NCBI RefSeq assembly: GCF_000374925.1
Contig: NZ_KB895551.1
Span: 1 to 64,000, forward strand
Length of the DNA stretch: 64,000 bases
Direction: 5' to 3'
Source: Arthrobacter sp. 131MFCol6.1
GTDB lineage: Bacteria > Actinomycetota > Actinomycetes > Actinomycetales > Micrococcaceae
How positions within the stretch are numbered: position 1 is the stretch's first letter; each line of letters starts with the position of its first letter. Below are positions 1 to 64,000 of this stretch, piece after piece. The notes under the pieces were generated by a model that did not search any database, was not told the DNA's origin, and was given only the letters and a program-made list of their open reading frames with translations. The position numbers and the translations under genes were made by a program.

Positions 1-584
1 CGGAGGTAGGCGCGGGTGTCCCAGTCCTCTTCCTGCGGGAACGCGCCGCGCCCGGCCGGTTCGTAGTCGTACCGCTCCCCGGAGGCCTGGGCCTGGGCCG
101 CGACGCCGTAGACGGCCTTGATCCCGGGGACCGCGGTCTGGATCCGGATCGACTTGTACCCGAGCTCCAGGTGTTCGCGGACCGAGTCGAAGAGCGAGGG
201 CAGGTCCGCGCCGGAGGCGTGCCCGTAGGCGCGCAGCCCGTTCCGGGACGCCCCGCCCAGGAGCTGGTAGACCGGCATCCCGGCGAGCTTGCCCTTGATG
301 TCCCACAACGCCATGTCCACCGCGGCGATCGCGGCCATCGTGACCGGCCCGCGGCGCCAGTACGAGGACCGGTACAGGAACTGCCAGGTGTCCTCGATCC
401 GGTGCGGGTCCTTGCCGATCAGCAGCTGCGCGACGTGCTCCTTCAAATACGCGGCCACGGCCAGCTCGCGCCCGTTCAGGGTCGCGTCCCCGATCCCGGT
501 CACCCCGTCCTCGGTGGTGATCCGCAGGGTCACGAAGTTCCGGGAGGGGCTGGTGACGAACACTTCAGCGGCAATGATTTTCAC
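1..584 (-). CDS. manD: D-mannonate dehydratase, enolase superfamily (partial, C-terminus outside window)
   Basis: The gene reads from a GTG at 584 leftward out of the window, so about 194 N-terminal residues are visible. The start is supported by an AAGGA ribosome site about 7 nt upstream. The N-terminus ([20 protein letters not shown]) and later [19 protein letters not shown] and [20 protein letters not shown] match the capping domain of the ManD/RspA group of the enolase superfamily, which dehydrates D-mannonate to 2-keto-3-deoxygluconate. The catalytic barrel residues lie outside the window, so a catalytically weak RspA-like member cannot be excluded. It follows the kinase gene beyond a hairpin at 621-652 and would feed the same kinase and aldolase. 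Confidence 0.85.
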
Positions 585-620
585 AACAGGTCCTTATCTG
601 CTCTAACGGGGATGTCTTAA

Positions 621-652
621 TTGCCCGGCGCCAACGGCGCGGCGCCGGGCAA
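621..652 (-). terminator. Hairpin between the kinase gene and the mannonate dehydratase gene
   Basis: Perfect 12-bp inverted repeat (TTGCCCGGCGCC at 621-632 and its complement at 641-652) around an 8-nt loop, directly after the stop codon of the upstream minus-strand gene. There is no long U-tract, only a short A/T stretch. It probably terminates or attenuates the sugar-acid operon before the mannonate dehydratase gene. Confidence 0.6.
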
Positions 653-692
653 AACGGCGGGGGCGGCGGGCGGCGGGCTGATTGCTGGAGGC

Positions 693-1727
693 TTAGCGCT
701 GGGTGGTTCCGCTCGGCGTGGTCCCGAGCAGTGCCAGCTCCGCGCGGCCGGGCAGGCCTTCCCAGTCCCCCGCGGTACTGACGGCGAAGGCTCCCGCCAG
801 GGCGCCGCGCTGCAGGCGTCCGGCGGCGTCGGCGCCGTCGAGCAGGGCGGAGAGGTAGCCGGCGGTGAAAGCGTCCCCGGCCCCCACGGTATCGATGCTG
901 GTCACGGGCACGGCGGGCACTTCCCAGCGCCCGTCGGAGGTGTGGACGCCGGCGCCGGCGGCGCCGCGTTTGACCACGACTTCCCGGACGCCGCGGTCCA
1001 GCAGTTCGGCGGCCATCGCTGTTTCGGCGGCATCTGCATCTGTATCGGCATCGCCGGGATGCGGTGTTCCCTCCGGGCCTGCCCCCACCGGGGCCGCGAC
1101 CAGCCCGAGCTCGTCGTCGGAGGCGATCACGATGCTGGCGTGCCGGGCGAGCGGCGTGAGCGCAGCGCGGGCCTCCTGCCGGGTCCAGAGCTTGCTGCGG
1201 TAATTGACGTCGAGGGAGACCTCCATGCCTTCGGCGGCGGCGCGCTCGGCCGCGTACTCCACGGCCTTGCGGGCGTCGGGGCTGAGGGCGGCAGTGATGC
1301 CGGTCAGGTGCAGGATCCGGGCACCGGCGCTCAAGGCACGGTCCAGGTCCTCCCGGCCCAGGGTGGACCCCGCGGATCCGGCACGGTAGTAGAAGGCCCG
1401 GGTGACATCCGCGGTGCGTTGTTCAAGGAACATCACCCCGGTGTTCCGTGCGGCGTCCACCCGGTGCCGCAGCCTGATCCCCTCGGCGCGCAGCTGCCGC
1501 AGGATGTACTCCCCGTGCGGGTCGGCGCCGACCACCCCGGCCCAGGTGACGCTGTGCCCAAGCCGGGCGACCCCGACGGCCACGTTCGATTCTGCCCCGG
1601 CCACGTGCATCCCCAGGCTGCCGCCGGCGGACAACGGACCGGTGGACCGCAGCGAGACCATGGACTCGCCAAACGTCAGCAGGTCCACAGCCTGCACGGC
1701 GGACGCGCTGTCGACGTCGGCGATCAC
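693..1727 (-). CDS. kdgK: 2-keto-3-deoxygluconate kinase, PfkB family
   Basis: This 344-residue protein is a ribokinase-fold sugar kinase. It has the N-terminal GE...S.R segment (LTFGESMVSLRS), the glycine-rich substrate region (AGAESNVAVGVARLG) and the PfkB signature DTVGAGDAFTAGYL at about 279-292, whose Asp285 is the expected catalytic base. It should phosphorylate 2-keto-3-deoxy sugar acids at C6, giving KDPG or the galacto epimer. Its ATG overlaps the aldolase stop by 4 nt (ATGA), so translation is coupled. Galactonate pathways usually use the unrelated DgoK family, so a PfkB kinase here suggests a shared kinase for gluco and galacto epimers. That last point is inference. Confidence 0.85.
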   Translation of the reverse strand: MIADVDSASAVQAVDLLTFGESMVSLRSTGPLSAGGSLGMHVAGAESNVAVGVARLGHSVTWAGVVGADPHGEYILRQLRAEGIRLRHRVDAARNTGVMFLEQRTADVTRAFYYRAGSAGSTLGREDLDRALSAGARILHLTGITAALSPDARKAVEYAAERAAAEGMEVSLDVNYRSKLWTRQEARAALTPLARHASIVIASDDELGLVAAPVGAGPEGTPHPGDADTDADAAETAMAAELLDRGVREVVVKRGAAGAGVHTSDGRWEVPAVPVTSIDTVGAGDAFTAGYLSALLDGADAAGRLQRGALAGAFAVSTAGDWEGLPGRAELALLGTTPSGTTQR

Positions 1728-2395
1728 CGCAGGCTCCCCGCGCGCGGGCGGCCAAATCCGGCGGCCAGGGCCACGAAACCGCGGGCCCGCTCCCGCATCG
1801 GGGCGAGGTCGCCGCCGGAGCCGGCGTCGCCGAACAGCGGTCCGCCGAGCCCCACGGCGATGGCGCCGGCTTCCCAGTAACCCTCGGCCTCATCCAGCCC
1901 GACGCCGCCGACCGCGATGAAGGGGATGCCGGGGAACGGATCGCGGAGCGCCTTGAGGTAGGCCGGACCGCCGATGGAAGCGGGGAAGAGCTTGACCGCG
2001 GTGGCGCCGCGGTTCATGGCTTCGTGGGCCTCACTGGGGGTCAGCGCACCGGCGAGCACGGGCACCCCCAGCCGGGCCGATTCGGCGATCGACTCTGCCA
2101 GCGACGGGGTCACCATGAACTGGCCGCCCGCCTCGGCCACCTGGGCAACGTCCCGGGCCGTCAGCACCGTTCCGGCACCGACGAAGCAGCCCGCGGGGGC
2201 GGCTGCGCGGACGTCGCGGATCGCTTCAAGGGCCCGCGGCGTGGTGAGCGCTATTTCGACGTACCGGAAGCCCTCCTCCATCGCTGCGAGGGCTGCCTTC
2301 GCGGCGGCCGCCCCGTCTGTGCCGCGCACAATTGCCACGAGCCGGCTTTCCTGGATGCCGGCCAGCAGCAGTTCGGGCGTCAGCGTGTTCTCCAT
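1724..2395 (-). CDS. eda: 2-keto-3-deoxy-6-phosphogluconate (or -galactonate) aldolase
   Basis: A class I aldolase of 223 residues from the chosen ATG at 2395, which has a strong GAAGGAG site upstream; an in-frame GTG at 2455 would overlap the preceding gene and is less likely. Lys135 in VKLFPAS is the Schiff-base lysine and Glu47 in VEIALTTP is the conserved acid, matching E. coli Eda spacing (K133, E45). GTVLTARDV and FIAVGGV form other barrel strands. It should cleave KDPG or KDPGal to pyruvate and glyceraldehyde-3-phosphate. It sits between the galactonate dehydratase and the kinase genes, so either epimer is a possible substrate. Confidence 0.87.
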   Translation of the reverse strand: MENTLTPELLLAGIQESRLVAIVRGTDGAAAAKAALAAMEEGFRYVEIALTTPRALEAIRDVRAAAPAGCFVGAGTVLTARDVAQVAEAGGQFMVTPSLAESIAESARLGVPVLAGALTPSEAHEAMNRGATAVKLFPASIGGPAYLKALRDPFPGIPFIAVGGVGLDEAEGYWEAGAIAVGLGGPLFGDAGSGGDLAPMRERARGFVALAAGFGRPRAGSLR

Positions 2396-2448
2396 GTCAG
2401 GCTTCTCCTTCGTCGGGGCAAATAGGTCCGGATCCGGCGTTCGGGCGT

Positions 2449-3597
2449 TCACCACTCGGCGAAGGCGCCGTCGGGGTGCCGCCAGACGGGACCGCGCCAG
2501 GCATGCCCGCGCTTGTCCGCGGCCCGGACCACGGCCTCGTCGATCTCGATGCCCAGGCCCGGGCCGGTGAGCCGTTCGATGTGTCCGTCCACGAACTTCA
2601 GCGGGGACTTGTCCACCACGTAGTCCAGGACTTCGGCGCCCTGGTTGTAGTGGATGCCGATGCTTTGCTCCTGGATCAGGAAGTTGGGTGTCGCGAAGCC
2701 CACCTGCAGGCAGGCGGCGAGCGCCAGCGGGCCCAGCGGGCAGTGCGGGGCGAGCTGGACCTCGTAGATTTCGGCGAGCGAGGCGATCTTGCGGACCTCG
2801 GTGATGCCGCCGGCGTGGGAGAGGTCCGGCTGGGCCACGGCGATGCCGGCCTGCAGCGCGGGCAGGAATTCCTGCCGGCTGTAGAGCCGCTCGCCGGTGG
2901 AGACCGGCGTCGTGGTGGATGAGGTGAACTCGCGCAGCAGGTGCGTGTTTTCCGGGACCACCGGTTCTTCGAGGAAGAAGGGCCGGTACGGTTCCAGCAG
3001 CGGCGCCACCCGGCGGGCGTTGGCGAGGCTGAAGCGGCCGTGGAAGTCCACGGCGACGTCGCGGTGGTCGCCGAGGACCTCGCGGGCGGCGGCGACGCGG
3101 CGGACGACGCCGTCGAGCTCGGCCACGGAGGCGATGGGGCTCATCCGGCCGCTGGCGTTCATCTTGACGGCCGTCAGCCCGACCTCCAGCTGCGCGCTGA
3201 TCTGGTCGGCCACCTCGTTGGGCTCATCCCCGCCCACCCAGCCGTACATCCGGATCCGGTCCCGGACATGGCCGCCGAGCAGCTGGTGCACGGGGGTGTT
3301 GAAGTGCTTGCCGGCAATGTCCCAGAGGGCCTGGTCCAGGCCGGACACGGCGCTGGCCAGGATCGGCCCGCCGCGGTAGAAGGACCCCTTGGTCATGACC
3401 TGCCAGTGGTCCTCGATCCGCAGCGCATCGTTGCCGATGAGCAGCTCCGAGAGCTGCTCGACGGCGGTGCGCACGGTTTCGCTGCGGCCTTCGCAGCTCG
3501 CCTCCCCCCAGCCGACGATCCCGCTCTCGGTCTCGATCCGGACGAAGAGCCAGCGCGGCGCCACAAGGAATGTTTCAATCCTGCTGATGAGTGTCAT
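2449..3597 (-). CDS. dgoD: D-galactonate dehydratase
   Basis: A 382-residue enolase-superfamily dehydratase that can be followed along E. coli DgoD almost end to end (PRWLFVRIET, SFYRGGPILASAVSGLDQAL, EEPVVPENTH, QPDLSHAGGITE, APHCPLGPLALAACL, QEQSIGIHYNQGAE, C-terminal WRHPDGAFAEW). Metal ligands Asp184, Glu210 and Glu236 and catalytic His186 and His285 are all present. It dehydrates D-galactonate to 2-keto-3-deoxygalactonate. It lies downstream of the ABC permease genes and upstream of the aldolase in one operon, 7 nt after the permease stop. The family assignment is secure because the active-site His in the DFHGR motif is diagnostic. Confidence 0.95.
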   Translation of the reverse strand: MTLISRIETFLVAPRWLFVRIETESGIVGWGEASCEGRSETVRTAVEQLSELLIGNDALRIEDHWQVMTKGSFYRGGPILASAVSGLDQALWDIAGKHFNTPVHQLLGGHVRDRIRMYGWVGGDEPNEVADQISAQLEVGLTAVKMNASGRMSPIASVAELDGVVRRVAAAREVLGDHRDVAVDFHGRFSLANARRVAPLLEPYRPFFLEEPVVPENTHLLREFTSSTTTPVSTGERLYSRQEFLPALQAGIAVAQPDLSHAGGITEVRKIASLAEIYEVQLAPHCPLGPLALAACLQVGFATPNFLIQEQSIGIHYNQGAEVLDYVVDKSPLKFVDGHIERLTGPGLGIEIDEAVVRAADKRGHAWRGPVWRHPDGAFAEW

Positions 3598-3604
3598 CTG
3601 TTGC

Positions 3605-4516
3605 CTAGCCCTTGGTCGCGCCGGCGGTCATGCCGGAGACGATGTACTTCTGCGTGAAGAGCGCAATGATCATGATCGGGATGGTGACCACGGTGGCGGC
3701 CGCCATGAGTCCGCCCCAGTCGATGCTGGCGTAGGAGACGAAGTCGAAGATCGCGACCGGCAGCGTCTTGGTCTTGGAGCCGGAGAGCACCAGGGCGAAC
3801 ATGAAGTTGTTCCACGAGAAAATGAAGGACAGGATGCCGGCGGTAGCCATGCCGGCGACGGAGAGCGGCAGCGTGATGCGGCGGAACGCGCCAATCGGGG
3901 TGAGGCCGTCCACCTGGGCCGACTCCTCCAGCTCCAGCTGCAGGGAATCGAAGTAGCTCATCATGATGTACACGATCAGCGGCAGCGCGACGAACATGTG
4001 GCTGAGGATCAGGACCTCGAAACCGCCCACCATCTTCAGGTTGGAGAAGACGTAGTACCAGGGCACCAGCAGGGAGACGCCGGGGATGACGCGGGCCATA
4101 AGGACCACGAGCGCCGAGCGGTGCATCGTGAACCGGCTCATGGCGTAGGCGGCCGGCACGCCCAGGACCAGCGACAGGGCCGTGGAGACGAAGGCCACCC
4201 AGAAGCTGTTGAAGATGAAGACGAAGTAGTTGTTCCGCTGCAGCACATTGGCGTAGTTCTCGAATGTGGGGGTGAACAAGAACGACTTACCGGTGTCGTA
4301 GATGTCCACGTTGGTCTTGAGGGAGGCCAGCAGCATCCAGAACAGCGGGGCGATCAGGAACAGCACCACGGCCACCAGTGCGGCGACGCGGAACACCTTG
4401 TACGCGCGGGTGCCCAGCGGCTTCCGGGGGCGCGGCGCCGTCTTGGCCGGCTCGGCGGGGGCGGTTTGGGGTTCGGTGTTTTCAGTGTCTTCGGTGTTTT
4501 TGGACAGTACGGTCAT
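3605..4516 (-). CDS. Carbohydrate ABC transporter permease, MalG type
   Basis: A 303-residue inner-membrane permease with about six membrane segments. The EAA loop that contacts the ATPase is EESAQVDGLTPIGAFRRITL, with the expected Gly and the following LP. Its ATG overlaps the stop of the MalF-type gene (ATGA at 4513-4516), so the two subunits are translationally coupled. A proline- and threonine-rich cytoplasmic tail precedes the first membrane helix. No ATP-binding subunit is encoded here, so a shared MsiK-like ATPase elsewhere is likely, as is common for actinobacterial sugar importers. The dehydratase neighbour suggests sugar acids as cargo. Confidence 0.92.
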   Translation of the reverse strand: MTVLSKNTEDTENTEPQTAPAEPAKTAPRPRKPLGTRAYKVFRVAALVAVVLFLIAPLFWMLLASLKTNVDIYDTGKSFLFTPTFENYANVLQRNNYFVFIFNSFWVAFVSTALSLVLGVPAAYAMSRFTMHRSALVVLMARVIPGVSLLVPWYYVFSNLKMVGGFEVLILSHMFVALPLIVYIMMSYFDSLQLELEESAQVDGLTPIGAFRRITLPLSVAGMATAGILSFIFSWNNFMFALVLSGSKTKTLPVAIFDFVSYASIDWGGLMAAATVVTIPIMIIALFTQKYIVSGMTAGATKG

Positions 4517-5466
4517 TTGCTTACCGCTTTCTTGCGCATGGTCAGCAGCCACATGGAGCCGATGATGATCATGAAGAACAGGATCAGCACCGCGGAGGAG
4601 AGGCCGTACTGGTTGTAGTCGAAGCTCAGCCCGTAGGCGTAGACGTTGAGCGTTTCCACTTCGTGGAAGGACCCGCCGCCTTTGCCCTTGGTGGCGTAGA
4701 GGATGTCGAAGGTCTTCAGGGCGTCGATGCCCCGGAGCAGGATGGCGACGATCACGGTCGGCATCATGAGGGGCAGCGTGATGAAGAAGAAACGCTGGAA
4801 GGCGTTGGCGCCGTCCATCCGGGCCGCCTCGTCGGGCTCCTCTGAGAGGGAGGTCAGCCCGGCCAGCAGGATCAGGACCACCATGGGGGTCCACTGCCAC
4901 ACGTCCATGAAGATGGTGGTGCCCAGCGCCGTGTCCTGGCCGGAGAGCCAGGGCTGGGCGGGAATGCCGACCATGCCGAGCAGTTGGTTGACGAAGCCGA
5001 TGTTGGGGTCGAAGATCAGCCTCCACATCATGCCGACCGCCACGGGGGTGGCGACGAGCGGAAGCAGGATGGCAACGCGGACCCACTTTTCGCCGCGGAA
5101 CGGGCGCCACAGCAGCAGCGCGATGCACATGCCAAGCACCACCTCGCAGATGAGGGCAACGCCGGTGAAGCTGAGCGTGCGGCCGACGGCGGGCCAGAAG
5201 CGTTCGACGTCGGACAGGACCGTGAGGTAGTTCTGCAGGCCGACGAACTCGGAGGCAGCCCTTACCGAGCCCTGCGAATCGGTCAGGCTCAGGTACAGGG
5301 TCCAGGCCAGCGGGAAGACGATCAGGACGCCGACGAAGATCATGGCGGGGGCGGCGAAGAGCCACTTGCGGTGCCGGTTGGCCCAGCCCGAGAAGTTCTC
5401 GCGTGCGCTGGGTGGGCGGGCGGCCTTCCTGGTCGGCGCGCTGCGGGGAGGGGTCAATACAGACAT
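4513..5466 (-). CDS. Carbohydrate ABC transporter permease, MalF type
   Basis: A 317-residue permease with about six membrane helices beginning at WLFAAPAMIFVGVLIVFPL near residue 35. The EAA loop is EEPDEAARMDGANAFQRFFF, followed by ITLPLM. A basic N-terminal segment of about 30 residues is cytoplasmic. It follows the solute-binding-protein gene after a 128-nt spacer holding a strong hairpin and overlaps the next permease by 4 nt. It forms the membrane channel with the MalG-type protein. Cargo is probably galactonate or a related sugar acid or oligomer, judging from the operon. Confidence 0.92.
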   Translation of the reverse strand: MSVLTPPRSAPTRKAARPPSARENFSGWANRHRKWLFAAPAMIFVGVLIVFPLAWTLYLSLTDSQGSVRAASEFVGLQNYLTVLSDVERFWPAVGRTLSFTGVALICEVVLGMCIALLLWRPFRGEKWVRVAILLPLVATPVAVGMMWRLIFDPNIGFVNQLLGMVGIPAQPWLSGQDTALGTTIFMDVWQWTPMVVLILLAGLTSLSEEPDEAARMDGANAFQRFFFITLPLMMPTVIVAILLRGIDALKTFDILYATKGKGGGSFHEVETLNVYAYGLSFDYNQYGLSSAVLILFFMIIIGSMWLLTMRKKAVSK

Positions 5467-5507
5467 GGTTCACCTAAGGAGTTGGGGGTGAAGTGAAGAG
5501 CTGGCCG

Positions 5508-5539
5508 CGGCGGGACGGCAGCGGACTGCCGTCCCGCCG
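5508..5539 (-). promoter_or_regulatory. Intra-operon hairpin between binding-protein and permease genes
   Basis: Perfect 14-bp stem (CGGCGGGACGGCAG at 5508-5521, complement at 5526-5539) with a 4-nt CGGA loop, without a U-tract. In this position such hairpins usually protect or partly terminate transcripts so that the binding protein is made in excess over the permeases. The role is inferred. Confidence 0.65.
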
Positions 5540-5594
5540 GGCTCGATGGTGCGTCACGCGGGTAGTGCGTCAGGCGCGTAGCGCGCCGGCCGCG

Positions 5595-6890
5595 CTACTT
5601 CTTTTCGGTGTCCAGGAACTTCTGGAAGGCGTCGTGCGCCGTGTCGGCTGCGGCGGAACCGTCAGAGCCGGTGATGGTCGCGACGATCGGGCCGCCCACG
5701 ATTTCGCGGGCCTTGCCCACGGTGAGAACCTGGGGACGGTCGTGTCCGACGCCGTTCTTGGCACTGACGGTGATGGCCTCGGCGAGGTCCTTCGGGTACG
5801 TGGAGGTTCCGGCCGGGTCAGCCCAGACCGAGGCGCGCGGTCCGGGGACGCCGGCCTTCTGTGCCTCGAGGGTGCGTTCCTTGCTGGTGGCCCACTGGAT
5901 GAACTTCCAGGCGTTGTCCTGGTTGCTCGATGCCTGGTTGACGGCGAGGCCCCAGGACGGGATGTTGTACGGCTTGGAACCGGCGGGGCCGGCGGGCAGG
6001 GCGGCGAAGCCCACCGTGTCGGCGACCTTGGACTTGGCCGGGTCGGTGGCGTTCTTGTAGAGCGAGTCGGCCTCGGTGTAGAAGGCGGCCTTGCCCTGCG
6101 TGAAGATTGCCATGGCCTCGGGCCAGCTCATGTCGGTGCTGACGTTGGCGGGGCCGTAGTTCTTGATCAGGCCGCCGTAGAACGCGTAGGCCTTCTTCGC
6201 GGCGTCGGAGTTGACGGCGGACTTGCCGCCGGCGTCGGTGAAGTCGCCCCCGAAGCTGTACAGGAAGCTGGAGAACTGGGTGACGGCAGCGGACTTGCCG
6301 GTGCGGGCCACGAAGCCGGCGGTGTCCGGGGAAGAAGCCTTGATGGCCTTGGCCGCGGCTTCGAGCTCGTCCATGGTCTTGGGAACCTCCAGGCCGGCGG
6401 CCTTCAGCAGGTCCTTGCGGTAGTAGAGGACTTCGCGCTCGGTGATGATCGGGACGCCGACCACTTTGCCGTCAACGGTGGTGGCCTTGACCGGGCCCTC
6501 CTGGTAGTCCTTCCAGTCCCACGCGGCGTCCGAGGAGACCTTGGACGTCAGGTCCGCGAGGTAGCCGTTCTTCGCGAACGCCTTGCCTTCCTGGAGCGGG
6601 CGGTACATCATCACGTCGATCTCGTCGCTGCCGGCGTTGAGCTTGACGTTGTACTGGTCCGAGAGCTGGTCTTCGCCCAGTTGGGTCAGTTCGACCTTGA
6701 GCCCGCTGGACTTCTCGAATTCCGGGATGGCGGCCTTGATGCCTTCGGTCCAGACATGGTTTGCGAGAGTGACCCGGACGGTGCCGGAGGTCTTGGCGTC
6801 GGTGCTGCCGCTGGCTCCGCCGCAGGCAGTCAACCCCAGGGACAGGACCGCGGCAACAGCCGCGTACTTCGCAATTGAACGTCGCTTCAT
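5595..6890 (-). CDS. Extracellular sugar(-acid)-binding lipoprotein of an ABC importer
   Basis: A 431-residue family-1 solute-binding protein. The N-terminus has two basic residues, a hydrophobic core and the lipobox LTAC at about 20-23, so it is a membrane-anchored lipoprotein. The body has typical features (ELTQLGEDQLSDQYNVKLNA, an aromatic-rich SWGLAVNQ, DNAWKFIQWATS). The start ATG has an AAAGGAAG site 6 nt upstream. It is the first gene of the operon and captures substrate for the two permeases that follow. The dehydratase neighbours suggest a galactonate-type or hexuronate-derived ligand, possibly oligomeric; no ligand residue proves this. Confidence 0.9.
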   Translation of the reverse strand: MKRRSIAKYAAVAAVLSLGLTACGGASGSTDAKTSGTVRVTLANHVWTEGIKAAIPEFEKSSGLKVELTQLGEDQLSDQYNVKLNAGSDEIDVMMYRPLQEGKAFAKNGYLADLTSKVSSDAAWDWKDYQEGPVKATTVDGKVVGVPIITEREVLYYRKDLLKAAGLEVPKTMDELEAAAKAIKASSPDTAGFVARTGKSAAVTQFSSFLYSFGGDFTDAGGKSAVNSDAAKKAYAFYGGLIKNYGPANVSTDMSWPEAMAIFTQGKAAFYTEADSLYKNATDPAKSKVADTVGFAALPAGPAGSKPYNIPSWGLAVNQASSNQDNAWKFIQWATSKERTLEAQKAGVPGPRASVWADPAGTSTYPKDLAEAITVSAKNGVGHDRPQVLTVGKAREIVGGPIVATITGSDGSAAADTAHDAFQKFLDTEKK

Positions 6891-6969
6891 TACGACTTCC
6901 TTTGGTTTTCAGGGCTGGCGAGAACATCCAGCCGACTGCAAATGCATCTTTACATCCGCTCTGGAAGCG

Positions 6970-6999
6970 ATCATAGAGAAATAAAGCAGACTTAAACAA
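6970..6999 (-). promoter_or_regulatory. Promoter of the sugar-acid operon
   Basis: On the minus strand a TATGAT -10 box lies at 6975-6970 and TTGTTT at 6999-6994 with an 18-nt spacer. Transcription would start near 6963, leaving a leader of about 70 nt before the binding-protein gene. The -35 box overlaps the region of the divergent regulator promoter. Confidence 0.5.
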
Positions 7000-7029
7000 G
7001 ACCCTTGCGTCCACCAGTATGATTTATTT
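6992..7029 (+). promoter_or_regulatory. Promoter of the DgoR-like regulator, probably giving a leaderless mRNA
   Basis: A TATGAT -10 box lies at 7018-7023, only 6 nt before the ATG at 7030, so the expected transcription start coincides with the start codon. No Shine-Dalgarno sequence is present. A weak TTAAAC at 6992-6997 is a poor -35 (20-nt spacing). Confidence 0.5.
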
Positions 7030-7779
7030 ATGAAAACTCCAAAGGCGGAGCCAACAGCAGACCTTCATGCCGTGCTGCTCCAGAACCTGGGGCTTGCCAT
7101 CGCCGAAGGGACGCTGGCGCCGCACTCGATCCTGCGCCTGGACGAGATTGAGGCCCAGCACAACGTCTCCCGGTCCGTGGTGCGGGAAGCCACCCGCGTG
7201 CTGTCCTCCAAGGGGATGCTGGAGTCGCGGCGGCGGCTGGGGACGGTGGTGCAGCCGGAGGAATCGTGGAACGCGTACGACCCCCAGGTGATCCGCTGGC
7301 GGCTTGCGTCCTCAAGGCGCCTCGAGCAATTGCAGGCCCTGAACGAGCTCCGCGGGGCAATCGAACCGCAGGCTGCCCGCCTCGCCGCCGAGAGGGCATC
7401 CTGGGATGCCGGCAGCGACCTCGTCTCCCTCGCCGCACGGCTGTGGGCGTCCGGCCAGCGCGGGGACCAAGACGAGTTCCTCCGGCTCGACATCGACTTC
7501 CACGCGGCGGTGCTCCGTGCCTCGGGCAACGCCATGTTCGCCCAGCTGCACAACCTGGTCACCGAGGTGCTGACGGGGCGCACCGAGCACGGCCTCATGC
7601 CGCATTTGCCCCACCACGAGGCCCTCCAGCTGCACGTGGATGTGGCCAGCGCCATTCAGCGCGGCGAGGCGGACGCCGCGCACGCCGCCATGAGCAGGAT
7701 CGTGGAGCAGTCCACCGAGGAAATGGGCGACATCTGGTCCAGCTACCACGCCGGCGGCCCCGCCTCCCCCGGGAACTGA
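7030..7779 (+). CDS. FadR/GntR-family regulator, DgoR-like
   Basis: A 249-residue regulator. Residues about 10-75 are a GntR winged helix (RLDEIEAQHNVSRSVVREA, RVLSSKGMLESRRRLGT). The remainder is an all-helical FCD ligand domain with metal-binding-type residues (DIDFHAAVLRASGN and later His residues). QPEESWNAYDPQVIRWR is typical of the DgoR/UxuR branch that answers sugar acids. It is divergent from the operon it presumably represses. E. coli DgoR releases DNA on binding D-galactonate, and the same logic is likely here. The mRNA appears to be leaderless. Confidence 0.88.
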   Translation: MKTPKAEPTADLHAVLLQNLGLAIAEGTLAPHSILRLDEIEAQHNVSRSVVREATRVLSSKGMLESRRRLGTVVQPEESWNAYDPQVIRWRLASSRRLEQLQALNELRGAIEPQAARLAAERASWDAGSDLVSLAARLWASGQRGDQDEFLRLDIDFHAAVLRASGNAMFAQLHNLVTEVLTGRTEHGLMPHLPHHEALQLHVDVASAIQRGEADAAHAAMSRIVEQSTEEMGDIWSSYHAGGPASPGN

Positions 7780-7835
7780 CGCGGGGTCCCTCCGCGCCCA
7801 TCCACCCCCTGGACCGGTGCCAGGTGACTTCGCGT

Positions 7836-7883
7836 TATTTGGTTAGCGGCCTATTTGGTAAGCGGCTTGTTTGGTTAGCGGCC
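7836..7883. repeat. Three tandem 16-bp repeats at a convergent gene junction
   Basis: Units TATTTGGTTAGCGGCC (7836-7851), TATTTGGTAAGCGGCT (7852-7867) and TGTTTGGTTAGCGGCC (7868-7883) follow each other directly. The last one contains the TAA stop and final codons of the minus-strand aldo/keto reductase. Each unit would supply a TAA in that frame. The function is unknown; duplication by replication slippage is the simplest origin. Confidence 0.8.
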
Positions 7884-8906
7884 GCCCTCGAGCTTCCGGC
7901 TGCGCTGTTCCTGGGCCATGGGCCCGTACGGATAGACGCCGACGCGCGGCCGGCTGACCTCGGTCAACCGCTCCGTCTCGCCTGCGGTGAGCCGCAGATC
8001 CGCGGCCGCGAGATTGTCCGCCAGCTGCCCGGTGGTGCGGGCGCCCAGGATCACCGAGGTGACCGCCGGCCGGTCCGCCAGCCAGGCCAGCGCCACCTGG
8101 GAAGGGCTCACGCCATGGCGCCCGGCGGTCTGCTCCACCTCGGCAATCACGTCCCAGGTGCGCGGATCGGCGTTGCGGGCCTCCCAGGCCTCCATCCCCC
8201 GCTTCGGGTTTTCGCCGAGCCGGGTCGCCCCGGCCGGCGGCTGGTCGCGCTTGTACTTGCCGGACAGCCACCCGCCACCCAGCGGCGACCATGGCAGCAG
8301 CCCGATCCCGGCGTCGAGTGAGGCCGGCACAACTTCCGACTCGATCTCCCGGACCAGCAGGCTGTACTGAGGCTGCAGCGTCACCGGGGCGCTCCAGCCA
8401 TGGGCCTTCGCCACATGGACAGCCTTGGTCAACTGCCAGCCCAGGAAGTTGGAGAAGCCGTAGTAGGCGATTTTGCCGCTGGTGACGGCGTCGTGCAGGA
8501 ACCGGAGGGTCTCCTCGAGGGGCGTGACCGGATCCCAGGCGTGCAGCTGGTAGAGATCGATCTGTTCCACGCCCAGCCGGCGCAGCGAGTCATCGAGTGC
8601 CCGGACCAAGTGCCGGCGGGAGGTTCCGACGTCGTTGGGCGCCTGGCCCATGGGGAAACGGCCCTTCGTGGCCACCACCGCCCGGTCCCGGACCTCGGCC
8701 CGGTCCGCCAGCCACCGGCCGATGATTTCCTCCGACACCCCCGAGCTGTAGACGTCGGCGGTGTCGATGAAGTTGCCGCCCGCCGCGAAGTAGTCATCCA
8801 GGATCGCGCGGGATTGCTCCTCGGTGGCCTCGGCGCCAATAGTCATGGTGCCCAGCGCGTAATTGGAGACGACGGCGCCGCTGTTGCCCAGGGTGCGGTA
8901 TTGCAT
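7875..8906 (-). CDS. Aldo/keto reductase
   Basis: A 343-residue NADPH-type aldo/keto reductase from the ATG at 8906, chosen because GAGGAG lies just upstream; an in-frame TTG at 8918 is less likely. The catalytic tetrad is visible as Asp and Tyr in FIDTADVYSSG, Lys in VVATKGRFPMG and His in LYQLHAWDP. The YSLLVREIE and GLLPWSPLGGGWLSGKY segments and the C-terminal SVILGARTTGQL are typical of the AKR11/12-like group. It reduces or oxidises a sugar or other carbonyl; the substrate is unknown. It may act with the adjacent SDR, 19 nt upstream on the same strand, and perhaps the nearby sugar-acid pathway. Confidence 0.88.
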   Translation of the reverse strand: MQYRTLGNSGAVVSNYALGTMTIGAEATEEQSRAILDDYFAAGGNFIDTADVYSSGVSEEIIGRWLADRAEVRDRAVVATKGRFPMGQAPNDVGTSRRHLVRALDDSLRRLGVEQIDLYQLHAWDPVTPLEETLRFLHDAVTSGKIAYYGFSNFLGWQLTKAVHVAKAHGWSAPVTLQPQYSLLVREIESEVVPASLDAGIGLLPWSPLGGGWLSGKYKRDQPPAGATRLGENPKRGMEAWEARNADPRTWDVIAEVEQTAGRHGVSPSQVALAWLADRPAVTSVILGARTTGQLADNLAAADLRLTAGETERLTEVSRPRVGVYPYGPMAQEQRSRKLEGGR

Positions 8907-8925
8907 GGAGCTCCTCAAATTGGGG

Positions 8926-9798
8926 TCAGTCTTCCGTGGGGGTGGTGCGCAGCGGGTGGTAGTTCCGCCAGGTGTGCTCCGGCGCGTAGCCCAGCAGCCG
9001 CTTGGCCTTGTCGATCGAGAGCATGGTCTCGTGCTCGGCCAGGTCCTTGACCACTTTCACGTTCGGGAACACCTCGGCGGCCAGGCTGGCGCTGGAGCGG
9101 CTCATCACCGTGTCCTCGTTGGCGATGATGAACGCCTCGAAGCCGGGTTTGCCGTGCTCCAGGGCGCGGGCCACGGCCTGCGCGCCGTCCCGGCCGTCAA
9201 TGTAGCCCCAGAGATTCCACTTGCGCGCCCGGGCGTCGTGGTCGAAGGAGGGGAATTCCTCATAGTCCTCCGGGTCCATCACATTGGAGAACCGCAGGCC
9301 GGTGATACTCAGGTCCGGGTCCCAGCGGGTCAGCTGGATGGCCATCTGCTCCTCAAGGTGTTTGACCAGGGAGTACGTGCTTTCCGGCCGGGCGGGGTAG
9401 TCCTCGTCCACCGGGATGTAGGGAGGGTCGACGTCGAAAGGCAGCCCCAGCACCGTCTCACTGGACGCGTAGACGATTTTCTTGATCCCGGCCCGGCGGG
9501 CAGCCTGGAACACGTTATAGGTGGACTGCATATTGTTCTCGAAGGTGGCGGCATCAGGGGCATGGCCCGGTGCGGGAATCGCTGCCAGGTGCACCACGGC
9601 GTCAAAGCCGGCATGGCGGTCCTCCAGGCCCAGGAACACATCCACCACCTGGCCGTAATTGCGCAGGTCCACCTCCGTGAAGCCGCGGCCGCGCGCGCCG
9701 GTGCGGTCCAGGTTGGTCACCTCGTGCCCGTCATCGCTGAGCCGCCGCACGACGTTTCGGCCCAGCTTTCCGCTTCCTCCAGTAACAGCAACTCGCAT
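8926..9798 (-). CDS. NAD-dependent epimerase/dehydratase (extended SDR)
   Basis: A 290-residue extended SDR. The dinucleotide motif is VTGGSGKLG at the N-terminus, followed by VVHLAAIPAPG. The catalytic triad is Ser in YASSETVLG with YSLVK (Tyr and Lys). The ATG has GAGGAG 7 nt upstream. Family members act on nucleotide sugars, uronates or sugar lactones. The C-terminus is short and has no obvious nucleotide-sugar specificity motif. It is in one unit with the aldo/keto reductase. A uronate-dehydrogenase-like role would fit the locus but is not shown by the sequence. Confidence 0.82.
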   Translation of the reverse strand: MRVAVTGGSGKLGRNVVRRLSDDGHEVTNLDRTGARGRGFTEVDLRNYGQVVDVFLGLEDRHAGFDAVVHLAAIPAPGHAPDAATFENNMQSTYNVFQAARRAGIKKIVYASSETVLGLPFDVDPPYIPVDEDYPARPESTYSLVKHLEEQMAIQLTRWDPDLSITGLRFSNVMDPEDYEEFPSFDHDARARKWNLWGYIDGRDGAQAVARALEHGKPGFEAFIIANEDTVMSRSSASLAAEVFPNVKVVKDLAEHETMLSIDKAKRLLGYAPEHTWRNYHPLRTTPTED

Positions 9799-9920
9799 CA
9801 GGAACTCCTCGGGTGGCAGGCTCGGCTGACCGTCATGGTCCGGCCGGGGGCCGGCACCTGCTCCGGTGCCGCGCTCACCGTTCCACCCTAAGGGGAGGCG
9901 GCCGCAGTGCCCAGCCCCGC

Positions 9921-9937
9921 GTGACTTTCGGCCCTAG
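9921..9937 (+). promoter_or_regulatory. Possible DosR/DevR-like box before the universal stress protein gene
   Basis: GTGACTTTCGGCCCTAG resembles the GGGAC...GGCCC half-site layout of the mycobacterial DosR box (consensus TTSGGGACTWWAGTCCCSAA). It ends about 33 nt before the ATG. The match is imperfect and no promoter element is obvious nearby, so this is a candidate only. Confidence 0.4.
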
Positions 9938-9970
9938 GCAGTCCCGGGGGCAGCGGCAAGGCTGGGGAAC

Positions 9971-10441
9971 ATGAACGGTGATCAGCGCATTGTCGTGGGT
10001 GTGGACGGTTCCGAGTTTTCGACGACGGCGCTCCGCCTCGCCGGGCGCATGTCCACGGGGCTGAACATCCCGTTGGAAATCATCACCTGCCTGGGAACTT
10101 CCGATTTCTTCCTTGCATCCCACCTGCCGGAGGACAGAACGCCCACCCTCGATGAGCTGGAGGAGACCGCCGAACGCCTCGTGGACCAGTCACTGGAGCG
10201 GGCCTTCGGCGAATCGCGTCCGGAAGGACTCACCCGCTCGGTCAAGTTCGGGGCGCCGGCCAAGGTCCTCATCGAGGAAAGCCAGCACGCCGAGTTGCTC
10301 GTGGTGGGCCGGCGCGGCAAAGGCGGCTTCCTCCATCAGGTCATGGGCTCGGTGAGCGGGGCCTGCGCGGCCCACTCCCACTGCCCGGTGGTGGTGGTCG
10401 GCCCGGACTCGGACGACCTCCGGGGCCGGACCAGCGGATGA
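9971..10441 (+). CDS. Universal stress protein, UspA family
   Basis: A 156-residue single-domain UspA protein. It opens with IVVGVDGSEFSTTALRLA and ends with the ATP-binding signature GRRGKGGFLHQVMGSVS followed by HCPVVVVG. ATP-binding Usp proteins act in the cytoplasm during stress and growth arrest. A possible DosR-like box lies just upstream, and the next gene follows after 10 nt in the same direction. Its neighbours (P-type ATPase, phosphoribosyltransferase-hydrolase fusion) are gene types found with Usp genes in dormancy regulons. Confidence 0.9.
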   Translation: MNGDQRIVVGVDGSEFSTTALRLAGRMSTGLNIPLEIITCLGTSDFFLASHLPEDRTPTLDELEETAERLVDQSLERAFGESRPEGLTRSVKFGAPAKVLIEESQHAELLVVGRRGKGGFLHQVMGSVSGACAAHSHCPVVVVGPDSDDLRGRTSG

Positions 10442-10451
10442 GGTCCCTCGC

Positions 10452-11138
10452 GTGAGCGGTCCGCACGTTCCCGGCCGGCTGCGCGGACCGCTCGCGGCGC
10501 TGGCTGCGGCATCGGCGGGCGCAGCCTACGTCCTGGCCGTCCGGCCGCGGCTCCTGCGCTGGGGGGCCACCACCCAGGAGGCCGCCGGCCCGCTCGCCGG
10601 GGACGAGATCGTGCCCGCCCCGCGCATGCAAAGCACCCGTGCGGTCACCATTGCGGCGCCGGTGGCAGAGGTCTGGCCATGGCTGGTCCAGATGGGCGCC
10701 GGGCGCGGCGGATTCTACTCCTACGACTGGCTCGAACGCGGCGCGGGTCTGGGCATCCGGAACGCGGACCGGATTCTCCCGGAGCTGCAGCGCCTGAAAG
10801 TAGGCGACATTGTTCCGATGTCCGCCGACGGCGGCCTGCCGGTCAGGCTCCTCCAGTCCGGGACGGTGCTGGGGCTGGGCGGAACCATCGATCTGCGCAC
10901 GGGGACGATGTCGCCGGCAGGGGTCCGCCCCACCGGGCGCCGGCTGGACATCAGCTGGACGTTCGTGTTGCGGCCCGCTGGTCCCCAGGCCACCAGGCTC
11001 CTGTCCCGCACCCGGTACGACTTTTCGCCCCTGGCGGAGGGGCTGGCCCTGCGCGCACTGCTGGAGCCAGTGCAGTTCCTGATGGAACGGCGGATGCTCC
11101 TGGGGATCCGGTCCAGGGCAGAGGGCCGCCGGGGCTAG
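10452..11138 (+). CDS. SRPBCC-like protein with N-terminal membrane segment
   Basis: A 228-residue protein starting at GTG 10452, 10 nt after the stress protein gene, with GAGG upstream. Residues about 12-32 are hydrophobic ([17 protein letters not shown]) and could be a signal anchor. The body resembles a polyketide-cyclase/START-like fold: [43 protein letters not shown] and [16 protein letters not shown] are the conserved pieces of this conserved hypothetical group. The ligand is unknown. Probable co-transcription with the stress protein gene suggests a membrane or lipid stress role, which is inference. Confidence 0.75.
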
Positions 11139-11181
11139 GGTCCGCGGCCTTCGTGACCCCGGCCCTGCTGGTTCCGCCCCC

Positions 11182-12546
11182 TCAGACGCCCGCTGCCCGC
11201 GCGCTGGCACCGTTCGGGGGCAGCAGGTAGTCGACAAACCAGTCCCGCGCCAGGATGGCCGCCGCCGCGAGCGTGCCCGGCTCTTCGAATAAGTGCGTCG
11301 CCCCCTGCACAACGGCGAGCTGGCTGGGGCTGCGCATCATCGCTTTCGCCCGGCGGTTGAGTTCCAGGACCTCGTGGTCCAGGCTCCCCACGATCAGGAG
11401 CGTGGGCGCTTTGACGGCGGACAACCGCGGGCCGGCGAGGTCGGGGCGGCCACCGCGGGACACGACAGCCGCGATCCGGGCCGACGGCTCCGACGCCGCC
11501 CACAGTGCAGCCCCGGCTCCCGTGCTCGCACCGAAATAGCCCACAGCGCAGGAGGCCGTATCTGCCCGGGTGGAAAGCCAGTCCGTTGCCGAGGACAGCC
11601 TGCGGGCCAGGAGTTCGATGTCAAAGACGTTGGCGCGGTGGCGCTCCTCCGCCGGCGTCAGCAGGTCCAGCAGCAGCGTGCCGAGACCGGCCTGCTGCAG
11701 GACACCGGCCACGTACCGGTTCCGGGGGCTGTGGCGGCTGCTGCCGCTGCCATGGGCGAACAGCACTACGGCCCGCGCCGGCACCGGCAGGTGGAGCTGG
11801 GCCTGGAGCCGCACCCCGCGGGACGGGATTTCCACTTCCTCGTCGACGTCGGCGGCGCCGTCCGTGCGGGTCGCCGTCGAGGTCCAGAAGGGCGGCGGTG
11901 CGGCCTCGACGCGTTTGGCCGCAAGATCGAGCAGGCGCAGCACCTCGTCGTCGTCAGTGGGCGAGAAGTCCCGGTAGTGGTATCCGACGGCGGTGAACTG
12001 GCGCGGGGTCGCCAGGCAGACCACTTCGTCCGGTTCTGTCAGGTCGGCGAGGGTCTCGGCGGGGGCAACCGGAACGGCCAGGATCACGCGGGCCGCACCC
12101 TGTTTACGGGCGACCCGGCAGGCCACCCGGGCGGTGGAGCCGGTGGCGATCCCGTCGTCGACGATCACCGCGATGCGTCCGGTCAGGTCGTGCCGGGTCC
12201 GGCCCTTCCGGAACAGCACCACCCGGTTTTCCAGCACGGCGCGTTCGCGTTCTTCAACAGCCTGGAGTTCCTCGCCGCTGACCCGTGAATGGGCCAGGAC
12301 TTCCTCGTCCAGGACTTTGGCGCCGCCTTCACCGATCGCCCCCATGGCGAGCTCGGGCTGGTAGGGAAGCCCAAGTTTCCGCACCACAATCACATCCAGG
12401 GGAGCGTCCAGGGCGGCGGCGACTTCGAAGGCTACGGGCACGCCGCCGCGCGGCAGGCCCAGGACCACAATGTCCTGGCCCCGCAATTCCGCCAGACGCC
12501 TGCCGAGCTGCCTGCCGGCGTCCACCCTGTCTTCAAAGATGCTCAT
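11182..12546 (-). CDS. Phosphoribosyltransferase - dienelactone-hydrolase-like fusion
   Basis: A 454-residue two-domain protein. Residues 1 to about 215 are a type I phosphoribosyltransferase with the PRPP motif AVIVDDGIATGSTAR (126-140) and LPRGGVPVAFEVA. Residues about 225-454 are an alpha/beta hydrolase of the dienelactone hydrolase type with VVLFAHGSGSSRHSPRN, nucleophile elbow YFGASTGAG, acid in LIVGSLDHEV and base in GATHLFEEPG. The same fusion is known in actinobacteria, for example M. tuberculosis Rv0571c of the DosR regulon. The activity is unassigned. The ATG has only weak GAAAG upstream, and its promoter must lie within the divergent small reading frame at 12552. Confidence 0.87.
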   Translation of the reverse strand: MSIFEDRVDAGRQLGRRLAELRGQDIVVLGLPRGGVPVAFEVAAALDAPLDVIVVRKLGLPYQPELAMGAIGEGGAKVLDEEVLAHSRVSGEELQAVEERERAVLENRVVLFRKGRTRHDLTGRIAVIVDDGIATGSTARVACRVARKQGAARVILAVPVAPAETLADLTEPDEVVCLATPRQFTAVGYHYRDFSPTDDDEVLRLLDLAAKRVEAAPPPFWTSTATRTDGAADVDEEVEIPSRGVRLQAQLHLPVPARAVVLFAHGSGSSRHSPRNRYVAGVLQQAGLGTLLLDLLTPAEERHRANVFDIELLARRLSSATDWLSTRADTASCAVGYFGASTGAGAALWAASEPSARIAAVVSRGGRPDLAGPRLSAVKAPTLLIVGSLDHEVLELNRRAKAMMRSPSQLAVVQGATHLFEEPGTLAAAAILARDWFVDYLLPPNGASARAAGV

Positions 12547-12551
12547 GGGCT

Positions 12552-12692
12552 ATGGCTTTCAAGTCGAAGCGTGGGCCATCGGCCATCAGTCGTGTGCTGC
12601 TGAAACTGGTGCGCTCCTACGGGTTCCCCAAACCCGAACAGGACCAGGTGGCCGCTGCCTCCAACTATCCGCCCGCGGCCGAAACCCTGTGA
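12552..12692 (+). CDS. Possible 46-residue basic protein
   Basis: This short frame begins MAFKSKRGPSAISRVLLK, continues with a PKPEQDQVAAASNYPP segment and ends at a TGA. Third codon positions are about three-quarters G/C, in keeping with coding sequence. It starts 5 nt from the divergent phosphoribosyltransferase gene, so no ribosome site is available and translation would need a leaderless mRNA. The last 28 nt overlap the end of the convergent ATPase gene. It could be a conserved small protein or a chance frame in a promoter region. Confidence 0.35.
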   Translation: MAFKSKRGPSAISRVLLKLVRSYGFPKPEQDQVAAASNYPPAAETL

Positions 12693-15397
12693 GGGCCTTT
12701 ATGCCCGAGTTTGCGTCGACGGCGCCATCCCGGGCCCCGGCGGACGAGGAGCGGCTTCGCCGGGATGCTGAAGCGGGCGGCCCGCCGGGCAATGCGGTGG
12801 GTCCGGCCGCGGTGCCGGAGCGCCGCTGGCCGGCCAGGGACAGGCTGCTGGGCGGCCCGGGCGTAGAACCAGACTTTCGCCATTTCGACCAGAACCAAGT
12901 ACACCGCGGCCATCCCGAGCAAGGCGAGGAAGAACGGAACAGGCAGCGGATCGAAGCCCAGCACGCCGGCCAGGGGCGAGAACGGCAGGTACACCCCCAG
13001 GGTTACCACCCCCAGGGAGGCACCGACCAGGCCCAGCGACGGCCTGCTCCGGAAGAAGGGCACGCGCCGGGTCCGGATGACGAAGATGATCAGTGTCTGC
13101 GTGACGATGGACTCGATGAACCAGCCGGCCCGGAATTCGCCGGGAACCGCGTCGAGGACGAACAGCATCAGGGCGAAGGTCGCGAAGTCGAAGATAGAGC
13201 TGATCGGGCCAAACAGGAACATGAAACGCCGGATGAAGCCGATGTCCCAGTGCGATGGGGCCACCAGCTGTTCCTTGTCCACCCGGTCGCCCGGAATGGC
13301 CAGCTGGCCGGCATCGTAGAGCAGGTTGTTGAGCAGAATCTGGCCCGGCAGCATGGGCAGGAAACTCAACAGCACGGAGGCCGTAGCCGCACTGAACATG
13401 TTGCCGAAGTTGCTGGACGTGCCCATGAGAACGTACTTGATGGTGTTGGCGAAGATCCGCCGGCCTTCCATGACGCCCTCAGCCAACACCCCCAGGTCCT
13501 TGTCCAGCAGCACGACGTCGGCGGCGTCCTTGGCGACGTCGGTGGCGCTGTCGACCGAGATGCCGATGTCCGCGGCATGCAGTGCCAGGGCGTCGTTGAC
13601 GCCGTCGCCCATGAACCCGACGGCGCCGCCGCTTAGCCGCAGCAGCCGGATGATCCGCGCCTTCTGTTCGGGCGATACGCGGGCGAAGATGCTGGCCTCC
13701 CGTGCGGCGGCGGCCAGCTCCGGATCGGACATGGCCTCCACGGCGGCGCCGCTGAGCGTTCCGCCGGAGAGGACGCCGAGTTCGTCACAGACCTTTTCGG
13801 CGACCCGGGCGTTGTCGCCGGTGGCGATCTTGACCGTAATGCCGAGCGCCTCGAGCTGGTCAAGCGAGCCGCGGGCATTGGCTTTGGGCCGGTCCAGGAA
13901 GATGAGGAACCCGGCAAGGACCAGGTCTTTCTCGTCGGATGGCGTCAGGTCCTCCAGCCCGCCCGCGGGTCGCGTTCCGACAGCTATCACCCGGGATCCG
14001 GCGTCGAACTGCTTGTCCAGCATCGCCTGCACGTCCGCCGGCGTGCCCACGCAGAGGGCCAGGACATCTTCCGGCGAGCCTTTTGTGATGATGCGGGCTT
14101 CTCCGTTGGCTTCGCGCACCAGCACGCTGGTCCGGCGGCGCTGGTGGTCGAAGTCTATGACGTCCAGGCGTTCGTAGCGCTCGGGCCGGAAGGCCGCCGC
14201 GTCGGATGATTCCCAGAGGGCGGCATCCAAGGGGTTCAGGCCGACCGCAGAGAGTTTCGCCTCGGCGTATTCGGCCTCTGTCGCCAACAGTCCGAGCGTG
14301 AGCAGCTCGGCGGGCGGGATGCCCGGGCCGACGGGCAGCGCGGCGGTGAAGCTGATCCGGCCCTCGGTCAGCGTCCCGGTCTTGTCCGTGACCAGGATGT
14401 CCATGTCGCCCAGGTCCTCGATGCAGACCAGGCGCTTCACCAGGACCTTGCGCCGGGCCAGTTGCCGGGTTCCCGTGGCCAGGCTGGTGCTGACCACCGC
14501 GGGCAGCAGCTGCGGAGTGATGCCGACCGCGATCGCCAGGGAGAACAGCAGCGATTCGATCACTGGCCGGTGCAGCAGCAGGTTCGCGACGAAGATGAGC
14601 GAGCTCAGTCCGATGGCCACCTGCAGCAACAGGAAGGAGAATCGTTTCAGGCCCAGCTGAAACTCGGTCTGCGGCTGCCGTTCGCCCAGGCCCAGTGCAA
14701 TCCGGCCGAATTCCGCCCGGCCTCCGGTGGCGACCACCACCGCGGTACAACTGCCGGACTGAATCACGGTCCCCATGAAGAGGCAGCTGCTCAGCTCCGC
14801 CAGCGGCGCATCCTCCGGCACCGGCGCCGGGTCCTTGGCGACCGGCAGCGATTCCCCGGTCAGGATGCTTTCATCACACAGGAGGTCCTTCGCCGTCAGC
14901 ACCCGCATGTCGGCCGGAATGATCGCGCCGATCCCCAAGTGGACGACGTCGCCGGGCACCAGCGCGGTGACGTCGATTTCGCCTTGGACCCCGTCGCGGA
15001 TGACGACGGCGCGGTGCGTGACGCGCGAATGCAGGGCCTCCGCAGCGCGTTCGGCCCGGTATTCGTTGCTGAATCCGAGCCCGACACTGACCAGCAGGAT
15101 CACGCCGATGACGATCGCGTTCGTGGGATCCCCGAGAAACAGTGAAAGCCCGGCGGTGATGAGCAGGAGGATCAGGATGGGGCTGGCCAATTGCCGGCCC
15201 AGCACCGACCACCCGCTGGCCATGTGGGTCCGCACCGCATTCGGTCCCAATTCCGCCAGCCGCCTGACCGCTTCGGCACCAGTCAGTCCATTCCCGCCCG
15301 AGCCCAGCTCTTCCAACACGGCGGCGACGGGCCGGCCCGCGGCGCGGGCGATCGCCAGCGGTGCGGAGGGCGAGCCCTTGACGTCCAGCTCTGGCAT
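12665..15397 (-). CDS. mgtA: Mg2+-importing P-type ATPase (MgtA/MgtB type)
   Basis: A 910-residue P3B-type ATPase. It shows the actuator motif ILTGESLP (178-185), phosphorylation site DKTGTLTEG with Asp338, the MgtA-type membrane segment AVGITPQLLPAVVSTSLATG (290-309) and the hinge GFMGDGVNDAL. About ten membrane helices are expected. It imports Mg2+ (or Ni2+) into the cell. After the last helix (MAKVWFYAR) it carries an unusual Arg-rich tail of about 65 residues that overlaps the convergent small frame. The start ATG has only a weak ribosome site. No recognisable Mg2+ riboswitch is seen in the 242 nt upstream. Confidence 0.92.
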   Translation of the reverse strand: MPELDVKGSPSAPLAIARAAGRPVAAVLEELGSGGNGLTGAEAVRRLAELGPNAVRTHMASGWSVLGRQLASPILILLLITAGLSLFLGDPTNAIVIGVILLVSVGLGFSNEYRAERAAEALHSRVTHRAVVIRDGVQGEIDVTALVPGDVVHLGIGAIIPADMRVLTAKDLLCDESILTGESLPVAKDPAPVPEDAPLAELSSCLFMGTVIQSGSCTAVVVATGGRAEFGRIALGLGERQPQTEFQLGLKRFSFLLLQVAIGLSSLIFVANLLLHRPVIESLLFSLAIAVGITPQLLPAVVSTSLATGTRQLARRKVLVKRLVCIEDLGDMDILVTDKTGTLTEGRISFTAALPVGPGIPPAELLTLGLLATEAEYAEAKLSAVGLNPLDAALWESSDAAAFRPERYERLDVIDFDHQRRRTSVLVREANGEARIITKGSPEDVLALCVGTPADVQAMLDKQFDAGSRVIAVGTRPAGGLEDLTPSDEKDLVLAGFLIFLDRPKANARGSLDQLEALGITVKIATGDNARVAEKVCDELGVLSGGTLSGAAVEAMSDPELAAAAREASIFARVSPEQKARIIRLLRLSGGAVGFMGDGVNDALALHAADIGISVDSATDVAKDAADVVLLDKDLGVLAEGVMEGRRIFANTIKYVLMGTSSNFGNMFSAATASVLLSFLPMLPGQILLNNLLYDAGQLAIPGDRVDKEQLVAPSHWDIGFIRRFMFLFGPISSIFDFATFALMLFVLDAVPGEFRAGWFIESIVTQTLIIFVIRTRRVPFFRSRPSLGLVGASLGVVTLGVYLPFSPLAGVLGFDPLPVPFFLALLGMAAVYLVLVEMAKVWFYARAAQQPVPGRPAALRHRGRTHRIARRAARFSIPAKPLLVRRGPGWRRRRKLGHKGPHRVSAAGG

Positions 15398-15639
15398 GCG
15401 GATCCGTTCACGACAATTCGTTTAAGGCACAGCTTATGCCCGGGACGAACGGTTCAGGAGCCGTCGGACCAGGGCCTGAATGGAACCTGCGTTTCCCGGA
15501 TGTATATACTCTCCCGGTACGGTTTTGCAGCGAGCCGTTGGATTGTTCTTCGATCCGGCCGCTGCCGTATCCGCCACTTTGCCGCGGTGGAAAGCATGGC
15601 CGGGTCGTCTTGACCTGAGTGAAACGGCACAACAGATAA

Positions 15640-16374
15640 GTGGTCAGCGAGTCAACCGCAAATTCAATAAACCAGCACCTGCATGAACTGGTGCTCACCA
15701 GCTCCGACGTCGAGGACTTCCTCGGTGAGCTCGCCCGCGTGTCCGCGCGCAGCCTGTCCGAGCCCGGGGACGAAATCCTGTGCGGCATCACGCTCCTGCG
15801 GGAAAGGAAGGCGGCCACCGTCGCGAGCAGCAGCCCCGCCTCGCAGGCCATGGACGAAATCCAGTACGCCTTCGGCGACGGTCCTTGCATGACGGCTTCC
15901 CGCGAGCAGGAAACCGTCCACGTTGAGGATCTGGTTCTGGATGGCCGCTGGCCGCAGTACGCCGCCACGGTGCGCGGACATGGCTTCCGGTCCATCCTGG
16001 CGCTGCCGTTCCTGCTCGAAGGCGAGACCCGGGCCGCCCTGAACCTGTATTCGCACCGGCCGGGCCGGTTCGATGAGCGCGCCACGGAACTTGCCCGTGA
16101 CTTCGTCCACCAGACATCCATGGCCCTGCGCCTCGCTGTCCGGTTCGCGCACAGCAGCGATACGGCCGCCAACCTCAAGGCCACCCTGGAGACGCGTACC
16201 GTGATCGACGTCGCCGTCGGCATCATCATGGCGCAGAACCGCTGCAGCCAGGCCGAGGCGTTCGAGCTCCTGAAGTCGGCCTCGAGCGCCCGGAACATCA
16301 AGCTCCACGCCGTCGCGGCCGGGGTGGTCGAGTCACTCGGTCAGGGCCCCACCCGGACCCACTTCGACGTCTGA
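15640..16374 (+). CDS. GAF and ANTAR domain RNA-binding antiterminator
   Basis: A 244-residue protein with a GAF sensor domain at about 30-165 (MDEIQYAFGDGPCMTASREQ, FRSILALPFLLEGETRAALN) and a C-terminal ANTAR domain at about 175-235 (LETRTVIDVAVGIIMAQNRC, AFELLKSASSARNIKLHAVA). ANTAR proteins bind paired hexaloop hairpins in nascent RNA to prevent termination; GAF-ANTAR forms are common actinobacterial stress regulators. The frame begins at a GTG (15640) with a weak ribosome site, so a slightly different start is possible. The targets are unknown; no twin hexaloop structure was recognised nearby. The 242 nt before it also serve the divergent ATPase gene and contain TATATACT near 15503-15510, a possible -10. 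Confidence 0.88.
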   Translation: MVSESTANSINQHLHELVLTSSDVEDFLGELARVSARSLSEPGDEILCGITLLRERKAATVASSSPASQAMDEIQYAFGDGPCMTASREQETVHVEDLVLDGRWPQYAATVRGHGFRSILALPFLLEGETRAALNLYSHRPGRFDERATELARDFVHQTSMALRLAVRFAHSSDTAANLKATLETRTVIDVAVGIIMAQNRCSQAEAFELLKSASSARNIKLHAVAAGVVESLGQGPTRTHFDV

Positions 16375-16398
16375 CCCCGGCCCTGGGCAGCCCGTGCG

Positions 16399-17202
16399 TC
16401 AGGCGGGGCTTCCGGGCAGCGGCTCGCCCGCGGCCGCGCCAAGGCCCGTGAACGCCAGAATGCCGTCCCGCACCTCGAGGGCCCGGTTGTGCTGGACGAC
16501 GTGCCCGGTTCCCTGCACCTCCAGCAGCCGCCCGTGGCTGGCGAGCCCGGCCAGCCGGCGGCACCAGTCTGCATCCGCGATGGGGTCGTTGGCGCCGCGC
16601 ACCACGAGGACCGGTGCGCTGACGCCGGCGATCCTCTGTTCCATGGGGTACTCCATCATGACCTGCAGGGTCTTGAAGTACCAGGACGGGCCGCAACGCA
16701 GGTAGTCGGTGAAAACCAAGGCGTTCGAGGAGGGGCTCTCGTAGAACAGGCAGTCACGGCCCAGCGCCAGGGCCGTCCGCGCCACTGTGCCGCGCCGGGG
16801 ATCCACCACGGGACCCATCAGAACCACATTCGGGATCCGTCCCGGTTCCTGAAGGGCCGCCTCCAGGGCCATCTGTGTTCCCATCGAGTGCCCCACCAGC
16901 ACCATTTCCGCAACGCCAAGCTGTTCCATGGCGCCGAGGATGTAGCGGGCATGGTCGGCAATGGAGAGCGTGTACGCGGGTCTGGGGGTGGCGCCGAATC
17001 CCGGCAGGTCGATGGAGTAGGTCTCCACCGATCCGGCCAGGATCCGGTGCAGCCGGCGCAGGTAACGGTGTGACGCGCCGATTCCGTGGATGAGCACGAC
17101 GGCGGGCGCGGACCCGCCAGCCATGTCGCGCGAGGCGAAGACGTGGCCGGCGTGGCCCGCGACCAAAATCTCCAGACGGACCGGATCGGTCATGCTGTGC
17201 AC
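16399..17202 (-). CDS. Alpha/beta hydrolase
   Basis: A 267-residue alpha/beta hydrolase with VVLIHGIGASHRYLRRL forming the oxyanion region, nucleophile Ser in VLVGHSMGTQ, acid in VVRGANDPIAD and base in GTGHVVQHNR. The alternative internal ATG is three codons in (17193). The gene is convergent with the ANTAR gene with only 24 nt between stops. Substrate unknown; the fold includes esterases, haloperoxidases and C-C hydrolases. The final 15 residues are low-complexity Ala/Gly/Pro. Confidence 0.85.
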   Translation of the reverse strand: MHSMTDPVRLEILVAGHAGHVFASRDMAGGSAPAVVLIHGIGASHRYLRRLHRILAGSVETYSIDLPGFGATPRPAYTLSIADHARYILGAMEQLGVAEMVLVGHSMGTQMALEAALQEPGRIPNVVLMGPVVDPRRGTVARTALALGRDCLFYESPSSNALVFTDYLRCGPSWYFKTLQVMMEYPMEQRIAGVSAPVLVVRGANDPIADADWCRRLAGLASHGRLLEVQGTGHVVQHNRALEVRDGILAFTGLGAAAGEPLPGSPA

Positions 17203-17366
17203 GACCGCGGCGCGCAGCGCGGGGACGGGAGGGACCGCGTGGCAGCAGCCGGGGTCATGGAGGGCTCGTTTCGTTGCCGGGTGGTCGGCCCAGTCTAGTA
17301 AGCCTGCTGGCTAGATCCCTGACGCCGTGCGGGACGGCCGGCCCCTTTCAGGCTGATCCCGGCGGA

Positions 17367-17576
17367 TCAGGTGTCCCGTTTGTCCCGTTCTTCGAACTCC
17401 TCATCGAGGTCATAGTGCCGGAATTCCGTCTCCGGATTCGGCTCCCCCTCCACCACGTACTCATAGTCCAACTGGCGCTCGACTTGGCTGTCGAGGACCT
17501 GAAGATCCTTGTCCGGCACCTTGCTGAGGTCCTCCGGGAAGTCATCTTCCGGGCTGAGGTGCAGCTTCTCGGTCAT
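17367..17576 (-). CDS. Small acidic protein of unknown function
   Basis: A 69-residue highly acidic protein (MTEKLHLSPEDDFPEDLSKV at the start, then DLDEEFEERDKRDT at the end) with no Cys and no membrane segment. The ATG has a strong GGGAGG site about 6 nt upstream, and the reading frame occupies an otherwise empty gap, so it is likely real. The central KVPDKDLQVLDSQVERQLD is probably helical. I do not recognise a family. Confidence 0.7.
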   Translation of the reverse strand: MTEKLHLSPEDDFPEDLSKVPDKDLQVLDSQVERQLDYEYVVEGEPNPETEFRHYDLDEEFEERDKRDT

Positions 17577-17671
17577 TGCATGCCTCCCTTGGCCAGGGGA
17601 CGGACTCGTCCCTGCACTGTCCTGGCTGCATCTAGGATAGCGCTAGCTGCCGGCCGGGCCGAGGGCCCCTC

Positions 17672-18085
17672 CTAGGCGGGCTCGGAACCGACGTTCACCA
17701 GCCAGTCCACACCAAACCTGTCCTTGCACATGCCGAAGATGTCGCCCCACGGTGCCCTCTCCAGCGGCATCGCGATGGTGCCGCCTTCGGCCAGCTTGTC
17801 GAAGTAGCCACGGAGCTCAGCCTCGTTGGACCCGCTGAGGGATACGGAAAAGTTGTTGCCCGGGGTGTAATCCATGCTGTTGGGCGTGTCCGCGCCCATC
17901 AGCACCATGCCCGCGTCCGTCCTGAGCTGGGCATGCATGATCTTCTCCTGCTCCGCCGGGTCTTCGCTGGCGTGGTATTCGGCGAAGGTACTCATGGTCA
18001 GTTCGCCGCCGAACACCGACTGGTAGAAGGTCATGGCCTCTTGCGCGTTGTCGCGGAAGCCGAGGTAGGGATTGAGCGTAGTCAT
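17672..18085 (-). CDS. VOC-family (PhnB/glyoxalase-like) protein
   Basis: A 137-residue protein from the ATG at 18085, which has AAGGAG upstream. The sequence matches the PhnB-like branch of the vicinal oxygen chelate fold: NPYLGFRDNAQEAMTFYQSV, FGGELTMSTFAEYH, IMHAQLRTDAGMVLMGADTP and the C-terminal WGDIFGMCKDRFGVDWLVNV. Members are dimers with a betaalphabetabetabeta fold and often lack full metal sites. The function is unknown. The acidic small protein gene lies just downstream on the same strand. Confidence 0.85.
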   Translation of the reverse strand: MTTLNPYLGFRDNAQEAMTFYQSVFGGELTMSTFAEYHASEDPAEQEKIMHAQLRTDAGMVLMGADTPNSMDYTPGNNFSVSLSGSNEAELRGYFDKLAEGGTIAMPLERAPWGDIFGMCKDRFGVDWLVNVGSEPA

Positions 18086-18237
18086 GTCCGAAACTCCTTG
18101 CTGCTGGGGGCGCCGGCCGGGGCGGCAACGACGACGGTTCACGGTACAGGGCATATCCTGCCGCAAAACCGGCAGCGTGGGTAGGTGCCCGGCAGCGGAA
18201 CCAGGCCGCCGACGACAAAGCAACTGAGGGGCCATCC

Positions 18238-18279
18238 GGAAGCGTCCGACGGCGGCCTTTGCCGCCGTCGGAGGCTTCC
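18238..18279 (-). terminator. Strong hairpin after the DJ-1-family gene
   Basis: A 19-bp stem with one mismatch (GGAAGCGTCCGACGGCGGC at 18238-18256 against 18261-18279) and a 4-nt CTTT loop. It starts 12 nt beyond the stop of the DJ-1-family gene. There is no U-tract, as is usual for actinobacterial terminators. Confidence 0.65.
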
Positions 18280-18291
18280 GCGGGCGTGCGG

Positions 18292-18858
18292 CTACGGCGT
18301 CTGGCCTGCGTGTTCGCCTTCGGCGATTTCCTCAAGGAGCTTGGCGTTGAAGGCCGGGAGGTCACGCGGGCTGCGGCTGGTCACCAGGCCCTGATCCACC
18401 ACGACCTGCTCGTCAGTCCAGATCGCGCCGGCATTCTTGAGGTCCGTCTGGAGCGTGTGGTACGAGGTCAGGCTCCTGCCGCTGACCACGCCGGCGTCAA
18501 TGAGCAGCCACGGGCCGTGGCAGATGGCGGCGACGGGCTTGTGCTGCTCGAAGAAAGCCCGAGTGAACGCCTGGGCGTCCTTGTCGACTCTGAGATGATC
18601 GGCGTTGACCACGCCGCCGGGGATGACCAGGGCGTGGAAATCGGCGGCGTCAGCCTGCCCCACGGCGAGGTCGACCGCGAACGTCTGCCCTTTTTCGGTG
18701 CCGTCATAGCCCTGCAGCTCTCCGCTCTTCGGCGAGACCAGGGTTGGCACGCCGCCGGCTTCCTTCACGGCATCCCACGGGCTGGTCAGCTCCACTTGCT
18801 CCACACCGTCGGTCAGCAGGAACGCGACTTTCTTGCCCGAAAGGTTGTGCTCTGACAT
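18292..18858 (-). CDS. DJ-1/PfpI-family protein, type 1 glutamine amidotransferase fold
   Basis: A 188-residue protein from the ATG at 18858, supported by GAGGAGG about 7 nt upstream; longer in-frame starts run into the divergent promoter region. KKVAFLLTDGVEQVELTSPW and the nucleophile elbow AAICHGPWLLIDAG (Cys and His) identify the YhbO/PfpI/general-stress-protein-18 group. These proteins are linked to protein deglycation or other stress protection, though the exact activity is debated. A strong hairpin follows the gene. The antiporter gene diverges about 180 nt away. Confidence 0.9.
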   Translation of the reverse strand: MSEHNLSGKKVAFLLTDGVEQVELTSPWDAVKEAGGVPTLVSPKSGELQGYDGTEKGQTFAVDLAVGQADAADFHALVIPGGVVNADHLRVDKDAQAFTRAFFEQHKPVAAICHGPWLLIDAGVVSGRSLTSYHTLQTDLKNAGAIWTDEQVVVDQGLVTSRSPRDLPAFNAKLLEEIAEGEHAGQTP

Positions 18859-19034
18859 ATATGTCCTCCTCGTGCCGGGGCGCGGGCCGGGCAGCATTTG
18901 TTCAGTGCCGGCGCCAGCGCAGACTCTCAGTTGGCTTGCAGTCTTAACTCTAGGAAGCCGCCAAGTCGTAAGCAAGCTGATGATGTGTTGCGGAGCCGCG
19001 GACGGCAGCGACGGGAAGCTGAGAGAATGGGCCA

Positions 19035-20909
19035 ATGGAAGTCGCTTTCGGGCTACTGGCCCTCGTCGCCATCGTCTGTGCCGGCAGCGCGCTGGGCCAA
19101 AAGATCAACGTCTCCGTCCCCCTGCTGCTGGTGCTGGCCGGCGTCGTGTGCTCGTTCCTCCCGTTTGTTCCGACCATCGAGCTGAACCCCGAACTCGTTC
19201 TGGTCGGACTGTTGCCGCCGCTGCTCTACGCTGCGGCGCTGCAGACCTCGCTGTTCGATTTCCGTTCCAATCGCCGCTCCATTGGCCTGCTGTCGGTGGG
19301 CTACGTCATTTTCGGCACCGTCAGCGTCGGTCTGGTGGTCGCCTGGCTGTTTCCAGAGATCCCGTTGGCGGCCGCCATGGCCTTGGGCGCGGTCGTCGCG
19401 CCCCCGGACGCCGTGGCCGCGACGGCGATTGCGCGAAAGGTGGGCATGCCCCGCAGGATTGTCACCATCCTGGAGGGCGAATCGCTGGTCAACGATGCCA
19501 CGGCGCTGGTCTGCCTGCGTGCTGCCATCGCCGCCATCGCCGGAGCTGTCTCCGCAGCGGAGATCGCCGGCGGCTTCGTCCTGGCGGCCGGCGGGGGCGT
19601 GGTGGTGGGCGTTGCCGCGGCTTTCGTGCTCACCGCGCTCCGCAAACGGATCCGCAACGTGGCCATCAACACCTCCACTTCGCTGATCGCCCCGCTCGTG
19701 GCCTACCTGCCGGCGGAAGCGATCCACGCCTCCGGCGTCCTGGCCGTCGTCGTTACCGGGCTGATCATGGGGACCAAGGCGCCGTCCATGCCAAACGGGG
19801 CGGCACGGCTGAGCCAGCGCAGCAACTGGCACACCGTCCAGTTCCTGCTGGAGAATTCCGTTTTCCTCCTGATCGGGCTGCAGGTCCGGACCATCATCGA
19901 GGGCGTCCGGGATGACTCGCTGGGGCCGGAACGGATCTGGTTCGGCTGTGCCGCCGTGCTCCTGGCCGTGCTGATCCTGCGCCCGGTCTGGGTCTTCCCC
20001 ACCACGTACCTGCCGCGGCTCATTCCCGCGGTCCGGCGCAAGGATCCCGCGCCGCCGTGGCAATATCCAGCGATCGTGTCCTGGGCCGGCATGCGCGGCG
20101 TGGTGACCCTGGCCGCCGTCCTGGTCTTGCCGGCAGGGCTGGAGCACCGGTCCGTCCTGATCCTGATGGCCCTCGTGGTGGTGGGCGGCACGCTGACCCT
20201 GCAGGGCTTCACGCTCCCGGTCCTGGTCCGGTGGCTGGATGTGAAGGGGCCGGACCCGCGCGAGGACGCGCTTAACGAGGCTTCGCTGATGCAGATGGCG
20301 ACGGCGGCGGGCGTGCAGCGGCTCCAGGAACTGCGTTCGGACGCCGATCCCCCGGAAGTCGTGGCGATGCTGAAACGGCGCACCCAGGAGCGCGGGCTGG
20401 CCGCGTGGGAGCGGCTGGGCCGTCCGTCCGCCGAAGCCGCCACCCCCAGCCAGCGGTACGCCCAACTCCGGCTGGCGATGCTGGACGCCGAGCGCACCAA
20501 AGTCCTTGAGCTGCGGCGCGGCGGCGGGTACGCGCACGAGGTCCTGGTCAACGTCCTTGACCGCCTCGACGTCGAAGAGTCCATGCTGGACGCCGCATTG
20601 GAGGAACCGGACGCGGACGGCGGCAGCGGCGGTGAGGGAATCGCCCGGCCCCGCGGAGTCTGTCCGCACCTGGAGTCAGCCCCGGATCTCGTCGTCCCGC
20701 CCGGTCCCTTCTGTGAGGCGTGCGAACGGGAGGGGACGACGACGGTGCACCTGCGGATGTGCCTGCAGTGCGGCAACGTGGCCTGCTGCGATTCCTCACC
20801 GGGAACCCACGCGTACAAGCACTTCCAGCTCAGCGGCCACCCCGTCATGCGCAGCGCCGAGCCGGGCGAGGACTGGCGCTGGTGCTACCCGGACGAGCTC
20901 CTGGGCTAG
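19035..20909 (+). CDS. CPA1 Na+/H+ antiporter with C-terminal UBP-type zinc finger
   Basis: A 624-residue protein. Residues about 1-400 are a CPA1 sodium/proton exchanger with some twelve helices, including VVAPPDAVAATAIARKVGMP and ESLVNDATALV, which carry the conserved ion-site acids, and WAGMRGVVTLAAVL near the end. A charged helical linker of about 120 residues follows. Residues about 545-624 form a ZnF-UBP domain with CPH, CEAC, CLQC, CC and three spaced His ligands (THAYKH and SGH). It exports Na+ in exchange for H+. The zinc finger domain recalls ubiquitin C-terminus binders; its role in a bacterial exchanger is unknown. Confidence 0.92.
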   Translation: MEVAFGLLALVAIVCAGSALGQKINVSVPLLLVLAGVVCSFLPFVPTIELNPELVLVGLLPPLLYAAALQTSLFDFRSNRRSIGLLSVGYVIFGTVSVGLVVAWLFPEIPLAAAMALGAVVAPPDAVAATAIARKVGMPRRIVTILEGESLVNDATALVCLRAAIAAIAGAVSAAEIAGGFVLAAGGGVVVGVAAAFVLTALRKRIRNVAINTSTSLIAPLVAYLPAEAIHASGVLAVVVTGLIMGTKAPSMPNGAARLSQRSNWHTVQFLLENSVFLLIGLQVRTIIEGVRDDSLGPERIWFGCAAVLLAVLILRPVWVFPTTYLPRLIPAVRRKDPAPPWQYPAIVSWAGMRGVVTLAAVLVLPAGLEHRSVLILMALVVVGGTLTLQGFTLPVLVRWLDVKGPDPREDALNEASLMQMATAAGVQRLQELRSDADPPEVVAMLKRRTQERGLAAWERLGRPSAEAATPSQRYAQLRLAMLDAERTKVLELRRGGGYAHEVLVNVLDRLDVEESMLDAALEEPDADGGSGGEGIARPRGVCPHLESAPDLVVPPGPFCEACEREGTTTVHLRMCLQCGNVACCDSSPGTHAYKHFQLSGHPVMRSAEPGEDWRWCYPDELLG

Positions 20910-21043
20910 GCCGCAGGCGCCGGCCAGCGCCGTCCCGCCCGCACTCGGGGCGCCCCTGTTCACCGCGCCGTCCCCTCCGTAGGCTGGAAGGGAACCTGGG
21001 GAAGAGAAGGCGGCCCGCCGCCGTCGGACGAAAAGAGGACACC

Positions 21044-21295
21044 GTGGACAACCAAGACATCCTGGAGCGCATCAAGGCCCTGGTGGAGGAGGAACACGGC
21101 CTCCGCGAAGGCTCAACCCAGCCTGGTGAGCAAGGGACCGGAGCCCCGGACATCCTCCGGCTGCAGCAGGTGGAAGAACAGCTGGATCAGTGCTGGGACC
21201 TGCTCCGCCAGCGGCGCGCGAAAAAGGACTATGGCGAGAACCCGGACGAGGCGGAGGTGCGGCCGGTCAGCGAGGTCGAGGGCTACCAAAGCTAG
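21044..21295 (+). CDS. DUF2630 protein
   Basis: An 83-residue protein starting at GTG 21044 behind AGAGGA. It begins MDNQDILERIKALVEEEHGL and contains LQQVEEQLDQCWDLLRQRRA, the hallmark of DUF2630, a short helical actinobacterial family. The two helices probably form a hairpin or dimerising coiled coil. No function is known. It lies between the antiporter and CapA-like genes, 134 nt after the former. Confidence 0.85.
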   Translation: MDNQDILERIKALVEEEHGLREGSTQPGEQGTGAPDILRLQQVEEQLDQCWDLLRQRRAKKDYGENPDEAEVRPVSEVEGYQS

Positions 21296-21339
21296 CCCGC
21301 GGCCCCGACCTGACAGGCTGGGAAGTAGACAGGCAGCCC

Positions 21340-22398
21340 ATGCGGATCGCGCTGCTGGGAGACGTCATGCTGGGCCGGCTGGTGAACCGGCACCTGGCAA
21401 CGGCCCGGCCTGCCTGCCCGTGGGGCGACACTCTGGAGCTCCTGAAGCAGGCGGATGTTCGCATCGCCAACCTCGAGTGTGTCCTGGCGGCCGGCGGCGA
21501 GCCCGAGCCCGGCAAGATCTTCCATTTCCGCTCGGACCCAAAGAACGTCGCCAGCCTCCTGGCCGCCGGGATCGACGCCGTCTCGCTGGCCAACAACCAC
21601 GTCCTGGATTTCGGCCAGGCCGCGTTCGCTGAGATGCTGCCGGCGCTGGACGGCTGCGGCATCCTCCATGCCGGCGCCGGCCCGGACCTGGAGGCGGCCC
21701 GCCGCCCGGCCGTGTGGCGCGTGGGCGCCGTCGCCGTCGGATTCATTGCCTTCACGGACAACGAGCCCGGCTGGGAGGCCGGCCCCGCGGCTCCCGGGGT
21801 CTACTACGTCCCGGTGGACGATGTTCCCTTGACCGCCGTTCCCGCGACCGCCGTTCCCGCGACCGCCATTCCCGGGCCCGACGGCGGCCGGCGCCGCCGG
21901 GCCCGGCGGGACGGCCTCCTGGAACTGGTCGCCAGGACCAAGGCCCGCGTCCAGATCCTCATCGTGTCAGCCCATTGGGGAGGGAACTGGGGCTACGAGG
22001 TCCCGGCCGGGCATCAGGACCTTGCCCGGGACCTCATCGAGGCCGGGGCCGACGTCGTGTTCGGCCATTCGCCGCACATATTCCGCGGCGTCGGCATCCA
22101 CCGGAACCGCCCCATCATCTACAGCGCCGGGGACTTCATTGACGATTACGCGGTGGACCCCGTCGAGCGCAATGACCAGTCCTTCGTGTTCATGCTCGAG
22201 ACCGACGCCGGCGCACCACGGACGCTTCGGCTGCATCCGACGATCATCGCCGGATTTCAGGCCCGCCTGGCCCGCGGGTCCGCGCCCGATATTGCCGCCC
22301 GGATGCAGCGGCTGAGCGGCCAACTGGGCACGTTGGGCAGCTGGAACGCGGCCGGCCGCTGCCTGGAGATTCCGCTCGACAGCCCGCCAGGCACATGA
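21340..22398 (+). CDS. CapA-family metallophosphatase-like protein
   Basis: A 352-residue protein from the ATG at 21340. It follows the CapA/PgsA pattern: LLGDVMLGRLVNRH, IANLECVLA, SLANNHVLDFG, VSAHWGGNWGYEVP and FGHSPHIFRGVGI, which together form a dinuclear metallophosphatase-like centre. Some family members act in poly-gamma-glutamate or capsule assembly, but stand-alone cytoplasmic members of unknown role are common; no signal peptide is visible here. A 15-nt tandem repeat (about 21832-21876) encodes TAVPA units in a Pro/Ala-rich insertion before a basic segment. It follows DUF2630 after 44 nt. Confidence 0.82.
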   Translation: MRIALLGDVMLGRLVNRHLATARPACPWGDTLELLKQADVRIANLECVLAAGGEPEPGKIFHFRSDPKNVASLLAAGIDAVSLANNHVLDFGQAAFAEMLPALDGCGILHAGAGPDLEAARRPAVWRVGAVAVGFIAFTDNEPGWEAGPAAPGVYYVPVDDVPLTAVPATAVPATAIPGPDGGRRRRARRDGLLELVARTKARVQILIVSAHWGGNWGYEVPAGHQDLARDLIEAGADVVFGHSPHIFRGVGIHRNRPIIYSAGDFIDDYAVDPVERNDQSFVFMLETDAGAPRTLRLHPTIIAGFQARLARGSAPDIAARMQRLSGQLGTLGSWNAAGRCLEIPLDSPPGT

Positions 22399-22580
22399 GG
22401 CTCCGTTTACATTCCTGAAACATGCCGGTCACGCGAACTTCACGCCGTCGCGATTCCCGTAACGTGCCCGCAACTTTCCGCCCCACTGCCGGAAACATGG
22501 CTCCGCGAGGATTAAATCCGGATCGGGGGGCCGGCGGCGACGTGTCCCGGTACGGAAGACTGACGAGAAGGGACCCGCCG

Positions 22581-23966
22581 GTGGAGCTCACTGCTGGAAG
22601 CGTCTGGATGATTGTGTCGGCAGCGATGGTTCTGCTGATGACCCCGGCCCTGGGCCTGTTTTACGGCGGCATGACCCGGGCCAAGGCCTCGCTCAACATG
22701 ATGATGATGAGCTTCGTCTCGGTCGGGATCGTCGGGGTGGTGTGGGTCCTCTGGGGCTACTCGATGAGCACCGGGCAGGGCGTCCTCGGCGTGTTCGGCA
22801 ACCCGTTCGCGAGCTTCGGCCTGAGCAGCCTCATCGGATCGCCGGACCTGATCAAGGCCGGCTACAGCGCCACATTCGCCATCCTCACCGTGGCCCTCAT
22901 CAGCGGCGCCATCGCGGACCGCGCGAAATTCACCTCCTGGGCCCTCTTCGTCCCCATCTGGATCACCCTCGTGTACTGCCCGCTGGCCTTCATGGTCTGG
23001 GGCGGCGGCCTCATGAGTGCCGGCGGCGCCGTGAGTGCCGTGTTCGGCCAGGTCATCGACTTCGCCGGCGGCACCGTGGTGGAAATCGCGTCCGGAACCG
23101 CAGCCCTGGTCCTGGTCCTGATCCTGGGAAACCGGCACGGCTTCGGCAAGGACCCCGGCCACCGCCCCCACAACATCCCCTTCATCATGCTCGGCGCGGG
23201 CATCCTGTGGTTCGGCTGGTTCGGCTTCAACGCCGGCGCCGCCACCACCGTGGAGCAGGCCGGCCTGATCTGGGTGAACACCCTGGCCGCCCCCGCCGCG
23301 GCCATGATCAGCTGGCTGGTGACGGAGAAGGTCCGTCACGGCCACCACACCTCTTTGGGCGCGGCGTCCGGCGCCGTGGCCGGCCTGGTGGCCATCACGC
23401 CCTCGTGCGCCAACATCAGCCCTCTCGCCGCGCTGGGCCTGGGCTTCGTGGCCGGTGCGGCCTGCGCGGTGTTCGTGGACCTGAAATTCAAGTTTGGCTT
23501 CGATGACTCGCTCGACGTCGTCGGCGTCCACCTCGGCGGCGGCCTGATCGGCACCCTCGCGCTCGGTTTCATTGCGCTGCCGGTGGACGGTGCCGGCGGC
23601 GGGCTATTCTACGGCGGCGGGCTCCACCAGGTCATCGCACAGGCCGTGGCCGTCCTCATCACCGTGGCGGTGTCCGGCCTCGGGACCGCGGTGATCGGAC
23701 TGGCCATCCACAAAACGCTGGGCTTCCGGGTCAGCCGCGAGGACGAACTCGCCGGCGTGGACCGGTCCGAACACGCCGAGACCGCATATGCCTTCGCCGA
23801 ACTGGGTTTCAGCCGGTTCAACCCGTTCGGCCACCACGTCGGCGCGGCGCACGCCGCGACGTCGGCCCACGCGGCGACGTCGGCCCACGCCGCGACGTCA
23901 GCCCACGCGGCCGGCCGGGCACCGGAAAACGCATCCGCACATGCAAAGGAGGACAGCCTCGTCTGA
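22581..23966 (+). CDS. amt: Ammonium transporter, Amt family
   Basis: A 461-residue Amt/Rh channel from GTG 22581, chosen because AAGGGA lies upstream and the family N-terminus (AGSVWMIVSAAMVLLMTPAL) follows at once. Eleven helices are expected. The periplasmic gate and twin-His pore are visible around WGGGLMSAGG, GFNAGAATTVEQ and DVVGVHLGGGLIGTLALG. It conducts ammonium into the cell. The cytoplasmic C-terminus is extended by three and a half AHAATS repeats not typical of the family. No glnK follows, which is unusual for amt operons. Confidence 0.93.
   Translation: MELTAGSVWMIVSAAMVLLMTPALGLFYGGMTRAKASLNMMMMSFVSVGIVGVVWVLWGYSMSTGQGVLGVFGNPFASFGLSSLIGSPDLIKAGYSATFAILTVALISGAIADRAKFTSWALFVPIWITLVYCPLAFMVWGGGLMSAGGAVSAVFGQVIDFAGGTVVEIASGTAALVLVLILGNRHGFGKDPGHRPHNIPFIMLGAGILWFGWFGFNAGAATTVEQAGLIWVNTLAAPAAAMISWLVTEKVRHGHHTSLGAASGAVAGLVAITPSCANISPLAALGLGFVAGAACAVFVDLKFKFGFDDSLDVVGVHLGGGLIGTLALGFIALPVDGAGGGLFYGGGLHQVIAQAVAVLITVAVSGLGTAVIGLAIHKTLGFRVSREDELAGVDRSEHAETAYAFAELGFSRFNPFGHHVGAAHAATSAHAATSAHAATSAHAAGRAPENASAHAKEDSLV
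23847..23912 (+). repeat. 18-bp tandem repeat coding an AHAATS tail in the ammonium transporter
   Basis: Three full units of the type GCCCACGCSGCGACGTCG at 23847-23864, 23865-23882 and 23883-23900, plus a 12-nt partial copy. In frame they encode AHAATS repeats in the cytoplasmic tail. The copy number could vary between strains by slippage. Confidence 0.85.
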
Positions 23967-24085
23967 GGCGACCGCCGGGTCCGGCACAAGTTTTTCCAAA
24001 GGGCCCGGGTGTAAGACGCGGCCGGAGGCTTAAGATATGGGCGGGGGGCACTCGAATTAGCGAACTCGCTTAATGGGAGGCCACG

Positions 24086-25531
24086 ATGTTCAGCCAAGCC
24101 AGCCGCAAGGCATCAAAACCGAAGCTAACATCGGTGGCGCGGACCCCGCGCAGACACCGGCGCAGCTCCCTTCCCAGACCGGACACAGATTGGTTCAGGC
24201 GCGGGCTGGCCTCGCTGGCGGCCTTTGCCCTGGTGGCTGGCGGCGGCCTGGTGGCGGCAGCTCCTTCGAACGCCGCCGGCCCGGCGCAAAACTACATCGT
24301 GGTGCTCAAGGACGGCGTCGTGGACGCCGGAGCGGCGGCGGCCGCCCAGCAAAGCGCCTACGGATTTGCGACGTCGAAGGTCTACCGCAATGCCGTGAAG
24401 GGCTACTCTGCCAACCTGACGGCGGCCCAGGCGCAACGCGTCCAGGCCGACCCGAACGTCGACTTCGTTACTGCGGGCCGGACCTTCCAGAATCCGCAGG
24501 AGCCTGGGACCTCGGCCACGCAGGAGACACCGTTTTGGCGGAAGCGGATCGCCGGAACCAGTTCCGACGTCCGTAAGGCCCTCGACAAGGGGCCAAGCCG
24601 GATCAATGTCAACGTCGCCGTGATCGACAGCGGCATCGACGCGACCCACCCGGACCTGAATGTCAAGGGCGGGGTTGACTGCCAGTCCGGCTCGCCCGTG
24701 GATGTGACCCCCGTTGATGTCATGGGGCACGGGACGTTCGTCGCCGGTGTGATCGGCGCCCGGAACAACCGCCTGGGCGTGATTGGGACCGCCCCGGGCA
24801 CCCCGCTGTGGTCCGTCCGCGTGGTTGACGACGCCGGCCTGATCTCCGAGGAGATGCTGATCTGCGCGATTGACTGGGTGACGTCGACGCACAAGGATGA
24901 CGACGACAGCAACGACATCGCCGTGGCCAACATCAGCATCGCCGGCGGCGCCCCGGACACGTCCAACTGCGGCAAGGGCACGGACCCGATGCACTACGCC
25001 ATCTGCCGCTCGGTCCGGGCCGGCGTCACTTACGCCGTCGCGGCCGGCAACGCCGGTGAGGACTTCGCCAACACGGTCCCGGCCACGTACGACCAAGTGC
25101 TGACCGCCACCGCCATGGGCGACTTCGACGGAAAGTCCGGCGGGGATGCCGCCGCCGTCTGCGGCCCGGACGACTTTTCGAAGTACGGGCAAAAGGATGA
25201 CCAGCAGGCATTCTTCTCCAACTTCGCCACCACGAGCGAGGACAAGGCCCACACGGTCGCCGGCCCCGGCGTGTGCATGCTCTCCACCTGGCCCGGCGGG
25301 TACAACGTCAGCAACGGCACCAGCTTCGCCAGCCCGGCCGTGGCAGGATCCGTGGCCCTGTGCATCAGCCAGAAGGCCTGCACGGGCTCAGCCGAGCACG
25401 TCATGAAGCAGTACCTGGAGCTGACAAAGTCGTACTCGAAGCGGCACCATGACTACGGCTTCGACGGCGATCCCATCCACCCGGTCGGGGGGCAGTACTA
25501 CGGATACCTGACCCAGACGGTGAGCTTCTGA
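24086..25531 (+). CDS. Secreted subtilisin-like serine protease (S8)
   Basis: A 481-residue preproprotease with ATG behind GGGAGG. Residues about 1-64 are a long basic export signal ending near SNAAG; FRRGLAS precedes the hydrophobic core, so Tat export is possible but the motif is weak. Residues 70-135 are an inhibitor_I9 propeptide (YIVVLKDGVV). The catalytic triad is Asp181 (VIDSGIDATHPDL), His215 (MGHGTFVAG) and Ser413 (NGTSFASPA), with oxyanion Asn322. It degrades extracellular protein. It lacks an added C-terminal domain. It lies alone downstream of the ammonium transporter, which fits a nitrogen-scavenging pairing. Confidence 0.93.
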   Translation: MFSQASRKASKPKLTSVARTPRRHRRSSLPRPDTDWFRRGLASLAAFALVAGGGLVAAAPSNAAGPAQNYIVVLKDGVVDAGAAAAAQQSAYGFATSKVYRNAVKGYSANLTAAQAQRVQADPNVDFVTAGRTFQNPQEPGTSATQETPFWRKRIAGTSSDVRKALDKGPSRINVNVAVIDSGIDATHPDLNVKGGVDCQSGSPVDVTPVDVMGHGTFVAGVIGARNNRLGVIGTAPGTPLWSVRVVDDAGLISEEMLICAIDWVTSTHKDDDDSNDIAVANISIAGGAPDTSNCGKGTDPMHYAICRSVRAGVTYAVAAGNAGEDFANTVPATYDQVLTATAMGDFDGKSGGDAAAVCGPDDFSKYGQKDDQQAFFSNFATTSEDKAHTVAGPGVCMLSTWPGGYNVSNGTSFASPAVAGSVALCISQKACTGSAEHVMKQYLELTKSYSKRHHDYGFDGDPIHPVGGQYYGYLTQTVSF

Positions 25532-25618
25532 CGCTTCGGCGTGAAGTATCCGGCCTTGCCAGTGGCGGACGTCGATAGAGGTTCCCGGCAGGTCTCAGCC
25601 GGGGGCCAAGCTGCTGGC

Positions 25619-25652
25619 CTCAGCCGTGGGTCTCAGCCGTGGGTCTCAGCCC
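25619..25652. repeat. 13-bp direct repeat at the convergent protease/regulator junction
   Basis: CTCAGCCGTGGGT occurs at 25619-25631 and 25632-25644, followed by a partial CTCAGCCC that already lies in the end of the response regulator gene. Simple slippage duplication. Confidence 0.6.
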
Positions 25653-26326
25653 AGCAGCCGGCGCTCATAGGCGAAGGCCACCAGCTGGAGCCGGGTCCCG
25701 AGGCCCAGCTTGCCCAGCACGCTCCTGAGGTGTGTCTTGACGGTCGCCTCCGAAACGAACAGGCTTCCGGCGATCTCACCGTTAGCCAGCCCCTTGGCCG
25801 CGAGCAGGAACACGTCCCTTTCCCGGGCAGAGAGCACTTCCAGCACGGACAGATCCGGTCCCCCGGCCGGCACGGTCCGGGCGGCATGCTGGAACAAATC
25901 CTGCACTGATCCCGGCGCAATCACGGAGTACCCGGCATACACGGTCCGGATCGCGGCGAGCAGGAACTCCGGTTCGGCGCTCTTGAGCAGGTAGCCGCTG
26001 GCCCCGGCGTGCACGGCGTCGACCACCGCCTGGTCCCGGTTGAACGTGGTCAGGGCGATGATCTTCGGCGCGCCGGTACCCGCGGCCTCCGCCTCACGCA
26101 CGATCCGCCGGGTGGCGCCGACGCCGTCCAGGACCGGCATGCGCAGGTCCATGAGCATCACGTCGGGGCACCGTTCGACGGCGGATACCGCCGCCTGCGC
26201 GCCGTCGGCGGCTTCCCAGGCCATCGCCATGTCCGACTGGCTCTCCACCAGCATCCGGATTCCCGCACGGAACAGCGCCTGGTCATCGACGATCGCCACG
26301 GTAATGGCCGCCCCGGCATCAGCCAC
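25646..26326 (-). CDS. NarL/LuxR-family response regulator
   Basis: A 226-residue regulator. The receiver domain has the acidic pair in AIVDDQALFR and the phosphoacceptor Asp60 in VMLMDLRMPVLDG. A LuxR-type helix-turn-helix occupies about 160-226 (LSARERDVFLLAAKGLANGE, VSEATVKTHLRSVLGKLGL). The GTG start overlaps the end of the histidine kinase gene by 8 nt, so the pair is co-expressed. Targets are unknown; the divergent LssY_C membrane protein gene and the pair itself are likely. Confidence 0.93.
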   Translation of the reverse strand: MADAGAAITVAIVDDQALFRAGIRMLVESQSDMAMAWEAADGAQAAVSAVERCPDVMLMDLRMPVLDGVGATRRIVREAEAAGTGAPKIIALTTFNRDQAVVDAVHAGASGYLLKSAEPEFLLAAIRTVYAGYSVIAPGSVQDLFQHAARTVPAGGPDLSVLEVLSARERDVFLLAAKGLANGEIAGSLFVSEATVKTHLRSVLGKLGLGTRLQLVAFAYERRLLG

Positions 26327-27653
26327 GGTCGCCGGCTTCCTCCAGCGTCATTCCCGGGTGCGCCGCGGGACTTCCCGCGACAACCAGGTCCGGCTCCGCG
26401 CTGGCAACGGCGGCGTCGGCAGTCCTTGTGCCGTAGGGGATGAAGACGGTCACCCGGTACTGTTCACCATCCGGGCCGGACGTCATCCAGCCTCCCGCGA
26501 GGTGGGCGCGTTCCCGCATCCCGGCGAGACCGCGGCCCACCCTGGCTTCGGCGGCGGGGTCCGGGCTGACCCCGGATGCGGCATCCGGGATGCCGGAGGC
26601 CACATGCAGGGTCAGCCCTGGACCGCTCCAGTCCAGGTGCAGCCGCACCGCGGTGCCACGGCCGCCGTGTTTCAGGGCGTTGGTCAGGCATTCCTGGATG
26701 ATCCGGAAGACGGCGAGCTGCTGCCCGGCGGAGAGCTCGGCGGGCGCGCCGGACTCGCTCTGTTCAATTTCGAGGCTGTCCTGCATGCGCGCCACCAGGG
26801 GCCCGACGTCGCTGAGCCGGGGCTGGGGCGTGACAACGCCGTCGTCGTGCACGCCCTCGATGACGCGCTGCGCGTCCACCAGGGCGCTCCGGGCCGAGGT
26901 CGCGATGTTCTCCAGGGCGTTCAACACGGCCCTGGGCTGGTCCTTGCTCAGGTAGCGCGTGCCGTCCGCCTGCGCCGCGATCACGGCGAGTGAGTGGGCC
27001 AGGACGTCGTGCAGGTCCCGGCCGATCCGGGTCCGTTCCTGCTCCACGATCAGGTCCACCTCCGCTTCCCTGAGGCTGGTCTGGGCGATGGTCCTGGCCC
27101 GGAACAGGCTGCCGCGTTCCTGGTACATGGCCAGCAGCAGTCCGACGGCGGCGCAGGCTGCCGCGATCAGCAGCAGCAGCGAAAAGAGTTGCCAGCCGAA
27201 GGCTCGAAAAGTCCACCGGTCGCCCATGTACAGCGGCGGGAACCAGCCGACGCCGTTGCCGTAGCGCCAGGACAGCATCAGGAAGGTCATGGCGCCGGCG
27301 AACACCACGTTCGCGGCCGCCGCGATGAAGCGTGTCCTTCGCCGGGCCGTCCATTGGATGAAGGCCAGGGCCACGAACGCCCCGAGGTAGATGGCCCAGT
27401 GGTTGGCGTGCATCGCGGGAATGGCGTACCCCAGTTGGCCCGCGAGCAGCCCTGCCGTGAATCCGAGCGACGCGTACGGCTTCCAGGCGGCGCAGGCAAT
27501 CGCTGCTGTCATGAGGATCAGCGGCCACGTCCCCTCCCAGGTGTGGAGGCCCGGGCCCATCCGGCCGGCCTCGGCCACGCACCACAGCGTGAAGAAGAGA
27601 ACGGCCGCCGCGGGGGCGCCCCAATGCCGCAAAACTTTCAGTAGTGGTTCCAT
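26319..27653 (-). CDS. Sensor histidine kinase, HisKA_3 type
   Basis: A 444-residue NarX/DesK-type kinase. About six membrane helices fill residues 1-175 with no large external domain, so it probably senses a membrane or intramembrane signal. The dimerisation and phosphoacceptor helix contains His215 in ERTRIGRDLHDVLAHSLAVI. The ATPase domain has the N box QECLTNALKHGG and a G box around GRGLAGMRERAHLAGG. It is translationally coupled to the response regulator. A DesK-like thermosensing or envelope-stress role is possible but not shown. Confidence 0.92.
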   Translation of the reverse strand: MEPLLKVLRHWGAPAAAVLFFTLWCVAEAGRMGPGLHTWEGTWPLILMTAAIACAAWKPYASLGFTAGLLAGQLGYAIPAMHANHWAIYLGAFVALAFIQWTARRRTRFIAAAANVVFAGAMTFLMLSWRYGNGVGWFPPLYMGDRWTFRAFGWQLFSLLLLIAAACAAVGLLLAMYQERGSLFRARTIAQTSLREAEVDLIVEQERTRIGRDLHDVLAHSLAVIAAQADGTRYLSKDQPRAVLNALENIATSARSALVDAQRVIEGVHDDGVVTPQPRLSDVGPLVARMQDSLEIEQSESGAPAELSAGQQLAVFRIIQECLTNALKHGGRGTAVRLHLDWSGPGLTLHVASGIPDAASGVSPDPAAEARVGRGLAGMRERAHLAGGWMTSGPDGEQYRVTVFIPYGTRTADAAVASAEPDLVVAGSPAAHPGMTLEEAGDRG

Positions 27654-27766
27654 GCTGTCACCCTATCCACGGCGTCGGCCCCCGGCCGGTCACATCCGGC
27701 CGCGCTCCACCTTGGGGCCAGAAGATTCATCTTTCGAGCCAGCCCTCTGTTGATGACGGGCGTAGT

Positions 27767-29077
27767 ATGACGGCCATGACCAAGGCAGCGGTTGAGGTCA
27801 CAGCCCCCGCGGACGCGGTGCCGTACTCGGTGCTGGACAGCGTGTTCTTCGTGGTGGGCGGCGTTGCGGCTGTGTGGCTGACCGCGTTGCTGGTGCAGTT
27901 GAGCTTCGAATGGGGCTGGGCGCAGGTCTGGTTCCTCTTCATCTTCTGGGCCCTGCTCGCCTATCTGGTGCTCCCCCGGTTGCACCGGATCCTGACCCGG
28001 CTCTACGTTCCGGACTATTTCATCGGCCGGGCGCGCACCAGCGACGGGCTGCTGGGCGATCCCGTGAACATTGCCCTGCTGGGATCGGAACCGCAGATCC
28101 ATGGCGTGATGCGGTCCGCGGGCTGGACGCTGGCCGATGACGTGACCCTGGCCAGCAGCCGGCGGATCGTCTCCTCCACCCTCCTGCGCCGCAGCTATCT
28201 CGAGGCCCCGGTCAGTCCTCTGTTCCTGTTCGGCCGCCAGCAGGATTTTGCCTACCAGGAGGAAGTCGACGGCAACCCGGGCAAGCGGCACCACGTCCGT
28301 TTCTGGCGTTGCCCGCCAGGCTGGCTGCTGCCGGGCGGGCTGGCCGTCGACTGGTTGGCGGCCGGCACGTATGACCGCAGCGTCGGGCTGTCCCTGTTTA
28401 CCCTGCAGATCACCCACAAGATCGATGAGAACACCGACGCCGAACGCGACCATGTGGTCGGCGCCATTACCGGAGCCGACCCCGCGGCCGGGCTCCGGGT
28501 GATCCGTGATTTTTCCACCGGCTATCACGCGCGCAACGGCGGGGGCGACACCATCACCACCGACGGCAATCTCCCGATCGTCGATCTCCGGCAGACCGCC
28601 GCGGAGCCGCCGGTGTCCGTCACGCCCCCTGCCGGGGGCCGCACCAGGCGTCCTTCGACCACGATTGTCGGGGCGCTCTTCGTCGGTGCCCGCGCGGCGG
28701 CGGCCGCGCTGCTGGCCCTGTCCCTGGTGCTCTTCAAGGACGCGCACGTCGGCTCTTTGATGCAGCCCGTAGCCGGCCCGGCGGTCACGGAGGCCCAGGC
28801 GGAATTGGCCGTCAGCGCCGCAACGGTGGTTGTCCTGCTCTTTGCCCTGGCCGAGATCCTGCTGGCGTGGTTTGTGTTCCTCGGCCGAAACTGGGCCCGG
28901 ACGGTGGCCATGGCACTGAGCACGGGCGCCATCTGCATCCAGGCAATCGATGTTTTCCACGGCGGCCCGGACATCACCCTGCAGTCCAATCTCCCCGGCC
29001 TGACCCTGGACATCCTGCTGCTTCTGGCGCTCTCCAGCAAACGGTCCCGCGACTATGCCCTGCGCCCCCGCAAGTAA
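27767..29077 (+). CDS. Membrane protein with LssY C-terminal-like domain
   Basis: A 436-residue protein with two helices near residues 20-75 (VFFVVGGVAAVWLTALLV, VWFLFIFWALLAYLVL), a soluble region at about 80-270 and three to four helices at the C-terminus. The soluble region resembles the LssY_C domain (DPVNIALLGSEPQIHGVM, GWTLADD, HHVRFWR, WLAAGTYDRSVGLSL, THKIDENTDAERDHVV). The function of that domain is unknown. Two close ATGs (27767 and 27776) are possible starts, neither with a strong ribosome site. It diverges from the two-component system 113 nt away, suggesting regulation by it. Confidence 0.78.
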   Translation: MTAMTKAAVEVTAPADAVPYSVLDSVFFVVGGVAAVWLTALLVQLSFEWGWAQVWFLFIFWALLAYLVLPRLHRILTRLYVPDYFIGRARTSDGLLGDPVNIALLGSEPQIHGVMRSAGWTLADDVTLASSRRIVSSTLLRRSYLEAPVSPLFLFGRQQDFAYQEEVDGNPGKRHHVRFWRCPPGWLLPGGLAVDWLAAGTYDRSVGLSLFTLQITHKIDENTDAERDHVVGAITGADPAAGLRVIRDFSTGYHARNGGGDTITTDGNLPIVDLRQTAAEPPVSVTPPAGGRTRRPSTTIVGALFVGARAAAAALLALSLVLFKDAHVGSLMQPVAGPAVTEAQAELAVSAATVVVLLFALAEILLAWFVFLGRNWARTVAMALSTGAICIQAIDVFHGGPDITLQSNLPGLTLDILLLLALSSKRSRDYALRPRK

Positions 29078-29219
29078 AACAAACAGGATTCCAGCCGTCC
29101 CGGCGGCCAAGTACCCTTCTGAATCCCCAGGATCCGGGGGCCCTTGACAGCCCTCTCGCAGCGGGCGCTAGATGTTCAAATAGCCGGCAATCCACCGCAG
29201 GAGCAGCTAAGGAGCGGAC

Positions 29220-29369
29220 ATGAGCAACGAGCCACAGGCGCCGGAGCGCCACCACAGCGAGACCCCAGCCGAGGGTGATGCAACGGCTGAGCCCTTCGAC
29301 GACCGGGCCCATTCCCAGGACGCGGCAGAAGGCCCGGACCTCGACGACGAACCGGGCCCCACGCCGTAG
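29220..29369 (+). CDS. 49-residue acidic small protein
   Basis: A short frame beginning MSNEPQAPERHHSETPAEGD and ending with DLDDEPGPTP, with a strong AAGGAG site 6 nt upstream of the ATG. It is polar, disordered-looking and acidic, with no Cys or membrane helix. It stands alone between the LssY_C gene and a repeat-bearing gap. The ribosome site makes it credible. No family is recognised. Confidence 0.6.
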   Translation: MSNEPQAPERHHSETPAEGDATAEPFDDRAHSQDAAEGPDLDDEPGPTP

Positions 29370-29417
29370 CCTCCCTGGGCTCCTAGGCTCCTAGGCTCCC
29401 TAGGTTCCCTTGCCTCG

Positions 29418-29500
29418 AATTCGCCGGAAACCCGCGGGCTCGCCGGAAACCCGCGGGCTCGCCGGAAAGTTCCGGCGAGCCCGCAGGCTTCCGGCGAATT
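29418..29500. repeat. Dispersed palindromic repeat, family 1, copy A (with internal duplication)
   Basis: An 83-bp palindrome from AATTCGCCGGAA to TTCCGGCGAATT. The left arm contains a tandem duplication of CGCCGGAAACCCGCGGGCT. It is intergenic between two plus-strand genes. Related copies lie at 30299, 37647 and 62906. It would form a long hairpin in DNA or RNA. Confidence 0.85.
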
Positions 29501-29591
29501 GGACTCGCCTGCCCCGCGGGGCCCCGACGGTTCCCGGGCACACAGTCCTTAACCGGCGAAATATCCTCGCCTGCCCGGGTGTTGCCCCGGC

Positions 29592-30233
29592 ATGACAACA
29601 ATCGGAATCATCGGTGCAGGGCACATCGGCGGCCAGATCGCCCGCAAGGCCGTGGAGCTCGGCTACGACGTCGTGATCAGCAACTCGCGCGGGCCGGAAA
29701 CCCTGGCGGACCTCGTCGCGGAACTGGGGCCCAGGGCCCGGGCCGCAACGCCGGCCGAGGCGGCGGCAGCCGGCGACTTCGCCGTCGTGACCGTGCCGCT
29801 CAGGAGCCTCCCGGACGTCCCCGTGGAGCCGTTGGCGGGCAAGATCGTCCTCGACACCAACAACTACTACTGGGAACGCGACGGGCATATCCCGGCTTTG
29901 GATGCCGGCGAGGCCACCACGTCCGGCCTCCTGCAGGAGCACCTTCCCCAGTCCAAGGTGGCCAAGGCTTTCAACCACATCATGTCCAGCCAGATCACCG
30001 CGGACGGTACGCCGGCCGGCACCCTCAACCGCCGGGCCCTGGCCACGGCGAGCGACTTCCCGGAAGCGGCTGAGCTTGTGGCCAGGCTCTATGACGAATT
30101 CGGCTTCGACACCGTCAATATGGGCCCGGTCTCCGAAAGCTGGCGCGCGGAACGGGACCGCCCGGCCTACGTGATCCGGCAGAACGCGGCCGAGCTCACC
30201 GAGAACCTGGCCAAGGCGCCGCGCACCATCTGA
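29592..30233 (+). CDS. NADP-dependent F420-reductase-like Rossmann protein
   Basis: A 213-residue protein of the NADPH-F420 oxidoreductase/NAD_binding coenzyme-F420 family. The N-terminal TTIGIIGAGHIGGQIARKAV is the dinucleotide site, followed by ISNSRGPETL, where Ser-Arg suggests NADP preference. VLDTNNYYWERDGHIP and AKAFNHI are typical of the family members annotated as NADP oxidoreductases. Substrate unknown; many homologues do not use F420. It is monocistronic, convergent with the tetrose-type operon and separated from it by palindrome copy B. Confidence 0.82.
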   Translation: MTTIGIIGAGHIGGQIARKAVELGYDVVISNSRGPETLADLVAELGPRARAATPAEAAAAGDFAVVTVPLRSLPDVPVEPLAGKIVLDTNNYYWERDGHIPALDAGEATTSGLLQEHLPQSKVAKAFNHIMSSQITADGTPAGTLNRRALATASDFPEAAELVARLYDEFGFDTVNMGPVSESWRAERDRPAYVIRQNAAELTENLAKAPRTI

Positions 30234-30298
30234 CCGGGTCCTGCCCGGCCCAGGACCCGGCCCAGGACCCGCTGTCCCATCCTGGCCCGGGCGCGCGA

Positions 30299-30362
30299 AA
30301 TCGCCGGAAGCCCGCGAGGTCGCCGGACTTTTCCGGCGGGCTCGCAGCTTTCCGGCGAATTC
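30299..30362. repeat. Dispersed palindromic repeat, family 1, copy B
   Basis: About 64 bp running from AATCGCCGGAAGCCCGCGAG to AGCTTTCCGGCGAATT. It sits between convergent genes, 16 nt past the end of the six-gene operon, and probably serves as a terminator in both directions. Nearly identical to copy C. Confidence 0.85.
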
Positions 30363-30378
30363 GGCCGGGGGGTGGGCG

Positions 30379-31242
30379 TCAGCGCTGGGCGGCGGGCTCG
30401 AGCTTGAGCATCTTGGCGATGACGTAGTCCAGCTCGGAGTCGTCGAAGATCTTCTTCCAGTCGTCCTTGATGATGGTGTCCTTGCCGTACTGGATGGCGA
30501 TTTCGCAGGCCTCCGAGAACGGGTTGGAACCGCGGAGCGCGTTGGTCAGGGCGATCTGGACGTGCCCGAACAGCATGGCCTTGGCGGCTTCCTCGGGGAC
30601 GCCGGCGGTGTGCACGGTCTCGTGCAGGGCTTCCTTGAGTAGGGTGCCGATCATGCAGGCGACGGTCTCGACGAGGGTGGGCTCGAGGATGGCGAGCTGC
30701 TTGACGGTGACCCAGTGGACGTCGATCACGGGGGCGTAGATGACCTTGATGGTGGCCTCGGCGGCGGCGCGGGCGGCTTCGGTGGCATCCTCGTCGATCG
30801 CGGCAACCACGTTCTGCGGGGCGCCCTGGCCGCCGAAGGTGTCGGCCCATTCTTCCTTGGTGGTGCGCTCGAGGAAGACCGAGGGGTGGCACGGGTGGGC
30901 CACGGCCTGGACGACGTCCGCGCGCTTGGCCAGCAGGCCGGCGTAGGCGGCGGCCGGGTCGAGGGTGAGCAGGATGGCGCCGGACTTCATCTGCGGGACC
31001 ACGCCGTGGGACACGACGCCCAGGACGGTGTCCGGGACGGCGAGGATCACGACGTCGGCGTCCTTGATGGCGTCCTCGGTGGTGCTGATTTCCCGGCCTT
31101 CGGCGCGGACGCGGTCCTGGCCTGCCGGCGAGTTCTCGCTGTAGTAGACGGTGTGGGCGCTCTTCTGGAGGTTGGCTGAAACACGCAGCCCCATTTTGCC
31201 TCCGGCTCCGATGACGGCGACGGTCAATTGTTCTGCTGACAT
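30379..31242 (-). CDS. 6-phosphogluconate-dehydrogenase-like oxidoreductase (PGDH_C type)
   Basis: A 287-residue protein. Its N-terminus TVAVIGAGGKMGLRVSANLQ is a Rossmann site, followed by DADVVILAVPDTVLG. The C-terminal helical part (LEPTLVETVACMIGTLLKEA, GSNPFSEACEIAIQYGKDTI, DDWKKIF) resembles the phosphogluconate dehydrogenase C-terminal type also seen in D-apionate oxidoisomerase-like enzymes. It probably oxidises a hydroxy-acid or ketose substrate with NAD. AAGGAG for its ATG lies inside the last codons of the preceding gene, with 1 nt between them, so translation is coupled. It is the last gene of the operon; the substrate is unknown. Confidence 0.78.
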   Translation of the reverse strand: MSAEQLTVAVIGAGGKMGLRVSANLQKSAHTVYYSENSPAGQDRVRAEGREISTTEDAIKDADVVILAVPDTVLGVVSHGVVPQMKSGAILLTLDPAAAYAGLLAKRADVVQAVAHPCHPSVFLERTTKEEWADTFGGQGAPQNVVAAIDEDATEAARAAAEATIKVIYAPVIDVHWVTVKQLAILEPTLVETVACMIGTLLKEALHETVHTAGVPEEAAKAMLFGHVQIALTNALRGSNPFSEACEIAIQYGKDTIIKDDWKKIFDDSELDYVIAKMLKLEPAAQR

Positions 31243-31243
31243 T

Positions 31244-32080
31244 TCAGTTACTCCTTAGGAAATCGAGGCTTTGCTGGGTCCACTGCTTTTCGAGGCGGAT
31301 GGTCTCTTCTTCGGAGGCCTGCCACGGCAGCCAGTGCTCGATGATCTGGTTGATGTTTCTTTCTTTGGGCTGCAGCTTCCGGACCATGTAGGCATAGTCC
31401 AGGAGGCCTTCGCCGAGGGGAGCGCCGGAATAGGTAAACCCGACCCACCCCTCCTTGCGGCTGAACGCAAAGTCTTTGATGTGCATGTTCAGGACATGCG
31501 GCGCGACGGCGTCAATCACCTCGCGCGGGGATTCCAGCGCCGCCACGGTGTTGGCAGGATCGCTGCAGATGCCCAGGTACGGGCTGGCCACCCGGGCGAT
31601 GACGTCCAGGACGCGGGACGTGGGGACCTGTTCGTAGGTCTCGACGGCGATCTTCACCCCTGCGGCCCGGAATTCGGGCAGGAGACCGGTGAAGATGGCC
31701 ACGGCCTCGTCGGCGTCCGGAGTGTGGCCCGGAACGTTGAACATGGTCCGCAGCAGCGGCGCGCCCAGGATCCCGGCGATCCGCAGGAACTTCTTCAGAT
31801 GCTCGGGCCGGATGCCCTTGGTGCCGAGTTCCAGGGAAATCCCCAAGGCATCGGCCGTGGTCCGGACGGCCGCCAGTTCCGCGTCCGTCATTCTCTCCAG
31901 CGGCGCGTAGTCGCAGATCTGGAAGAGGTCCACGCCCAGGGCCGCGGTCTCGGCCAGCGCCTCGTGGAGGCTCAGCGGCGCGGAAACCTGGTCCGAGAGC
32001 TGCCAGAAGAAGGCGTAGCTGCTGAGCCCGATCCGTGAACGTCCGCCGGTGCTCAGGCCCAGCCCGTTCGTGGAGCTCAT
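31244..32080 (-). CDS. Sugar phosphate isomerase/epimerase (AP-endonuclease-2 TIM barrel)
   Basis: A 278-residue xylose-isomerase-like TIM barrel starting at ATG 32080, which overlaps the upstream stop by 4 nt. SRIGLSSYAFFWQLS begins strand 1. Metal-site residues appear as Glu in IAVETYEQVPTSR, Asp/Asn in GICSDPANTV and His in VLNMHIKDFAF. The family includes hydroxypyruvate isomerases, tagatose epimerases and OtnI-type 2-oxotetronate isomerases. It probably isomerises the imported sugar or an oxidised intermediate. It is the fifth gene of the six-gene operon. Confidence 0.82.
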   Translation of the reverse strand: MSSTNGLGLSTGGRSRIGLSSYAFFWQLSDQVSAPLSLHEALAETAALGVDLFQICDYAPLERMTDAELAAVRTTADALGISLELGTKGIRPEHLKKFLRIAGILGAPLLRTMFNVPGHTPDADEAVAIFTGLLPEFRAAGVKIAVETYEQVPTSRVLDVIARVASPYLGICSDPANTVAALESPREVIDAVAPHVLNMHIKDFAFSRKEGWVGFTYSGAPLGEGLLDYAYMVRKLQPKERNINQIIEHWLPWQASEEETIRLEKQWTQQSLDFLRSN

Positions 32081-32937
32081 GGCCGGCCTCCCGCGGTCAG
32101 CAGCAGTCCGAGGCGTGCGGCGGTTTCGTCCAGGATGGCCTTGAGCGCCTGCGGGTCGTGGGCGAAGCGGCCCAGGAACAGCCCGGCGACGGACATGTCC
32201 AGCCGGCTGATCAGCCCGGGGCCGGCACTTCCGCCGTAGATGACCCGGCTGTCGGCCTGGCCGGGCAGGGAGCGCAGGTGCGTGTCGAGTCCGGCGATAA
32301 CGGCGCTGATGTACTCCGGGGTGGCCGGTTCGGGGGCACCGATGGCCCACTGCGGTTCGTATGCCACGATGGTCCGGCCCGCGGGTGCAAGGGACCGCGC
32401 CCGGTTGAGGGCGGCGTCGATGTCTGCCGTGCAATGCCGGAGGGCTTCCTCCACGGAGCCGGGCTGCAGTTCCCCGATGCAAAGCACCGGAGTGAGGCCG
32501 TTGCGGTAGGCGGCGGCGGTCTTGAGGCCGATTGTCCTGTCATCCTCGCCGAAGATCCGGCGCCGCTCGGCGTGGCCCACTTCGGCGTAGCGGCCGCCGA
32601 GTTCGGCGACGGTCCGGCCGGAAACCTCGCCGGTGTAGGCGCCCTCGTCTTCCCAGAAGATGTCCTGCGCGCCGGCCCCGGCCCCGGCCAGGCCGAGGAT
32701 CCGGGCTGCCTCGGGCAGCGCGGGCAGGGCCGGAAGGACAAACAGCTCGATCTCGCCGCTGTGCACAGCGGGGTGGGCCAGCGCGACGGCGGCGACCTCG
32801 CGGCAGTAGTCCAGCGTGCGCTGGTGGCCGAAGTACATTTTCAGGCTGACGCCGATGACGGCCCGCGGCTGCGTTGTGCGCGCGCCGCCGGCGGCTTCGC
32901 CTGTACCGCCCGTGGCGGGGTTAGCAGGAAGTGACAC
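32077..32937 (-). CDS. Triosephosphate-isomerase-like protein, probable tetrulose-phosphate isomerase (EryH/LerI type)
   Basis: A 286-residue TIM homologue with Lys33, His122 ([13 protein letters not shown]) and Glu194 ([10 protein letters not shown]) of the catalytic set and YGGSAGPG in the phosphate loop. The usual NWK motif at strand 1 is replaced by SLK (VSLKMYFG), and loop 6 reads QWAIGAPEP. These changes match the paralogues that isomerise L-erythrulose-1-phosphate in erythritol catabolism (EryH, LerI) rather than glycolytic TIM. It overlaps the RpiB-like gene by 17 nt and the next gene by 4 nt. The precise substrate is inferred from the operon. Confidence 0.8.
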
Positions 32938-33391
32938 CCTCGTAGTCCTTAATCAGTGTGACCTTCTCGGCCGAGGCGGAGGTTTCGTCGAATGTGTAGG
33001 TCAGCCATTCCCGGGCCAGCCGGCGGGCCAGTTCCAGGCCGACGACGCGCTGGCCGAAGGTGAGGACCTGGGCGTTGTTGCTCAGGATGGCCCGTTCCAC
33101 CGAGAAGCTGTCGTGCGCGGTGACGGCCCGGACGCCCGGGACCTTGTTCGCGGCGATGGCCACGCCCAGGCCGGTGCCGCACACCAGCAGGGCGCGGTCG
33201 GCCTCGCCGGAGGCGACGAGTTCGGCGGCGGCAATGGCCACGGACGGGTACGGGGTATGGCTGGTGGCGTCAACGCCGACGTCACGGACGGACTCGACGA
33301 GCCCGCTGGCTTCCAGGTCTGCCTTCAGAGCTTCCTTGTACTCGAATCCGGCGTCGTCGGCCCCGATGACCAGGCGCAGTTTGGCGCTCAT
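32921..33391 (-). CDS. RpiB/LacAB-family isomerase, probable tetrulose-phosphate isomerase (EryI type)
   Basis: A 156-residue protein from ATG 33391 with AAGGAG upstream; the start overlaps the kinase stop by 4 nt. Cys71 in [14 protein letters not shown] and His93 in TAHDSF are the expected base and ring-opening residues. The usual DHAG motif is DDAG (Asp12-Asp13), so His is replaced at the substrate pocket. RpiB relatives in erythritol pathways (EryI, DerI) convert D-erythrulose-4-phosphate to D-erythrose-4-phosphate. Ribose-5-phosphate isomerase activity cannot be ruled out. Confidence 0.8.
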
Positions 33392-35145
33392 GCGTTCTCC
33401 TTGACTGTTTTTCCCTCGACTGTTTCCTCGAGGAGAGTGTTGTGAATTGCTCGGACGATCAGTGCCATGGACACCGCGCCCGCGTCCGGGGTGCCGAGGC
33501 TCTTCTCGGCGTGCGGCCGGGCGCGGCCCATGAGGGGCAGGAGCTGGGCGGTGTCTTCTGCGGCCTGCTGCGCAACGGTGGCCGCGGCGCCCCAGGCCTC
33601 CGTGAGGGATCCCCCGGCGTCCACGCCGCCGGCGAGGGCGTCGCGGAACGGGACCAGGACGTCCACGAGGGTTTTGTCGCCCGGCGCGGCCTTGCCGAAG
33701 TCCATGATGGCGGCCGCGGCGCCGGCGACTCCGGCGGCGACAGCGCCGGCGTCGGGGGCGGTGGCGTTGCCGAGCGTATCCCCGACGGCCCGGAGGGCCA
33801 TGCCCCACAGCGCGCCGGAAGTGCCGCCGGCTTTGTCGGCCCAGGCGTCGCCGGCGAGGTGGAGGGTGGTGGCTGCGCCGGCACCGCGGGCGACGGCGGC
33901 TGCCGCGGCGTCGACGGCGGCGCGGACGCCGCGCTCCATGCCGATGCCGTGGTCACCGTCGCCGGCGACCGCGTCGATCCGGCCCAGTTCCTCGGCGTTA
34001 GCGTCCACGACGTCCTTCGCGGCCCCCAGCGCGGCCAGGACCCGGACGGCAGCGGCGCGGGATTCGTCGGAGGCGTCCGGGATGGCCGCCTCGATCTCGG
34101 CGAGGTCGGTGAAGTCCGTGGCTTCCAGGGCCGCCGCCGTGACGGCGCCGCGGCGGAAGGCCGGGGCGTCGGCGGGCGCGTGCCAGAGGGTCTCGAGTTC
34201 GTCGTCGAGCCAGAAGAGGGTCAGGGAGGTGCCGGCCATGTCGAAACTGGTCACGAGTTCACCCACCTGCGGGTCGACGGCTTCCAGTCCGGCCGCGGCC
34301 AGGAGCTGGGCGACGCGGCGGTAGACCACGAACAGTTCCTCGTATTTGACGCTGCCCAGGCCATTGAGGATCGGGACCACGCGGGCGCCTGCCACCTCGA
34401 CGCCGTCGGGGATTTCGGTGAGGAGCTTGGCGACGAGGAGTTCGGCGAGTTCGTCCGCCGTCGGGATGTCTGTTTCGCCGATGCCCGGTTCGCCGTGGAT
34501 GCCCATCCCGACGGCCATGCGGCCCTCGGGGACCGAGAAGAGCGGGCGGTCCGCGCCCGGCAGCGTGCAGCCGGTGAAAGCGACGCCGAACGATCGGGTG
34601 CGGTGGTTGGCGCGCTCGGCGATCGCAACGGTCTGGTCCATGGTGTGCCCGGCCTCGGCGGCAGCGGCGGCGACCTTGAAGACCGTGAGGTCGCCGGCGA
34701 TCCCGCGGCGCTTGGCGTGCTCGGCCGGCGGGGCGGAGGAGACGTCGTCGGTGACGGCGATGCTGCGGCAGTCGATGCCTTCGGCGCGGAGCCGGGCCTG
34801 GGCCTGGTTGAAGTGCAGGACGTCGCCGGCGTAGTTGCCGTAGCCCAGGAGGACGCCGCCGCCGTTGCTGGCGGCCTTGGCCACGGTGTAGATCTGCTGG
34901 GCGGACGGGGACGCGAAGAGGTTGCCCATCGCGGCACCGTGGGCCAGGCCCTGGCCCACGAGTCCGGCGAAGGCGGGGTAGTGTCCGGAGCCGCCGCCGA
35001 TCACGAGCGCCACACTGCCCGGGGTGCTGTGGGTGTTGCGGACGACGCCGCCGGAGACGCGCCTGACCCAGCGGCTGTGGGAGGCGACGAAGCCTTCGAT
35101 CATTTCGTCAGCAAAGGCTGCGGGGTCATTGAACAGGCGGGTCAT
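33388..35145 (-). CDS. Dihydroxyacetone-kinase-family kinase (DhaK-DhaL fusion), probable erythrulose-type ketose kinase
   Basis: A 585-residue ATP-dependent kinase from ATG 35145 behind AGGAG. The N-terminal DhaK domain (1 to about 330) keeps the covalent His217 (GMGIHGEPG) and Asp108 (NYAGDVLHF). The canonical substrate loop GHEPAH is changed to GHYPAF, so Tyr56 and Phe59 replace Glu and His. The DhaL domain (about 380-585) binds ATP-Mg through [12 protein letters not shown]. Related kinases phosphorylate D- or L-erythrulose. A hairpin separates it from the upstream transporter gene, and the isomerase genes follow with overlaps. Confidence 0.85.
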
Positions 35146-35181
35146 GGGGGTACTCCTGGAAGAAGAAAAAGCTGCTTGGTG

Positions 35182-35218
35182 GGTGCCCGCCGCGGCCGTG
35201 TGGCACGCGGCGGGCACC
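35182..35218 (-). promoter_or_regulatory. Intra-operon hairpin between the transporter and kinase genes
   Basis: Perfect 13-bp stem (GGTGCCCGCCGCG at 35182-35194, complement at 35206-35218) with an 11-nt loop and no U-tract. It would adjust the ratio of transporter to enzyme message or protect a processed end. Confidence 0.65.
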
Positions 35219-35266
35219 GGTTTGTTGGGAGCGCGCCGGCAGAGGACTTCGCCGCCGCTGCGTCCG

Positions 35267-36631
35267 TTAGCGGGCGGCTGCGGACTCCGCGGCCGCTGAG
35301 TCCGCAGTTTCAGGGGCGGCCGTGGCGTTGCCGGCGCCGTTGCGGGCCAGCACCATCATGAGGACGGCGGAGAGGAGCATGAAGCCGCCGACGACGAACA
35401 TGGGGACCGTGTAGCCGCCGGTCCAGTCCTTGAGCCAGCCCGTGACGTAGCCCGCGCTGAAGCCGGCCAGGTTGCCCACGGTGTTGATCAGGGCGATCCC
35501 GGCGGCGGCCGCTGCCCCGGTGAGGAACTGGGTGGGGACGGTCCAGAAGTTCGGCAGTGCAGCGAAGATGGACATCGCCGTGAGGGTGATGACGGCGATC
35601 GTCGCTGCCGGCGATCCGGCAAAGAGGGCCAGCGGGATGCTCAGGCCGCCGACGAGGGCGGGGACGGCAATGTGCCACGTCTTGACCCCGCGCTTGGTGG
35701 CGTCCTTGGACCAGAAGTACAGGGCAAAGGCGGCCGGCAGGTACGGGATGGCCGTGATGAGGCCCTTCTGGAAGACGTCGAACTTGGTGCCGTACAGGCC
35801 TTCGAAGCCGGAGATGATGGTTGGCAGGAAGAAACCGAGTGCGTACAAGCCGTAGATGAAGCCGAAGTAGATCAGGGCGAGCATCCAGACGCGGCCGTTG
35901 CCGAAGACGGTGCGGACGCTGACGTGCTTGTTGGTGGCGGCGGTTTCGTTCTTTTCCTGCTCCAGCGCGCCGGTCAGCCAGGTCTTCTCTTCAGCGCTCA
36001 GCCATTTGGCCTTGGCCGGGGAGTCCGCGAGGTAGAACCAGGCGGCGACACCGATCAGGATTGCGGGGATGGCCACGCCGAAGTACATGACACGCCAGCC
36101 TTCAAGGCCAAAGAGGCCGTGCTGCTGGATGAGGAGGGCGGCGAGCGGGGCTCCGATGACCGTGGTCAGCGGCTGGGCCAGGTAGAACAGGGCCAGGATC
36201 TTGCTGCGGTGCCGCGACGGGACCCACAGGCTGAGGAAGAGGATGGCGCCGGGGAAGAAGCCGGCCTCGGCGACGCCCAGGATGAAGCGCAAAATATAGA
36301 GCTGCTCAACGCTGCCCACCCAGGTGAAGAGCAAGGAGACAATGCCCCAGCTGACCATGATGCGGGCCAGCCAGCGGCGGGCTCCGAACTTGTGCAGGGC
36401 GAGGTTGCTGGGGACTTCCAGCAGGATGTAGCCGATGAAGAAGACGCCGGAGGCGAAGCCGAACTGGGCCGCCGAGAGGGCGAGATCGGTGTTCATGCCG
36501 TTGGGGCCGGCGAAGGAGATGGCCGTGCGGTCCAGATAGTTGATGAAGAACATGAGAGCGACAAACGGCACCAGCCGCACTGCCACTTTCTTGATTGCAG
36601 ATCTTTCGACCACTGATTGCGTGGTGTCCAC
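35267..36631 (-). CDS. MFS transporter, anion:cation symporter (ACS) family
   Basis: A 454-residue transporter with twelve predicted helices and GTG start at 36631 behind AAGGAG. The segment FINYLDRTAISFAGPNGMNT and RFILGVAEAGFFPGAILFLS with SRHRSKILALFY place it in the ACS family with tartrate, galactarate and rhamnonate carriers. This suggests uptake of a sugar acid or other organic anion by proton symport, although the downstream kinase looks ketose-specific. It is the first gene of the operon, driven by a promoter overlapped by a palindromic operator. Confidence 0.88.
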   Translation of the reverse strand: MDTTQSVVERSAIKKVAVRLVPFVALMFFINYLDRTAISFAGPNGMNTDLALSAAQFGFASGVFFIGYILLEVPSNLALHKFGARRWLARIMVSWGIVSLLFTWVGSVEQLYILRFILGVAEAGFFPGAILFLSLWVPSRHRSKILALFYLAQPLTTVIGAPLAALLIQQHGLFGLEGWRVMYFGVAIPAILIGVAAWFYLADSPAKAKWLSAEEKTWLTGALEQEKNETAATNKHVSVRTVFGNGRVWMLALIYFGFIYGLYALGFFLPTIISGFEGLYGTKFDVFQKGLITAIPYLPAAFALYFWSKDATKRGVKTWHIAVPALVGGLSIPLALFAGSPAATIAVITLTAMSIFAALPNFWTVPTQFLTGAAAAAGIALINTVGNLAGFSAGYVTGWLKDWTGGYTVPMFVVGGFMLLSAVLMMVLARNGAGNATAAPETADSAAAESAAAR

Positions 36632-36743
36632 ATTGACTCCTTGATGTCGGGATCCCGGCAGCCTCCTGCGCTGGAAGCATGGGGATTGGTCTCATCGCGT
36701 AGTTCCGGAAAGCTGGCCAGGCCCAACTAAGCGTGTGATAAAA

Positions 36744-36773
36744 ACCATAAGGCGTCTCACTCAAATTGGTCAA
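36744..36773 (-). promoter_or_regulatory. Promoter of the six-gene operon
   Basis: TTGACC at 36773-36768 and TATGGT at 36749-36744 on the minus strand, 18-nt spacing. The start would fall near 36737. The -35 box is part of the palindromic operator. Confidence 0.65.
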
Positions 36774-36782
36774 CCGGTTGAC
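36769..36782. promoter_or_regulatory. Palindromic operator for the FadR-type regulator
   Basis: Perfect 14-bp palindrome GTCAACCGGTTGAC, flanked by TTG and GTG, in the divergent region between the transporter and regulator genes. It overlaps the -35 box of the operon promoter, as expected for a repressor site. Confidence 0.7.
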
Positions 36783-36838
36783 GTGTTTATTTCAGCGACG
36801 GAAGTCTGCATGGCCCGGCGGGTGCGTGTTGTTACGCT

Positions 36839-37603
36839 TTGAAGGTGTCCGTTAACTCCGCCGCTTCGACGGCAAAAATCAGTGCTGCGCTCGGTTCTAT
36901 GGAGCAGGGCTCTGTTGTGTCCGAAGTCGCGGAACGCCTCTTGGGCTACTTCACGAGCGGTGAAATTGCCGTGGGAACCCGCCTGCCGGCCGAGCGCCAA
37001 CTCGCCGCCTCGCTGGGGGTCGGACGCTCCGCCGTCCGCGAGGCCCTCGCGGCGCTGGAGATCCTTGGGATTGTCATTGTCCGGCCGGGTTCCGGAACGT
37101 ACCTTCGAGACGGCATTTCCGAGCTCCTCCCCCGCACGCTGAGCTGGGGCCTCATGCTGGGCGCCCCGCGCACGCGCGAACTGGTGGAATTGCGCGGCGG
37201 GCTCGAGGTGCAGGCCGGCCAGTTGGCGGCGCAGCGGATTACCGACGACGCCCTGGACCGGATGCGCGCCAATCTGGCCACGATGGAGCGCAGCCTCGAG
37301 GACCTGGCGACGTTTGTGGAGGCCGACGCGGCGTTCCACCGCGAAATCGCCGCAGCCTCCGGCAACCAGGTCCTGCAGGAACTGCTCCAGAGCATCCGGT
37401 CGCTGCTGCGCATCTGGGTTGACCGCGCTCTGACGGACGAAGGGCACGCGGCATCGGCCCTGGCCGAGCACCGGGAGATCTTCCGCGCCCTGGAATCACG
37501 CGATGAGGCCGCCGTGACGGCAGCCATGCGCTCCCACATGGACACGGCCTCCCGGCGCCTCCTGGCCGGGTTCGACGCCGACCAGGGCTCCGCCGGAGGC
37601 TGA
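36839..37603 (+). CDS. FadR/GntR-family repressor of the adjacent operon
   Basis: A 254-residue regulator (from TTG 36839; GTG 36845 and ATG 36899 are alternatives and none has a clear ribosome site). The winged helix is at about 22-90 (RLPAERQLAASLGVGRSAVR, LEILGIVIVRPGSGTYLRDG) and an FCD effector domain at about 105-245 (LVELRGGLEVQAGQLAAQR, EADAAFHREIAAASGN). It diverges from the transporter gene, and a 14-bp palindrome overlaps that gene's promoter. The effector is probably the imported substrate or a phosphorylated intermediate. Confidence 0.88.
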   Translation: MKVSVNSAASTAKISAALGSMEQGSVVSEVAERLLGYFTSGEIAVGTRLPAERQLAASLGVGRSAVREALAALEILGIVIVRPGSGTYLRDGISELLPRTLSWGLMLGAPRTRELVELRGGLEVQAGQLAAQRITDDALDRMRANLATMERSLEDLATFVEADAAFHREIAAASGNQVLQELLQSIRSLLRIWVDRALTDEGHAASALAEHREIFRALESRDEAAVTAAMRSHMDTASRRLLAGFDADQGSAGG

Positions 37604-37646
37604 AGCCGGCTAACGCCTCCTCACCCCACGCACGAGTTCGACGCGC

Positions 37647-37712
37647 GAATTCGCCGGAAGCCTGCGAGCCCGCCGGACTTTTCCGGCGGGCTCGCAGCTT
37701 TCCGGCGAATTC
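37647..37712. repeat. Dispersed palindromic repeat, family 1, copy C
   Basis: A 66-bp palindrome from GAATTCGCCGGAAGCCTGCG to TTCCGGCGAATTC, nearly perfect over its whole length, between two convergent genes. This is the cleanest copy of the family and differs from copy B at only a few positions. Confidence 0.88.
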
Positions 37713-37729
37713 GGCCGGTGCGAGGCCCG

Positions 37730-38500
37730 TCAGCCGCGTCTCCTGTCGCGGTCCGGCACATCCTTTCCGAGCCAGGCGCTCACCAGCAGCCACACGGACC
37801 ACACCAGAATCAGGACGATTCCCGAGAGCGTGGGAATGGTGTTGGCCGGGGAGAAACCTACGGCCCCGATGATCCAGCCCTGGGCGAGGTAGGCGAGCCC
37901 GGAAAGCGCCATGAGATAGCCGATCAGCCGGGAAATGCGGCGGGCACCGACGACCACGGCCCCGGTCAGGATGAGTGCTGCACCCAGCACGAAGCTTTGG
38001 TAACTGCGCATCCCCCACTCCAGCCACCGGATGCCCTCGGCCGTCGCAAACCGCGCAGCCCTCTCCGGCTCCGGAGCCGCAAACCAGGCGTCCACGGCGT
38101 GCTTCAGTGCGACGCCGTCGACAGCTTGGAGCGCGGCATACAGCGCCAGTGCCGCGACGGCAGCCACAGCGCCGAAGCGGGCTGTCCAGGTCATGGTCCC
38201 GTCCGGTCCTTTCAGGACCATCAGCAGGACCAGCAGCCCGGCGATCAGAAGCGCCATGCCGACGAACTGACCGAGGTGGACGGCCGTCCAGATGCTGCTG
38301 CCGGCATACTCCGTGAAGGTCGCCGGGTGGTCGTTGGCGCTGGCCGTATCGGCATGGAGCAGCCCGGCGACCACGGACAGCGCGAAGCCGGCAAACGCCA
38401 GCGTGGCGGCCAGGCGCAGCGGCGCACGGGCTGATGACGGGCGCCCGGACTCGGCCGAAGCCGCCGGCCGCGGATTATGATCTGTGCCGTACTTCTTCAT
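37730..38500 (-). CDS. Integral membrane protein of unknown function
   Basis: A 256-residue protein with about six membrane helices (for example LRLAATLAFAGFALSVVAGL and LGQFVGMALLIAGLLVLLMV) after a polar N-terminal tail of 25 residues. The external loop has HADTASANDHPATFTEYAG, conserved-looking but without a recognised motif. An AVDGVALKHAVDAWFAAPEP segment lies between helices. Similar proteins are annotated only as hypothetical or DUF4386-like. It is monocistronic and convergent with the FadR-type gene across palindrome copy C. Confidence 0.75.
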   Translation of the reverse strand: MKKYGTDHNPRPAASAESGRPSSARAPLRLAATLAFAGFALSVVAGLLHADTASANDHPATFTEYAGSSIWTAVHLGQFVGMALLIAGLLVLLMVLKGPDGTMTWTARFGAVAAVAALALYAALQAVDGVALKHAVDAWFAAPEPERAARFATAEGIRWLEWGMRSYQSFVLGAALILTGAVVVGARRISRLIGYLMALSGLAYLAQGWIIGAVGFSPANTIPTLSGIVLILVWSVWLLVSAWLGKDVPDRDRRRG

Positions 38501-38677
38501 GGCATCGCCCGTTTCGTGCCGAGGCGCGGGGTGCGCGAACTGCGCGCCTGGTCGCTGGCCCCCTAAGCGCAGGCTACGCCGATTGCGTCCGCGGAGCCAC
38601 GGACCTTCGATCGGTATATCGCGGCCGCACGTGCGACCCGGCCGGACCGCCCGTTATTCTGGACACCGCCGCACCCA

Positions 38678-39589
38678 TTAGGACTGCGCTCGTCCATGGC
38701 CTAGACGCGCAGCGAAGCGCGCGACGGCGTCTTCCGGAGTTGGCGCGGGACCGAAGAGTTCGGCCTGGCGGCTCGTCTTGGCCACGTAACGTCCGGTATC
38801 GAACCAGGCCGCCATGGCTCCCATGTCTTTCATGAGCGGGGCGGACTTTCCCGCAACCTTGCCTACAGCCCGGAGCAGTCCCGTGGGAACGGACACGACC
38901 CTAATTTTCTTGTTCGCCAGCCGCGACACCAGATCAGCGCCCTCCTGCATGCTGATCGGACGGCTCCAGCCGAGATCGATGCGTTCCCCGTCGGCGATGT
39001 CCGCGTCAACGGCCTCCGCGAGATAAGTCGCGACGTCGCTGACCAGAACAAATGTCAGCGGGACGCTTTTGGAGCCGAGCCAGACGATCCGGCCCTTCTC
39101 AAACGGGTCACCGCCCATCTGGGCGATCTGATCGAAAAATGCTCCGGGACGCAGGGCGACGAACGGGACACCGAGTTCTTCGAGTTTGTCCTCGGCGAGC
39201 TTCTTGTGCCAGAAATGCGGCACATTGGGTGTCTGGTCGCTCGTGAGGATGCTGGTGAGCACGAAGCGCGGCACCCCGGCCTTGCTGGCGGCGATGGCGA
39301 GATTGGCGTTGCCACGCGTGTCGATCTCGTGGGCGTTCTTGTTCTTCCCGGTGTACCCGGCCGCCGTCGTGATTACCGCGGCGGTGCCAGACATCGCGGC
39401 GACGAGCGAATCGAGGTCGAGCATGTCGCCCCGGGCTATCTCGACGCCCTTGGCCTCGAGTTTGCCCGCGTCCGAGCTCGGGCGGACAAGCGCCCGCACC
39501 TTCTTGCCCCGGGAAAGAAGCCGGTCGACGACCTGACCACCGAGCGATCCCGTTGCACCGACCACCAGCACAGGTCCCTGTTCAGACAT
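38678..39589 (-). CDS. NmrA-like NAD(P)-binding protein
   Basis: A 303-residue atypical SDR with ATG behind AGGAG. VLVVGATGSLGGQVVDRLLS is the dinucleotide motif and RALVRPSSDAGKL suggests NADP binding. VPRFVLTSILTSDQ and FVALRPGAFFDQIAQMGGDP follow the NmrA/QOR2 pattern, where the catalytic Tyr-Lys pair is absent. Such proteins act as redox sensors or quinone reductases. The role here is unknown. It is monocistronic, about 120 nt downstream of the DUF1992 gene on the same strand. Confidence 0.82.
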   Translation of the reverse strand: MSEQGPVLVVGATGSLGGQVVDRLLSRGKKVRALVRPSSDAGKLEAKGVEIARGDMLDLDSLVAAMSGTAAVITTAAGYTGKNKNAHEIDTRGNANLAIAASKAGVPRFVLTSILTSDQTPNVPHFWHKKLAEDKLEELGVPFVALRPGAFFDQIAQMGGDPFEKGRIVWLGSKSVPLTFVLVSDVATYLAEAVDADIADGERIDLGWSRPISMQEGADLVSRLANKKIRVVSVPTGLLRAVGKVAGKSAPLMKDMGAMAAWFDTGRYVAKTSRQAELFGPAPTPEDAVARFAARLGHGRAQS

Positions 39590-39710
39590 TGATATCTCCT
39601 GGATGTTTTCTCTGCTGCAGCGGCGAAGGGCCGGCCCCGAGTAATGAGCCGAAGGAGTCCGGCGTCGACAATCTGACCGGCGTCGACGATTGGCTTAAGT
39701 TCGGCGGCGC

Positions 39711-40316
39711 CTAACCGGTCCCGTTCCAGAGCCGCCGCCACCAGGGCCGCTTCGGCTCCGGCTCCGGAGGGGCGACGGCGGCCGCGGCAGCCCGGCGGCC
39801 CCGCCAGCGGTCCAGTTCGACGTCGACGTCGCGCGTTTTGGTGATCACGGGCGGTCCGCCCTGAAGCTGCCGCCGGGCATCGATGATCCGGGCGTTGAAG
39901 TCCTCCACGATCTCGCGGACCTGCTTCTCACTGAACTGGGCATCGAGCCGCGCGTCGAGCCCGGCGTCCTCGGTGCGGAGCAGGATCGCCTTCGGGCCCA
40001 GGCCCGAGATGTTCTCCCGCTGGATCAGGCCCTTGACCCACCAGTCTGGGTCGTACGCCTCACCCAGCCCGGGAATGGGTTTGCCGGCGTACTTGAGGTT
40101 GTCGAACTTGCCCTGCGCCATGGCGTCCCGGATCAGGTATTCGGCCTTGGCGGCGTCGTCGATCTTGGCGCGCTTTTGCCGGAGCTCTTCCTCAGCGGCG
40201 TTGAGCTCGCCGTTCTCCTGGGCGGTGCTGCCCGAGGCCCGCACGGCCCGGAGTTCCGCGGCCCGCTCCACCCTGCGCCGGAACGCGCTGTTGGAACCAC
40301 TTACTCCGCTGCTCAT
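39711..40316 (-). CDS. DUF1992 (DnaJ-homologue C28-like) protein
   Basis: A 201-residue protein from ATG 40316. AEYLIRDAMAQGKFDNLKYA and GKPIPGLGEAYDPDWWVKGL are the signature of DUF1992, a domain shared with the eukaryotic DNAJC28 proteins but lacking a J domain. A charged helical region follows (LDAQFSEKQVREIVEDFNARI) and the C-terminus is basic and Trp-rich (KRPWWRRLWNGTG), which could touch the membrane. The cellular role is unknown. Confidence 0.85.
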   Translation of the reverse strand: MSSGVSGSNSAFRRRVERAAELRAVRASGSTAQENGELNAAEEELRQKRAKIDDAAKAEYLIRDAMAQGKFDNLKYAGKPIPGLGEAYDPDWWVKGLIQRENISGLGPKAILLRTEDAGLDARLDAQFSEKQVREIVEDFNARIIDARRQLQGGPPVITKTRDVDVELDRWRGRRAAAAAVAPPEPEPKRPWWRRLWNGTG

Positions 40317-40561
40317 CAGCCACCACCGTCCTCGCCTGCCGGAATCGCGGATCTGCCTTCCAGTATGGGGAACGGCCGGGCGGCGGCAAAAGGTCCGTCC
40401 AGCGGCGAACCGCGACAATTGCAACCCGCCTCCTCGCCGAGACGGGATCCTTACACTCCCGTAACGCGGTGTTAACCCGCCCGTGCGAGGCTGGGGACTT
40501 CGGATAAAACTAAGCATCCTTCCCATCCCTTCTGCACAGCAGATCTCGAGGAGTTGCAGCC

Positions 40562-40795
40562 GTGAACAGCCAAAACCAGAGTGCGTCCGGAAGCCCCCTA
40601 CAAACCAGCCGCGAGGAAGCGCCAGAGGATCAGAGCAGCACGCACGTCACACATGTCCGCGAAGACGTGGCCATGGCCGGACGGTGCGCCAACGTCCACC
40701 TGCCCACCGGGCGAACGTGCACGCTGCCCGCGCGCCACCCCGGCTCGTGCAACTTCGTCGGGCCCGAGGAGACGGAAAACGCCGCCGTCCACTAG
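40562..40795 (+). CDS. Small protein with Cys-His motif
   Basis: A 77-residue protein from a GTG behind GAGGAG, 8 nt spacing. The first half is polar and disordered. The second half contains GRCANVHLPTGRTCTLPARH followed by PGSCNF, three Cys and two His with regular spacing that could bind Zn2+. Short proteins with this RC-N-H-GRTC-H-C arrangement occur widely in actinobacteria without assigned function. It stands before the glycosyltransferase gene. Confidence 0.65.
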   Translation: MNSQNQSASGSPLQTSREEAPEDQSSTHVTHVREDVAMAGRCANVHLPTGRTCTLPARHPGSCNFVGPEETENAAVH

Positions 40796-40928
40796 AACAC
40801 AGGGCAGCAGGACGAAGCGCACCCCATACGCAGTTTTGCGCAAGGATTCCGGCGGATCCGGTCACGGGTGCCATGCCGCGGCTACGCTGATCGGACATTG
40901 AGCACCGGATCTAGCTGAGGGAGATCAC

Positions 40929-42968
40929 GTGCCTCGAGAGAATCTGCGTGAAGATCTGCATGAGCGCGCCGAGAACGTATCGGTTCAAAGACTGCCGACT
41001 GGAAAATCATCCGCTGCGCCGCGGCCCGTACCACTTGACGCCACAGCACTGACCCGTGCCGGTATCGCCGGCTGGGCCGCCCGGCTGGGACCTCCCGGAC
41101 CGGAAGCACCCCGGTCCCGGCGGCTGGCCCATGTGGGCGGTATCGCGGCCATCGCAGCCCTGGTCATGTACCTGACGTGGCGTGTCCTGTTTACGATGCC
41201 GTCGGGAGAATGGAACCTGGCCATCGCCTGGATCCTGGTCACCTTCGAGGCCTTGCCGCTGGCCGGCCTCATCCTGAAGGCGTGGTCCGTGTGGAACATT
41301 GACAGCCATCCGCCGGCGCCGGTAACGGAGGCCCCGAACGGCATGCGGGTGGCGGTGCTGATCCCCACCTACAACGAGCCCATCGAGGTCCTGACCCCCA
41401 CGGTCGCGGCGGCCTGCGAGCTGGCCCCGGCGCACGAGACGTGGGTCCTCGACGACGGCGACCGGCCCTGGGTCGAAGAAATGTGCATCGCCTATGGCGC
41501 CCGGTACGTCCGCCGGGCCGTCCACGACCACGCCAAGGCCGGCAACATGAACCACGCCTTGGGCCTGATGGCGGCGGAAAAGGCCGCAGGCGGCCCGGGC
41601 ATCGACATTATCGCCGTCCTGGACTGCGACCACGTCCCGTTGCCCACGTTCCTTACCGCCACGCTGGGCTGGTTCGATGACCCCGAGATCGCCCTGATCC
41701 AGGGCCCGCAGTCGTTCTACAACGGCGGAGCGTTCGACGACGACGGCATCACGGGTGAGCAGGGCACCTTCTTCAACGTCCTCATGGCGTCCCGCAACGT
41801 TCCCGGCGCCGGACCGTTCTGGTGCGGGTCGACGTCGTTGTTGCGCCTGAGCGCCCTGGAGGAGGTGGGCGGCGTGGCAACGGAGACCATCACCGAGGAC
41901 ATGCACACCACGCTCAAACTCATCCGGCGCGGCTGGCGGACCGTCTACCACCACCAGACGCTCGCCGTCGGGCTCGCGCCGGCGACGCCGGACCAGTACC
42001 TGCTGCAGCGCCGGCGCTGGGGCATGGGTGCCATGCAGATCCTCGTCCACGAGAAGCTGTGGGCGGCGAAGGGCTGGCTGTCATGGCGGAATTACCACGA
42101 GTACCTCAACGGCACGCTGTGGTGGCTGGAGGGCATCGCCACGCTGGTGGCCTTTCTGATTCCGGTGGTGATCATGCTGTCCGGGGCGCAGACGTCCACC
42201 GCCGGCCCGCTGCTTTTCACCGGGGTCTTCCTGGTCATGTTCACCGTGCGCCTGTGGGGCTCCAAGCAACTGATGCGCAACGAAATCCACTGGCCCACGG
42301 CCTTCGCCCTGCGGATCTTCCGCGTCCCGGTTGGCCTCGCGTGCCTTTGGTGGCTCATGTCCCGGAACATCCTGGAGTTCCAGGTGACGCCCAAGGGCGC
42401 CGCCGACCTCCGGCTCCGGGGCCGGACGCCGCGCATCCTGATCGTGATGGTTGTCCTTATCACCGCGGTGATTCTGTACGCGGCGGCGGGGCTGGCCGGG
42501 CTGGTGCCCTGGCGTACGACGCCCGGTTCCACGGTGGCGTCCGGTGCCTGGCTGGTGCTCGCCGGCGCCGTCCTGGTGCTTGGGACGCGCAGGATCCGGG
42601 CCGCCGAATTCGCCACGTCCCGCCGCAACGCCTACCGGATCGAGGTGGCCGCCCCGGTGGAAGCCGAGGGGGTCCGCGGCGAACTGCTGGACATTTCGGT
42701 TGGCGGAGCGGCAGTCCGGTTCCCGCACGGAACTCTGCCGGCCTCGGGAGAGGTCATGCTCCGGCTGCCGGGGGCCGCTCCGGTCCGGCTGCAGGTCATC
42801 CGGACCACAGAGCAGCCGGATGGAACCCAAATCGCGTCCCTGCGGGCATCCAACGACGACTGGGCCGTCCACCGTGCGCTCTCGTTGTGGATCTTCCACA
42901 CGCCCGCAGGGGCGCTGCCCGATTTCCCGCCCGGCGTTCCGGCCGCGGCGTCGCTAAGGGGGCGCTGA
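40929..42968 (+). CDS. BcsA-like family 2 glycosyltransferase with PilZ domain
   Basis: A 679-residue membrane glycosyltransferase. Two helices at about 70-120 precede the GT2 domain with PTYNEP (147-151), DDGDRP, the donor-site DCD (232-234), TED in ETITEDMHTT and the processive QRRRW motif. Four or more helices follow. A PilZ domain at about 565-660 has RRNAYR and DISVGGAAVRF, the cyclic-di-GMP contact motifs. It should polymerise a beta-glucan or related polysaccharide across the membrane when cyclic-di-GMP binds. No BcsB, BcsZ or diguanylate cyclase gene is adjacent, so the partner set and product are unknown. Confidence 0.9.
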   Translation: MPRENLREDLHERAENVSVQRLPTGKSSAAPRPVPLDATALTRAGIAGWAARLGPPGPEAPRSRRLAHVGGIAAIAALVMYLTWRVLFTMPSGEWNLAIAWILVTFEALPLAGLILKAWSVWNIDSHPPAPVTEAPNGMRVAVLIPTYNEPIEVLTPTVAAACELAPAHETWVLDDGDRPWVEEMCIAYGARYVRRAVHDHAKAGNMNHALGLMAAEKAAGGPGIDIIAVLDCDHVPLPTFLTATLGWFDDPEIALIQGPQSFYNGGAFDDDGITGEQGTFFNVLMASRNVPGAGPFWCGSTSLLRLSALEEVGGVATETITEDMHTTLKLIRRGWRTVYHHQTLAVGLAPATPDQYLLQRRRWGMGAMQILVHEKLWAAKGWLSWRNYHEYLNGTLWWLEGIATLVAFLIPVVIMLSGAQTSTAGPLLFTGVFLVMFTVRLWGSKQLMRNEIHWPTAFALRIFRVPVGLACLWWLMSRNILEFQVTPKGAADLRLRGRTPRILIVMVVLITAVILYAAAGLAGLVPWRTTPGSTVASGAWLVLAGAVLVLGTRRIRAAEFATSRRNAYRIEVAAPVEAEGVRGELLDISVGGAAVRFPHGTLPASGEVMLRLPGAAPVRLQVIRTTEQPDGTQIASLRASNDDWAVHRALSLWIFHTPAGALPDFPPGVPAAASLRGR

Positions 42969-43033
42969 GGGTTCTGGGACACGGCTGGCCCGGTCTCCGC
43001 GCCATCGGCATCCCCGGCATCCGCGGCATCCCG

Positions 43034-43094
43034 CCGAGTGGGCACTTCATGGCAGTGTTGTTCACCAACATTGCCGCGAAGTGCGCACTCGCGG
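43034..43094. repeat. Dispersed palindromic repeat, family 2, copy 1
   Basis: About 61 bp from CCGAGTGGGCACTTCATGGC to GCGAAGTGCGCACTCGCGG. The arms match imperfectly. It lies between convergent genes. It aligns along its full length with the palindrome at 50166-50227. Confidence 0.8.
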
Positions 43095-43114
43095 AGCCGA
43101 AGCGGGCGGCCGGA

Positions 43115-44005
43115 TCAGCCGCGGATCCCGAGGTAGATGCCGGTGTGGTCCAGATCGCCGCGGCCAGCGGAGACCATCGCCTGAAACGCCGCCAGGAGGC
43201 TGCCGGCCACGGGCAACGTCAGACCGGCCTGCGTTGCGAGTTCGGTAATGAATCCGAGGTCTTTGAGCTGATTCTTGGCAGATCCGCCGCCTTCGAAGTC
43301 GGCGTTAATCCACCGACCTCCTTTCTGAGCCAGAACCTCCGAATTGGCGAGCCCGCCGGAAAGCACGGACTGCACTTTTTCAAGATCCAGACCGGCAGAG
43401 TTTGCCAAGGCCATAGCCTCCGCCAGGGCCGTCACGGTGGCGGCAACGACGATCTGGTTGCAGGCCTTGACCGTGGACCCGGCACCCGTGTCGCCGAACC
43501 ACACGACTGTCGAGCCGTACAGCGAGAACAGCGGCTTAACACGTTCCACTGCGCAGTGGGGGCCCCCAACCATGATGCTCAGCCGGCCTTCCTCCGCCCC
43601 GATCGTGCCGCCGCTGAGGGGTGCGTCCACGACGGTCAGGCCCCAGTTTCGCAGGCAGTCATCGGCGAACTCGGCGACCGCCACCGGCGACACCGTCCCG
43701 TGAATGACGAGGATTGGATGCTCTATGCCGGCGGTCTTCCACCCTGCCAGCAGCCCGTCGTCACCGTGAAGAAGGGCTGCAACCTGGGGAAGGTCCGGCA
43801 GCACGGTCAGTACCACTTCGCTGGCCGCCTCTGCTGGGGAGGCGGCCACCCGTCCTCCGGCGATGGCTTCGGCCTTGTGCGCCGTGCGGTTCCAGAGCGT
43901 CAGCGGCACGCCCGCGGCGATGATGTTCCGGGCGATCGGGGCTCCCATGGGCCCTGTTCCCAGCAGGGCCACGGAGGCGGGCAGGCTGGCGGATGAAGCG
44001 TGCAT
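43115..44005 (-). CDS. 3-hydroxyisobutyrate-dehydrogenase-family reductase
   Basis: A 296-residue beta-hydroxyacid dehydrogenase. VALLGTGPMGAPIARNIIAA is the dinucleotide motif with WNRTAHKA after it (Arg suggests NADP). DAPLSGGTIGAEEGRLSIMV is the substrate motif, and GAGSTVKACNQ carries the catalytic Lys. The group includes 2-hydroxy-3-oxopropionate reductases and L-threonate dehydrogenases. It is the last gene of the TRAP operon, 18 nt after the permease, so the imported substrate is probably a hydroxy acid or its product. Confidence 0.87.
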   Translation of the reverse strand: MHASSASLPASVALLGTGPMGAPIARNIIAAGVPLTLWNRTAHKAEAIAGGRVAASPAEAASEVVLTVLPDLPQVAALLHGDDGLLAGWKTAGIEHPILVIHGTVSPVAVAEFADDCLRNWGLTVVDAPLSGGTIGAEEGRLSIMVGGPHCAVERVKPLFSLYGSTVVWFGDTGAGSTVKACNQIVVAATVTALAEAMALANSAGLDLEKVQSVLSGGLANSEVLAQKGGRWINADFEGGGSAKNQLKDLGFITELATQAGLTLPVAGSLLAAFQAMVSAGRGDLDHTGIYLGIRG

Positions 44006-44023
44006 TGTTGGCTGTCTCCTGGC

Positions 44024-45943
44024 TTAGAAGGGGATGAGCCCGGCGAGGGCAGGGAGGAAGGTGCTGAACCAGGGAACCGCGGCCAATACGAGGAGTCCGA
44101 TGAATACGGCCACCAGGTACGGCCAGAAGTGCTTCAGGCTGTTTTCCACGGTTTCGCGGGCGGTGGCGCAGGCTACATAGAACCCGACGCCGGCCGGGGG
44201 TGCGAAGGAGCCGATACCCATGGAGATGATGAGCACCATGGCGTATTGCACCGGGTTGACGCCGAAGTCGACGGCGATCGGCAGCAGCAGCGGGGCAAAG
44301 ATGAGCACCGCGGGGAGGCCCTCGAGGAGCTGGCCCATGATGATGAGCAGGATGATCGTGAACAGCATGAACAGGAGCGGAGAATCGCCGAGTCCGGACA
44401 TGAGGTCGTGGATCTGCTGCGAGACGCCGGCGAGGGCGAGGGTCTGGGCCAGGGGCGAGGCGGCGGCGATGATGAAGAGGACCATGCCCGCCGTCGTCGT
44501 CGTTTCGCGCAGGGTGTCGCCGAGCAGCTTCTTGCTGCCCCGCCGGTAGGCGGCGGCGAGCACGAAGGCGTAGGCCACTGCGACGGAGGAGACCTCTGTC
44601 GGCGTCGCGAATCCGCTGAGGATGCCCACCACCATGCCGACCGGCAGCAGGAGGGTGGGCAAGGCGAAGAACGTTGCCGATCCGCGTGCCCGCCAGGTGG
44701 CCTTGGGGCTGGCGACCCCACCCTGCTTCCTGGCCCGCAGGAAGACAAGGGCCATGACGACGAGGGCGAGGAACGCCGCCGGAACGAAACCGGCCAGGAA
44801 CAGCGTGGTGGTCGAGATAGTCGTGATGGACCCGAGGATGAGCAGGACGATGCTAGGCGGGATTGTTTCGCCCATGATGGCTGAGGCCGACAGGACAGCG
44901 ACCACCTCGCCGCGCGGGTACTTGCGCTCTTCAAGCATGCCGCGCATGGTGGTGCCGACGGCCGCGACGTCGGCGACCTTGGAGCCGGAGATGCCGGAGA
45001 AGATGTACATGGTGACCACGACCACCTGCAGCAGACCGCCGCGCAGGTGGCCGATGAGGGCGTCGACGAGCTTGGCCAGGGGCAGGGTGAGGCCTGCAGA
45101 GTTCATGACCGTGCCGGCGAGGATGAAGAATGGGATCGCCAGCAGCACGAATCCCTTGGCTCCGGAGGCCATGCCGATCGGGATGGCGCTGACATCGGAA
45201 ATGCCGCCGAGGTAGAGGTAGATTCCGGATGCGAGGGCCAGGACGAAGGCGATCGGGAGGCCCAGGAAGAGCAGCAGGAACAGGACCGCGAGCACCACGC
45301 CGAGGAGGACGTTCGGTGATGCGTAGTAGAACAGCGGCGGTGCCAGCATGACGACGGCGACCATTGCCGCGGCGATCCCGGCCGCGGCCAGGACGGGCCG
45401 GCGTTCCTGGCGCCAGAGCTTGATGAGCGCGAACCACGCGATAAGGACCATGCCGCAGGAGAACGGCAGGGATACCCAGAACACGGGCAGCTGCAGGATG
45501 GGCGTCTTTTCCTCGATCTGCTGGGCCAGGGTCGGCACGAAGAGGGCGAAGGCCCCTGCGCTCATGACGAAGACGAGCCAGTCGACCAGGGCGGCCAGAT
45601 AGGGCTTCCACGCTGCGGGCAGGCGCATGATCAGGGCCTGCACCGACATGTGCGCACCCTTGGGGTACGCGATGGCTCCGCCGATAAAGGCAATGGTCAG
45701 GAGCGCAATCTCCGACACTTCCTGGGTCCAGAGCACAGAGTCACCGGTGATGAGCCTGACCATGATGTTCAGAAGGATGACGACGAGCTCGGCGAGGATC
45801 GCCGCGCCCACGGTCCATTCGAGGACCTTGTCGAGCCAGACGGCACCACTCCAGCCCGGGGGGACGTGACCGTGGTGCAGGATCTCTTCCGCGTCAGACG
45901 GAATGACCTCCTCGAGTTGCTCGGGAGCCAAGGTGCGTTTCAT
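44024..45943 (-). CDS. TRAP transporter fused DctQ-DctM permease
   Basis: A 639-residue fusion. Residues about 1-190 are a four-helix DctQ subunit (VLWTQEVSEIALLTIAFIGG, YPKGAHMSVQALI) and residues about 205-639 a DctM subunit of some twelve helices (IPFFILAGTVMNSAGLT, FSGISGSKVADVAAVGTTM, SAIMGETIPPSIVLLI, APPAGVGFYVACA). The start ATG 45943 has GGAAG upstream; ATG 45964 is an alternative. It imports an organic acid with Na+ or H+, receiving it from the binding protein encoded upstream. A hairpin lies in the spacer between them. Confidence 0.9.
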   Translation of the reverse strand: MKRTLAPEQLEEVIPSDAEEILHHGHVPPGWSGAVWLDKVLEWTVGAAILAELVVILLNIMVRLITGDSVLWTQEVSEIALLTIAFIGGAIAYPKGAHMSVQALIMRLPAAWKPYLAALVDWLVFVMSAGAFALFVPTLAQQIEEKTPILQLPVFWVSLPFSCGMVLIAWFALIKLWRQERRPVLAAAGIAAAMVAVVMLAPPLFYYASPNVLLGVVLAVLFLLLFLGLPIAFVLALASGIYLYLGGISDVSAIPIGMASGAKGFVLLAIPFFILAGTVMNSAGLTLPLAKLVDALIGHLRGGLLQVVVVTMYIFSGISGSKVADVAAVGTTMRGMLEERKYPRGEVVAVLSASAIMGETIPPSIVLLILGSITTISTTTLFLAGFVPAAFLALVVMALVFLRARKQGGVASPKATWRARGSATFFALPTLLLPVGMVVGILSGFATPTEVSSVAVAYAFVLAAAYRRGSKKLLGDTLRETTTTAGMVLFIIAAASPLAQTLALAGVSQQIHDLMSGLGDSPLLFMLFTIILLIIMGQLLEGLPAVLIFAPLLLPIAVDFGVNPVQYAMVLIISMGIGSFAPPAGVGFYVACATARETVENSLKHFWPYLVAVFIGLLVLAAVPWFSTFLPALAGLIPF

Positions 45944-46010
45944 GTTCTTCCAGACTGTCGACATTGAGAGCGGGATGTTGGTGGAGGGGAGAGCGGAATA
46001 TTGGTGGGAG

Positions 46011-46037
46011 GGCCGGGGCACCGATGGCGCCCCGGCC
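46011..46037 (-). promoter_or_regulatory. Hairpin between TRAP binding-protein and permease genes
   Basis: A 9-bp perfect stem (GGCCGGGGC at 46011-46019, complement at 46029-46037) with a 9-nt loop, in the spacer after the binding-protein gene. Likely used to raise binding-protein message over permease message. Confidence 0.55.
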
Positions 46038-46051
46038 CGGGCTGTGCAGGG

Positions 46052-47080
46052 CTAGTTGGACTCTGTGAAAGCGATCGCCTGGTCGAAGAATTCCTTGCCG
46101 ATCAGCTCGGAGAACTGCGGGTAGAGGCTCTTGGAGGTGGCCTTGAATTCTTCAAGGCCCGAGTCGCTGAGCTCGTTGACCGTCATGCCCTTGGCCGTGA
46201 GTTCGTCCAGCTGCTTCTTGGACTGTTCGGCGTCGTAGCCGGTCTTGAACGTCGCTGTTTCGGTCGAGGCGTCGGTGAGGGCCTTCTTCTGATCCTCGGA
46301 GAGTGTGCCCCACTTCTTCGATGACAGGGCGAGCACCCATGCGTCATTGATGTGGTTGGTCAGCGAGACATATTTCTGCACCTCGGAGAACTTGTTCGTC
46401 CACGGCACCTCGATCGGGTTTTCCTGCCCGTTGATCGTTCCCGTCTGCAAGCCGGTAAAGACCTCGGAGAAAGCCATGGTGGTCGGGCTCGCGCCCAGCT
46501 TTCCGAAGAAGTCGGTCCAGAGCGGGTTGCCGGGAACACGGATTTTCAGGCCCTTCAGGTCCGACGGCTTCTCGATGGGGCGCACCGAGTTGGTGATCTC
46601 GCGGCCGGTCCGGGTGAGGAAGGACAAGGCGACGGTGTCTTTGGCTGCGAGCTTGTCCTTCAGCAGCTGGCCAGGCTTTCCTGCCAGGAACGCCGCTTCC
46701 TCGGTCGTGTCTTTGAAAAGGTAGGGGATGCTGATGCCGTTCATTTCCGGTACCACGGAGGCGTACACGGAAGTCGAGAGGATGAGGGCGTCGAGCGAGC
46801 CGCCCTGCAGGCGGGTGACGGCGGCGTTCTGGTCCCCGCTGAAGCTCGTTCCGTTCGGGACCACCGTGACGACGACCGATCCGTTGGAGGTCTTCTTGAC
46901 CTGGTCGGCGAAATGCTGGGCGGAAACGCCGACGGAGGAGGTGAGCGGATCCGGGATGGACAGCTGGATTTTCGCAGGAGCGCCGGCCCCGCCGGGCGCC
47001 CCGGAGGCGCAGCCGGCGAGGAGCGAGGCGGCCAGAGTGCAGGCCAGCACTCCAGTGAGGGCGCGGGTCTTGGATTTCAT
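46052..47080 (-). CDS. TRAP transporter substrate-binding lipoprotein, DctP type
   Basis: A 342-residue protein from ATG 47080 with AAAGG upstream. It has a basic N-terminus, a hydrophobic core and the lipobox LLAGC, so it is a lipoprotein. GLKIRVPGNPLWTDFFGKLG carries the conserved Arg that salts the substrate carboxylate, and GTINGQENP is a typical DctP segment. It binds a carboxylate such as a sugar acid or C4 dicarboxylate. It is the second gene of an operon that begins with the SAF-domain oxidoreductase. Confidence 0.9.
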   Translation of the reverse strand: MKSKTRALTGVLACTLAASLLAGCASGAPGGAGAPAKIQLSIPDPLTSSVGVSAQHFADQVKKTSNGSVVVTVVPNGTSFSGDQNAAVTRLQGGSLDALILSTSVYASVVPEMNGISIPYLFKDTTEEAAFLAGKPGQLLKDKLAAKDTVALSFLTRTGREITNSVRPIEKPSDLKGLKIRVPGNPLWTDFFGKLGASPTTMAFSEVFTGLQTGTINGQENPIEVPWTNKFSEVQKYVSLTNHINDAWVLALSSKKWGTLSEDQKKALTDASTETATFKTGYDAEQSKKQLDELTAKGMTVNELSDSGLEEFKATSKSLYPQFSELIGKEFFDQAIAFTESN

Positions 47081-47178
47081 GTGATGCCTTTCTTCATTGG
47101 AAGGAGTCTTGTTCCGGAGGCGTGAACAGGTGAAGTTCATGGCCGCGCCCGGTGTGCTGCGGGGAGCCGCGGGGAGCG

Positions 47179-48531
47179 TCAGGCGCTGAGGGCGGATTCC
47201 GCGACGAGCGCTTCGGTTTCACGACGCAGCTCGAGGGCCTGGGACAGGGAGTCGTCCATGATGACGTCGTCCCAGCCGACGATCTCGCCCTTGGCGACGT
47301 CGTTGCGCAGTTCCACGTGGTGGGCCAGCGCCACCGGGAGTGCGCCGGCCGAGACGGAGTGCCTGGCCGAGACGAGCTTGCCCCAGACCGTGTACCCGCC
47401 TTCGCCGTCGAGGAACTCACCGGCTTTCAGGTCCTTCTTCGCCGTCGCCACAACGTCGCCGAAGAACCCGACGGGCGAACCCGTTGCGATCCCCCGAAGA
47501 ACGGCGTTGGCGATGGAGACGTTCAGCTCCAGGCCCACGTAGTGGTACGGGCGGTACAAGGCGGCGTACTGGCCGGTGGGGTCCGGGTGCCACGGGTATT
47601 CGTTGAAGCAGCCGGAAACGTAGTCGTTCGTGGCCTTGACGACGACGAAGACACCCTCCTGGGTGTTGTGGGGGATCCACGTGCCGTCGCGGTTGACGCT
47701 GGACATGACATCGACGCTGCCTTCGTGGGCAAGGGCTCCCCCGACGTCGGCGGGGCGGCAGATCGTGGCGATTTTCTCGACATCCCCCGGCGTGAAGCTC
47801 AGCCCGGCGTCAGAAGGCACCAGTCCGGCGCCGTTGGCGACGGCGGCCATCTCGATGGCGGCCTTGGTGCCGTCGCGGAACGAGGTGTGCATGTTCGGGT
47901 TCAGCTGGCCGGAATCGGTGAGTTCCTTGGAGAACTCCCAGTTCTCCCAGACGTTGTCCGGGTTCATTTCGTGATAGTGCTCAAGGTACTTTGCGCCCTT
48001 GCCGGCGCAGACAACGTCGAAGCCGCTGGTGCGGGCCCAGTCGACGAGTTCCATGATGAGTGCAGGCTGGTCGCCGTAGGCCATCGAGTAGACAACACCG
48101 GCGGCTTCCGCACGCTTGGCCAGGGCGGGGCCTGCCAGGGCGTCGGCCTCGACGGTGACCATGATGATGTGCTTCTTGGTTTCAATGGCGCGCAGCGCGT
48201 GCTTCACGCCGACGATGGGGTTGCCCGTTGCTTCAACGATGACGTCGATGTCGACGTCGAAGAGCTCGTCCGCGTTGGCCACGATCGTCGTGGTGCGGTT
48301 CCTTAGGGCGGTAGCGATGTCCGGAGCGATCTGGTCCTTGGGCCAACCGACGAGATCGAAGGCTCCTTGTGCGCGCTTGACGTTGATGTCCGCGATGGCG
48401 ACGACGTGGATGCCGGGGATGTTGTTGGCCTGGGCCAGGTACATGGTGCCGTAGCGGCCGGCACCGATCAGGCCAACCCGGATGGGACGGCCATCCTGTT
48501 CGCGGTCGCTGAGGAGTTTGTGAAGATTCAC
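47179..48531 (-). CDS. NAD(P)-binding oxidoreductase with SAF-like domain (homoserine-dehydrogenase-like)
   Basis: A 450-residue protein from GTG 48531 behind GAGAGA. Residues about 15-150 are a Rossmann domain (IRVGLIGAGRYGTMYLAQAN, VVAIADINVKRA). A homoserine-dehydrogenase-like catalytic region follows (VEADALAGPALAKRAEAAGV, MAYGDQPALIMELVDWARTS, CAGKGAKYLEHYHEMNPDNV). The C-terminal part (DLKAGEFLDGEGGYTVWGKL, ARHSVSAGALPVAL, DVAKGEIVGWDDV) is SAF-like. This architecture is widespread next to sugar-acid transporters but its reaction is not one I can name. It is the first gene of the TRAP operon and faces the LacI operator. Confidence 0.78.
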   Translation of the reverse strand: MNLHKLLSDREQDGRPIRVGLIGAGRYGTMYLAQANNIPGIHVVAIADINVKRAQGAFDLVGWPKDQIAPDIATALRNRTTTIVANADELFDVDIDVIVEATGNPIVGVKHALRAIETKKHIIMVTVEADALAGPALAKRAEAAGVVYSMAYGDQPALIMELVDWARTSGFDVVCAGKGAKYLEHYHEMNPDNVWENWEFSKELTDSGQLNPNMHTSFRDGTKAAIEMAAVANGAGLVPSDAGLSFTPGDVEKIATICRPADVGGALAHEGSVDVMSSVNRDGTWIPHNTQEGVFVVVKATNDYVSGCFNEYPWHPDPTGQYAALYRPYHYVGLELNVSIANAVLRGIATGSPVGFFGDVVATAKKDLKAGEFLDGEGGYTVWGKLVSARHSVSAGALPVALAHHVELRNDVAKGEIVGWDDVIMDDSLSQALELRRETEALVAESALSA

Positions 48532-48627
48532 TGGAGTCTCTCTGGTAGGGGTGCGAAGCGAAGAGACGCCCTTCCGCCGCGGCGGATGGAACAACTTCTT
48601 TGTCGCTATGTGCTGGAAATTTACCCG

Positions 48628-48647
48628 AAGTGGAACCGGTTCCACTT
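48628..48647. promoter_or_regulatory. LacI-family operator
   Basis: Perfect 20-bp palindrome AAGTGGAACCGGTTCCACTT with the central CG pair typical of LacI/GalR-family sites, in the divergent region between the TRAP operon and the LacI-type regulator gene. It lies about 97 nt upstream of the first operon gene. Confidence 0.8.
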
Positions 48648-48770
48648 TTGTACCACCCGGTGCTAAGCTGTGTCAACGGATCCAAACGAAACGTCCTCCG
48701 CCAGCTCATGGCACTCAAATGGAGACGCTGCATACGAACTACTGCCTAGGATTTCCCTCAAGGAGGAGCG

Positions 48771-49805
48771 GTGAAGAAGGCCCCAACCATTCGCGATGTC
48801 GCGGCGGCTGCGGGAGTCTCGGTCTCTGTGGTGTCCCGGGTACTGAACCCGGACTCCGGGCCCGTTGCACCGGCAAAACGGCAGGAAGTCGTCAGGGTCA
48901 TCGACGAGCTGGGCTACCGGCCCCGGGCGGCCGCCCGCGAGCTAAGCGCTGGCCATGCCCTCACGATCGGGCTCGTGGTCACGGATCTTTCCAACCCGTT
49001 CTTCGCGCGCCTGGCCGACCGCATCGTCTGGGAAGCCCGGAGCCACGGTGTGCAGGTTGTCTTGATGACCACACAGGAGGATCCGCATCTGGAAGCGGAA
49101 TCGCTGGATACGCTGCTGGACCGGTCCGTCAGCGGCGTTATTGCCACCCCCACGGGCGGGAACATCGAGAAATGGGCGCGCCTGCAGGACCTCGGCGTGA
49201 ATGTTGTATTCGTGGACCGCACCATCGAGGAGCTTGGCGACGCCGACGTCGTCAGCATCGAAAACTTTGACTCCGCGCAGCGCTCAACGGAGTACCTGAT
49301 AGGCCTCGGCCACACCCGGATCGCACTCGTTACGGGGCCTCTGAGCACGTCCACGGGCCGGGCCAGGATCAGTGGCTACCGGGCTGCGCACGAGAGCGCC
49401 TCGCTTCCGGTCGACCCCCTGCTCATCCGCGATGTCCCGTTCCGGGGGGATGCCGGGGGCGATGCCGTAGGTTCCCTGCTTGCCATGCCGCAGCCGCCCA
49501 CTGCCCTCATCGTCGCCAATACGGCCCAGGTGCAGAGTTCGGTGCGGCGGCTTGTCCAGAAGGGAGTCCGCATCCCGGAAGACCTCTCGGTGATTGTCTT
49601 CGATGACAATCCATGGACTGAGCTGATGTCTCCGCCGCTGAGCGTGATCCGCCAGCCGCTGGACATGCTCGCCGTTCATGCAATTGAACTCGTGCTCGGA
49701 CGAATGCAAGGCAGGCTCCCCGAAGGCCCCCGCCTCATTGAGGTCAAGGCAGATTTCCTGCCCCGCAACAGTTGTGCCCCGCTCGCCCAGACCGCCATCC
49801 GCTAA
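48771..49805 (+). CDS. LacI-family transcriptional regulator
   Basis: A 344-residue repressor. The headpiece IRDVAAAAGVSVSVVSRVLN and the hinge helix around ARELSAGHA occupy residues 1-65. The sugar-binding-protein-like core follows (IGLVVTDLSNPFFARLADRI, GVIATPTGG, LGHTRIALVTGP, FDDNPWTELMSPPLSVIRQP). The start has AAGGAG upstream. It diverges from the TRAP operon, and the perfect palindrome between them is its likely site. The effector is presumably the TRAP substrate or an intermediate. Confidence 0.93.
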   Translation: MKKAPTIRDVAAAAGVSVSVVSRVLNPDSGPVAPAKRQEVVRVIDELGYRPRAAARELSAGHALTIGLVVTDLSNPFFARLADRIVWEARSHGVQVVLMTTQEDPHLEAESLDTLLDRSVSGVIATPTGGNIEKWARLQDLGVNVVFVDRTIEELGDADVVSIENFDSAQRSTEYLIGLGHTRIALVTGPLSTSTGRARISGYRAAHESASLPVDPLLIRDVPFRGDAGGDAVGSLLAMPQPPTALIVANTAQVQSSVRRLVQKGVRIPEDLSVIVFDDNPWTELMSPPLSVIRQPLDMLAVHAIELVLGRMQGRLPEGPRLIEVKADFLPRNSCAPLAQTAIR

Positions 49806-49829
49806 CGCCCACATCACAAAGGAAGATCC

Positions 49830-50141
49830 ATGCCCGTCGTCGTCACCGCAACATTCACGCCCAAAGAGGGGTCCTTCGACCACGTGGTCGCGGCCCTGTC
49901 CCCGGCCATTGCAGAGGTCCATGAGGAACCCGGCTGCATCCTCTACGCCATTCATGAATCCCCCAACGGGCAGATCCTCATGATCGAGAAGTGGGAATCC
50001 GCCGAATTGCTCGACGCCCATGGCGCGGGCGAACCCGTCAAGCGACTGAATGCCGCCCTCGACGGACTGCTGGAGCGACCGGTCGAGGTCATGCGCCACG
50101 AGCCCATCCCGGCCGGGACCCCGGGCCAAGGCGCTCTCTAG
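49830..50141 (+). CDS. ABM-domain (YgiN-like) monooxygenase-type protein
   Basis: A 103-residue ferredoxin-fold dimer-type protein: VVVTATFTPKEGSFDHVVAA, EEPGCILYAIHESP and LMIEKWESAELLDAHGAGEP are diagnostic of the antibiotic-biosynthesis-monooxygenase family. AAAGGA precedes the ATG, 24 nt after the LacI-type gene, so both are probably in one transcript. Members oxidise quinols or degrade haem, and many are uncharacterised. Its place beside the TRAP operon suggests a role in that pathway, which is inference. Confidence 0.85.
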   Translation: MPVVVTATFTPKEGSFDHVVAALSPAIAEVHEEPGCILYAIHESPNGQILMIEKWESAELLDAHGAGEPVKRLNAALDGLLERPVEVMRHEPIPAGTPGQGAL

Positions 50142-50165
50142 GAGCCGCCACCCCGGAGTTGTGCG

Positions 50166-50227
50166 CCGAGTAGGCAGTTCGCGGCAGTGTCCCCCACAAA
50201 CACTGCCGCGAACTGCCCACTCGCGTC
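50166..50227. repeat. Dispersed palindromic repeat, family 2, copy 2
   Basis: About 62 bp with arms GGCAGTTCGCGGCAGTGT and its complement, flanked by GAGT and ACTC, around a loop of about 9 nt. It sits between convergent genes and is homologous to the palindrome at 43034-43094. Confidence 0.85.
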
Positions 50228-50266
50228 GGCCGGGGAACCGAAACGGCGGTGCAGGCTGCCGCGGCC

Positions 50267-51184
50267 TCAATCCTCGTCGAGGCAGAGGATGAAGCCGGGA
50301 AACACATGCCGGCCGGGGCGTCCGCCCACCTCGTCGATGGCCCGGCGGATCTGCCGGAGCTGCTCGACGGTCATCTGCAGCGGTGGTTCGTAGGGCTGGT
50401 AGGTGGTGAAGATCGGATAGTCGACGCCGGGCTGCCGCGACATCTCGATGTGGCAGCCCAGGACATGGGTGACGGGATGGGTATCGCAGAAAGCGATCAG
50501 CCGGTCGATGGTGCGGACAAATGCAGACCAGTCCTGGATGTACAGCCGGCCGGGATAGACCGTGTCTCCGGTGAGCAGGAACCCGGTGTGGGGATCGTAG
50601 AACGTGACGGCCGCATGGTGGTGCCCCGGGCTGGGCCAGCATGCCAGGACGCGTCCGCCGAGGTCCACGTGTGCTGGCCGAATGCCGCCGTCGCCGCCGT
50701 CCGAGTCACCGCCGTCGCCAGAATCGTCACTGAATCCGAAGAATTCCCACGCACTGTCCCGGGCCGCGTCCACCACAACGGTGCCGGGGCGGCCGGCGAA
50801 CTGGGCGTCGCCCGCGACATGGTCGCCGTGCGGGTGGGTATGCAGGACAAGGAGCCCGTAGCCGTCGCGGGGGTGGGCGGCAAGCCAGGTGTCCACAAGG
50901 CCGTCGACAACGCGGCGCAGCGGGAAGAAGTCCGCGGATGCCGTCGCGCCGGTGTCGATGAGGACGGCCCGGGCGTTGCCGAACAGCAGGAACATGAACG
51001 GCGCCTCGTAATTGACCGCCATGTTCTGGCGCAGGATAAACGTGTGCTCGTCGTAGGCGTGGACCTGGATATCCTGGTCTGTGTTGTGTTTCGCGGACTC
51101 CGATCCGTGGATCCAGGCCACGTCCAGGTCGCCGGACTGCGGGCCGCCTGCGGTGAAGTCGATCAGCTCCGGGGGCGTGTCCAT
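50267..51184 (-). CDS. MBL-fold metallo-hydrolase
   Basis: A 305-residue metallo-beta-lactamase-fold hydrolase from ATG 51184 behind AGGAG. The metal motif is HTHPHGDH, followed by an Asp-rich insertion (FSDDSGDGGDSDGGDGG) and by PGHHHAAVTFYDP, TGDTVYPGRL and LGCHIEMS as further metal-site pieces. It probably hydrolyses a thioester, lactone or ester. The insertion is unusual and may be disordered. It is monocistronic. Confidence 0.87.
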   Translation of the reverse strand: MDTPPELIDFTAGGPQSGDLDVAWIHGSESAKHNTDQDIQVHAYDEHTFILRQNMAVNYEAPFMFLLFGNARAVLIDTGATASADFFPLRRVVDGLVDTWLAAHPRDGYGLLVLHTHPHGDHVAGDAQFAGRPGTVVVDAARDSAWEFFGFSDDSGDGGDSDGGDGGIRPAHVDLGGRVLACWPSPGHHHAAVTFYDPHTGFLLTGDTVYPGRLYIQDWSAFVRTIDRLIAFCDTHPVTHVLGCHIEMSRQPGVDYPIFTTYQPYEPPLQMTVEQLRQIRRAIDEVGGRPGRHVFPGFILCLDED

Positions 51185-51292
51185 GTGTTCTCCTGTGTGC
51201 GTCAGCGCCAGTGGCGGCCGGTGCGGCGGACGTCGGGTTCCGCGATGACGCACCAACACTCCATGATGACCGGTCCCTTTCCGGTCCTCAAA

Positions 51293-51360
51293 CCCCGTCG
51301 ATTGCTCCGTAGACGCCCTTTTGAGGTGTGATTACGGCACTTACGGAGCAATCGATGGGG
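51293..51360. repeat. Single long hairpin in a 329-nt gap
   Basis: Arms of 19 bp with one mismatch (CCCCGTCGATTGCTCCGTA at 51293-51311 and 51342-51360) around a 30-nt loop. The gap 51185-51513 separates the divergent MBL and PucR genes. Otherwise it holds only the MBL leader and the PucR leader with AAGGA at its end. Confidence 0.8.
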
Positions 51361-51513
51361 TGGTGTGGGTCTGCTGACCTCGCCTTGGTCCGCAGACCTA
51401 AAACGGGCCACGTAATTTAGGAGCTTTTCCATACTTTCGATGACGGCAGCTGGATAGGCTGAGGTGTCCGGACAAAGCCGTCCGGGAAGGGTGCCAATGT
51501 CAGAAGGAAGCCC

Positions 51514-53112
51514 ATGGCCGCAGCTACGGTGGACGACATCCTCGCGGACCTCCCGCTGGGTTTCGCCAGCCTCATGCTCCGGCCGTCCCGCACGGATGCG
51601 GCGATCGAGCGATTTGTGATCGTCGACGCCGACGACGAGACCGCCGACGGGGGGACCGCATTCGTCCTGCTGATCGGCGTTCGCGGACGCTCCGCGTTGC
51701 CGGCAGTGCGGCGCCTCCTGAAGAACCCTCCCCTGGTGCTCGCCGTCAAGGGAAGTCGCGGGGAACTGGCGGAAGCCGAAGAGCTGCTGCGAGCCGCCGG
51801 AACCGGCCTGCTGCTGGTGGATCCGGCCGCGGACTGGGACCGTCTGCTGTCCATCGCCAAGGACCGGATCCAGCCGCCCAGCTACCAGCGCGAAGTGCTG
51901 ACCCTTCTCGAAGAAGACCTCTTCGCCATCGCCCAGACCACGGCCCGCCTGACCTCCAGCCACGTGGTGATCGAGGATGCCGCCAACAAGGTCCTGGCGT
52001 ACTCCACGGTCTCCAATGCCATTGACGAGCTCCGCAAGGCCTCCATCCTGGCCCGGCGCGGTCCGCGCAAATACGAACTCCTGCTCAAGGACCTTGGCGC
52101 CTACCGCGAGCTGCACCGGACCCGCCTGCCGGTCCGGGTTGCCGCCCGGCCCCAGGACGGCCTGCGGGAACGCGTCGCCATCACCCTGTTCGCCGGCAAC
52201 CGCATCATGGGCTACATCTGGCTTCAGGAAACCGGGGCCGGCTTCGGCGACGACGTCGACTACGTCCTCACCGGATCAGCCGCGCGGGCCTCCGCCGAAC
52301 TGATCCGCTACCGCAACCAGCAGTCCGTGCACATGCGCGAGGACCGGATTGCACGCCTGCTTTCGGGTCCTGCCGAGGCTGCGGCGAGCGCGCACAGCGA
52401 GAAGATCCCCGCGGACCGTCCCGCGACCCTGATCCTGCTTGGCCTGTCGGCACGTGAAGCCCAGGAAGACGACGCCGCCCTCAAACATGGGGAACTGGCC
52501 AACCTCGCCTCGATCCACGCGGCCGCCTACAAACCGTCAGCCATCGTGGGACAGTTTCACGGCGACACCGCGGTGGTCATTCCCGGGCTCCAATCCGCCA
52601 ACACCGAGGCCGGGTTGCGGAGCCTGGCCCAGGCAATCGTGAAAGATGCCAACAAGCACCTCGGCATCAGCCCCTTTGCCGCCGTCGGACCCGTTGTCCC
52701 CGATCTGCTTTCGATCCATTCCGTGACCGGAATATCCGAAGCGCTGCTGGGGTGTATGCGCCGTTCCGGCGAAGCTCCGGTGGCCACCGTGGACGACTTC
52801 GAGGCAGAGATTCTGTTCCACGACGCCGTGGAGAACTTCACGACGGCGGCGTTCCGGCACCGCAGCCTCTGGGCGCTGCTCCGCGATGATGCGGAACTGG
52901 CCGAAACCCTGCGTGCATTCTTCGACGCGTCCCTGGACGTGGCCGAGTGCGCCAAGCGGATGCAGCTGCATAAGAACACCGTCTACTACCGGATAAACAA
53001 GGTCAGCCGGGTTACCGGGCTGACCTTCAGCAATCCCCGCGATTCATTGGTCGCCCTGCTTCATGTTCAGGAGTGGGCCGGCACGCAGAAGGAGCACCTG
53101 GGCAAGAAATGA
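51514..53112 (+). CDS. PucR-family transcriptional regulator
   Basis: A 532-residue regulator with AAGGA upstream of ATG. Residues about 1-130 form the N-terminal PucR-type region, residues about 150-260 a GAF-like region, and residues about 290-410 a GGDEF-like or CdaR segment. The C-terminal helix-turn-helix (LRAFFDASLDVAECAKRMQL, HKNTVYYRINKVSRVTGL) is the PucR HTH_30. Such activators govern purine, amino-acid and amine catabolism. Its stop overlaps the glutaminase ATG (ATGA), so it probably controls glutaminase and the amino-acid permease. Confidence 0.9.
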   Translation: MAAATVDDILADLPLGFASLMLRPSRTDAAIERFVIVDADDETADGGTAFVLLIGVRGRSALPAVRRLLKNPPLVLAVKGSRGELAEAEELLRAAGTGLLLVDPAADWDRLLSIAKDRIQPPSYQREVLTLLEEDLFAIAQTTARLTSSHVVIEDAANKVLAYSTVSNAIDELRKASILARRGPRKYELLLKDLGAYRELHRTRLPVRVAARPQDGLRERVAITLFAGNRIMGYIWLQETGAGFGDDVDYVLTGSAARASAELIRYRNQQSVHMREDRIARLLSGPAEAAASAHSEKIPADRPATLILLGLSAREAQEDDAALKHGELANLASIHAAAYKPSAIVGQFHGDTAVVIPGLQSANTEAGLRSLAQAIVKDANKHLGISPFAAVGPVVPDLLSIHSVTGISEALLGCMRRSGEAPVATVDDFEAEILFHDAVENFTTAAFRHRSLWALLRDDAELAETLRAFFDASLDVAECAKRMQLHKNTVYYRINKVSRVTGLTFSNPRDSLVALLHVQEWAGTQKEHLGKK

Positions 53113-54041
53113 TGACAGCACTCGATTCGCCGCCGCTTGGCCTGGTACTGGATGACATTGTCCGCAGCCACCGGCCCCGGACGGATGCGGGATCAGTTCC
53201 CGCAAACATTCCTCACCTGCAGTCCCCGCCGTTCGACCGTTTCGGCATCGCGGTTGCCACGACCTCCGGCGACGTGTTCAGTTCCGGCGACGCCGATCTT
53301 CCGTTCTCGATCCAGAGCATCTCCAAGGTCTTCACCCTGGCGATGGCGCTCAGCGCCGACGACTCCGGCGCGTTGTGGTCCAGGGTCCTTCGCGAGCCGT
53401 CAGGGACGTCCTTCAACTCGCTCGTCCAGCTTGAAGTCGAGCACGGAATCCCTCGGAACCCCTTCATCAATTCGGGCGCCCTGGTGGTCACCGACCACCT
53501 GATGGAAAGATCTCCCGACGCCGCCGCTCAGGTCCTGCGCTTCCTCACCGGCCAGGTGGGTCAACCGGGCCCGTTCATCGACGAGATGGCCGCAAGGAGT
53601 GAACTCGCCAGCAGCAGCCGTAACCTGGCCCTTGCCCACTTCCTGAAGGAATTCGGCAACCTGCGGCGGCCCGCACAGGCAGTGGTCGAGAACTACGTCA
53701 GACAGTGCTCAATCATGATGACCTGCGTGGAGGTGGCCAAGGCGGGCCTTTTCCTCGCGCAGGATGGTCGCGGAACGCAAGGCGCGGTGATCTCCAGGAG
53801 CGAGGCCAAGCGCATCGGCTCCATCATGCTGACCTGCGGCATGTATGACGCAGCCGGCGAGTTTGCCTACCGCGTGGGACTTCCAGGGAAAAGCGGTGTG
53901 GGCGGCGGAATCCTGGCCGTCGTCCCCGGCGAGTGCGTCATCTGCGTCTGGAGCCCGCGGCTGGATTCCAAAGGAAATTCCCTGGCAGGCACGGCGGCTC
54001 TCGCTGACTTGTCCGACCGGACAGGGTGGTCGATCTTCTGA
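53109..54041 (+). CDS. glsA: Glutaminase A
   Basis: A 310-residue serine-dependent glutaminase from ATG 53109. The beta-lactamase-like Ser70-x-x-Lys73 motif lies in FSIQSISKVFTLAMA. NPFINSGALVV, ENYVRQCSIMMTC and SGVGGGILAVVPGE are the other conserved blocks. It hydrolyses glutamine to glutamate and ammonia in the cytoplasm. The gene overlaps the PucR stop codon and is followed by the permease gene after 74 nt, giving a likely amino-acid utilisation operon. Confidence 0.94.
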   Translation: MMTALDSPPLGLVLDDIVRSHRPRTDAGSVPANIPHLQSPPFDRFGIAVATTSGDVFSSGDADLPFSIQSISKVFTLAMALSADDSGALWSRVLREPSGTSFNSLVQLEVEHGIPRNPFINSGALVVTDHLMERSPDAAAQVLRFLTGQVGQPGPFIDEMAARSELASSSRNLALAHFLKEFGNLRRPAQAVVENYVRQCSIMMTCVEVAKAGLFLAQDGRGTQGAVISRSEAKRIGSIMLTCGMYDAAGEFAYRVGLPGKSGVGGGILAVVPGECVICVWSPRLDSKGNSLAGTAALADLSDRTGWSIF

Positions 54042-54115
54042 TCTGACGCCTGGCTGTCCCCACAATCTCCCTCCAAAACCCCATTTAGATCTCTGACAGA
54101 TCGAAAGGAACACCC

Positions 54116-55630
54116 ATGTCCAACAACCCCAATGACGAGGTTGGTTTGTACCAGGCCGATGGAGGCCACGCCCACGCTTCGGATGCCACGATCCACGCGG
54201 AGGACTCGGGCTACCACAAGAGCCTGAAGCCCCGGCAGATCCAGATGATCGCGATCGGCGGCGCCATCGGAACCGGCCTGTTCCTGGGCGCCGGCGGCCG
54301 GCTCCACGCGGCCGGCCCGTCGCTGGTCATCGCCTACGCCGTCTGCGGCTTCTTCGCGTTTCTCATCCTGCGCGCCCTGGGAGAACTGGTGCTGCACCGG
54401 CCCTCGTCCGGATCGTTCGTGTCCTACGCCCGCGAATTCTACGGAGAGAAAGCCGCATTCATCTCCGGCTGGTTCTATTGGATCAACTGGGCCACCACCA
54501 CCGTCGTGGACATCACCGCCGCGGCCCTCTACATGAACTTCTTCGGCAAGTACATCCCCTGGATGGGGGCCGTACCGCAGTGGGCGTGGGCGCTGATCGC
54601 CCTCATTGTGGTTCTCTGCCTCAACCTCGTCTCCGTCAAGGTGTTCGGCGAACTCGAGTTCTGGTTCGCCCTCATCAAAGTCGCAGCCCTTGTCGCGTTC
54701 CTGCTGGTCGGCGCCTACTTCGTCATGTTCGGCACCCCCGTGGACGGCCAGGAAGTCGGCTTCAGCCTCATCTCCGACAACGGCGGCATCTTCCCCAACG
54801 GCCTGTTGCCCATGATCGTCCTCATGCAGGGCGTGCTGTTCGCCTACGCCTCGATCGAACTGATCGGCACCGCCGCCGGCGAAACCGAAAGCCCCGAAAA
54901 GATCATGCCCAAGGCCATCAACTCCGTAGTTTTCCGCATCGCCGTCTTCTACGTCGGCTCGGTCATTCTGCTCTCCCTGCTGCTGCCTTACACCTCGTAC
55001 GAAAAAGGCGTCAGCCCGTTTGTGACGTTCTTCGGATCCATCGGCATCCAGGGCGTGGACGTCATCATGAACCTCGTGGTCCTCACGGCCGCCCTGTCCT
55101 CGCTGAACGCCGGCCTGTACTCCACCGGCCGCATCCTGCGCTCCATGTCGGTGGCCGGATCGGCCCCGAAGTTCGCCCAGCGGATGAACAAGGCCGGCGT
55201 CCCCTACGGCGGCATCGCCATCACCGCCGGCGTCTCCCTTCTCGGGGTCCCGCTGAACTACCTCGTCCCCGGCCAGGCATTCGAGATCGTCCTGAACGTC
55301 GCCTCCGTAGGCATCGTCGTCACCTGGGCGACCATCGTGCTCTGCCAGATCCAGCTCAAACGGTGGGCCGACAGAGGCTGGCTCGAGCGCCCCTCTTTCC
55401 GGATGTTCGGCGCCCCCTACACCGGGTACCTCTCCCTGGTGTTCCTGCTCGGCGTGCTCGTCATGGTCTTCATCGACTCCCCGCTCACGCTGCTGGTGAC
55501 CCTGGTAGCCTGCGCGCTGATGGTGGGCGGCTGGTACGCCTGCCGGAAACAGATCCACGACATCGCCGAAACCCGCGACGGTTTCACGGGCGCCGCGCCC
55601 GTGCTGGCCAACCGGACTCCAATCCACTAA
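54116..55630 (+). CDS. APC-family amino-acid permease
   Basis: A 504-residue transporter of the AAT group (GABA, asparagine and aromatic permeases) with twelve helices. [20 protein letters not shown] is the family N-terminal signature, and EIESPEK-type motif appears as [22 protein letters not shown] precedes the ATG. It probably imports glutamine, asparagine, GABA or a similar amino acid by proton symport, given the neighbouring glutaminase. It may share a transcript with the small Cys-rich frame 70 nt downstream. Confidence 0.9.
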
Positions 55631-55700
55631 TCGAACCTCGCTCATCGAACATTCGGGCGCCGACCCGTCCCCCAACCCGACATACAACCTGAAAGCCTCC

Positions 55701-55847
55701 ATGAAGCCACAAAACCCGCTGAGTCACGGCCGCCCCGGCACTCTGCAGGAGCGCCACCCGCCAGCCGCAAACGAAGGCAACCCGCCGGCGTCGAACGACA
55801 GTTGCGAAGACGGCTGCTTCTTCTGTACCGGACCGGAAACCGACTAG
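55701..55847 (+). CDS. Possible 48-residue Cys-rich small protein
   Basis: A short frame (MKPQNPLSHGRPGTLQERHP at the start) ending SCEDGCFFCTGPETD. GAAAG lies 6 nt before the ATG. The C-terminal C-x3-C-x2-C cluster could bind a metal or form a redox pair. Third-position G/C is about 75 per cent. It fills the gap between the permease and ThDP-enzyme genes with 70 and 68 nt on each side. The function is unknown; a partner role for the ThDP enzyme is speculation. Confidence 0.55.
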   Translation: MKPQNPLSHGRPGTLQERHPPAANEGNPPASNDSCEDGCFFCTGPETD

Positions 55848-55915
55848 CAATCCGCCACCCTCCCGCCGTGCCCGGCGGAACTGCCCCATCCCAACAAGCC
55901 AGAAAACCAGTAGTG

Positions 55916-57625
55916 ATGACAATGGAGTCCACAGCAACCATGACCGTAACTGACACGAAGCCCTCCGACGGCGACCTCCTCCACCCGGGCAAGACGCTCA
56001 AGTCCGCCGGCCACGTAATTGTTGATTCGCTCGTGGCGCACGGGGTCGAACGCACCTTTGTTGTCCCGGGGGAAAGCTTCCTGGACGTGCTCGACGGGCT
56101 GCACGACTCTGAGATCGAGACCGTGGTCTGCCGCCATGAGGGCGGTGCCGCCTACATGGCCGAGGCCGACGGCAAGATGAACCAGCGCCCCGGCGTTGCC
56201 ATGGTCACCCGCGGCCCCGGGGCGGCGAACGCCCACGTGGGCCTGCACACCGCGTGGCAGGACTCCACCCCGATGCTGCTCTTCGTCGGACTGATTCCGT
56301 TCGCGCACCGGGACCGCGAGGCGTTCCAGGAGTTCGACATCAAGGCGTGGTTCGACACGGGCGCCAAGCGCGTGATGGTCCTCGACCACCCCGAGCGGGC
56401 CTCCGAAATCGTCGCGGAGGCAATGTTCGCGGCCATGAGCGGCCGTCCCGGCCCCGTGGTGGTCGGCCTGCCGGAGGACATCATCCGGGCACAGATTGAT
56501 CCGGCCCTGCACCCGGCCATCCCGGTGGCCGCGGGCGGCATGAGCAGCACCGATGCCGGTGCCCTGGCCGAGGCCCTGGCGCAGTCCAAGAAGCCGCTCT
56601 TTGTCACCGGCGGCAACGACTGGACCCAGGAAGCGGCCTCGGAGCTGACCGGCTGGCTCGAAAAGCACCACATCCCGGCCGCGGCGGAGTGGCGCACGCA
56701 GGGAACCGTCTCCTTCGACTCCCCCAGCTATGTGGGGCCGATCGGCTACGGCCGGCCCCGCCCCACCTACGACCTCCTGGAGGAAACCGACCTGCTCGTT
56801 TTTGTCGGGACGGTCCCCGGGGACGTGATCACTGACGGCTTTGTCTGCCGGCAGGACTGGAACAAGAACAACTTCCTCGTCACCATCGATCCCTCGCTGC
56901 GCGGCCGCTCCGGTCCGGTCTCCCGCCAGATCCTGGCCAAGCCGGACGCCTTCGTCCGGGATCTGGTCAACATCGACCTGCCCGTCAAGGAGCAGTGGAA
57001 GGCGTGGACGGCCCGGATGCGCGCCGAGCAGCGCTCCTTCGCCAGCCTGCCGCCGTCGACCCCCGGCGGGGGGCCCGCGAAGATGGACACCCTGATGGCG
57101 AACCTCGTCCCCCTGCTGCCGGAGGATGCCCTGGTGACATTCGGGGCGGGCGAGCACACCAACTGGGCGCACCGCTACTTCCCCACCCGGCGCTACGCCT
57201 CGATGATCAGCGCCCGGAACGGTTCCATGGGGTACTCGGTGCCCTCGGCGATCGCCGCCTCGCTGGCCAGCCCCGAGCGCCGGGTGGTCACCATCGCGGG
57301 CGACGGGGAATTCCTGATGAACGGCCAGGAGCTCGCCACGGCCGCCCAGTACGGAGCCACGCCGCTGATCATCGTGATGGACAACCAGGAATACGGCACC
57401 ATCCGCACCCACCAGGAACGCCACTACCCATCCCGGGTATCGGGGACGCAGCTGAAGAACCCCGACTTCGGCATGATGGCCCGGGCGTTCGGCGGTTTCG
57501 GCATCACAGTCACCGAGGACCAGGACGTGCCGGCCGCCCTCGAGGCTGCGTTGGCCGCCATCGACCGGGACCGCGTCTTCGCTCTGGTCCACCTCGTCGT
57601 CGAACAGCGGGTCAAGGCCTACTAA
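55916..57625 (+). CDS. Thiamine-diphosphate-dependent enzyme (acetolactate-synthase-like)
   Basis: A 569-residue ThDP enzyme. The N-terminal PYR domain has Glu75 in VVCRHEGGAAYMAEADGK, the residue that activates ThDP. The central domain is about 205-340, and the PP domain binds Mg-ThDP through AGDGEFLMNGQELATAAQYG and MDNQEYG. The start could be ATG 55916, 55922 or 55940; none has a strong ribosome site. Relatives include acetolactate synthase, glyoxylate carboligase, 2-keto-acid decarboxylases and benzaldehyde-type lyases; FAD use is unclear. The neighbours suggest a 2-oxo acid derived from amino-acid catabolism. Confidence 0.87.
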   Translation: MTMESTATMTVTDTKPSDGDLLHPGKTLKSAGHVIVDSLVAHGVERTFVVPGESFLDVLDGLHDSEIETVVCRHEGGAAYMAEADGKMNQRPGVAMVTRGPGAANAHVGLHTAWQDSTPMLLFVGLIPFAHRDREAFQEFDIKAWFDTGAKRVMVLDHPERASEIVAEAMFAAMSGRPGPVVVGLPEDIIRAQIDPALHPAIPVAAGGMSSTDAGALAEALAQSKKPLFVTGGNDWTQEAASELTGWLEKHHIPAAAEWRTQGTVSFDSPSYVGPIGYGRPRPTYDLLEETDLLVFVGTVPGDVITDGFVCRQDWNKNNFLVTIDPSLRGRSGPVSRQILAKPDAFVRDLVNIDLPVKEQWKAWTARMRAEQRSFASLPPSTPGGGPAKMDTLMANLVPLLPEDALVTFGAGEHTNWAHRYFPTRRYASMISARNGSMGYSVPSAIAASLASPERRVVTIAGDGEFLMNGQELATAAQYGATPLIIVMDNQEYGTIRTHQERHYPSRVSGTQLKNPDFGMMARAFGGFGITVTEDQDVPAALEAALAAIDRDRVFALVHLVVEQRVKAY

Positions 57626-57642
57626 TCCACTCTGCCTAACCT

Positions 57643-57705
57643 CGTTGCGCTATCAGTCCTGGTCGTCATTCGGCGTTCATAACCGCCAGGACTGATAGCG
57701 CAACG
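57643..57705. terminator. Long perfect hairpin between convergent genes
   Basis: Two perfect 20-bp arms (CGTTGCGCTATCAGTCCTGG at 57643-57662, complement at 57686-57705) around a 23-nt loop. It begins 17 nt after the ThDP-enzyme stop and ends 26 nt before the DinB gene stop, so it probably terminates both transcripts. Confidence 0.75.
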
Positions 57706-57731
57706 GGTGGAAGCATCAACCCGCCACGAGG

Positions 57732-58271
57732 CTACTCCCCCGTTTCGCCGTCCACGGCCTCGCGGAGGAGGTCGGCGTGGCCGTTGTGCCGGGCATACTC
57801 CTCGATCATGTGGCACAGGATCCAGCGCAGGCTCGGCGCCGAACCGTCCGGCCACGGGCGCCGGGCCAATTGGTCCAGGCCACCGGCGGCCAGGGCCTCC
57901 GCGACGCTGGCCCGGGACCGGTCCACGGCTTCCTGCCACAGGGTGCGCAGCTGGTCCGGGGTGTCCCCTGCGGCGGAATGCCACTCCCAGTCCGGGTCGG
58001 CCTTCCAATCCACGGCGGCGAACGGGGCCTCGCGGTCCCGGGCGTGCAGGGACCGGGAGAACCATTCGCTCTCCACATAGGCCATGTGCTTCAGGAGCCC
58101 GCCCAGTGTCATCGATGAGGCAGCGGTGGTGGCCACGAAGCCGGCCGCGTCCAGTCCGGCGCATTTCCACGCCAGCGTGGCCCGCTGGTAGTCCAGGAAT
58201 CCCACGAGGGTCGCGGTTTCGTCGGCAGCAAGGGGAGGCTCCGGGCGGCCCTGATCATCCACAATCGTCAT
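57732..58271 (-). CDS. DinB/DUF664 family protein
   Basis: A 179-residue four-helix-bundle protein with MTLGGLLKHMAYVESEWFSR, LRWILCHMIEEYARHNGHAD and LLREA, giving the three His of the DinB metal site. Actinobacterial DUF664 members are mycothiol-dependent transferases or isomerases of unknown substrate. Its ATG overlaps the upstream DUF2306 stop by 4 nt, so it is co-expressed with that gene. Confidence 0.88.
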   Translation of the reverse strand: MTIVDDQGRPEPPLAADETATLVGFLDYQRATLAWKCAGLDAAGFVATTAASSMTLGGLLKHMAYVESEWFSRSLHARDREAPFAAVDWKADPDWEWHSAAGDTPDQLRTLWQEAVDRSRASVAEALAAGGLDQLARRPWPDGSAPSLRWILCHMIEEYARHNGHADLLREAVDGETGE

Positions 58272-59047
58272 GCGCGTGAGTCTAGCCGCCCGGACTCCAC
58301 CTCGCCGGAAACTGTCCGCTTCGCCGGAAAAGTGCGGCGTTCCGGCACGCTTGCGGCGACTTCGACGACGACGGCGGCGGGCACCCGAACGGTCCGCCTG
58401 GCGCGCCGGTGGATGACGTACTCGGCCACCGCGACGTTGATCACCCAGGCTGCCCCCAGGAGCACCGCCCGGGTCGGCTCGTCAGGCGGACCCACCAGCA
58501 GGATCCACGGCAGCCCCGTCAGCGCCTGCGTTCCCGCGGCGACGCCGATCGCGTAGCCGCGGGTCATCCACGCGCCGTGCCGTACAAAGTCCCGGCGCAC
58601 AACCGCCACGACTCCCAGGACAATGCTCGCCGCCATGGCCGAGCCGAAGACCAGCCGCAGCACCAACAGCGCCAGGCCGTCCCCGGGCGGCAGCGGATAG
58701 AAGACTGCCATCCACAGGCCGGACAGGGCCGCCAGCAGGCCCGCGGGCGCGAGGATGCGGCCGGCGATGCGGTGCCAGCCGCGGCGGCCCCGCAGCGAGG
58801 GGAGGAACTGGAACGCCCCGAGCAGGCTGTAGGTGGTGACACTGAGGATGTGCGTCACCACGGGCACGGGCGAGGCGAAGAACCGGGCGTTCTGGGCGGT
58901 GATGGCGGCACCGCCGGTCAGTTCCGTCAGCCGCGCCGCGCCCGCGATCACCGGGATGAGGCTGAGAAGGATCAATCCGGCGGGCACCGGCCACTGGGGG
59001 CGGCGGCGGACACGGGGGACGGGGGCGTTGCTGGCGTGTGTTGTCAC
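58268..59047 (-). CDS. DUF2306 membrane protein
   Basis: A 259-residue membrane protein of about seven helices (VPAGLILLSLIPVIAGAARL near residue 20, VTHILSVTTYSLLGAFQFLP, RGRRGWHRIAGRILAPAGLL). The histidine-bearing helices, for example VTHILSV and GWHRIAGR, are typical of DUF2306, which may bind haem. The C-terminal 30 residues (EVAASVPERRTFPAKRTVSG and beyond) are encoded by a degenerate copy of palindromic repeat family 1. The gene diverges from the TetR-type regulator with two operator palindromes between them. Confidence 0.82.
   Translation of the reverse strand: MTTHASNAPVPRVRRRPQWPVPAGLILLSLIPVIAGAARLTELTGGAAITAQNARFFASPVPVVTHILSVTTYSLLGAFQFLPSLRGRRGWHRIAGRILAPAGLLAALSGLWMAVFYPLPPGDGLALLVLRLVFGSAMAASIVLGVVAVVRRDFVRHGAWMTRGYAIGVAAGTQALTGLPWILLVGPPDEPTRAVLLGAAWVINVAVAEYVIHRRARRTVRVPAAVVVEVAASVPERRTFPAKRTVSGEVESGRLDSRA
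58300..58353. repeat. Degenerate copy of palindromic repeat family 1 inside a gene end
   Basis: CTCGCCGGAAACTGTCCGC... to ...TTGCGGCGACTTCG follows the order of CGCCGGAA motifs seen in copies A, B, C and E but with many mismatches. It lies within the last codons of the DUF2306 gene. The match may be coincidental. Confidence 0.35.
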
Positions 59048-59096
59048 GGCGTGGTCCTTGGCTGGGATGCCTGGCGGCGGTGGTACATGGGCCCGG

Positions 59097-59144
59097 GTGT
59101 ACGGCGTACACCCGATGCGGCCACGTTAGGTGTACGGCGTACAC
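59097..59144. promoter_or_regulatory. Paired TetR-family operators
   Basis: Two identical perfect palindromes GTGTACGGCGTACAC at 59097-59111 and 59130-59144, with starts 33 bp apart (about three helical turns). They lie between the divergent DUF2306 and TetR-type genes and are the likely binding sites of the regulator for itself and the operon. Confidence 0.85.
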
Positions 59145-59179
59145 TTGTCAATGGGGAACCGTTAGGGAAAGGTGGCCGG

Positions 59180-59917
59180 ATGACCCAGCAAGCGGAGCGA
59201 ACGCGCCGGATCCCGTTGAGCCGGGACCGCGTCCTGGCTGCCGCCGTCGAGCTGGCCGACCAGGTGGGGATCGAGGCGCTGAGCATGCGCCGGCTGGCGC
59301 AGGAACTTGGCGTCGTGCCGATGGCGCTCTACAAGCACGTGGCCAACAAGGAGGAACTCCTCGACGGCATGGTGGACGCCCTTGTCAGCGAGATCGATCC
59401 TCCCGTCCGCGACGCCGGCTGGAAGGACGCCGTGCGCCTGAGGGTGCTCTCGGCACGGGGGGCGCTGCTGCGGCATCCGTGGGCCCGGCAAGTGCTGGAA
59501 TCGCGCACGAACAAAACGCCCGCGGTCCTTGGCTACATGGACTCGTTCATCGGCATGTTCCTGGCCGGAGGCTTCTCCGTGGACCTGACCCATCACGTCA
59601 TGCACGCCCTCGGCAGCCGCATGTGGGGGTTCACCCAGGAACTGTTCGACGACTCCGCCGGCGGGAACGCCGCGGGACTGGCCGCCCTTCCGCCGGAGGC
59701 CCAGGCGGCCATGTTCCAGGAGATGGCCGAGCGGTATCCGAACATCCTGAAGGTCGCCACCGCCTCCGTACACCAGGACTCCGTGGTGGGACAGGGGTGC
59801 GATGACCAGTTCGAGTTCGAATTCGCCCTCGATCTGCTTCTGGACGGCTTCGAGCGGCTGCACCGGCAGCACTGGACCTCTGCGCCGAACGATACCTCCA
59901 TGCCGGCAAGGTCCTGA
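59180..59917 (+). CDS. TetR/AcrR-family regulator
   Basis: A 245-residue repressor. The helix-turn-helix is at about 15-60 (RVLAAAVELADQVGIEALSM, RRLAQELGVVPMALYKHVANK, KEELLDGMVDALV). The C-terminal domain of the TetR_C type binds an unknown ligand. The ATG at 59180 has AAAGGTGG upstream. It diverges from the DUF2306-DinB operon, and two identical 15-bp palindromes lie between them. Regulation of the operon and of itself is likely. Confidence 0.9.
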   Translation: MTQQAERTRRIPLSRDRVLAAAVELADQVGIEALSMRRLAQELGVVPMALYKHVANKEELLDGMVDALVSEIDPPVRDAGWKDAVRLRVLSARGALLRHPWARQVLESRTNKTPAVLGYMDSFIGMFLAGGFSVDLTHHVMHALGSRMWGFTQELFDDSAGGNAAGLAALPPEAQAAMFQEMAERYPNILKVATASVHQDSVVGQGCDDQFEFEFALDLLLDGFERLHRQHWTSAPNDTSMPARS

Positions 59918-59924
59918 CCGCCCC

Positions 59925-60713
59925 CTACTCCTCCAGGAACCGCAGCAGGTACGGGAGAGTGGTCCGCATGGCCCGCAGGTCGCCCCCGCTGGCGGCCAGC
60001 TCGCCGAGGTAGTCGCCGTGGCTGCCGGGCACGATCATCAGGCGCGCCCCCGGAATGACCCGTGACATCCGCACGGCGTGTTCAGCGCTGACGACGTCGC
60101 GGTCGGCGCTCAGCACCAGGGTGCGGGCCGTGATGCGGCGCAGGTCCTCGTCCGGCCATCCGGGGAAGGTCAGGATCCGCTGGCGGTCCAGTTCGAACAT
60201 CCGCTCGAGGTGTCCGGGCTCCGGATTGAGCCGGCGGTCCGCGGACCGGTACGCCTCCGGCATCTCATCGAGGGTTGCCTTCTCCATCCCCTCCCAGAAC
60301 TCGTCGCCTACAGCGTCGCGGCTGACGAAGGTTGAGGCGGCAATCAGGCAACGCACCATGGACGGATGCCTCATGGCCAGCGCAAGCGCGGTGTGGCCCC
60401 CGGCGCTGAACCCGAGCACATCCACGGAGTCCACGTTGAGCTCATCGAGCACGGCTTTGACGTCCCCGGCCGAGTTTTCGGCGGTGAGCGGCCGGCCGGT
60501 AGCCGCGGTCCGGCCGTGGCCTTCCTCTTCGACGGCGATCACCTGCAGGCTCTCGGCCAGCAGCGCGGGGATGAGGCCGGCGAAGTTGGTCTCGATGCTC
60601 GAGCCTCCGCCGGGAATCAGCAACAGCGGGGGCTCGCCGACCCGCGGGTGACCATGGACCTCGTAGTACATCCGGAGGTCGCCGTTGGCCGCGTAACCGT
60701 GGGTGAAAGTCAC
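59925..60713 (-). CDS. Alpha/beta hydrolase
   Basis: A 262-residue alpha/beta hydrolase from GTG 60713, with AGGAT 8 nt upstream; an in-frame ATG at 60755 would place 14 unrelated residues before the domain. LLLIPGGGSSIETNFAGLIP forms the oxyanion region, GFSAGGHTALALAM carries the nucleophile Ser, LVLSADRDVVSAEH the acid and VPGSHGDYLGEL the base His. It resembles small esterases and haloperoxidase-like hydrolases. The stop is 7 nt from the TetR-type stop, with no terminator between. Confidence 0.87.
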   Translation of the reverse strand: MTFTHGYAANGDLRMYYEVHGHPRVGEPPLLLIPGGGSSIETNFAGLIPALLAESLQVIAVEEEGHGRTAATGRPLTAENSAGDVKAVLDELNVDSVDVLGFSAGGHTALALAMRHPSMVRCLIAASTFVSRDAVGDEFWEGMEKATLDEMPEAYRSADRRLNPEPGHLERMFELDRQRILTFPGWPDEDLRRITARTLVLSADRDVVSAEHAVRMSRVIPGARLMIVPGSHGDYLGELAASGGDLRAMRTTLPYLLRFLEE

Positions 60714-60757
60714 ATGGCATCCTAACGCCGCACGCGGCGGGCTGAATAGGGCCAAAG

Positions 60758-60789
60758 GACGACGGCGGCAGATTCCCGCCGCCGTCGTC
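60758..60789 (-). terminator. Hairpin after the AHSA1-type gene
   Basis: Perfect 12-bp stem (GACGACGGCGGC at 60758-60769, complement at 60778-60789) with an 8-nt loop, 13 nt after the stop of the minus-strand AHSA1-type gene. On the minus strand it is followed by CTTT. It separates that operon from the hydrolase gene. Confidence 0.6.
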
Positions 60790-60801
60790 TTGCGTTGCAG
60801 G

Positions 60802-61299
60802 TCAGGCGTTGACGGACTCGGCGAGGATCGCGTCGACCTGGCCGAGTGCCCCCTTCATGCCTTCTTCCATGCCCATGGCGACGATCTGCTCCATCTGCTC
60901 CTCGGCCTCGAAGGTGGACAGGATGGTCATTCGGGTGCGGCCGCCGATTGGCTCCAGCGTCACAACACCGTGGATGGTGCCCATGTCGGCCACGGGGTCG
61001 CCGTTGTCGTCCGCGAAGCCGTCATCGAACTCCAGGCGGTGCGGGGCGTCGATGGTCACGAACCGCCACCAGCCGCGGGCCTTCTCCCCCTCGGGTCCCG
61101 TCATGTAGTAGCTGGCCTCGCCGCCCGGGACGAACTCGTGCTTCTCGAAGGTGGCCGGCCAGGTGGGCGGGCCCCACCAGCGCTCGAGCTGGCGCGGGTC
61201 TTCCCAGATTTGCCAGACTCGCTCCACGCCGGCGTCGAACTCGGCGACCACGGTGAGGCTCAACGCCTCGAGATTCTTGACTGAACTGATAACCGTCAT
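60802..61299 (-). CDS. AHSA1/SRPBCC-family protein
   Basis: A 165-residue START-like protein: LTVVAEFDAGVERVWQIWED, RQLERWWGPPTWPATFEKHE and WWRFVTIDAPHRLEFDDGFA are typical of the AHSA1-type SRPBCC family that pairs with ArsR regulators in actinobacteria. The ligand is unknown. Its ATG overlaps the ArsR stop by 4 nt, so both come from one message. Confidence 0.88.
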   Translation of the reverse strand: MTVISSVKNLEALSLTVVAEFDAGVERVWQIWEDPRQLERWWGPPTWPATFEKHEFVPGGEASYYMTGPEGEKARGWWRFVTIDAPHRLEFDDGFADDNGDPVADMGTIHGVVTLEPIGGRTRMTILSTFEAEEQMEQIVAMGMEEGMKGALGQVDAILAESVNA

Positions 61300-61724
61300 G
61301 ACGAACCCTTCCTAACCTTCAGCTTGCTGGTTCCTGCCTTGCGTGTTGCCTTGCTGGCTTGTGTTGCCTGATTCGGGGCGGCCGTTTCGGCGAGCAGGTC
61401 TGCGATCCGCTCCGCCCGCTGCCGCCAGATGACCTCGTACTCGTCGAGCAGCCGGCGGGCCCGCTGCAGCCCATCGTGGTTGGCCCGCACAATCTGCTCC
61501 CTCCCCCGCTTCTCCTTGGAGACAAGGGAAGCGCGTTCCAACACCGCCACATGCTTCTGGACGGCCGCGAAACTCATGGCGTAGAGGGCAGCGAGCCCGG
61601 AGACCGAGTACTCGCCCACTGTCACCCGGCGCACGATATCCCGGCGGGTCGTGTCGGCGAATGCCTGGAAGAGGCGGTCGAGGTCGTCGTCGTTGAGCTG
61701 GGTTCGGAGCTGATCTACAACCAT
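61296..61724 (-). CDS. ArsR-family regulator
   Basis: A 142-residue winged-helix repressor (DDLDRLFQAFADTTRRDIVR, VSGLAALYAMSFAAVQKHVA, LERASLVSKEKRGREQIVRA). It lacks the ELCVC metal motif of arsenic sensors. The promoter elements TTGACA and TATTCT place transcription start close to the ATG, and the palindromic operator covers the start codon, so the mRNA is probably leaderless and autorepressed. It controls itself and the AHSA1-type gene. Confidence 0.9.
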   Translation of the reverse strand: MVVDQLRTQLNDDDLDRLFQAFADTTRRDIVRRVTVGEYSVSGLAALYAMSFAAVQKHVAVLERASLVSKEKRGREQIVRANHDGLQRARRLLDEYEVIWRQRAERIADLLAETAAPNQATQASKATRKAGTSKLKVRKGSS

Positions 61725-61734
61725 TTGGTTGTAG
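61715..61734. promoter_or_regulatory. Operator of the ArsR-AHSA1 operon
   Basis: 20-bp perfect palindrome CTACAACCATTTGGTTGTAG that includes the ArsR ATG (61724-61722) and the end of the -10 box. Binding would block RNA polymerase directly. Confidence 0.85.
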
Positions 61735-61761
61735 AATAGTCCGGCGGTTCGGGGGTGTCAA
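61733..61761 (-). promoter_or_regulatory. Strong promoter of the ArsR-AHSA1 operon
   Basis: TTGACA at 61761-61756 and TATTCT at 61738-61733 on the minus strand with exact 17-nt spacing. The ATG begins 8 nt beyond the -10 box, so the message should start at or next to the ATG. Confidence 0.8.
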
Positions 61762-61848
61762 TAGGTCACGAAACGGCCCCGCACGGCCCCCGGCGCCGGG
61801 CGGCAAGAGGCCCGTGTGCGGAGCGGGTGCCGAGCGTAGAGTGAGCCC

Positions 61849-62862
61849 ATGAAGCGTGTGGTGATCGACCGCTTCGGCGGCCCCGAGGTCCTGCAGGTGG
61901 TGGAGGTCGAGGATCCCCGGCCCGGCCCGGGCGAAGTCCGCGTCAGGGTCCTGGCTTCGGGGGTCTCTTTCACCGACGCACAGTTGCGCGCCGGCACCTA
62001 CCTCGGCGGACCGAAGCCGCCCTTCACGCCCGGCTACGAGCTCGTCGGCATCGCTGATGAGATCGGGCCCGGTTGCTCGCGGGTACGGGTCGGAGACCGG
62101 ATCGGCGCGCTGACGGTGTGGGGCGCCAACGCCGAGCTCGTCTGTGTGCCGGAGGCATACGCGGTGGAGGTGCCTGAGGACCTCGACCCGGCCGAGGTCG
62201 TGAGCCTCGTCTTCCCCTATATGACCGCCTACCAGCTGCTGCACCGGACGGCTCAGGCGAAGCCCGGGGAGAGCGCTCTGGTTCACGGCGCGGCAGGCAG
62301 GGTGGGCACCGCTATCCTCGAGCTCGGAGCACTGGCCCGCCTGCGCCTCTACGGGACCGCCGCCGGCGCGGACCGAGCCGCAGTGGAGCGGCTGGGCGCG
62401 GTGGCGATCGACTATCAGAACGAGGATTTCCTGGCCCGAGTGCGCGGGCTCACCGGCGACGGCGTAGACATTGCCCTTGACGGGATCGGTGGGCCGTTGT
62501 CGCTGCGCTCCTTCCGCGCGTTGCGGCCCGGCGGTCGGCTCGTTGTGTTTGGCCGCTACGCCACGATCGCGCAGGGGCGCAAGAACTGGCCGGGGGTGAT
62601 CGCCTGGTACGCGGCAACGGGGAGCGTCGCGCTCTGGGGCTGGCTGTCACCCCGCCGAAAAGTGCTGTCCTACCGGATCCAGAAGTTGCGCATCCATCAC
62701 CAGGACTGGTTCAGGGCAGACTTCTTCGCCCTGCTCGAGATGCTTCGCCGCGGCCAGATTCACCCGGTGGTCGCCGAGCGCCTGCCAATTTCCGACGTTC
62801 GTCGCGCCCATGAGCTGCTGGAAAGCACCGCGGCGAAAGGGAAGATCGTGCTCGTACCCTGA
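61849..62862 (+). CDS. Quinone-oxidoreductase-like medium-chain dehydrogenase
   Basis: A 337-residue MDR protein with an N-terminal GroES-like domain (RVLASGVSFTDAQLRAGTY, PFTPGYELVGIADEIGPG) and a Rossmann domain at about 135-260 (ALVHGAAGRVGTAILELGAL). Structural and catalytic Zn ligands are missing, as in zeta-crystallin-like NADPH:quinone reductases. Substrate unknown. It is monocistronic and followed by palindrome copy E. Confidence 0.87.
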   Translation: MKRVVIDRFGGPEVLQVVEVEDPRPGPGEVRVRVLASGVSFTDAQLRAGTYLGGPKPPFTPGYELVGIADEIGPGCSRVRVGDRIGALTVWGANAELVCVPEAYAVEVPEDLDPAEVVSLVFPYMTAYQLLHRTAQAKPGESALVHGAAGRVGTAILELGALARLRLYGTAAGADRAAVERLGAVAIDYQNEDFLARVRGLTGDGVDIALDGIGGPLSLRSFRALRPGGRLVVFGRYATIAQGRKNWPGVIAWYAATGSVALWGWLSPRRKVLSYRIQKLRIHHQDWFRADFFALLEMLRRGQIHPVVAERLPISDVRRAHELLESTAAKGKIVLVP

Positions 62863-62905
62863 GCCGGCATGGCTGACGCCGCGGCACTAGGCGTAAGGCC
62901 CCGCC

Positions 62906-62973
62906 GAGTTCGCCGGAAGCCTGCGAGGTCGCCGCAAGGTTCCGGCGACCTCGAGGGTTTCCGGCGACTTCGC
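62906..62973. repeat. Dispersed palindromic repeat, family 1, copy E
   Basis: About 68 bp from GAGTTCGCCGGAAGCCTGCG to TTTCCGGCGACTTCGC, with central TCGCCGCAAGGTTCCGGCGA. It lies between two plus-strand genes and shares the order of motifs of copies B and C, with compensated changes in the middle. Confidence 0.8.
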
Positions 62974-63061
62974 GCACCACAGCCGGCATACATGCGCGCG
63001 GCCGCCGCACCCGGGACCATCGACGCGCCCCAACGCCACGATGGGAGGATAGTTTTAGGGC

Positions 63062-63634
63062 ATGACGGCAAGCTACAGGTACGACGTCGAGATCCTGCAC
63101 CTCCTCGTCTCGCCGGCGCACGCCTACTTCGGCCGCGCCCGCGATGGTGCGGCGCAGGTCCCCACGACGGACGCGGAACAAGTCGAACTGGTGGCCGGCA
63201 AGGGCATCGTCGGCGACCGGTTCTTCGGCAAGGCTGCGCACATGGACGCCGCCGTCACCCTCCTCTCGATCGAGGCCATCGAGGCGATGGCCGAGGAGCT
63301 GGGAGCCGGACCCTTTGACCCGCTCCTGACCCGGCGGAATGTGGTCCTCCGGGGCGCCCACCTCGCTCCCCTGCTCGGCGAAGAGTTCGCGCTCGAATCA
63401 AGGGGGGACGTGGTCCGGATCCGGGCCGGACGGCCAGCCCACCCCTGTGCCTGGATGGACCGGATGCTTGCCCCGGGCGCGCACGCCGCCATGCGCGGCC
63501 GGGGAGGCGTGCGCTGCCAGCCCCTTTCGACCGGCCTCCTGAGCCGCGGCCCGGCCGTGCTGGTCAGCCCCGTGCCGCTCGACCCCGGACAGGCCGGCGT
63601 CCCCACGCTGCTGCGCCCGTCCCGGCTGCCGTAG
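63062..63634 (+). CDS. MOSC-domain protein
   Basis: A 190-residue MOSC domain (LVAGKGIVGDRFFGKAAHMD, LLTRRNVVLRGAHL, LESRGDVVRIRAGRPAHPCA, GRGGVRCQP). The Cys in HPCAWMD is at the position thought to bind sulfur or the molybdenum cofactor. Such proteins carry a sulfur or molybdopterin group in reductase or resistance pathways. No partner oxidoreductase is adjacent. The start has only weak AGGG upstream. Confidence 0.88.
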   Translation: MTASYRYDVEILHLLVSPAHAYFGRARDGAAQVPTTDAEQVELVAGKGIVGDRFFGKAAHMDAAVTLLSIEAIEAMAEELGAGPFDPLLTRRNVVLRGAHLAPLLGEEFALESRGDVVRIRAGRPAHPCAWMDRMLAPGAHAAMRGRGGVRCQPLSTGLLSRGPAVLVSPVPLDPGQAGVPTLLRPSRLP

Positions 63635-63659
63635 CGCCGCGGCTGCCGTAGCGCCGGGT

Positions 63660-63850
63660 TGCGTGATCCGGCGCGGACGACGGCGGACGACGGCGGCCGG
63701 TGCGGATGACGGCGGCGGCGCAGGCGGCGGCGGACGACGGCGGCCGGCGGATGACGGCGGCGGCGCAGGCGGCGGCGGACGACGGCGGGCGGCGCGGACG
63801 GCGGCGGCCGGTGCGGACGGCGGCGGGCGGTGCGGATGACGGCGGGCGGC
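63660..63850. repeat. GC-rich degenerate tandem repeat tract in a 344-nt gap
   Basis: GGCGGACGACGGCGG-type units fill most of the gap 63635-63978. A unit of about 42 bp beginning GCGGATGACGGCGGC occurs twice exactly, at 63702-63743 and 63747-63788, followed by shorter variants. Long frames across it are low-complexity Ala/Arg/Pro and unlikely to be genes. The rest of the gap holds a leader with GAAGGAG. Confidence 0.75.
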
Positions 63851-63978
63851 GATCGTGTTCTTTGCCTCGGATGTGGAACAAATGCCCGTCCGGATCGTCG
63901 GCAGGAAATAGGCTCGGACTCATCGATCAGGCGGACGCACGGCAACCGCCAAGCGCCCCAACCGGTGAAGGAGCCAGC

Positions 63979-64000
63979 GTGGACACCCGAAAGCTGAAGT
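63979..64000 (+). CDS. Start of a gene truncated by the window edge
   Basis: GTG at 63979 follows a good GAAGGAG site and opens the frame MDTRKLK, which runs off the window after seven codons. Too little is visible to name a family. Confidence 0.45.

Follow-up and report, generated by a model that had tools for sequence, protein, structure and literature searches.

A dispersed family of REP-like palindromes near gene 3' ends in Arthrobacter, and insertion of an IS3-family element into palindrome centres

REPs usually number more than 100 copies per genome, as stated in the part of PMC2817692 available to us, a paper which also surveys the RAYTs; PMC3733652 gives a survey of the GTAG and CGTC REPs, and IS3-family elements such as IS1397 are described in PMC1525189 as inserting into REPs (both papers likewise available in part). 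In the accessible part of PMC12306157, a paper on palindrome finding, one Arthrobacter genome is named once, in a table. Here we analyze a family of palindromes, termed family 1, starting from the window, i.e. the whole stretch of 64,000 nucleotides (contig NZ_KB895551.1, positions 1 to 64,000) of Arthrobacter sp. 131MFCol6.1. A sequence-only reading of this window had described four copies, had compared them to REP-type elements and had known of no described family with their consensus; none was found in the open-licence literature, and Rfam gave no match at gathering score in the window.

The four copies are all present where that reading had placed them. With slightly wider limits they lie at 29414-29504 (first given as 29418-29500), 30294-30365 (30299-30362), 37644-37715 (37647-37712) and 62903-62974 (62906-62973), no strand being assigned to any copy. 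They account for the window's five top-listed inverted repeats (I1-I5), I1 and I4 belonging to the single copy at 29414-29504, whose left arm contains three 19-bp units and whose right arm contains two. Using a covariance model, the scores were 79.9 bits (positions 29433-29504 of the first copy), 78.9, 89.3 (the highest of the window copies) and 79.1 bits, respectively, and the copies at 30294-30365 and 37644-37715, which had been called nearly identical, share 94% identity. Both of these lie in gaps between convergent genes, 29592-30233 (+) and 30379-31242 (-) in the first case and, as called, 36917-37603 (+) and 37730-38374 (-) in the second, and the copy at 62903-62974 is 3' of gene 61849-62862 (+) and 5' of gene 63062-63634 (+). 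The statement that all copies are in gaps outside genes is correct for these four, but not for a degenerate fifth copy that had been overlooked (58295-58366, 42.1 bits, strand also unassigned), which falls within the 3' end (last codons) of the DUF2306 gene 58268-59047 (-). When folded as single strands, the four good copies are much more stable than shuffled sequences (z from -6.1 to -10.8); the fold of the fifth is not better than shuffles, 57 out of 200 being equally stable. Moreover, TTCCGGCGA occurs 19 times in the window versus a mean of 1.3 in 100 dinucleotide shuffles; for the half-arm pattern the numbers are 9 and 0, respectively.

The family-1 palindrome is 66-72 nt long, each arm carrying two TCGCCGGAA blocks at a distance of 19 bp, in the layout CGARTTCGCCGGAA, spacer, TCGCCGGAA, short centre, TTCCGGCGA, spacer, TTCCGGCGAAYTCG, as seen in 16 copies of this genome that align without gaps over 72 columns; the repeat unit is 19 bp. 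For the model alignment 16 of the 19 copies extracted from this genome were used, leaving out L008, L012 and L016, which are truncated or out of register. Searching the 4.43-Mb genome we found at least 23 distinct places scoring 40 bits or more, a lower bound given that 150 of 8585 first-look candidates were scored and matches under 40 bits were excluded; the counts given below for other genomes are lower bounds as well, a limited number of first-look candidates having been scored in each. The 23 places are distributed on 7 of the 24 contigs, nine of them on one 241-kb contig. The two outcomes against which the initial description had set itself, that only these few copies exist or that shuffled sequence matches as well, did not occur, shuffled sequence giving no match at all.

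The sequence-only reading had also pointed to paired changes in both arms. We analyzed blocks and spacers in 82 of 126 copies from 17 genomes, namely those having every block in register. The claim stands insofar as the 10-nt spacers pair more than in shuffles (62% versus a within-genome shuffle mean of 55%, a value of 62% being reached in none of 1000 shuffles), although only modestly so, and the 9-bp blocks are conserved across all 17 genomes. Covariation in the set from the genome under study exceeds shuffles too. Among 18 orthologous pairs, pairing is kept in 14 of 49 double changes, about what chance gives, and compensatory change at orthologous sites was thus rejected as unsupported. Conserved blocks together with weak spacer pairing argue against a pure RNA hairpin, which would not need block conservation.

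A sequence-specific DNA-binding protein, be it one of chromosome organisation, a topoisomerase or another factor, might instead read the TCGCCGGAA blocks as a four-site array whose 3' placement avoids promoters. Conservation of the blocks and not of the spacers, and a block spacing fixed at 19 bp, agree with such an array, and in one genome (G300) each of the seven copies examined has a shifted block consensus, 12 of 14 arms reading TCGCTGGAA or ACGCTGGAA, as expected of a co-evolving binder. The location of the copies points in the same direction, 13 of 16 in G010 and 5 of 6 in G012 lying in the origin half (clustered copies, hence not independent), that is, the half around an ORF at coordinate 1 of both chromosomes which we take to be DnaA. 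Nevertheless we consider a binding array, though a serious alternative, rather unlikely: no candidate protein is known, pairing of the arms is still far above random, copies resembling the consensus of the genome under study are favoured by the model search, and unrelated hairpins found at the same gene-end place elsewhere (see below) are unexplained by a fixed binding site.

The position of the copies relative to genes, predicted from codon usage by a simple caller for which the window served as training set, was studied for the 126 copies, in which orthologous-site copies are counted separately and which are therefore not independent events. Five are inside called genes and three at locus edges; the remaining 118 are found in convergent (52), co-directional (58) and divergent (8) gaps, compared with 480, 2780 and 1440, respectively, of 4700 control placements in gaps without a copy, so that the positional preference at gene ends proposed for checking by the sequence-only reading was indeed observed. 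The nearest 3' end is at a median of 17.5 nt, with 91% of the copies within 60 nt (n = 110), versus 29 nt and 71% in the controls, and the nearest 5' end at a median of 89 nt (n = 66) versus 30 nt; the 3'-end distance signal is moderate, because the controls are also near 3' ends. Sites are thus mostly just past stop codons and over-represented between convergent genes, and these distances, together with the folds of the four good window copies, place a stable hairpin just 3' of a gene.

Our preferred reading, to which we give a probability of about 0.5, is that family 1 consists of long-resident, RAYT-free REP-like palindromes acting as bidirectional 3'-end hairpins. The palindrome would fold into a long GC-rich hairpin in a transcript coming from either side, and the hairpin would end the transcript or protect its 3' end without a U-tract, one palindrome serving both convergent genes. 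As DNA, the same palindrome might form a hairpin or cruciform whose apex would be used as a landing site by the IS3-family element described below. The family could have originated as an old dispersed or duplicated hairpin family, kept where useful or harmless, its unit number changing by 19-bp steps. Two further observations speak against the hairpin reading: family-1 gaps often score below 12 by an ungapped stem measure, and the U-tract is absent, being found at 2 of 131 family-1 flanks (4 of 252 by a wider measure).

We also explored gene ends in other genomes, taking as an example a PGDH-like gene, on which Arthrobacter sp. Bi26 and ES3-54 were judged to be the nearest named relatives. Within 130 nt of its stop codon a stem scoring at least 12 by the ungapped measure is present in 23 of 37 genomes versus 0 of 360 first-order resamples. 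These hairpins are mostly different sequences, some of them recurring in a few species; clear family-1 copies are found at this place, among the 37 genomes, only in the genome under study, Bi26 and ES3-54, with stem scores of 9, 13 and 7, i.e. two of the three below 12. Since other species carry mostly unrelated strong hairpins at the PGDH-like site, the comparison supports the idea that a gene-end hairpin may be supplied by different, interchangeable sequences. In the genome under study, stems of 12 or more by the ungapped measure were counted separately for gaps that lack family 1 (divergent, 1 of 21; co-directional, 14 of 43; convergent, 4 of 10) and for those that contain it (co-directional, 1 of 10; convergent, 4 of 7). 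A U-tract is present at 2 of 50 flanks of the other 3' hairpins of these loci. A second palindrome type, approximately GAGNNGGCANTTCNCGGCA, was observed in two convergent gaps of the window (42969-43114 and 50142-50266) and also 3' of the PGDH-like gene in other species (L098, L099, L101 and L112).

In a first sample a family-1 match at E <=0.01 was obtained in 35 of 36 relatives of the same genus and in 3 of 22 genomes from other families of the order, none of the latter below E 0.001; a sample of the family gave matches at E <=1e-4 in 33 of 245 genomes, including the one under study, 16 of the 33 belonging to the same genus, and 43 loci from other actinobacterial genomes gave no score above 32 bits. 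Within 1.5 kb of a TGT-like gene a family-1 match of at least 40 bits was present in 16 of 30 genus loci (L191-L220, from 30 of 61 genomes); in G012 the copy lies 17 nt 3' of this gene (89% protein identity to the TGT at L072:3536-4765).

At the level of individual sites, Bi26 and ES3-54 each carry orthologous counterparts of the window copies at 29414-29504 and 30294-30365, and that of 37644-37715 is whole in ES3-54, whereas in Bi26 the end of an insertion sequence cuts its centre. Comparing the whole genome with G019, which we take to be Bi26, 20 of the 23 sites have an orthologous copy there, either whole or split (a count that leaves out C4:133607, C4:210467 and C1:1014398), the flanks of the shared sites having about 85-94% identity, and several sites are also common to G010, G031, G020, G012 and G015. 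Because 20 of 23 sites are occupied in the related strain, the copies look settled, and would be long-resident and inherited vertically. Phage or plasmid cargo was rejected as a source: there was no phage match, and the one match obtained was to a 1.35-Mb Arthrobacter plasmid record. The copies themselves change faster than their flanks, orthologous copies having a mean identity of 0.76 (18 pairs) versus 0.71 to non-orthologous copies of the genome under study, and at one site the unit number differs between species. Concerted evolution of the copies is suggestive only, being proposed on these two identity values, on the block shift in G300 and on a mixed picture of within- versus between-genome identity.

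These data also bear on another explanation, in which an old miniature mobile element (MITE-like, or paired transposase-binding ends) left the copies behind as relics, neutral or slightly harmful, and the 3' bias only reflects tolerated insertions. The consensus common to dispersed copies, two repeated 9-bp blocks per arm resembling transposase binding sites, the fast change of the copies relative to their flanks and the existence of degenerate copies such as 58295 are all in line with relics; conservation of the blocks in 82 copies at sites common to species, on the other hand, is unexpected for neutral relics, other hairpin sequences occupy the same place in other species, and the PF01797 transposase was not found in the genome under study. 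We regard relics as less likely than the hairpin reading, but as a serious alternative to it.

The same search bears on the link to a RAYT that the sequence-only reading had proposed to look for. Besides the absence of PF01797 from the genome under study, only 1 of 204 genus genomes was over the cut-off (a control search found PF01797 in 5 of 14 known genomes), and RAYT linkage was excluded on these grounds. The GTAG tag is near 2 of 46 ends, and CGTC is at 9 of 46, not consistently. The resemblance to REPs is therefore valid in the broad sense, family 1 being palindromic, dispersed, mostly extragenic, near 3' ends and a target of insertion sequences, but not in the narrow sense, which involves a RAYT and a tag. 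With stable sites in addition, it is very improbable that family 1 represents classical RAYT-mobilised REP elements, in spite of sharing their palindromic and dispersed character.

Some gene blocks, containing for instance a serpin gene or a permease gene, are flanked by two palindrome copies (L072:4794-8373, L072:13447-14903 and L092:624-2640). Relatives lack all three blocks: one copy is left at the junction for both L072 blocks, and for the L092 block the junction in the genome under study has none. Loss of a block flanked by two copies in the genome under study, leaving one copy, was observed in several relatives. The idea that genes are gained and lost along seams marked by the palindromes was rejected, the excess of broken gene order being weak: among distinct gaps of at least 72 nt, gene order is broken in 10 of 15 with a copy versus 12 of 38 without (p 0.03), and in 9 of 14 versus 10 of 26 when divergent gaps are excluded (p 0.19).

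The insertion sequence mentioned above is seen in G019, where foreign DNA interrupts the centre of the copy located 3' of the TGT-like gene. The same 129-nt end is present at eight places in this genome; all seven junctions first read are palindrome centres and the eighth place (C4) is not. At the counterparts of window copies 37644 and 62903, two further left-end junctions fall in palindrome centres; the one at 62903 represents the second side of a known insertion, with the same 4-bp duplication on both sides; the counterpart of 58295-58366 is also split. In total, G019/Bi26 has eight insertions in family-1 centres and one copy of the element elsewhere. Seven of the eight, including those at the counterparts of 37644, 58295 and 62903, map to palindromes that are intact in the genome under study, and the eighth (C119) has no match among the loci fetched from it. 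The element is ~1.53 kb long, belongs to the IS3 family and has a transposase in two overlapping frames, the second of which matches NF033516 at 167.7 bits (cut-off 160) and the first at 25.1 bits, under the cut-off. Relatives at E <=1e-80 were detected in 18 of 206 genus genomes, the genome under study not being among those with a match at this threshold.

To see where these relatives land, we used 29 distinct copies with both ends and 8 one-end junctions (loci L304-L311 and L321-L349; 11 of 41 places were left out). A 4-bp target duplication was found in 26 of the 29 two-ended copies and none in the other 3. In 17 of the 29, from 10 genomes, the rejoined flanks form a palindrome around the insertion with a score of at least 18, which is reached at 1.6% of the intergenic positions of the window and 2.4% of those in all loci used, intergenic positions being a fairer null than any position, of which 0.45% reach the score. 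Sorted by eye, the 17 palindromic targets comprise nine that are family-1-like, six of a GTTTCGACGGTTCCC type and two of a third type; one of the 12 copies scoring below 18, L335, looks family-1-like at 15. The preference for palindrome centres is thus strong but not absolute, since 12 of the 29 copies miss the score. The GTTTCGACGGTTCCC-type repeated palindrome was observed in several genomes, where it is also split by the element (L329, L332, L334, L340, L344 and L349). No description of this habit in Arthrobacter was found in the open-licence literature.

Because about three unrelated types of palindrome have the element inserted at their centres, we tentatively propose, as a possibility still short of an even chance, that this Arthrobacter IS3-family clade may find its target by DNA shape, i.e. 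the apex of an extruded palindrome, and not by a fixed sequence. If true, hairpins or cruciforms would be extruded from the gene-end palindromes in living cells, at places recorded by the copies of the element, providing a natural, countable test of palindrome extrusion in cells and of a shape-guided DDE transposase. Family 1 itself is an addition to the REP-like families, one from an actinobacterial genus that is RAYT-free and stays at shared sites, and one role, that of a bidirectional transcript-end hairpin, may be filled by several unrelated repeated palindromes of Arthrobacter.

Compared with known systems, family 1 shares with intrinsic terminators a strong hairpin near the stop codon, often between convergent genes, and differs from them in having no U-tract and in being a repeated family with conserved blocks, for which termination is a prediction only. 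With the enterobacterial and pseudomonad REPs, as far as these are described in the available parts of PMC1525189 and PMC3733652, it has in common that both are short, dispersed extragenic palindromes, often 3' of genes, and that both are targets of insertion sequences. In contrast to GTAG REPs, it lacks GTAG and a RAYT, is 66-72 nt long, has a pair of conserved blocks in each arm, and is present in about two dozen copies at sites common to species, the 23 found being below the usual REP copy number (PMC2817692, in part). Finally, the Arthrobacter element resembles IS1397 and ISKpn1 (PMC1525189, same part) in being of the IS3 family and inserting into repeated palindromes, and it differs from them in that its insertions, within one genus, occupy the centres of about three types of palindrome, 26 of 29 copies having a 4-bp duplication.
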